Virus record (IMG/VR): IMGVR_UViG_3300010883_005406
Span: 1 to 21,707 of that record
Reading direction: 5' to 3' (one strand)
DNA length: 21,707 bases
From: a virus
Shown piece by piece: positions 1-21,707 of this stretch (positions are counted from its first letter, which is position 1; the number at the start of each line of letters is the position of its first letter). Below the pieces are notes generated by a model. The model saw nothing but the letters and a program-made list of their open reading frames with translations, was not told the DNA's origin and searched no databases. Position numbers and translations under genes: made by a program.

Positions 1-1
1 C

Positions 2-1954
2 TCCGCTGTTACTACAGCTACGTACGAGCGGGACTCGGGTAATACAGCGATTATCACAACTGGTGTGGCGCATGGCCTACGTTCAGGTAACATCGTCACT
101 ATACGAGATTTCACAGGTACTATACCTGAGAGCTTCAATGTCACTAACACGCGGATCACTGTAACTAGCACCACCACCTTCGAGTATTACAATTCTGGGG
201 CAGCAGTATCTTCAGTGGCCGACACAGCCGGGCGAGTTGATTTAGCTGGTGGCACCATTACCCGCGATTACACGTATACTTGGGTAACTCCGTGGGGTGA
301 GGAGAGTATAGGTGCAGACCCGACTACCACATTGTTCCTTAAAGAAGGGCAAACTGTTACCATCGGGGGTCTACCGACTGCGGCACCTGCAGGAGATAAC
401 TTTATATCTGGAATGAAGATATATCGTACGTTGTCGTCCCCTGCTGGCACGGAGTTCTACCACCTATCTGACCTGTGGTTCCCACAATCTACCACTAATG
501 TCTCACTGACATCCAACGTAGCCACTGTAACAATGGGCACACACCATGGTCTCATTGTAGGTGATAGGTTCAAGCTCAAGAGCTGCACTGACGCTGTGTT
601 TGATATTACAGATGGTGAAGTAACCGTGGTAGATAGTGATACAGTATTTAGATACGCGGTGACTAACGCTGATATTGCGACTAAAGTTGATACTACTGGA
701 GTCTTACTACATGATGTTGCAGAGCTTCCGGCGGATACAGCCAGGTATTGGGGAGACACGACGTACGACTATATAGATGACTTCGATTTCCTAAACCTAG
801 TAAACATTCTACTCTCAGACGAGTACGCCGCACCACACGTAGACATGATAGGTCTGACACTGGCTCAGAACAACATGGTCGCCGGGTTCTTTGATAACCA
901 GTTGTGCTTTGCTGAGCCGGGTAAACCGTGGGCTTGGCCTACGGCGTATAGATACACATTCGAGTATAATATTGTCGCTATTGAGGCTGTGTCCGGGTTC
1001 CTCATCGTTTTAACAGATGAGTTTGCGTTCCGTGTATCAGGTAACAACCCGCTAACTATCAGTATCGCTAAGATTGATACCCCATATCCATGCCTATCCA
1101 AGCGCTCAGTGGTCAACATGGGTTATGGTGTGATGTTCGCTACGTACGGTGGTCTGGCCTTATGGAACCCTCAAGGGCTTACTCTAGCCACTAAGTATAT
1201 CCATGACTGGGATACGTGGGATGACGGTATTGACCCGACTACAATCGTGGGGCATTTCTTCGATGATAAATACTTTGGTGCCCATAGTGCTGGCTCGTTC
1301 TTATTTGAGCGGGATGAGAAAGTCGGGGGCTACTACGTTACTGCTGGGCACCAATTCAACAGTGCTTGGACTGACGTATCCACCAACATTGTTTACACAT
1401 CCAGTAACGAGCTAGGTGATATTAGCCAGTGGGGTAACTCCGCATGGCCCTTACGTCCTATGGAATGGAAGTCTAAAACCATTGTCACCAAGGATTACAT
1501 CAACATTGGTGCGGCCCGTATCGTCGCAGACTACGACATTACTGCTGAGGATGCTGCTGCGTACGTGACGTACAACGCCAGTATCGAAGTGTATAACACT
1601 GCTGTATGGGCTGATAGTGAGCAACTAGGTGGGATTAACGGCCCTACGGACTACGTCGACACTGGTGGAGTTAATGTTAATAACTTCGCGTCGTTTAACA
1701 CAGGTATCGTTAATGGCCCTGACGGACTAGGTGCAATGGTCCGGTCTACACGAACTGCACCAGCTAGCTATTCAATTGTGTTTCAGTTATGGCAGAACAA
1801 AACCCTTGTGTTTGCCCAAGTTATCACCGATGACTCAATATTTCGCTGTCCTACAGGGTATAAATCTGATACATTCGAAGTCGCGGTATCTGGCTCTGCT
1901 AGGGTTAGATCAATACATCTAGGTGAAACTCCAGATGGACTGAGGAAAGCATAA
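2..1954 (+). CDS. Tail nozzle/hub-like virion protein, 5' truncated
   Basis: The frame is open to the left edge, so the N-terminus lies outside the window; an internal GTG at 65 is unlikely to be the true start because it falls inside a repeat module. About 650 residues are visible. Two related modules occur near the visible N-terminus, built around VAHGLRSGNIVTI and GTHHGLIVGDRFKL, each followed by a TxFxY strand (TTTFEYY, DTVFRYA); such HGL-x-x-G-D modules are common in phage tail proteins. The middle part (FAEPGKPWAWPTAY, LIVLTDEFAFRVSG, GVMFATYGGLALWNP) resembles blades of the propeller-like tail nozzle or stabilisation proteins of podoviruses (T7 gp12/P22 gp10 type), and the later PMEWKSKTIV strand fits too. 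Assignment is from pattern memory only. It abuts the next gene through a TAATG stop/start overlap, so it belongs to the same late operon. Confidence 0.6.
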   Translation, partial: SAVTTATYERDSGNTAIITTGVAHGLRSGNIVTIRDFTGTIPESFNVTNTRITVTSTTTFEYYNSGAAVSSVADTAGRVDLAGGTITRDYTYTWVTPWGEESIGADPTTTLFLKEGQTVTIGGLPTAAPAGDNFISGMKIYRTLSSPAGTEFYHLSDLWFPQSTTNVSLTSNVATVTMGTHHGLIVGDRFKLKSCTDAVFDITDGEVTVVDSDTVFRYAVTNADIATKVDTTGVLLHDVAELPADTARYWGDTTYDYIDDFDFLNLVNILLSDEYAAPHVDMIGLTLAQNNMVAGFFDNQLCFAEPGKPWAWPTAYRYTFEYNIVAIEAVSGFLIVLTDEFAFRVSGNNPLTISIAKIDTPYPCLSKRSVVNMGYGVMFATYGGLALWNPQGLTLATKYIHDWDTWDDGIDPTTIVGHFFDDKYFGAHSAGSFLFERDEKVGGYYVTAGHQFNSAWTDVSTNIVYTSSNELGDISQWGNSAWPLRPMEWKSKTIVTKDYINIGAARIVADYDITAEDAAAYVTYNASIEVYNTAVWADSEQLGGINGPTDYVDTGGVNVNNFASFNTGIVNGPDGLGAMVRSTRTAPASYSIVFQLWQNKTLVFAQVITDDSIFRCPTGYKSDTFEVAVSGSARVRSIHLGETPDGLRKA

Positions 1955-2301
1955 TGCCTAGACGCCACGTAGCTACCCCAGAGATACCGATGGAGAACCT
2001 CACTGCTGAGGCTATTCTGCTTAGTGCGCTCAAAGAGAACATGGAGCTACTGACAGGTACTCGCGGTGAAGCTGATCTAAACAGTATGGCTATTGTCCGT
2101 GCTGACCTCACAGTAGGACAAGTCGGAACACAGGTTATGGGGACTATCAACACGCGCAATAACCTTACCCCCACGGTACTTAATGAAGCAGCTCCGCTGG
2201 ATTCTTTTCTAGACTTACGCAACGATATGCAAACCTTGGCTAATGACTTGTTTATCACCCGTGCAGCGCTTGACCTGCTTATTAAGAATCTAAGGGGTTA
2301 A
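1954..2301 (+). CDS. Small phage protein of unknown function (115 aa)
   Basis: The start ATG shares its A with the upstream TAA stop, and a GAGGAA Shine-Dalgarno sits about 7 bp before it, so start and translational coupling are clear. The protein is mainly helical and acidic, with an N-terminal helix (TAEAILLSALKENMELLTG), a short strand-like middle (IVRADLTVGQVG) and a C-terminal helix (LDLRNDMQTLANDLFITRAA). There is no signal peptide, membrane segment or catalytic motif. Its place directly after the tail nozzle-like gene suggests a minor virion or assembly factor, but that is inference from position. I do not recognise a named family. Confidence 0.75.
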   Translation: MPRRHVATPEIPMENLTAEAILLSALKENMELLTGTRGEADLNSMAIVRADLTVGQVGTQVMGTINTRNNLTPTVLNEAAPLDSFLDLRNDMQTLANDLFITRAALDLLIKNLRG

Positions 2302-2304
2302 CGT

Positions 2305-3108
2305 ATGTTCTTTAACAGTAAACATACAGACATATTAGACTATGATCCTAATGATTATGCAGAACGGCATGGCTGTTTCGAGCGTGGGCGTGGCGGTCAG
2401 GCGGGGGGGATTGGTGACGCTGGTGGTGGGCCAAGTAGTGGGTCAAATGGTGGTGGTTCTCCCGGCGGAGTTGATCCCGGCGGTGTTGGTTTTGGCGGGA
2501 CTGTTGACGGAAACCCCGGAACAGGTGCTACTGGTGATCCCGGTGCAGGACAGACTGGCGGTACTCCTGCTCCAGCATCATCATTTTCATTTACACCAAC
2601 GACACCTGTACCAGAACCTGTCACAGACAAAGCAACCCTTGATAACGAACCGCAGGATTTTGACGCTGGCCCTCCGGGCTTCTTCGACGCTAGGAACTGG
2701 AGCTGGTCTAAGGTTTTAGGTACTGTTGCCGGTCTTGCTGCAGGTTACGCAACCGCAGGACTTGGTTTTGTTGGATCGACTATTGCTGGACAAGTCGTAG
2801 GCACTGCAGTCGAAGGTATAGCTGATCCGGATCAGAGTATTGGCGATATCGCACAGGGTAAAGTTGATGGTGTCACAGGGTTCTTCGGTGGTGTAACTGG
2901 CTTAGGCGACACTAATGACAATGATAAAAGTACCGGCGACAACAACGGTGGTAATAATACCGGAGGCCAAGATGGAGGCGGCGGTGGGCTAAATGTTCCC
3001 CGTCTGCCTAAGCCTGCACCTACACAGGTCGCGAACGTGGGCCTTAATACTAACCGGAAAATATTCACACATACTGGGGAGACATACGATGCCGCCCCGT
3101 ACGTATAA
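2305..3108 (+). CDS. Gly-rich protein with hydrophobic glycine-zipper segment (267 aa)
   Basis: The ATG follows an AAGGGG ribosome site and lies 3 bp after the previous stop. Residues 28-87 are a Gly/Pro/Asp/Thr-rich tract and 88-110 a Pro/Thr linker. Residues 137-172 form a hydrophobic Gly/Ala stretch (VAGLAAGYATAGLGFVGST) with small-residue spacing typical of membrane-inserting or tightly packed helices. A second Gly/Asn tract covers about 200-230, and the C-terminus ends in a short ordered part (NRKIFTHTGETYDAAPYV). Composition and the position before the ejection-protein cluster suggest a minor structural or internal virion protein. There is no recognised domain. The mirrored Pro-rich and Val/Leu-rich readings in other frames come from the GGT/GGC repeats. 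Confidence 0.75.
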   Translation: MFFNSKHTDILDYDPNDYAERHGCFERGRGGQAGGIGDAGGGPSSGSNGGGSPGGVDPGGVGFGGTVDGNPGTGATGDPGAGQTGGTPAPASSFSFTPTTPVPEPVTDKATLDNEPQDFDAGPPGFFDARNWSWSKVLGTVAGLAAGYATAGLGFVGSTIAGQVVGTAVEGIADPDQSIGDIAQGKVDGVTGFFGGVTGLGDTNDNDKSTGDNNGGNNTGGQDGGGGGLNVPRLPKPAPTQVANVGLNTNRKIFTHTGETYDAAPYV

Positions 3109-3120
3109 GGAGCTATCAAG

Positions 3121-3885
3121 ATGCCACAAGGAATAGGCTACGGACCAGACGCAAGCCAGCGAATGGTTGACTATGCCACAGACCCTACGTTTAACATGGC
3201 TGACCCCACTACTACTGGGGTATTGCAGCAGGGTGTACCTCAGCCGGGTGGCTCTGTACCTACTATGGATTATAGAGCCGCTAATCCTTCCTATGAGCAA
3301 GGGGGCATGGTTTCTACAGCCGGTCCACAGCAGCCGGGCCTCCAGCCGCAAGGCGCACAGCAGGGTCCAGTACCCGCGCAAGCAATGCAGCAAGAGATGC
3401 AGCGCATCATGCAGAACAGTCCTCAGCAGGTTCAGGAAGTTAAACAGGCTATGATGGAGGCTGTTCAGGACGGTGAGATCACACCGCAAGAACTTAATAC
3501 CATGAAGCAACTACTTACTTCTGCTGCGCAGAACCCACAGCTCTGGCCACAACTCCGCCAGTTTATGATACAGAACGGTATGGCTGATGACGAAGACATC
3601 CCTCAGGAATACGATCAAGGCTTCGTTATGATTACATTAATGGTGCTCGAGTCACTGAATACACCGGGTCCGCAGGGCCAAGCTCCGATGCCTGAGTCGC
3701 AGGGTCAACCTCCGCAGGCTGTTATGGAAGACGGAGGCGAAGTACCTACGAGTAATAATGCTGACGGCAGCGTTGCAATCAACGCCCATAAGGGCGAGTA
3801 TATTATTCCAGATGATATTGTGCGTAAGAAAGGCACAGACTTTTTTGATAAGATGATAGGCAATGATGGGAAAGCCAATGTATAA
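3121..3885 (+). CDS. Gln-rich virion protein (254 aa)
   Basis: A strong AAGGAG site lies upstream of the ATG, 12 bp after the previous gene. The N-terminal third is Pro/Gln/Gly-rich. Residues about 78-160 are a Gln/Met-rich helical region (AMQQEMQRIMQNSPQQVQEV). The C-terminal 35 residues carry NAHKGEYIIPDDIVRKKG followed by TDFFDKM. From memory, this kind of HKGEY(V/I)IP-x-D-(V/I)V...G..FFD tail recurs in structural-region proteins of marine-type podophages, usually just before internal virion protein genes. No enzymatic motif is visible. A scaffold-like, connector or minor virion role is possible; the function is unknown. Confidence 0.75.
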   Translation: MPQGIGYGPDASQRMVDYATDPTFNMADPTTTGVLQQGVPQPGGSVPTMDYRAANPSYEQGGMVSTAGPQQPGLQPQGAQQGPVPAQAMQQEMQRIMQNSPQQVQEVKQAMMEAVQDGEITPQELNTMKQLLTSAAQNPQLWPQLRQFMIQNGMADDEDIPQEYDQGFVMITLMVLESLNTPGPQGQAPMPESQGQPPQAVMEDGGEVPTSNNADGSVAINAHKGEYIIPDDIVRKKGTDFFDKMIGNDGKANV

Positions 3886-5380
3886 TTCAGACATCGCGGT
3901 CATTCCTCATCTCCGGAGCACACTGCTGAACACAACAGCGCTGACGCCTACGCATCATGGGTTCTTTAAGAAACTGAAGAACCTCTTCAAGAAGATTGCC
4001 CCTGTCATTGCCATTGCAGCATCAGCATACCTACCCCAAGCCTCAGCATGGGCCGCGAGTACTATCGCTGCTTCTGCAGGTGTGAGTCTCGCCGCAAATA
4101 GCCTAGCCGCTGCTGTAAGTGCGGGCGCTATTGGTGCTATTGGTGGCGCTACTCTCGCTAAGATCTCAGGTGGTGACCCTTGGATGGGTGCTGCTGGCGG
4201 TTTCGCCCTTGGTGGTATAGGTGGGTACAATGCATCTGCTGGTCTCGGTGCTAACTCAGGATTAGGCTACGGCGATAACGTCGCTCCCGGAAGCTACTCT
4301 GTCACAAGCGCACCGAATATTGCAGCCACTGCATCAGCAGGTTCTCCCATTGTTACAACAGCAGCTCAGCCTGCAGTCCCTGTTGGTCCGGACCTGTCTA
4401 GTGCCTATGAGGCTGTCCCTGTTTATGAGGGATTTACTAACGCACCTACATCGTTTATCCCCGGTGCAGCTAATGGCCCTGCGGGACAGTACGGCACTAC
4501 CCTAACAAGTAACGCAACACCCGGCGTTAACACTGCTGGTATGAACGGCCCTGCGGGACAGTATGGTGAAGTCATACCAGCATATAAGTACACCCCAACC
4601 AGCGCATTGCCCGCATCCGCTATGAATTCGCGTACTGCTGGCGGTGTCAATGTTGCAGGTGTTACACCAACTAGCGGTATAGCACCACAGAACTTCAAGA
4701 CTACGGCGTCTAACTTCTTGCAGGACGCAGGCAAATGGACTGGGTCAAAGGTAACTGATTTCATGGGTAGTGATGAGGCAAGAGCCGCTGCTGGTAAGCT
4801 CATGGACGACGCTGCTGGTGAAGCATCCGTAGGCAATCAGCCTGCTATGTCCGATGAAGAACAGCAGTACAGATCTCAACTGGCTGCTGCTCGCGCTCAA
4901 GAACAAGAGCTAATCAATAAGAGGATCGATGTTTCCAACTCGTATATGCAGCAGGCGGCTAATGCTAGTCCTGAACGAGAAGGTCGGTATGCACTGACAG
5001 ACTACTATAATGCTCAGTCCCGTGAGGACGACGCTGCTCTACGTAGAATTAACCCTAGGGCTAGTGGCCTACGAGATACTACTATCCGCCAGCAAGGGCT
5101 GAACACATCGCGTGGGCTAAGCGCCTATTCTCAGGGAGTCGAAAGAGGTAGAGACACACGTAGGAAGTACACAGACGCAGCCCTAGGCGCACTGCCTGAC
5201 GGTGCTGGGGTATCTAGTGGCTACGCGACTGACCTCGCTGCTGCAGATAAGCGGTATAGCCGTTTGACCGACGCACAACAGTCAGCTTCCAATGTCTACC
5301 AACCCATAGCTGATTATGCTCTAGGCACTATGAGTAAAGAAGAACGTGATAAGCTGGACGAAAAGACGAAAGGAACTTAA
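3863..5380 (+). CDS. Probable internal virion/DNA-ejection protein (505 aa)
   Basis: The frame starts inside the previous gene (23-bp overlap with ATG at 3863). A second ATG at 3878, preceded by TGGGAAAG and overlapping the stop by 8 bp, is an equally good start. Residues 34-45 are a basic amphipathic patch (FFKKLKNLFKK) followed by a long Ala/Gly hydrophobic region (about 46-125) with glycine-zipper spacing (GAIGAIGGATLA, GGFALGGIGG). A Pro/Gly/Thr linker containing two copies of NGPAGQYG comes next, then a polar, helix-rich C-terminal half (QLAAARAQEQELINKR). This layout and its position before the transglycosylase gene match the small membrane-active ejection proteins of podoviruses (T7 gp14-like in role). 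Sequence-level homology cannot be claimed. Confidence 0.6.
   Translation: MMGKPMYNSDIAVIPHLRSTLLNTTALTPTHHGFFKKLKNLFKKIAPVIAIAASAYLPQASAWAASTIAASAGVSLAANSLAAAVSAGAIGAIGGATLAKISGGDPWMGAAGGFALGGIGGYNASAGLGANSGLGYGDNVAPGSYSVTSAPNIAATASAGSPIVTTAAQPAVPVGPDLSSAYEAVPVYEGFTNAPTSFIPGAANGPAGQYGTTLTSNATPGVNTAGMNGPAGQYGEVIPAYKYTPTSALPASAMNSRTAGGVNVAGVTPTSGIAPQNFKTTASNFLQDAGKWTGSKVTDFMGSDEARAAAGKLMDDAAGEASVGNQPAMSDEEQQYRSQLAAARAQEQELINKRIDVSNSYMQQAANASPEREGRYALTDYYNAQSREDDAALRRINPRASGLRDTTIRQQGLNTSRGLSAYSQGVERGRDTRRKYTDAALGALPDGAGVSSGYATDLAAADKRYSRLTDAQQSASNVYQPIADYALGTMSKEERDKLDEKTKGT
4472..4566 (+). repeat. Short direct repeat encoding NGPAGQYG
   Basis: A 17-bp sequence (GGCCCTGCGGGACAGTA) occurs at 4475-4491 and again at 4547-4563, exactly 72 bp (24 codons) apart and in frame. 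Each copy encodes the core of NGPAGQYG in the disordered linker of the 505-aa protein. It looks like a recent small internal duplication. Confidence 0.8.
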
Positions 5381-5382
5381 CG

Positions 5383-7326
5383 ATGGCACTCTTTACAGGC
5401 CGTGAAGGCAACGCAGCATTAAGTCGTCGTAAGTTCGAAGACTATCAGCGAAGCATAGATACGCAGAACGCTCGTGCACAGATGAAAGACTTCGTCGCTG
5501 ACGTTAAACCCGGTGAAGTCATACCTAAGCGTGCGGGCATTGACCCGTGGGGCTATGAGAACGACGTTAAACCCGCCGTGCGTGGTGACGTCCCCGCGCA
5601 AGCAACACAGACTCAGCAACAGGTTCCACAAGAACAAGCTCCAGCTCCCGCCCCTCAGTCTAGTGTTAGCTTACCTAACCGACAGGGCACTATGGGCGCA
5701 GAAGGTATAGATCAAATCCAACCCGACTCCACCGCTCCCGGCCAATGGATCGAAGGCCAGAGCGCTGGCATGGATGTGACCAAGGCGCTACAACAAATTA
5801 AGGCTAGGACCGCTACGGGCGGGTACGCTGACATACCTGCCACCAGTCCGCTTGCTCGTGGCTGGGCGTGGCTAACTAAAGCTGCGAATGATCCGTACCA
5901 TGCTAACCAAGCTGGTGCCAAGGAAATGACAGACTGGGTACGTACACCTGAGTTCGATAATCTCATTCGCAACGATCCTAACCGTATTGCCGAGTTCAAT
6001 GCAGACCCAATGGGCTTCCACCAGAAGTACGCTGGACAGAAGGCAGCACCTGCTGTCACCGAAGATCGTGCAGTATCTGGCTGGAAACCTGTACCGCCTA
6101 TTAAAATTGAGCCGGGATCTGGCCGTAATACTGGGCTGTATGACATGATCCAGTACCAAGAAAGTCGTAACGACCCTAATGCTGTGAATCCTAATACGGG
6201 TGCCTTTGGCCTTATGCAGCTTATGCCGGACACGGCAAAGAAACCGGGCTTCGGTGTAACGCCTTTACGTGACAACTCTCCAGAGGAGAACCGCCGCTTC
6301 GGTGAAGATTACTATGAAGCTATGCTGAACCGCTACGGCGGTAATATGTCAGCGGCTCTGGCTGCGTATAACTGGGGGCCGGGGAACGCTGATGGATGGA
6401 TGAAGTACGGCGCTAATCCTGCTGAGTTACCCAAAGAAACACGCGACTATGTATCTGCGATTATGACTAACTACGGTGGTGAGCCTTTCGGGGAAACTAG
6501 CCCAGCAGTTGGTGCTGCCCCACAACAGGTTGCAGAAGTAGCACCTACCCAGCAGCAGGGTGGCGTTAAGACTGGTGCTAAAGACCCAGCCGCCCAGTTA
6601 GCCACTGCCAAAGACCCTACGTCGGTTGCGGCACCTGAGGCTAATCTGGCATTCACACTGCGCTCAGATCAGATGCAAGCCCTCCTCCAACAGCGGGACG
6701 CTATGGCCCTGCAAGGTCGGTATAATATACTGTCTGCGGTTGGACCTATGGCACAAGCTGCAGCGATGGTACAGGTGCAGACTGAGATCATGGCGCATGA
6801 TGTTACGATTGGTAGTATGGCTAAGAAGCAGGCTATTGATCTGATGTCTAAGAACAAAGATCCGCGTATGCTTAACCGGCTCCTCTCGGAGCGGTCCGGT
6901 ACACAGTACGAATACGGCCCTAATGCAGATGGTACATGGTACGAGAGCGTGGATGGCGTAGTCACTATACCTAGCATAAAGTTATCCAAAATTATTGACA
7001 TTCAACTGAGTGCCGCCGACCGAGAATACTACCAGCAGATGAAGAATCTGAAGTCTGAGGCTGCTGCTAAGCAGTTTGAGATGGAGCTTGAAGCTATACT
7101 CAAGATACAAGTTAAAAACGCTGAGCAGAATAACGAGGCCTATATCGAAATCCTCAAGAAGGGCGGGTTCACAAAGGGTACTGACGGTGATTACTGGACT
7201 AGCCCTCAAGGTAAGGCGTACCGTATCGTCGAACGCGAAGGTATGGACGATGGACCACCAACTATTCAGCTTGTACCTATCACTGCTACCAGTGGCTTAG
7301 GTGCGTATCAGACAGGGGCTGGATAA
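5383..7326 (+). CDS. Virion protein with SLT-type lytic transglycosylase domain (647 aa)
   Basis: The ATG follows AAAGGAA with good spacing, 2 bp after the previous stop. Residues about 250-370 form a soluble-lytic-transglycosylase (goose-lysozyme-like) domain. The catalytic glutamate is E260 in YQESRNDPNAVNPNTGAFG, followed by LMQLMPDTA and the AALAAYNWGPGNADGW motif, all hallmarks of the family, which cleaves the MurNAc-GlcNAc bond to give 1,6-anhydro-MurNAc. Gln/Pro/Ala-rich linkers flank it (about 73-100 and 380-420). A helical C-terminal part follows (about 425-580, DQMQALLQQRDAMALQGRYN). A transglycosylase inside a long structural protein, next to Ala-rich hydrophobic proteins, indicates local peptidoglycan opening during DNA ejection (the role T7 gp16 plays) rather than a lysis endolysin. 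Confidence 0.88.
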   Translation: MALFTGREGNAALSRRKFEDYQRSIDTQNARAQMKDFVADVKPGEVIPKRAGIDPWGYENDVKPAVRGDVPAQATQTQQQVPQEQAPAPAPQSSVSLPNRQGTMGAEGIDQIQPDSTAPGQWIEGQSAGMDVTKALQQIKARTATGGYADIPATSPLARGWAWLTKAANDPYHANQAGAKEMTDWVRTPEFDNLIRNDPNRIAEFNADPMGFHQKYAGQKAAPAVTEDRAVSGWKPVPPIKIEPGSGRNTGLYDMIQYQESRNDPNAVNPNTGAFGLMQLMPDTAKKPGFGVTPLRDNSPEENRRFGEDYYEAMLNRYGGNMSAALAAYNWGPGNADGWMKYGANPAELPKETRDYVSAIMTNYGGEPFGETSPAVGAAPQQVAEVAPTQQQGGVKTGAKDPAAQLATAKDPTSVAAPEANLAFTLRSDQMQALLQQRDAMALQGRYNILSAVGPMAQAAAMVQVQTEIMAHDVTIGSMAKKQAIDLMSKNKDPRMLNRLLSERSGTQYEYGPNADGTWYESVDGVVTIPSIKLSKIIDIQLSAADREYYQQMKNLKSEAAAKQFEMELEAILKIQVKNAEQNNEAYIEILKKGGFTKGTDGDYWTSPQGKAYRIVEREGMDDGPPTIQLVPITATSGLGAYQTGAG

Positions 7327-9473
7327 TGGCAGGGTTAAAACCCACCGTTTCATTCGAGGCTACCTATAATCCTGAGGTAGCTAATCTCGAGGCAGAGACC
7401 GCGACAGCGGGCACTATCTCTGTGCCGTTTGCACCGCGCATTGCGCAGCAGGAACAGTCGTTTGTTGGTATCAACGAGGCTACACAGGAAGTATTCGTCA
7501 ACGGCCAGCGGTTTAATATCGACGACCATCAGTCTGCACTAGAGGCTGAACAGTACTTAGACAAACCACGTGAAGTGCTGCCCGAAGGGTATCGCCCTGT
7601 CGGTCCGGATGAGTACAAAGACTACATCATGCGGATCAAAGACCCCACCACGGGGCGGTTAATGAAGAAGAACTTCGGTATCGGTGTTGACGTATCCCAG
7701 ATGCTTGGCGGTTCCGCCATGAAGTTCTTCGGTGCTGAGGAGACAGGCCAAGCGGTCATCGACCAGCAGCAAGAAGACCTCCGCTTCAACGAGCCTTACC
7801 AACGCGCAGCGACTGACATAGATAGTGTCGGTGATGCTGGCGATTGGTTCGTGGCTAATGCTGCGCAGATGGCCCCACTTATGGCCGAGATGATTGTCAC
7901 TTCTGTACTTACCGGCGGTGCTGCTGGTGTCGCCGCAGGTGCTACTGCTACTGGGGCTAAATTACTGGCCCGAGGGGCTACTAAGAAGCTGGCGACGAAT
8001 GCTGCGGCAGGTTTGGAACAACTACAGGCCGGTATACTTGTTAAGGGAAGCGCTGAACACCTAGCCCTGCGAAATGCAGGTCGTGCCTTCGGTGCTAAAG
8101 CCGGTGCTATTGCTGCCTCAGAAGGCGTGGCTATTGGTGACATCTACCAGCAGGTTGAGGAATCAGGTAACTATGACAGCCCCGGCATAGCCCGGTTGAT
8201 GACAGTTTTATTCTCTATCCCCTACGCTGCAGCAGAGGTGCTCCCTGCGTTCGCTGCTATAAATCTAGCCCGGAAGTCAGGTGGCGCAGGCTACCTCAAG
8301 CAGGGCAACCTTGCACAGCGCGGCTTCAAAGGTGCAGTAGCCGGTGGCGCACTCGAAGGCAGCACTGAAGTTGTGCAAGATATGCTGGCTATGGGCGCTG
8401 CTGGTACGCTCGACCTCAACGATCCCGAAGTTCGCAACCAGTTGATTAACGCATTCGCTGCTGGCGCAGGCGTAGGCTCACCACTTGGCTCTATTGGCAG
8501 CATGATGGGCAGAACCCCAGATGCAGCTAAAGAGGAAGCGAAGCCGACGGTGGACACAGAGTTAGAGAACGCTGATCTACTTAACCCCGGTGGGCAAAGT
8601 GATATGTTCGCTGGGCGCGAAGACCTAGGTGGGGCACCTCTGGAGACCGATGAGTTTGATCGCCCCGTTGCCTTTGATAATACAGGTGCTGATGCTATAC
8701 CGCAGACGGGTCGCACTACTGAAAGCCTTGTGGGGCAGGAGGCTGACCTCCTTAACGATCAGTATGATGCAACTATCCAACGTAATATAAGTGCAGAAGG
8801 TAGAGTAACACCCGAGCAGCACGCTGAGACACGTAGTCGTTTGGACGCTATACGCTACCAAGATGGTCAGGGGGAAGTCGGCACCACCCAAGACCCTAAC
8901 CAAACAACCCTCGATCTTACGGGTGAATCCGAAGGTGTATTACGTGAGAACGCCCCATATGTTGGTAGCGAGATGCCATCTGCCGCACCTGCACCTGCGG
9001 CACCGAGATACCCTAACTATAATCAGCCTGCGGCACCGGAACAAGGGACGTTTTATCCAGAGGATAACGTACTACAGCAGGACTTGGCCGCACAAGCGCC
9101 CGCACCTACGAACACTGCTATGGCTGACGCACTGCGCGGACCTATGGAGCAACAAGCTGCAGAGCAAGCAGCGGCACAGGCTCAACAACAAGCTGCACAG
9201 CAGCAAGCTGCACAGGCTAACGCTGCACAAGAGGCCCAGTTCCAGCAAGCTGAGGAAGCTGCGTTTATGCAGCAGGAGGCAGCACTAGCTGCTGAACAAC
9301 GCCAAGCACCAGCTATGGGTGATCCTGTAATTATGCGCCCTCATGTCATCGCAGATGGACCTCAGAAGGGGCAAACTGTAATGTATCCTGTCGATGTTCG
9401 TGAGGCTATTGAAGACGCACAGTCTAGGATCACTGCCCTCGAAGAACTCAAAGCGTGTAGGGCAGGCAAATGA
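7326..9473 (+). CDS. Large hydrophobic Ala/Gly-rich probable ejection protein (715 aa)
   Basis: TAATG overlap with the transglycosylase gene implies coupled translation. The N-terminal 170 residues are mixed and polar (VFVNGQRFNIDDHQSALEA, KDYIMRIKDPTTGRLMKKNF). Four hydrophobic small-residue segments follow: about 174-210 (TSVLTGGAAGVAAGATATGA), 291-315 (LMTVLFSIPYAAAEVLPAFA), 336-362 (AVAGGALEGSTEVVQDMLAM) and 373-395 (LINAFAAGAGVGSPLGSIGS). The EG-S-TE-x-x-Q pattern between hydrophobic helices recurs, from memory, in large phage ejection or polyvalent proteins. Residues 400-600 are low-complexity and 609-665 are a Gln/Ala-rich, probably helical tract (AEQAAAQAQQQAAQQQAAQ). Best reading: a membrane-interacting internal virion protein acting with its neighbours. 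No enzyme motif is seen. Confidence 0.65.
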   Translation: MAGLKPTVSFEATYNPEVANLEAETATAGTISVPFAPRIAQQEQSFVGINEATQEVFVNGQRFNIDDHQSALEAEQYLDKPREVLPEGYRPVGPDEYKDYIMRIKDPTTGRLMKKNFGIGVDVSQMLGGSAMKFFGAEETGQAVIDQQQEDLRFNEPYQRAATDIDSVGDAGDWFVANAAQMAPLMAEMIVTSVLTGGAAGVAAGATATGAKLLARGATKKLATNAAAGLEQLQAGILVKGSAEHLALRNAGRAFGAKAGAIAASEGVAIGDIYQQVEESGNYDSPGIARLMTVLFSIPYAAAEVLPAFAAINLARKSGGAGYLKQGNLAQRGFKGAVAGGALEGSTEVVQDMLAMGAAGTLDLNDPEVRNQLINAFAAGAGVGSPLGSIGSMMGRTPDAAKEEAKPTVDTELENADLLNPGGQSDMFAGREDLGGAPLETDEFDRPVAFDNTGADAIPQTGRTTESLVGQEADLLNDQYDATIQRNISAEGRVTPEQHAETRSRLDAIRYQDGQGEVGTTQDPNQTTLDLTGESEGVLRENAPYVGSEMPSAAPAPAAPRYPNYNQPAAPEQGTFYPEDNVLQQDLAAQAPAPTNTAMADALRGPMEQQAAEQAAAQAQQQAAQQQAAQANAAQEAQFQQAEEAAFMQQEAALAAEQRQAPAMGDPVIMRPHVIADGPQKGQTVMYPVDVREAIEDAQSRITALEELKACRAGK

Positions 9474-9547
9474 GGAGTATATCATCCGCTGATCTACATC
9501 ATACGAGAAAGACGAAGCTAAGCAGCCCAATGCAGTGGCACCTATAA
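9470..9547 (+). CDS. Possible 25-codon ORF, ATGA-coupled
   Basis: An ATG overlaps the stop of the 715-aa gene as ATGA, and the frame reads 25 codons (MRSISSADLHHTRKTKLSSP...) before TAA. The upstream sequence offers only a weak AGGG/GGCAGG ribosome site. The peptide is basic with no recognisable motif. It fills most of the only gap near 100 bp in the structural block. It may equally be untranslated spacer, and its stop lies inside a TATAAT hexamer. Confidence 0.2.
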   Translation: MRSISSADLHHTRKTKLSSPMQWHL

Positions 9548-9548
9548 T
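9543..9548 (+). promoter_or_regulatory. Candidate -10 hexamer TATAAT
   Basis: A perfect sigma-70-type TATAAT lies 27 bp upstream of the 139-aa gene, which itself has a strong AAGGAA ribosome site. Predicted initiation near 9555 would leave a leader of about 20 nt. No TTGACA-like -35 box is visible at 16-18 bp upstream and there is no extended TG element, so support is weak. It is the only intergenic stretch of the structural block with room for a promoter. Confidence 0.3.
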
Positions 9549-9575
9549 TAACATCGACTAAGTAAGGAACATACA

Positions 9576-9995
9576 ATGGCTTCTATCCAACACCTAACCA
9601 ATGGGCATCTTATTACTACTGCTCAGTCTATCGCCACTCGTGGCAAAGAGTTCAAACTTCCTGACGACATCATCAGCATCACATGCGAGGCTAACTTCGT
9701 ATACAGTGGCGGTGGTACTACAGCCAAAGTATTCATCCAGACCACGTTCGGTAATGATGATTGGTTCGACGTAATGTGCTTCCAGTTTACCACTGCTAGT
9801 GCACGTAAGTTTCTCTCGATCAACGGTAACCAGTCAATCGCTAGCGATTACTTGGCTGGTGCAGTCGGGACGATGTCCGTGGACACTGCCGTTGAAGGTA
9901 TCATCGGTAATAAACTACGGGCACAAGTCGTTACCACTGGTACATACACTGGAACAAACACGCTGGACGTACGCGCCCGCTTAATACATCACTAG
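9576..9995 (+). CDS. Small beta-rich phage structural protein (139 aa)
   Basis: A clear TAAGGAAC ribosome site precedes the ATG. The protein is strand-rich and lacks membrane segments, with SIATRGKEFKLPDD, then ITCEANFVYSGGGTTAKVFI, a W/F-D strand (DDWFDVMCFQFTTASAR) and a terminal VTTGTYTGTNTLDVRARL. From memory, small phage proteins of this plan (a GGTTxKxxxQT core with a CFxFTTASAR strand) are common among tail or head structural genes of many tailed phages, paired with a second small protein like the one that follows. A decoration, fibre-associated or adaptor role is plausible; the exact function is unknown. Confidence 0.75.
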   Translation: MASIQHLTNGHLITTAQSIATRGKEFKLPDDIISITCEANFVYSGGGTTAKVFIQTTFGNDDWFDVMCFQFTTASARKFLSINGNQSIASDYLAGAVGTMSVDTAVEGIIGNKLRAQVVTTGTYTGTNTLDVRARLIHH

Positions 9996-10006
9996 GAGCA
10001 TGACAC

Positions 10007-10300
10007 ATGGCTAGTCTATACATTCAAGAATACGAAACCTGTCCTAACCAAGGTGAGGTTCAGGCCGGGCAGGAACCAGCACTGGCGTCCCAAAAGATCA
10101 CGTTCACTACGTCGGCTCAGTCTGCTGCGTTCAATGCCAAGACACAGTTCATACGCGTGTGGGCTGATGCTGCTGTATGGCTTGCGTTTGCTGCGTCCCC
10201 GACTGCCACAGTTGCCAGTATGCCGGTATCAGCTAGCACCGCTGAATACTTCGGGGTTCAGGCTGGTGAGAAAGTAGCCGCTTACGATGGAGCAAGCTAG
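10007..10300 (+). CDS. Small phage structural protein, partner of the 139-aa protein (97 aa)
   Basis: An AGGAG site precedes the ATG, 11 bp after the previous stop. The order is a short N-terminal strand (MASLYIQEYETCPNQGEV), a Q-x-x-x-x-Q-EPALASQKITFTTS segment, AFNAKTQFIRVWADAAVWLA, an SPTATV loop and the closing AEYFGVQAGEKVAAYD. This is a compact all-beta layout seen, from memory, in many phage genomes directly beside a protein like the 139-aa neighbour. No catalytic residues are obvious. It is probably a virion or fibre accessory protein co-expressed with its neighbours. Its TAG overlaps the next GTG start (TAGTG). Confidence 0.75.
   Translation: MASLYIQEYETCPNQGEVQAGQEPALASQKITFTTSAQSAAFNAKTQFIRVWADAAVWLAFAASPTATVASMPVSASTAEYFGVQAGEKVAAYDGAS
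10289..10292 (+). promoter_or_regulatory. Ribosome binding site deciding a GTG start
   Basis: GGAG lies 7 bp before the GTG at 10300. Good spacing supports that GTG, which overlaps the upstream TAG by one base, as the start of the propeller gene rather than the second in-frame GTG at 10306. Confidence 0.55.
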
Positions 10301-11568
10301 TGTTAGTGTCGCCCGGTAGCATTGGATCGCTGGGGTCACCTTCCGTTGCCGCTGCAGCATCTGCTGCACCCCTAGGTACTCTACTACACACCTTGGACAA
10401 CCCTAATGCTTATAGTACCAGTGCAGCCGATGTCTTTGCACGAGGAGTAGCTATATCAGAATCTTACGCTATTGCTGGTGCGTATCAGGAAGACGCCGGT
10501 GGTACTTCTTCAGGTGCAGCTTATATCTTTAATAATTCAACAGGTGCTCTACTACACACCTTGATCAACCCTAATGCTTTTTATACCAGTGCGGGCGATG
10601 AATTTGGTTGGGCAGTAAGTATATCAGAATCTTACGCTATTTCTGGTGCTCATAAAGAACGTGCTAATGATTATCAGTCATATTCAGGTAGAGCTTATAT
10701 CTTTAATAGTTCAACAGGTGCTCTACTACACACCCTGAACAACCCTAATGCTTATGGTACCAATGGGTATGATTACTTCGGAAATTCAGTAGGTATATCA
10801 GACACCCACGCTATTGTTGGCGCGTATCAGGAAGACGATGCCAGTGGTACTAATTCAGGTAAAGCTTATATCTATACTAGCGCAACCGGTGCTCTACTAC
10901 ACACCTTGGACAACCCTAATCCAGTTGGTACCAGCACCAACGATTTCTTTGCATATTCAGTAGATATATCAGAATCTTACGCTATTGTTGGCGCGTATTA
11001 TGAAGACGATGCCGGTGGGTCTGATTCAGGTAAGGCATATATCTATAGTAATTCAACAGGTGCTCTACTACATACCTTGGACAACCCTAATGCTTATAGT
11101 ATCAGTAATGGTGATAGATTTGGACAAAACGTAGGTATATCAGAATCTTATTCTATTGTTGGTGCATATGCCGAAGATGACGCCGGTGGTTCTTCTTCTG
11201 GTAAGGCGTATATCTATAGTAATTCAACCGGTGCTCTACTGCACACCTTGGACAACCCTAATGCTTATGGTACCAGTGCGTATGATAGCTTTGGATATTC
11301 AGTAGATATATCAGACACTCATGCTATTGTTGGTGCATATGCCGAGGACGATACCGGTCTTAGTAGTACGGGTAGAGCTTATATCTATGATGTATCAACC
11401 GGTGCTCTACTACATACCGCGGACAACCCTAATGCTTATAGTACCCCTGCGTATGATCTCATTGGATATTCAGTAGGTATATCAGACACTCATGCTATTG
11501 CTGGTGCGTATGGCGAAGACGATGCCGGTGGTACTTCTTCAGGTAAAGCATATATCTACAGCGTATGA
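10300..11568 (+). CDS. Seven-repeat FG-GAP-type beta-propeller protein (422 aa)
   Basis: After a short Ser/Ala/Gly leader (residues 1-25) the whole protein is seven tandem copies of a 55-58-residue unit: LLHTLDNPNAY, then a D-x-FGxSVxIS strand, (D/E)xxAI(V/A)GAY, EDDAGGxxSGxAYIY and xxSTGA. The FG...V.IS...AIVGA...ED...G.AY(I/V)(F/Y) pattern is that of FG-GAP repeats (integrin-like propellers, FG-GAP_2 type). Seven units make one closed seven-bladed propeller. The acidic EDDAGG loops may bind Ca2+. There is no signal peptide or membrane segment. Lying between small structural genes and the giant virion protein, it could be a receptor-binding or surface-exposed virion component; that role is inference. 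DNA identity between the repeats is high, implying recent amplification or homogenisation. Confidence 0.85.
   Translation: MLVSPGSIGSLGSPSVAAAASAAPLGTLLHTLDNPNAYSTSAADVFARGVAISESYAIAGAYQEDAGGTSSGAAYIFNNSTGALLHTLINPNAFYTSAGDEFGWAVSISESYAISGAHKERANDYQSYSGRAYIFNSSTGALLHTLNNPNAYGTNGYDYFGNSVGISDTHAIVGAYQEDDASGTNSGKAYIYTSATGALLHTLDNPNPVGTSTNDFFAYSVDISESYAIVGAYYEDDAGGSDSGKAYIYSNSTGALLHTLDNPNAYSISNGDRFGQNVGISESYSIVGAYAEDDAGGSSSGKAYIYSNSTGALLHTLDNPNAYGTSAYDSFGYSVDISDTHAIVGAYAEDDTGLSSTGRAYIYDVSTGALLHTADNPNAYSTPAYDLIGYSVGISDTHAIAGAYGEDDAGGTSSGKAYIYSV
10375..11565 (+). repeat. Tandem coding repeat, seven units of about 171 bp
   Basis: The phrase GGTGCTCTACTACACACC or a close variant starts units at 10375, 10543, 10717, 10888, 11059, 11230 and 11401. 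The steps are 168, 174, 171, 171, 171 and 171 bp, all multiples of three, so frame is kept. Other shared blocks are GACAACCCTAATGCTTA and ATATCAGAATCTTACGCTAT. Each unit encodes one propeller blade. Confidence 0.92.
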
Positions 11569-11663
11569 CGGATAAGCTATTGCGTGATGATGAGGATGTT
11601 CTAAACTTCGTACTAACTTTCGTAACGTCAGGTATATCAGATGACACAATGCACACTAGATAA
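11565..11663 (+). CDS. Possible 32-codon ORF, ATGA-coupled
   Basis: The ATG overlaps the stop of the propeller gene as ATGA. The frame encodes 32 residues (MTDKLLRDDEDVLNFVLTFV...) and ends 23 bp inside the giant gene. The peptide is acidic with a hydrophobic helix-like middle (VLNFVLTFVTSGI), more protein-like than random spacer. It would account for the 72-bp gap before the giant gene and could couple its translation. No strong Shine-Dalgarno is visible and it has no known motif. Confidence 0.35.
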   Translation: MTDKLLRDDEDVLNFVLTFVTSGISDDTMHTR

Positions 11664-14600
11664 CTTATCCGCAAAGGACCGCACCGCATTCACTGCCATC
11701 AAGCGCGGCAGGAAGATACAGGGTGAGTATGTTGGTGTAGAAATTCTACGTGACCAAGCCATTGACGATATGATTGTGGCAGCTAAGGCTGACGTTAGTG
11801 CTGTCATCTCCGAGGTACATAAGAACTATCCGGACCTTATCAACAAGAAGGGTGAGTTCCTGTCTGATCTCTCTGCGCTGGAGCGTAGCCGTGCAGCTAA
11901 GAAGCCCAAGGTTGTATCAGCACCGAAGGTCAAGGCGAAGGTAAAACTGACTGCGGAAGCTGCGCAGTTCTTGGAAGCTGCTAAACAGGGTATGCCGGGG
12001 TCGATCACTAATAATCTACAGCGTATTGCCAAAGAGAATGGCGTTACTGTAACTAAATCTATGACACCTGCGGACGTTATAGCTGCATTAGAGGCGATAG
12101 CAAATGAAACCAAAAAAGAAACCAAAGCTCGGAGTCCGGAGCCAAGCCCAGCGCCAGTGGTTAGAGAAGAACAACCCGCAAGCCCTTCAAAAGCTGGAGC
12201 AGGAACAACAGCCGTCAAAGATGCCGGAAAGAGTAAGCAAAAAGGTGGCAGCAAAGACAAACCAAAAAAGCTCTCAAACGCGGAAAAAAGTGAGTCCACT
12301 GAGCGGGGCAAGTCGGAACCGGCTGAGCGGGAAGAACAACAACCCACTGATATAACGCTGGTCTCCAAGAAGCGAGCTAAGGATTTCGCTGAGACAGGCA
12401 ACTACGATATAGTCCTGAGCAACGATACGACCTTCAAGATATTTAGAGACACCGCGCAGTTCGGCTATCCTGTGTGGTGGTCTGGAGATACGAACCTTGG
12501 CTCTACTATGGACGAAGCTGTTCAGCGTCTTATCGACGGGGCTAACGAAGTTGAAACCAAGACCGAACCTACCGTAGCCCCAGTTACCCACGCCTCAGCC
12601 AAGCACGCATGGAACGCACTGCGCGTAGAGGCAACTCTTGATCCTGCGACACGTAACTTCGTGAGTGTTCTGTCATGGGAGAACCTACCTGCTGGTGCTA
12701 AGAAGGAATGGACTACGCTGTTCGACGGTGGCAAGTACACAGTGGCTGATATGGATCGTATCTATGAGGAAGTATTCGATGACGAGTACGGCCCTGCTAT
12801 ACTAGACACAGCTAAGGCATTAGTTGAAGACCCCGGCTCTACTAAGGGTGAGTTCGGTGAAGGTGTTAGCCTACTGCTTGCAGCCACTGTGTTCAGCGAC
12901 GCCTCCAAAGGCTCGAAGCAGAACGCATGGCTCAAGGAAGCATGGATCATCGTGGATGATACCCTTGGCAACAGCCCTCTATATAGCACCCCGGATCACA
13001 CAGCATGGACACACGCCGCGTTCCTTAACAACGCCGTTAAATTCCTAGAGCCTAAGGTTAAGGAGTCTGCCAAGGGTGACACAGGTAGAGTAGAGAACCC
13101 GTCCTTCACCACTGGTAAGAACGAACGCCCATGGGCAGAGTATGCGTACGATAACAACATCCTGCTGGACGTAGTGCACAACGTGTATAAGGCAGGTCAT
13201 GTAATTGAGAAGCCAAGCAAGCGCATCTCCAAAGTCCTCACTACCATCACAGAAACGCAAGCCTCCACCGTGGAGCAGGCGGTTAAAGAAACTGACCTCA
13301 GACTCAAGCGGTTAAGTCAGCGCACTGAGGAGCATAAGGCTGCTACAAGTACACTGGTCGAGATGCTGAGGATCATCATTAGTGGCAAAGTCGATGGTGA
13401 GATGAGTCCAATGCTTGAGCGGTCATACATCAGTAGGGCTAAACAACTCATCGAAGAAGGCGCAAGCATGGAGTATGTGTTTGAAGGTGCACCGCTCAGT
13501 GAGTGGTTGCCCAACGGTGAGCTGCAATGGGAGAAGGGTAAGCTGAAACGTCCCGCCCTCGCTGACACCTCAGTAGAAGAACAGTTGAACGAGATGGACG
13601 CCAAACCTATCGAAGGTAGGAACTCCAACCTCGAAGATGGTTCGGTCGTCACCAAGCCTATAACCTACCTAGCAGCCAAGATTTATATCAGTAAAATTAT
13701 TAAGAAACTGAATGCGAAGTACGCACCTCGCATCCGGCACTACGCAGATCTAGCTGAGTTCAAGAAGACTGCGCTGTATAAAGAAGCTCTGGCCTCCCGG
13801 AAAGACGGGGCGAACATAATCACTGACCTCACGGCTGCGCACTCATTCGGTAACACGGTTGTAATATTCCGTAACAACATCAAGAACAAATCACACCTAG
13901 CCTTTGTTGTGGGCCATGAGGTACTGGGTCACTTCGGGCTGGCGTCAGTCATGCCGCAAGCCAACCTCAAGAAGTTAATGCGTACCATCTACGACACTGA
14001 CCCCCACGTACAGGCCGAAGCCAATAGGCGTATGGAGTTATATAGTGGTATGACTCAGACTGAGGCTACTGAGGAAGCCCTTGCTGATCTGGCTGGTGAA
14101 GTCGAGAGCAGCACGATCAACCGGGTATGGGCAGCGTTCAAGAACTTCTTGAACAAACTTGGTATTAAGTTCTCTGATGACATGGCACGGTACTACATCT
14201 CACAGTCACGCCGTATGCTGCGCACTGGTAACACTGGCGGTGTGTCAGCTAACGCGATCTATAATGACCTCATGGATATACAGAAGCGGTACATCGAGGG
14301 ACGGAACTCTGACAACCTCGCCAGCGTACGAGCTATAGTACCTACGCCCATGAACGGTGCCACCATACTTGAAGGCACATGGGATACGATTAAGACCGTT
14401 GGTGGTGACATGACATCTATAGAAGGTCTGGATACCAACGTCCGCAAGCTGGCTGACAGTAGTACCTATACATGGGAGAGCGCGAAACGTGGGCTTGAGC
14501 TGATTCAAACCCTAGACCAGAAGGCACTGCGTAGCCTTGGGCTGCGTAAGATATTCGACATCTTCCAGAAACATACTGAGCATGTACGCAAGCTACAGTC

Positions 14601-17600
14601 CATCCTCAACGACAAGACGAAGTTCTCACACAAGCAGAACTGGTTCAACAAAGCTGCGAAGAGCGACCAAGACTTCGACACCGGGGCTACCCGTGAGGAG
14701 AAGGCTCACGCCAACCAGTTGCTGCAAGAGGGACGCCTGTATCGTATGGAGCAGGTGGAGAAGGCAGGTGAGCAACTCATCCATAACCAAGCCGACATCA
14801 TAGAGATCAGCGACGATGGCCTCACTGTTAAGCGCAACGAAGCGAACATCATCAAGCTGCGTGAGGCTGGTGCTGTGAGCCGTGAGGAGTTCGAGGATGG
14901 CATAAAGACTATTAAGTATAATGATGCAGGTGAAGTCGAGAAAGGCAGTAAGCCCCATAAGTATAAGTCTGAGCCTATCTCTGATCGGGTGTGGGCGCTA
15001 TATGAGGAGCAGCGTGACGCTGTGAACGAAGCCGCCGTGATGGTGTATGAAGATAAGATCAAGGGTATGATTGGCTCGAAAGAATTAGAGTTGAACTATC
15101 TGCAAGGCCAACATGGGTTCAATGACGATACCAAAGATATTCTCCGCTGGGTAACTGCTGAATACTCCCGGCTGTACGATGAGGGTGGTCAGCTTGTAGG
15201 TAAGGGGTTCAAGTGGAAAGACGAGTCGATCACTAAGGCTAATGCGTTTATCCACCAAGTCACGCGTGTCATGGATAAGGACGGCGGCACGGCTAAGATG
15301 AAGGATTGGGTTGACGGATCGACGCTTGATGATGATAAACACTTGGAGCAATTCCGGAACAATCCTGCACTGCTGGAGAAGCTGGAGACGCTGGCAGAGA
15401 CACGCATTGAGAACGTAATGTCGATGCGTAATACCCTGATGGATATGCACCTGCTGGACACACAGTTAACCAACGCGAAGTACGCTGCCGTGAACTCAGT
15501 GTTGGCTGGCTACGTGCCGTTCGCACGCCGAGGCAACCATCAAGTCAGGGTACAGGCATATGATAAGGATGGTAAGGCCATCCACTTGGATGAACACGTA
15601 CAGGCTATGCTGTTCTACACACGTACCGACAGCCGTAAGAAGGCTGACGTTATCCGTGATGAGTTGAACGCCAAGTTTGCTGAGTTTGGTGACTCTGAGA
15701 TAAGTGTCTTCACAGGCGCACGCGATAAGGATGGTAAGGCTATCCCAGTCAAGCTGTCAGGTGTGACCTTCCGTGCTGATAGTGGTGCCGCTTCTCAGGT
15801 TCCTCCGCTAGGTAGCAGTTTGAACTACGACGACATGGCTAACACACTGATGCGGGCCGGGATCAAACTGCGCGAACAAGACCGTGAGAGCCTTGTGCGT
15901 ATGACCACCAAGCAGCACAGCACAGCCCGTGGCAAGCTGAGACTAAGCGGCAACCCCGGTTGGGATCAGAACATCATGCGTGGTGTTGCAGAACATCTTG
16001 AGATGCAGACGCACGTTGCTGGTAAGAATAGGTACAAGCATAACATCGCACACATCCTATCGGATAAAGTATCAGATGGTAGCGTGTGGTTTGGTGATAA
16101 GGTACGGCTGGCTAAACTCCAGAAGGCGTTTCTTACTGCGTCTCCTGAGAAAAAAGATGCTGCTCGTAAGGCCATGACTGAGTACCAGCATATGTTTATA
16201 CATTCATCCTCTGATGAGAACATATCTGTTGTGGACTACCATGGTGAGCGTAGCACTGTGAGTGGTAAGGGTAATGGCAACCGTTACCGGGATGACGCGG
16301 CTAACCTTGTGGAATATTACAATCGTAATGTGAACATCGACGATGCCACTGGCGAGGGTATGGTAAACAAGATGGCCGGACCTCTCATGTCTTGGACGGC
16401 GGCTATGCAGATCGGTGGCTCTGTCGTATCGGCAGGGATTAACACCACATCATTGGTCTCACATGCAGGATTATATCTATCCACATACAACAAGAAGACA
16501 GGTTACGGCGGTGGGCACGGTATGATGCGTTCGTACAATGCCATCTGGCAGGCGGGCCGTGACCTCTCGTTGTTCAAGGATGGGTTCAAGCAGGACGTTG
16601 CAGGTAACGTGACACTGCTCAAGGAACTCATCGCCCCAACGTGGAAGGTAGGGGAACGGCGCAACGGTATGCTCAAGGATGAAGCCGAAGCTGTGCTTGC
16701 TGCCACAGAGAAGGGTGTCCTCACACCTAACATGCACAACGCACTGGTCGGTACATCCCGCACTGGTAAGCAGGACAGTAAGAAGGATAAGGCCATCGAA
16801 GTGTGGATGTCCATGTTCTCTAAGACTGAGCAGTACAACAGGCGCGTCACGTTCTTAGCATCATACCGCCTAGAGAAAGCCCGTATGATTGAGCAAGGCA
16901 CTGACGGCTCAAGCTTCAACAGTGCAACGTCTAACGCTTCAAAAGATGTTTACCAACGCTCGGTGCTGGCAGTTAACTCTTCGCAGGGTAACTATTCGCA
17001 GTTCAACCGTCCAGCCATAGCGCGTGGCAACTTCGCCCAGTATCTGTACATGTATAAACAGTTCGTGGTAATCACGGTACAGTTAATGAGGAACATGGGC
17101 CGCACAGAACAGTTATATTTCCTAGCCTTCCTCGTACTGACCAGTGGCCTCAAGGGTATCCCGTTCTCTGAGGATTTCATGGACCTCGTTGATAGCCTCA
17201 TGCAAATGTTTGATGTTAAGTGGGAGGGTTTGGAGACATACATCGCCCGTGGTGCTGACGCTATTGTCCCCGGTTCCTCCCGTGTTGTTCTGCGGGGGTT
17301 CTTGGATTACTTCACAGGCGGCACAGTATCCACACGGCTTGGGCATGGCAACATCGTCCCCGGCACCAGCTACTTCTTAGCAGGGGCTGACACAGCGCGT
17401 GAGGCCATGGATGTACTCGGACCTGTGGCGTCTGCCATGAAGGGTGCGTCTGACTCTGCTGTACTGGCGGCTAGGTACGTTGGTGAAACGGTGGGTATCT
17501 TTGACGACACTACAACCCTCAAGGATGTGGCACGTAGCGGCGGTGGGTTCTCTGCTCTGAAAGCTGTTGCAGAGGGTGCGATCTTTATGTCCGACGGCAG

Positions 17601-18000
17601 CATCACTAACAAACGCGGGCAGGTAGTGTCCGGTGATTTCACTCCGGTTGAGATGATTGCTCGGATGATAGGCTTCTACCCAAGTTCAGCCACCGCACAG
17701 TACGATGCGAACAGGCGGACCGAACGGATGCGTGGCTACATTGACGAGCGCAAGGCCCATTACATACAGGCATACCGTAAGGCTGGCTCATCAGCAGAAC
17801 GTACGCGTATTGTGAAGATGGTGCAGGACTGGAACCGTGACGCTAGAGGTACACCGTTCGTTATTACGAACTTCGTAACGTCTGCCAACAAGTCACGTAA
17901 GGAAGCACAACGCAGTGCCTCAGGTAGACTGTTGAAGTCCGCGCCTAAGACACTACGTGATTTCCATAAAGAGCAAATGCGTTTGCAAGGTGTCAACTAG
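11641..18000 (+). CDS. Giant PLxRFG-type virion protein with metallopeptidase motif (2119 aa)
   Basis: The ATG has an AGGT site about 8 bp upstream. Residues 1-155 are helical and basic; 155-238 are a Lys/Glu/Ser/Pro linker overlapping another frame. H759-E-V-L-G-H764 is an HExxH zinc site in VVGHEVLGHFGLAS, with E811/E812 (TEATEEALADLA) the likely third ligand, as in zincin domains of polyvalent phage proteins. GYVPFARRGNHQVRV (about 1290-1304) aligns with the PLxRFG signature, here altered to PFARRG. The C-terminal 830 residues keep the order typical of that family: a hydrophobic segment about 1584-1616 (IGGSVVSAGINTTSLVSHAG), FNRPAIARGNFAQYLYMYKQ, a membrane-like helix about 1824-1841 and MIGFYPSSATAQYDANRRTE. 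Such proteins are thought to be packaged and ejected with DNA. Targets of the protease are unknown. Confidence 0.82.
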   Translation: MTQCTLDNLSAKDRTAFTAIKRGRKIQGEYVGVEILRDQAIDDMIVAAKADVSAVISEVHKNYPDLINKKGEFLSDLSALERSRAAKKPKVVSAPKVKAKVKLTAEAAQFLEAAKQGMPGSITNNLQRIAKENGVTVTKSMTPADVIAALEAIANETKKETKARSPEPSPAPVVREEQPASPSKAGAGTTAVKDAGKSKQKGGSKDKPKKLSNAEKSESTERGKSEPAEREEQQPTDITLVSKKRAKDFAETGNYDIVLSNDTTFKIFRDTAQFGYPVWWSGDTNLGSTMDEAVQRLIDGANEVETKTEPTVAPVTHASAKHAWNALRVEATLDPATRNFVSVLSWENLPAGAKKEWTTLFDGGKYTVADMDRIYEEVFDDEYGPAILDTAKALVEDPGSTKGEFGEGVSLLLAATVFSDASKGSKQNAWLKEAWIIVDDTLGNSPLYSTPDHTAWTHAAFLNNAVKFLEPKVKESAKGDTGRVENPSFTTGKNERPWAEYAYDNNILLDVVHNVYKAGHVIEKPSKRISKVLTTITETQASTVEQAVKETDLRLKRLSQRTEEHKAATSTLVEMLRIIISGKVDGEMSPMLERSYISRAKQLIEEGASMEYVFEGAPLSEWLPNGELQWEKGKLKRPALADTSVEEQLNEMDAKPIEGRNSNLEDGSVVTKPITYLAAKIYISKIIKKLNAKYAPRIRHYADLAEFKKTALYKEALASRKDGANIITDLTAAHSFGNTVVIFRNNIKNKSHLAFVVGHEVLGHFGLASVMPQANLKKLMRTIYDTDPHVQAEANRRMELYSGMTQTEATEEALADLAGEVESSTINRVWAAFKNFLNKLGIKFSDDMARYYISQSRRMLRTGNTGGVSANAIYNDLMDIQKRYIEGRNSDNLASVRAIVPTPMNGATILEGTWDTIKTVGGDMTSIEGLDTNVRKLADSSTYTWESAKRGLELIQTLDQKALRSLGLRKIFDIFQKHTEHVRKLQSILNDKTKFSHKQNWFNKAAKSDQDFDTGATREEKAHANQLLQEGRLYRMEQVEKAGEQLIHNQADIIEISDDGLTVKRNEANIIKLREAGAVSREEFEDGIKTIKYNDAGEVEKGSKPHKYKSEPISDRVWALYEEQRDAVNEAAVMVYEDKIKGMIGSKELELNYLQGQHGFNDDTKDILRWVTAEYSRLYDEGGQLVGKGFKWKDESITKANAFIHQVTRVMDKDGGTAKMKDWVDGSTLDDDKHLEQFRNNPALLEKLETLAETRIENVMSMRNTLMDMHLLDTQLTNAKYAAVNSVLAGYVPFARRGNHQVRVQAYDKDGKAIHLDEHVQAMLFYTRTDSRKKADVIRDELNAKFAEFGDSEISVFTGARDKDGKAIPVKLSGVTFRADSGAASQVPPLGSSLNYDDMANTLMRAGIKLREQDRESLVRMTTKQHSTARGKLRLSGNPGWDQNIMRGVAEHLEMQTHVAGKNRYKHNIAHILSDKVSDGSVWFGDKVRLAKLQKAFLTASPEKKDAARKAMTEYQHMFIHSSSDENISVVDYHGERSTVSGKGNGNRYRDDAANLVEYYNRNVNIDDATGEGMVNKMAGPLMSWTAAMQIGGSVVSAGINTTSLVSHAGLYLSTYNKKTGYGGGHGMMRSYNAIWQAGRDLSLFKDGFKQDVAGNVTLLKELIAPTWKVGERRNGMLKDEAEAVLAATEKGVLTPNMHNALVGTSRTGKQDSKKDKAIEVWMSMFSKTEQYNRRVTFLASYRLEKARMIEQGTDGSSFNSATSNASKDVYQRSVLAVNSSQGNYSQFNRPAIARGNFAQYLYMYKQFVVITVQLMRNMGRTEQLYFLAFLVLTSGLKGIPFSEDFMDLVDSLMQMFDVKWEGLETYIARGADAIVPGSSRVVLRGFLDYFTGGTVSTRLGHGNIVPGTSYFLAGADTAREAMDVLGPVASAMKGASDSAVLAARYVGETVGIFDDTTTLKDVARSGGGFSALKAVAEGAIFMSDGSITNKRGQVVSGDFTPVEMIARMIGFYPSSATAQYDANRRTERMRGYIDERKAHYIQAYRKAGSSAERTRIVKMVQDWNRDARGTPFVITNFVTSANKSRKEAQRSASGRLLKSAPKTLRDFHKEQMRLQGVN
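12104..12355 (+). CDS. Possible overprinted small gene inside the giant gene (83 aa)
   Basis: This ORF lies in the +1 frame relative to the 2119-aa gene. Its ATG has a GAGG Shine-Dalgarno at 12091-12094, 9 bp upstream. The product is strongly basic. Residues 9-46 contain LGVRSQAQRQWLEKNNPQAL and then QQPSKMPERVSKK, matching from memory a recurring small phage motif of the form (K/R)SxAQxxxL..N.P......PSKxLPE(R/K)V. The remaining half is Lys/Ser/Asn-rich. In the overlapped region the giant's own frame is low-complexity linker, as expected where one frame constrains the other. Alternatives are chance resemblance in A-rich DNA, or a relic of an ancestral separate gene now read through. Function is unknown. 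Confidence 0.45.
   Translation: MKPKKKPKLGVRSQAQRQWLEKNNPQALQKLEQEQQPSKMPERVSKKVAAKTNQKSSQTRKKVSPLSGASRNRLSGKNNNPLI
12112..12290 (+). other. Three A-AAA-AAG slippery heptamers, one per frame
   Basis: Perfect dnaX-type heptamers occur at 12112-12118 (in phase with the 83-aa ORF), 12264-12270 (in phase with the giant gene) and 12284-12290 (third frame). A -1 slip at the first would carry a ribosome from the 83-aa ORF into the giant frame. A -1 slip at the second would end the giant product after seven more residues (ALKRGKK) at TGA 12291-12293, giving about 217 residues. No convincing stimulatory hairpin lies 5-9 bp downstream; a weak 5-bp stem is at 12311-12324. Confidence 0.35.
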
Positions 18001-20869
18001 GGACAACGCCAAGCTGGCCTAGGGTCATCTCGTCTGCGGTATCTTGTGCAGCGTCAAGGAAGCCCTTCATCTGTGGTATGTTGAGGTTGATACCAATGAC
18101 ATACTGCTGTCCAGCTTTGAGGGCAGTGTCCTTACTCATCACGAAGCGACCACCACCGGGTGTGGCGTTACCATTAACTGCAGCGATTTCCTTCTTGAGT
18201 TTACCCCAATCATACCCATGACCAGCCAACCATTTCCTGAACTCACCTTGGACAATCATCACCGTACCCCTGTCGAACTTATCGAGGTTGCCTGTGCGGT
18301 GTACATCATAGCGTATAAGGATAGCGGCCTTAGGTAGCCGTGTTGGATCGAAGGTGGGTGTTACGTTCTGCGTGTGCATGATGGTGATACCGTTGGCGGC
18401 TGTCTCGTTGAGGTACTGGTGGACCAGATCGAACCCGTCTAGGTGGCTGTCCTCAATGGCGGTACGCATACGCTCAATGCGCTTGACCACGTACTTGATA
18501 CCCTTACCGAAGTCATAGGCGATCAGCCCTGCCTCGGCTGCTATGGTGCAACCCACATGCTGTAGAACAAGTTCTGTTTCCCAATACCGTTCTGTACCGG
18601 CAAACTCGATACCATATATCTCTCTGAATTGTTCAATGGCTTTCTTGATACGCTTGACCAATCCATCCTTACCAATCTTGAGTAGTTCAATCGCATAGAG
18701 GTGGCCTATCACACCGTGGTTATCACCAAGGAAGTCCATGATGGTGCGACCAGCCTTCGTACCCTTCGCAAACATCGGGTGAACGGGAGTGTATATCTCC
18801 AACAGCCGTGCCATCTGGGCATCACTCTCCACACCAGACGCTGCCATCTTGGAGGTGAACGATATGTTCGTGGATACCATCACGTTGGTGGCCCACTGCT
18901 TCGACTTACGCTCCGTGGCAAAGCGGGTTAGCCTGCCCTTGTCCTTACCCTGCGTGACTTGGTAACAGAACGAACCCACATTATCCATGTAGGTACACTC
19001 ATCAATGGTCATCGGCAGGTTACAGTACGTACCCAACTTGTTGTACAACGCATTGTGCGTAGACTCTGCTGATAGATATAGGGACTTCGGATTACCCCAC
19101 ACACTGCGGGACCATGCTTGAATGACTGACTTCCCTGCACCTGTATCTCCGTGCAATGAGATGGTGAGGCCAACCAGCCCTGTTAAATCCCATAGCGGAG
19201 CAGAGAACGAAGTGTTCAACGCGAACATATGCCATGGCATCCCCGCCTTCTCCAGTACGCCAGTAGCCTCAGCCCACTCTGTCGCTGAACCAGCGTGTGT
19301 GTATGCTGTCTTGCTTGTGTCACCTGCTGCTGCGCCTAGCGTAACAACTTCTGTAGTGACAGTGCCATCGACTTCACGTTTGTATAATCTCTCGCCTATT
19401 ACGAACTGAGTATGATCTTCTTTCCAACCCATCGCATCGTGTATGTTGGACATCGAACGCTTCTTACGTAACTCATCCATGTATGTTCTAAGCATGAACC
19501 TAAACCTATCTGTTTGCTTCTTGCCTGTCAGGACAATCCCCTGATCTGCAATGGTGGTGGCGAACTCACGACTCTCATCGTTAAGGTACGCTTGCCTGAA
19601 CGTCAGGTCTTGCCAGCCTACGTGTGGACGTTTCCATTTGTAACGCACAGTCTCATAGCCTAGGTGTTCATCACGCCCGTAGCCTATGGGGTACAGTATG
19701 AATGGGCATACATCTATCTCAGTACCATCCACTGACTGCACGATACCATGTGCTGCCTCTTTAAATATCGGGGGCAGCTTAACCTCTGGGTCAACGCCTT
19801 CGGGCAGAGTGTTCGGGTCTCTTACGATCTCTACATGCTGAGTCCCAAGTCTCGCAGGGGTGGATATACTACCCTTGAGTGGGCAGTTGTCGCAGCCCTT
19901 CTTACGTTCTTCCTTGAACCTAGCGCAGGTGGCTGGACCTGTAGCCTGTGCCTTCCACTGTGCCATCTTAGCTAGTGTCTTGTGCTCATCGTAGTCAGGG
20001 TGCTTGCTGCTCCATAGCTTTGCTACGTTATCTGAGTCCTCGCAGTATGCGGCAATACCCATGAGGGCATACCATGTAGGCTCTGAGGCTTTGTCTTGGT
20101 TGTCCACGGCCCATGCGACCTGCTCACACCCATTGTATATAGTACCAGCATTAGATGGTTGATATAGGTTCTCCATCTCCAGTGCTTGTGACAGGCCAGA
20201 CTGCGGGGCTACGATGGTGGGTACTACTGTGCCCATATCTGTCACCAGTGTGGGCTTCGCGCTGCCCAAGATGTTCTGTAGCGTCTGCTTGGAGTGTTCG
20301 GATCCCTCAGCCAACACGCGCACCTCGGCTCCGTTCTTCGGGTTGTGTGTACCAGCGGGGCGCAGCACACGGGCAGCGTCAGCGGTAACTGCGGCATCAA
20401 AGAAGAACCCGTTGACTTGGAACGTAGCCTTGAGGGCATCAGCTAACAGTTGCCACTCGTCCTTAGGCAACGCCTCATCCAGTATCCAGTACACATGCAG
20501 ACCAGTACCGGAGTTCACCACCATGGGTGACGGCATCTTGGTAACTGTGATGAACTGTGCGAGTGCTTCTAATCCCAACGCCTGTGTGGCGTATCCCTTT
20601 TCTTCTGCTGCTTTTGCTGCCCCGCAATCAATGTCGAGGAACAGAACTTTATTTAATTCTACGTTATCTTGTGTTCGATTTAGATTTGTTTTGAATGTGG
20701 ACGTTGCGTAGTATGTGTTGTTGCCGTTTGCATCTAGCTGTTGACAACGGGTTGCGAGTTCCTCAACCGTACCAAAGAAAGACTGCTGTGGTGGACCATC
20801 ATTGATTACTATGGCGCAGTAGTTACCTTCGGTAGGGAGAACCCGCTTGAAGAAATCAAGCGTGTCCAT
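17993..20869 (-). CDS. AEP-like primase fused to DUF927-like SF3-type helicase (958 aa)
   Basis: GAGGTATGGGA precedes the ATG. The N-terminal part carries archaeo-eukaryotic primase motifs: FLDIDC (D79, D81), SGTGLHVYW (H125) and the acidic segment around D158-D164 followed by ARVLRPAGTHN. A PriCT-like helical part (about 260-310) and a Cys cluster (C315, C326, C329, ending CDNCPLKG) come next. The C-terminal part is a DUF927-like ATPase: Walker A GDTGAGKS (K580), Walker B MTIDECTY (D623, E624), and a sensor-like VMVSTN (N668). One polypeptide could thus lay down primers and unwind DNA at the fork. It runs opposite to the structural genes and its last 8 bp overlap the end of the giant gene. 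It probably forms an early replication operon with the two genes upstream. Confidence 0.85.
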   Translation of the reverse strand: MDTLDFFKRVLPTEGNYCAIVINDGPPQQSFFGTVEELATRCQQLDANGNNTYYATSTFKTNLNRTQDNVELNKVLFLDIDCGAAKAAEEKGYATQALGLEALAQFITVTKMPSPMVVNSGTGLHVYWILDEALPKDEWQLLADALKATFQVNGFFFDAAVTADAARVLRPAGTHNPKNGAEVRVLAEGSEHSKQTLQNILGSAKPTLVTDMGTVVPTIVAPQSGLSQALEMENLYQPSNAGTIYNGCEQVAWAVDNQDKASEPTWYALMGIAAYCEDSDNVAKLWSSKHPDYDEHKTLAKMAQWKAQATGPATCARFKEERKKGCDNCPLKGSISTPARLGTQHVEIVRDPNTLPEGVDPEVKLPPIFKEAAHGIVQSVDGTEIDVCPFILYPIGYGRDEHLGYETVRYKWKRPHVGWQDLTFRQAYLNDESREFATTIADQGIVLTGKKQTDRFRFMLRTYMDELRKKRSMSNIHDAMGWKEDHTQFVIGERLYKREVDGTVTTEVVTLGAAAGDTSKTAYTHAGSATEWAEATGVLEKAGMPWHMFALNTSFSAPLWDLTGLVGLTISLHGDTGAGKSVIQAWSRSVWGNPKSLYLSAESTHNALYNKLGTYCNLPMTIDECTYMDNVGSFCYQVTQGKDKGRLTRFATERKSKQWATNVMVSTNISFTSKMAASGVESDAQMARLLEIYTPVHPMFAKGTKAGRTIMDFLGDNHGVIGHLYAIELLKIGKDGLVKRIKKAIEQFREIYGIEFAGTERYWETELVLQHVGCTIAAEAGLIAYDFGKGIKYVVKRIERMRTAIEDSHLDGFDLVHQYLNETAANGITIMHTQNVTPTFDPTRLPKAAILIRYDVHRTGNLDKFDRGTVMIVQGEFRKWLAGHGYDWGKLKKEIAAVNGNATPGGGRFVMSKDTALKAGQQYVIGINLNIPQMKGFLDAAQDTADEMTLGQLGVVPS

Positions 20870-20897
20870 ATTATCCCATACCTCACTGTGTGTTTAG

Positions 20898-20922
20898 GGG
20901 GGAACGGCATACCCGTTCCCCC
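20898..20922 (-). promoter_or_regulatory. Perfect hairpin between HTH and primase genes
   Basis: GGGGGAACGG (20898-20907) and CCGTTCCCCC (20913-20922) form a perfect 10-bp stem around a CATAC loop in the 64-bp gap between the two minus-strand genes. Neither side has a T run, so it is not a standard intrinsic terminator. It ends about 28 bp before the primase start. An RNase III-type processing site, a leader that tunes primase translation, or a protein-binding operator are all possible. Confidence 0.7.
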
Positions 20923-20933
20923 GGTTGGCGATA

Positions 20934-21227
20934 CTACTCCTGTGGAGGTAGCAATTCAAGTAACGTATTGAAACGGTGCAGTGGTGTCATACCAATCACC
21001 TCAGGCATAGGCCATTGGTGTTGCTCCAACACACTGAACATACGTTTCAATGCGGCTCTGGCCTTGGCATCGTTACTCTTGCGGACGGGCTTGCCTTTTA
21101 ACCAACCCGAATATGTGACCCGTGATACACCAATCAGCTTTGACATCTGTGTGGTGTTGATCATCATATGCTTTCGCAATGCTTCAACCTGCTCAAAGTT
21201 AAGGACTGGATTAGGCATTGGCATCAT
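20934..21227 (-). CDS. Small helix-turn-helix DNA-binding protein (97 aa)
   Basis: Residues about 10-55 form a Cro/cI-like helix-turn-helix: VEALRKHMMINTTQMSKLIG, then VSRVTYSGWLKGKPVRKSN, with the T-Q-x-x-(K/L)-x-x-G-V-S-R-x-T-x-x-x-W pattern. The basic KGKPVRKSNDAKARAALKRM and an LxxLLELLPP C-terminus follow. Length suits a small phage regulator or accessory replication factor. The start could be ATG 21227, 21224 or 21218; the ribosome site is weak (GCGG), and the start overlaps the upstream stop by 8-17 bp, so translation is probably coupled. Next to the primase, it may control the early operon or mark an origin; its operator is unknown. Confidence 0.75.
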   Translation of the reverse strand: MMPMPNPVLNFEQVEALRKHMMINTTQMSKLIGVSRVTYSGWLKGKPVRKSNDAKARAALKRMFSVLEQHQWPMPEVIGMTPLHRFNTLLELLPPQE

Positions 21228-21707
21228 CCGCTACGTCTGCCATCAGAGCCATAATGTCACCAGCCAATGCAGCCGTACTAGCATCCGGTGCTGGAGCAGT
21301 AGCGACAGGTGCAGCGACAGGCTCCTCTACAACAGGTGCTGGAGCAGCGACCACAGGTGCAGCGACCGCAGGTGCAGCGACAGGCTCGGCAGGTTTACCG
21401 AACGTTGAAGCAGGTGCTTCGACTACTGGCTCCGCAACAGGTTCTGGAGCAGGTGTCGGTGCCGCTACTACCGGTGCAACAGGTGCAACAGGTGCAGCAA
21501 TCGCTGGCGCAGCGGAGGCAACAGCCAACCCACTCTCGTCACCAGTGATCTCCCTCACAGCAGCAGTACCGAACAGGGCATCTGCCGAAGTCTGTGTCTG
21601 TGCATCCATGCAACCCCCGAAGTCAAACTTCAACTTAGGGAACGATGCCGTGGTGTCAAATGACAGCACGCAGATAGCACTCTCCACTGCGATACCATGC
21701 ATCTTCA
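21211..21707 (-). CDS. Ala/Pro/Val-rich protein, N-terminus outside window
   Basis: The frame is open to the right edge; the ATG at 21702 may be internal, so this is treated as partial. The first visible 60 residues look folded (GIAVESAICVLSFDTTASFP, KLKFDFGGCMDAQTQTSADA). From about residue 68 the protein turns into a long Ala/Pro/Val repeat region (APVAPVVAAPTPAPEPVAEP) and ends in an acidic amphipathic tail (GDIMALMADVADDANA). A folded domain, flexible linker and acidic tip is the layout of single-stranded DNA-binding proteins, which would suit the replication operon, but no OB-fold sequence can be checked here. The function is not recognised. Its stop overlaps the HTH gene start. Confidence 0.6.
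   Translation of the reverse strand, partial: KMHGIAVESAICVLSFDTTASFPKLKFDFGGCMDAQTQTSADALFGTAAVREITGDESGLAVASAAPAIAAPVAPVAPVVAAPTPAPEPVAEPVVEAPASTFGKPAEPVAAPAVAAPVVAAPAPVVEEPVAAPVATAPAPDASTAALAGDIMALMADVADDANA
21286..21515. repeat. Degenerate GCAGCGACAGGT-type repeat tract
   Basis: On the plus strand, units such as GGTGCAGCGACAGG, GCAACAGGTGC and GGTGCTGGAGCAG recur many times. On the minus strand they encode the Ala/Pro/Val linker of the partial protein. The short units of a few codons suggest slippage-prone expansion. Confidence 0.75.

Follow-up and report, generated by a model that had tools for sequence, protein, structure and literature searches.

The window, a stretch of 21,707 nucleotides corresponding to positions 1 to 21,707 of the IMG/VR virus record IMGVR_UViG_3300010883_005406, carries a giant virion gene inside which a short ORF lies in the +1 frame of 11641-18000 (Table 1). 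The nested ORF, whose TAA stop occupies 12353-12355, had been described in an initial annotation as an 83-codon +1 ORF with its own ATG and a GAGG at 9-bp spacing, and these elements are exactly present. Its product, described there as basic, has a pI of 11.5, with 21 K/R residues against 4 D/E. The giant's own frame had been called low-complexity at this place, which its composition confirms. The giant matched no Pfam family, and a weak match to phrog_2250 was seen at residues 115-157. Directly upstream of it lies 10300-11568 (+), whose product, a protein of the virion region, contains seven stretches of FG-GAP repeats (Pfam FG-GAP_2, E 9e-62). At its 3′ end, the giant overlaps by 8 bp (17993-18000) a convergent 958-aa gene (minus strand, 17993-20869), whose product is DUF927 / primase-helicase-like.

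Table 1. Coordinates of the nested gene, its host gene and their parts in the window.
Feature	Position	Strand	Basis
Nested gene, 83 codons	12104..12355	+	ORF list; homologous +1 ORFs
GAGG, Shine-Dalgarno-like site	12091..12094	+	9 nt 5′ of ATG 12104
Residues 14-33 of the nested product, a predicted helical hairpin forming the core of the conserved RSQAQ..L....P motif	12143..12202	+	AlphaFold2
Giant virion gene, 2119 aa, host of the nested gene	11641..18000	+	ORF list, relatives
Giant N-terminal module, codons 1-154	11641..12102	+	frame-0 conservation with L003, L014
Giant codons 155-238 over the nested gene, low-complexity linker	12103..12354	+	K/E/S/P/Q-rich composition
Part of the giant's conserved C-terminal body, residues 666-1997	13636..17631	+	35% identity to L001

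ORF length was rejected as evidence for a nested gene: other +1 stop-to-stop stretches in the giant reach 95, 79 and 76 codons, so that the length of the nested ORF alone is not significant. Homologues were more informative. IMG/VR was scanned with the 83-aa product, then with a profile. The first scan revealed, at locus L001, a +1 ORF also of 83 codons inside a homologous giant, the product of which is 51% identical to that of the window over 82 aa; the profile added nested +1 copies at L003 and L004. A scan with an alignment of the giant's C-terminal body, which is independent of the small gene, returned 24 loci, and the small-protein profile detected a +1 ORF in every one of them that covers the relevant N-terminal region. 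At L013, L016, L019, L028 and L032 the profile found no match, and there the giant runs past the 5′ end of the locus. Within the window's subfamily, the homologous nested ORFs are 44-67% identical to the window's product. Homologous +1 ORFs thus occur in many phages, rather than being missing everywhere or broken in close relatives. The scans turned up no phage closely related to the window itself, and the giant as a single query sequence retrieved no relatives. Against annotated phages, blastn with the giant gave no match and tblastn with the small proteins of the window, L003 and L029 gave nothing significant; matches in annotated phages were obtained when consensus sequences of the wider family served as queries. 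A sequence search of the PDB yielded no meaningful match.

Two subfamilies of the small protein can be distinguished, the window type, GVRSQAQ...SRNRLSGKNNNPLI, and a second one, MP[FI][KR]SK.Q..WL..N.P..A.....T....LP. A scan with the latter as query returned 80 loci, of which 55 are clear cases of nesting in the +1 frame of a longer same-strand ORF (these counts are contigs, partly redundant, and not independent lineages). The host is a giant of about 1750-3460 aa in 16 cases, and a gene of about 380-440 aa in the other 39. At L054, this shorter host gene is flanked by the portal gene and by that of a crAss-type virion structural protein (phrog_13704) occupying the place of the capsid, with TerL and GroES encoded upstream. 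In sequence terms, the small family is thus nested in +1 within two unrelated structural genes, the giant and, in crAss-like environmental phages, a gene of about 400 aa situated between portal and capsid. The remaining loci are mostly stand-alone or N-terminally fused, and a few are ambiguous. At L071, L102 and L110, longer proteins (248, 229 and 312 aa) have the motif as their N-terminus, and the hairpin is thus found in fused form too. At L097 and L100, three long frames overlap at the motif (701 aa in +1, 268 aa in +2 and 433 aa on the other strand), and these two loci were excluded from the tests as ambiguous. When bacterial and archaeal genomes were also scanned, nested copies were found at L131 (a Sulfuritalea MAG), L134, L139, L140, L142 and L145, along with stand-alone ones.

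The stand-alone form of the family is phrog_1375, a 70-position profile with no function assigned, which combines the N-terminal motif MPF[KR]SKAQ....P..A.....T....LPE.V with a basic tail; stand-alone copies begin with the same MP[FI][KR]SK as the second subfamily. Nested copies from the crAss-like hosts and from several giants match this profile (E 1e-7 to 4e-4), and the N-terminal motif S..Q........P.......LP is present across 40 sequences, with S13, Q16 and P25 invariant and P41 nearly so. The subfamily of the window differs in having GVRSQAQ and a conserved SRNRLSGKNNNPL tail, and in being nested, not stand-alone. The window's own product did not match the phrog_1375 profile and is linked to it only through the second nested subfamily; we therefore regard it as a distant relative of phrog_1375, not as a member. 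With that qualification, the recurring stand-alone phage motif to which the initial annotation had pointed is real. Unannotated stand-alone copies were also noticed in deposited records, at L120:5001-5102 (phage C75C1) and L122:5001-5108 (Synechococcus phage S-CBS2).

Among cultured phages, Flavobacterium phage vB_FspP_elemoA_7-9A carries an unannotated 42-aa copy at 54224 of NC_055852.1, in the +1 frame at codon 1220 of gp21 (‘structural protein’). The BLAST match is weak (E 0.5), and the family HMM gives E 2e-15, an optimistic value as a copy of the elemo sequence was included in its training. The small frame is retained in elemo species A, C, D, E and F, and among four variable sites in the overlap one alters the small protein while at least three alter gp21. 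By HMM, the nested gene is absent from crAss001 and phi14:2, so not every such phage requires it, and it is likewise absent from F116, Y7, Y11, Mel-JY34 and 8P, which are named phages with more distant giants.

Which of the two frames is constrained was addressed by synonymous shuffling of 36 pairs, in which one protein was kept and its codons redrawn 300 times according to host codon usage. With the giant's protein kept, the +1 similarity was never reproduced (mean z 11.8 and 9.1, above all 300 shuffles). With the small protein kept, the similarity in the giant's frame was explained to a far larger extent (mean z 5.0 and 3.4, down to 1.1). Shared ancestry contributes to both sets of z values, and the argument lies in the contrast between them: at 9-12 versus 3-5, the +1 frame is the tighter one. 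In further, independent sets, identity was higher in +1 than in frame 0 for 243 of 253 pairs and for 28 of 28. Substitutions in 14 close pairs, which are relatives of the window and do not include the window itself, were distributed 37/23/85 over nested codon positions 1/2/3, nested position 3 being host position 1 and nested position 2 the host wobble position. Downstream of the overlap, the same pairs showed the usual host periodicity (37/19/83 over host positions 1/2/3). Close relatives thus differ chiefly at the wobble position of the nested gene, and the shuffles and the close pairs both place the +1 frame under protein-level constraint.

These results bear on the possibility that the +1 frame is open merely because the codons of the giant allow it. 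Stretches of like length do exist elsewhere in the giant, and in the window-type group the probability of an open +1 frame given frame 0 is 0.03-0.2. But protein conservation beyond every shuffle, the substitution periodicity and the stand-alone homologues refute a chance ORF, to which we give practically no credit. As far as sequences can tell, the chance level is exceeded by conservation, namely by the homologues nested in +1 in many further phages, and not by length. We conclude that ORF 12104-12355 is very probably a genuine, conserved overprinted gene, presumably translated. The nested gene first proposed from the window has thus gained conservation in +1 far beyond that imposed by the giant's protein, a +1 periodicity and its own Shine-Dalgarno sites.

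Sites of the latter type precede 14 of 15 nested starts in the window-type giants, compared to 6.6% of the 5212 ATGs of the same loci. None was found before the 39 crAss-type nested copies, and the elemo copies likewise have none, which suggests initiation by another route in these phages. Missing Shine-Dalgarno sites are common in phages of Bacteroidota. Nested copies are always in +1, although the other frame is often easier to keep open. This constancy would also be expected if the +1 product were made by programmed frameshifting, which would add it to the C-terminal end of the giant's N-terminal module (codons 1-154), rather than started at 12104, and that module does stop right where the nested ORF starts. 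Yet the ATG and the Shine-Dalgarno site are conserved, the nested gene lies anywhere between codons 100 and 1160 of its host, behind unrelated sequences, and stand-alone copies start at the same MP[FI][KR]SK, all of which make frameshifting very improbable.

The frame of the giant is also under selection. When the small protein was kept, the chance of frame 0 being open was P ≤0.01 in 13 phages, 0.003 on average in 23 and 0 in 8, and still frame 0 is open across the overlap in all nested copies. With probabilities so near zero otherwise, this evolutionary evidence indicates that the giant's frame is selected to stay open and is translated through. In stand-alone copies, the corresponding host frame is closed in 18 of 19. 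Frame-0 conservation is also seen in the modules placed 5′ of the nested gene, reaching about 71% over 787 aa. One could propose instead that the N-terminal part, the small protein and the body are three separate genes, the joined giant ORF not being read through; the position of the nested gene at a joint, the linker-like host segment over it and the closed host frame of the stand-alone copies would fit such an arrangement. But an open frame 0 in all nested copies has a probability close to 0 without selection, and the upstream modules and the body are in one frame in every relative, so that we hold three separate genes to be most unlikely.

Structure prediction of the nested product with AlphaFold2, for which one row from a named phage record was left out of the input alignment, gave a helical hairpin with a pLDDT of about 90 or more over some 20 residues (14-33) and low values elsewhere. 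Gene context offers a hint on function. The nested copies of crAss-like phages and several stand-alone copies are encoded in the head gene module, and the copy of the window in an internal-virion region, where the genes upstream of its host match internal virion protein and transglycosylase families. The stand-alone copies of L087 and L098 directly follow a gene of about 630-650 aa in portal position (without PHROGs identity) and are followed by a gene of about 280 aa and the major head protein; that of L137 comes after a head-tail adaptor. Since both host genes and several stand-alone copies belong to a head or internal-virion module, we tentatively propose, as the likeliest function, that the small protein could be a head-assembly accessory or an internal virion component, made together with a scaffold-like or injected protein. 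A role after injection, or as a DNA-binding regulator, would suit a very basic protein; giants of this type resemble polyvalent proteins thought to be injected (PMC5512222), and faint matches to PHROG regulator profiles were obtained. These matches (E 0.15 and 0.027) are not significant, however, and stand-alone copies adjoin head genes; we see such a role as rather unlikely.

The position of the nested gene is informative as to the origin of the overlap. In the 12 giants measured, 1710-2027 codons follow the nested gene, while 100 to 1160 precede it. With a constant 3′ length and a varying 5′ length, the nested gene sits at the joint where variable modules at the N-terminus meet a conserved body of about 1700-2000 aa. 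In the window the nested gene is immediately followed by a small domain (‘FRDTAQFGYPVWW’; 12352-12585, giant residues 238-315), which in L001 immediately precedes it (L001:4793-5047). As this domain is found on opposite sides, modules seem to have moved around the nested gene. The joint position, this movement and the stand-alone copies lead us to favour a small gene that was there first, with larger ORFs later joined across it. It appears to be the older partner, and the giant's low-complexity linker looks written over it. That the +1 frame may be the older, structured one had been suggested from the window, and it agrees with the stand-alone and N-terminally fused members and with a host segment that has little conservation of its own. 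The suggested fusion by read-through is supported by the place of the nested gene at the joint, the fusion history being a reconstruction.

The sequence of events that best explains these findings is the following. A small family, old in tailed phages and stand-alone as phrog_1375, would have been trapped between the varying modules at the N-terminus and the giant's conserved body; loss of frame-0 stops would then have joined modules and body into one ORF over the small gene. In crAss-like phages, the gene between portal and capsid would have overwritten the same small family. Today, ribosomes would initiate at the nested Shine-Dalgarno site and ATG inside the late-gene mRNA of the giant and produce a separate basic protein of about 9.4 kDa, made of a short N-terminal helical hairpin and a disordered basic tail, and those making the giant would translate this stretch in frame 0 into a disordered linker. 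On balance we think it probable that unrelated large structural genes have grown over an ancient small head gene of tailed phages on two or more occasions, each time in the same relative frame. Such reverse overprinting would make the large gene the newcomer, paying with a disordered linker; co-expression with scaffold-like or injected proteins would have become fixed, and the small gene would be systematically missed by annotation.

Phage annotation indeed omits this conserved gene of a head or internal-virion module, as in the elemo phages checked, which now offer a cultured system where the nested gene can be tested. The natural series of stand-alone, fused and nested forms lends itself to tests of how overlaps arise and why they persist, and scanning the low-complexity linkers of giant phage genes may reveal more nested genes.

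As to known systems, the C-terminal body of the window's giant matches those of the phage polyvalent / PLxRFG / DarB-like giants (F116, H66, LKA5), in which, unlike here, the nested gene was not found among the named relatives tested. A conserved block of the giant, GHEVLGHFGL (residues ~755-770), is similar to the HExxH zincin motif in the metallopeptidase domain reported for polyvalent proteins (PMC5512222). The second host gene is equal in position and in acidic helical make-up to the crAss-like gene between portal and capsid (phi14:2 gp089, crAss001 gp31), the ‘gene 77’ position (PMC7886860), but there is no significant sequence match between them, and both of these genes are without the nested gene. 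In the open-access literature searched, nothing was found on such nested genes or on phrog_1375.

Overprinted nested genes are known in phages, such as Rz1 in Rz, or E in D and B in A of phiX174, and overprinted genes are usually regarded as young. To our knowledge, large DNA phages offer few well-supported examples of long nested genes on the same strand. The known cases share with ours a complete gene lying within another on the same strand, in another frame and with its own start. They differ in being lysis or small-phage genes, whereas the small family described here occupies two structural genes unrelated to each other, is also represented by stand-alone relatives and is seemingly older than the host segment. 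Overprinting itself is thus not new; what the literature searched did not contain is a conserved family, kept in a constant frame within two unrelated structural genes of large tailed phages, in which the nested partner is apparently the older one.
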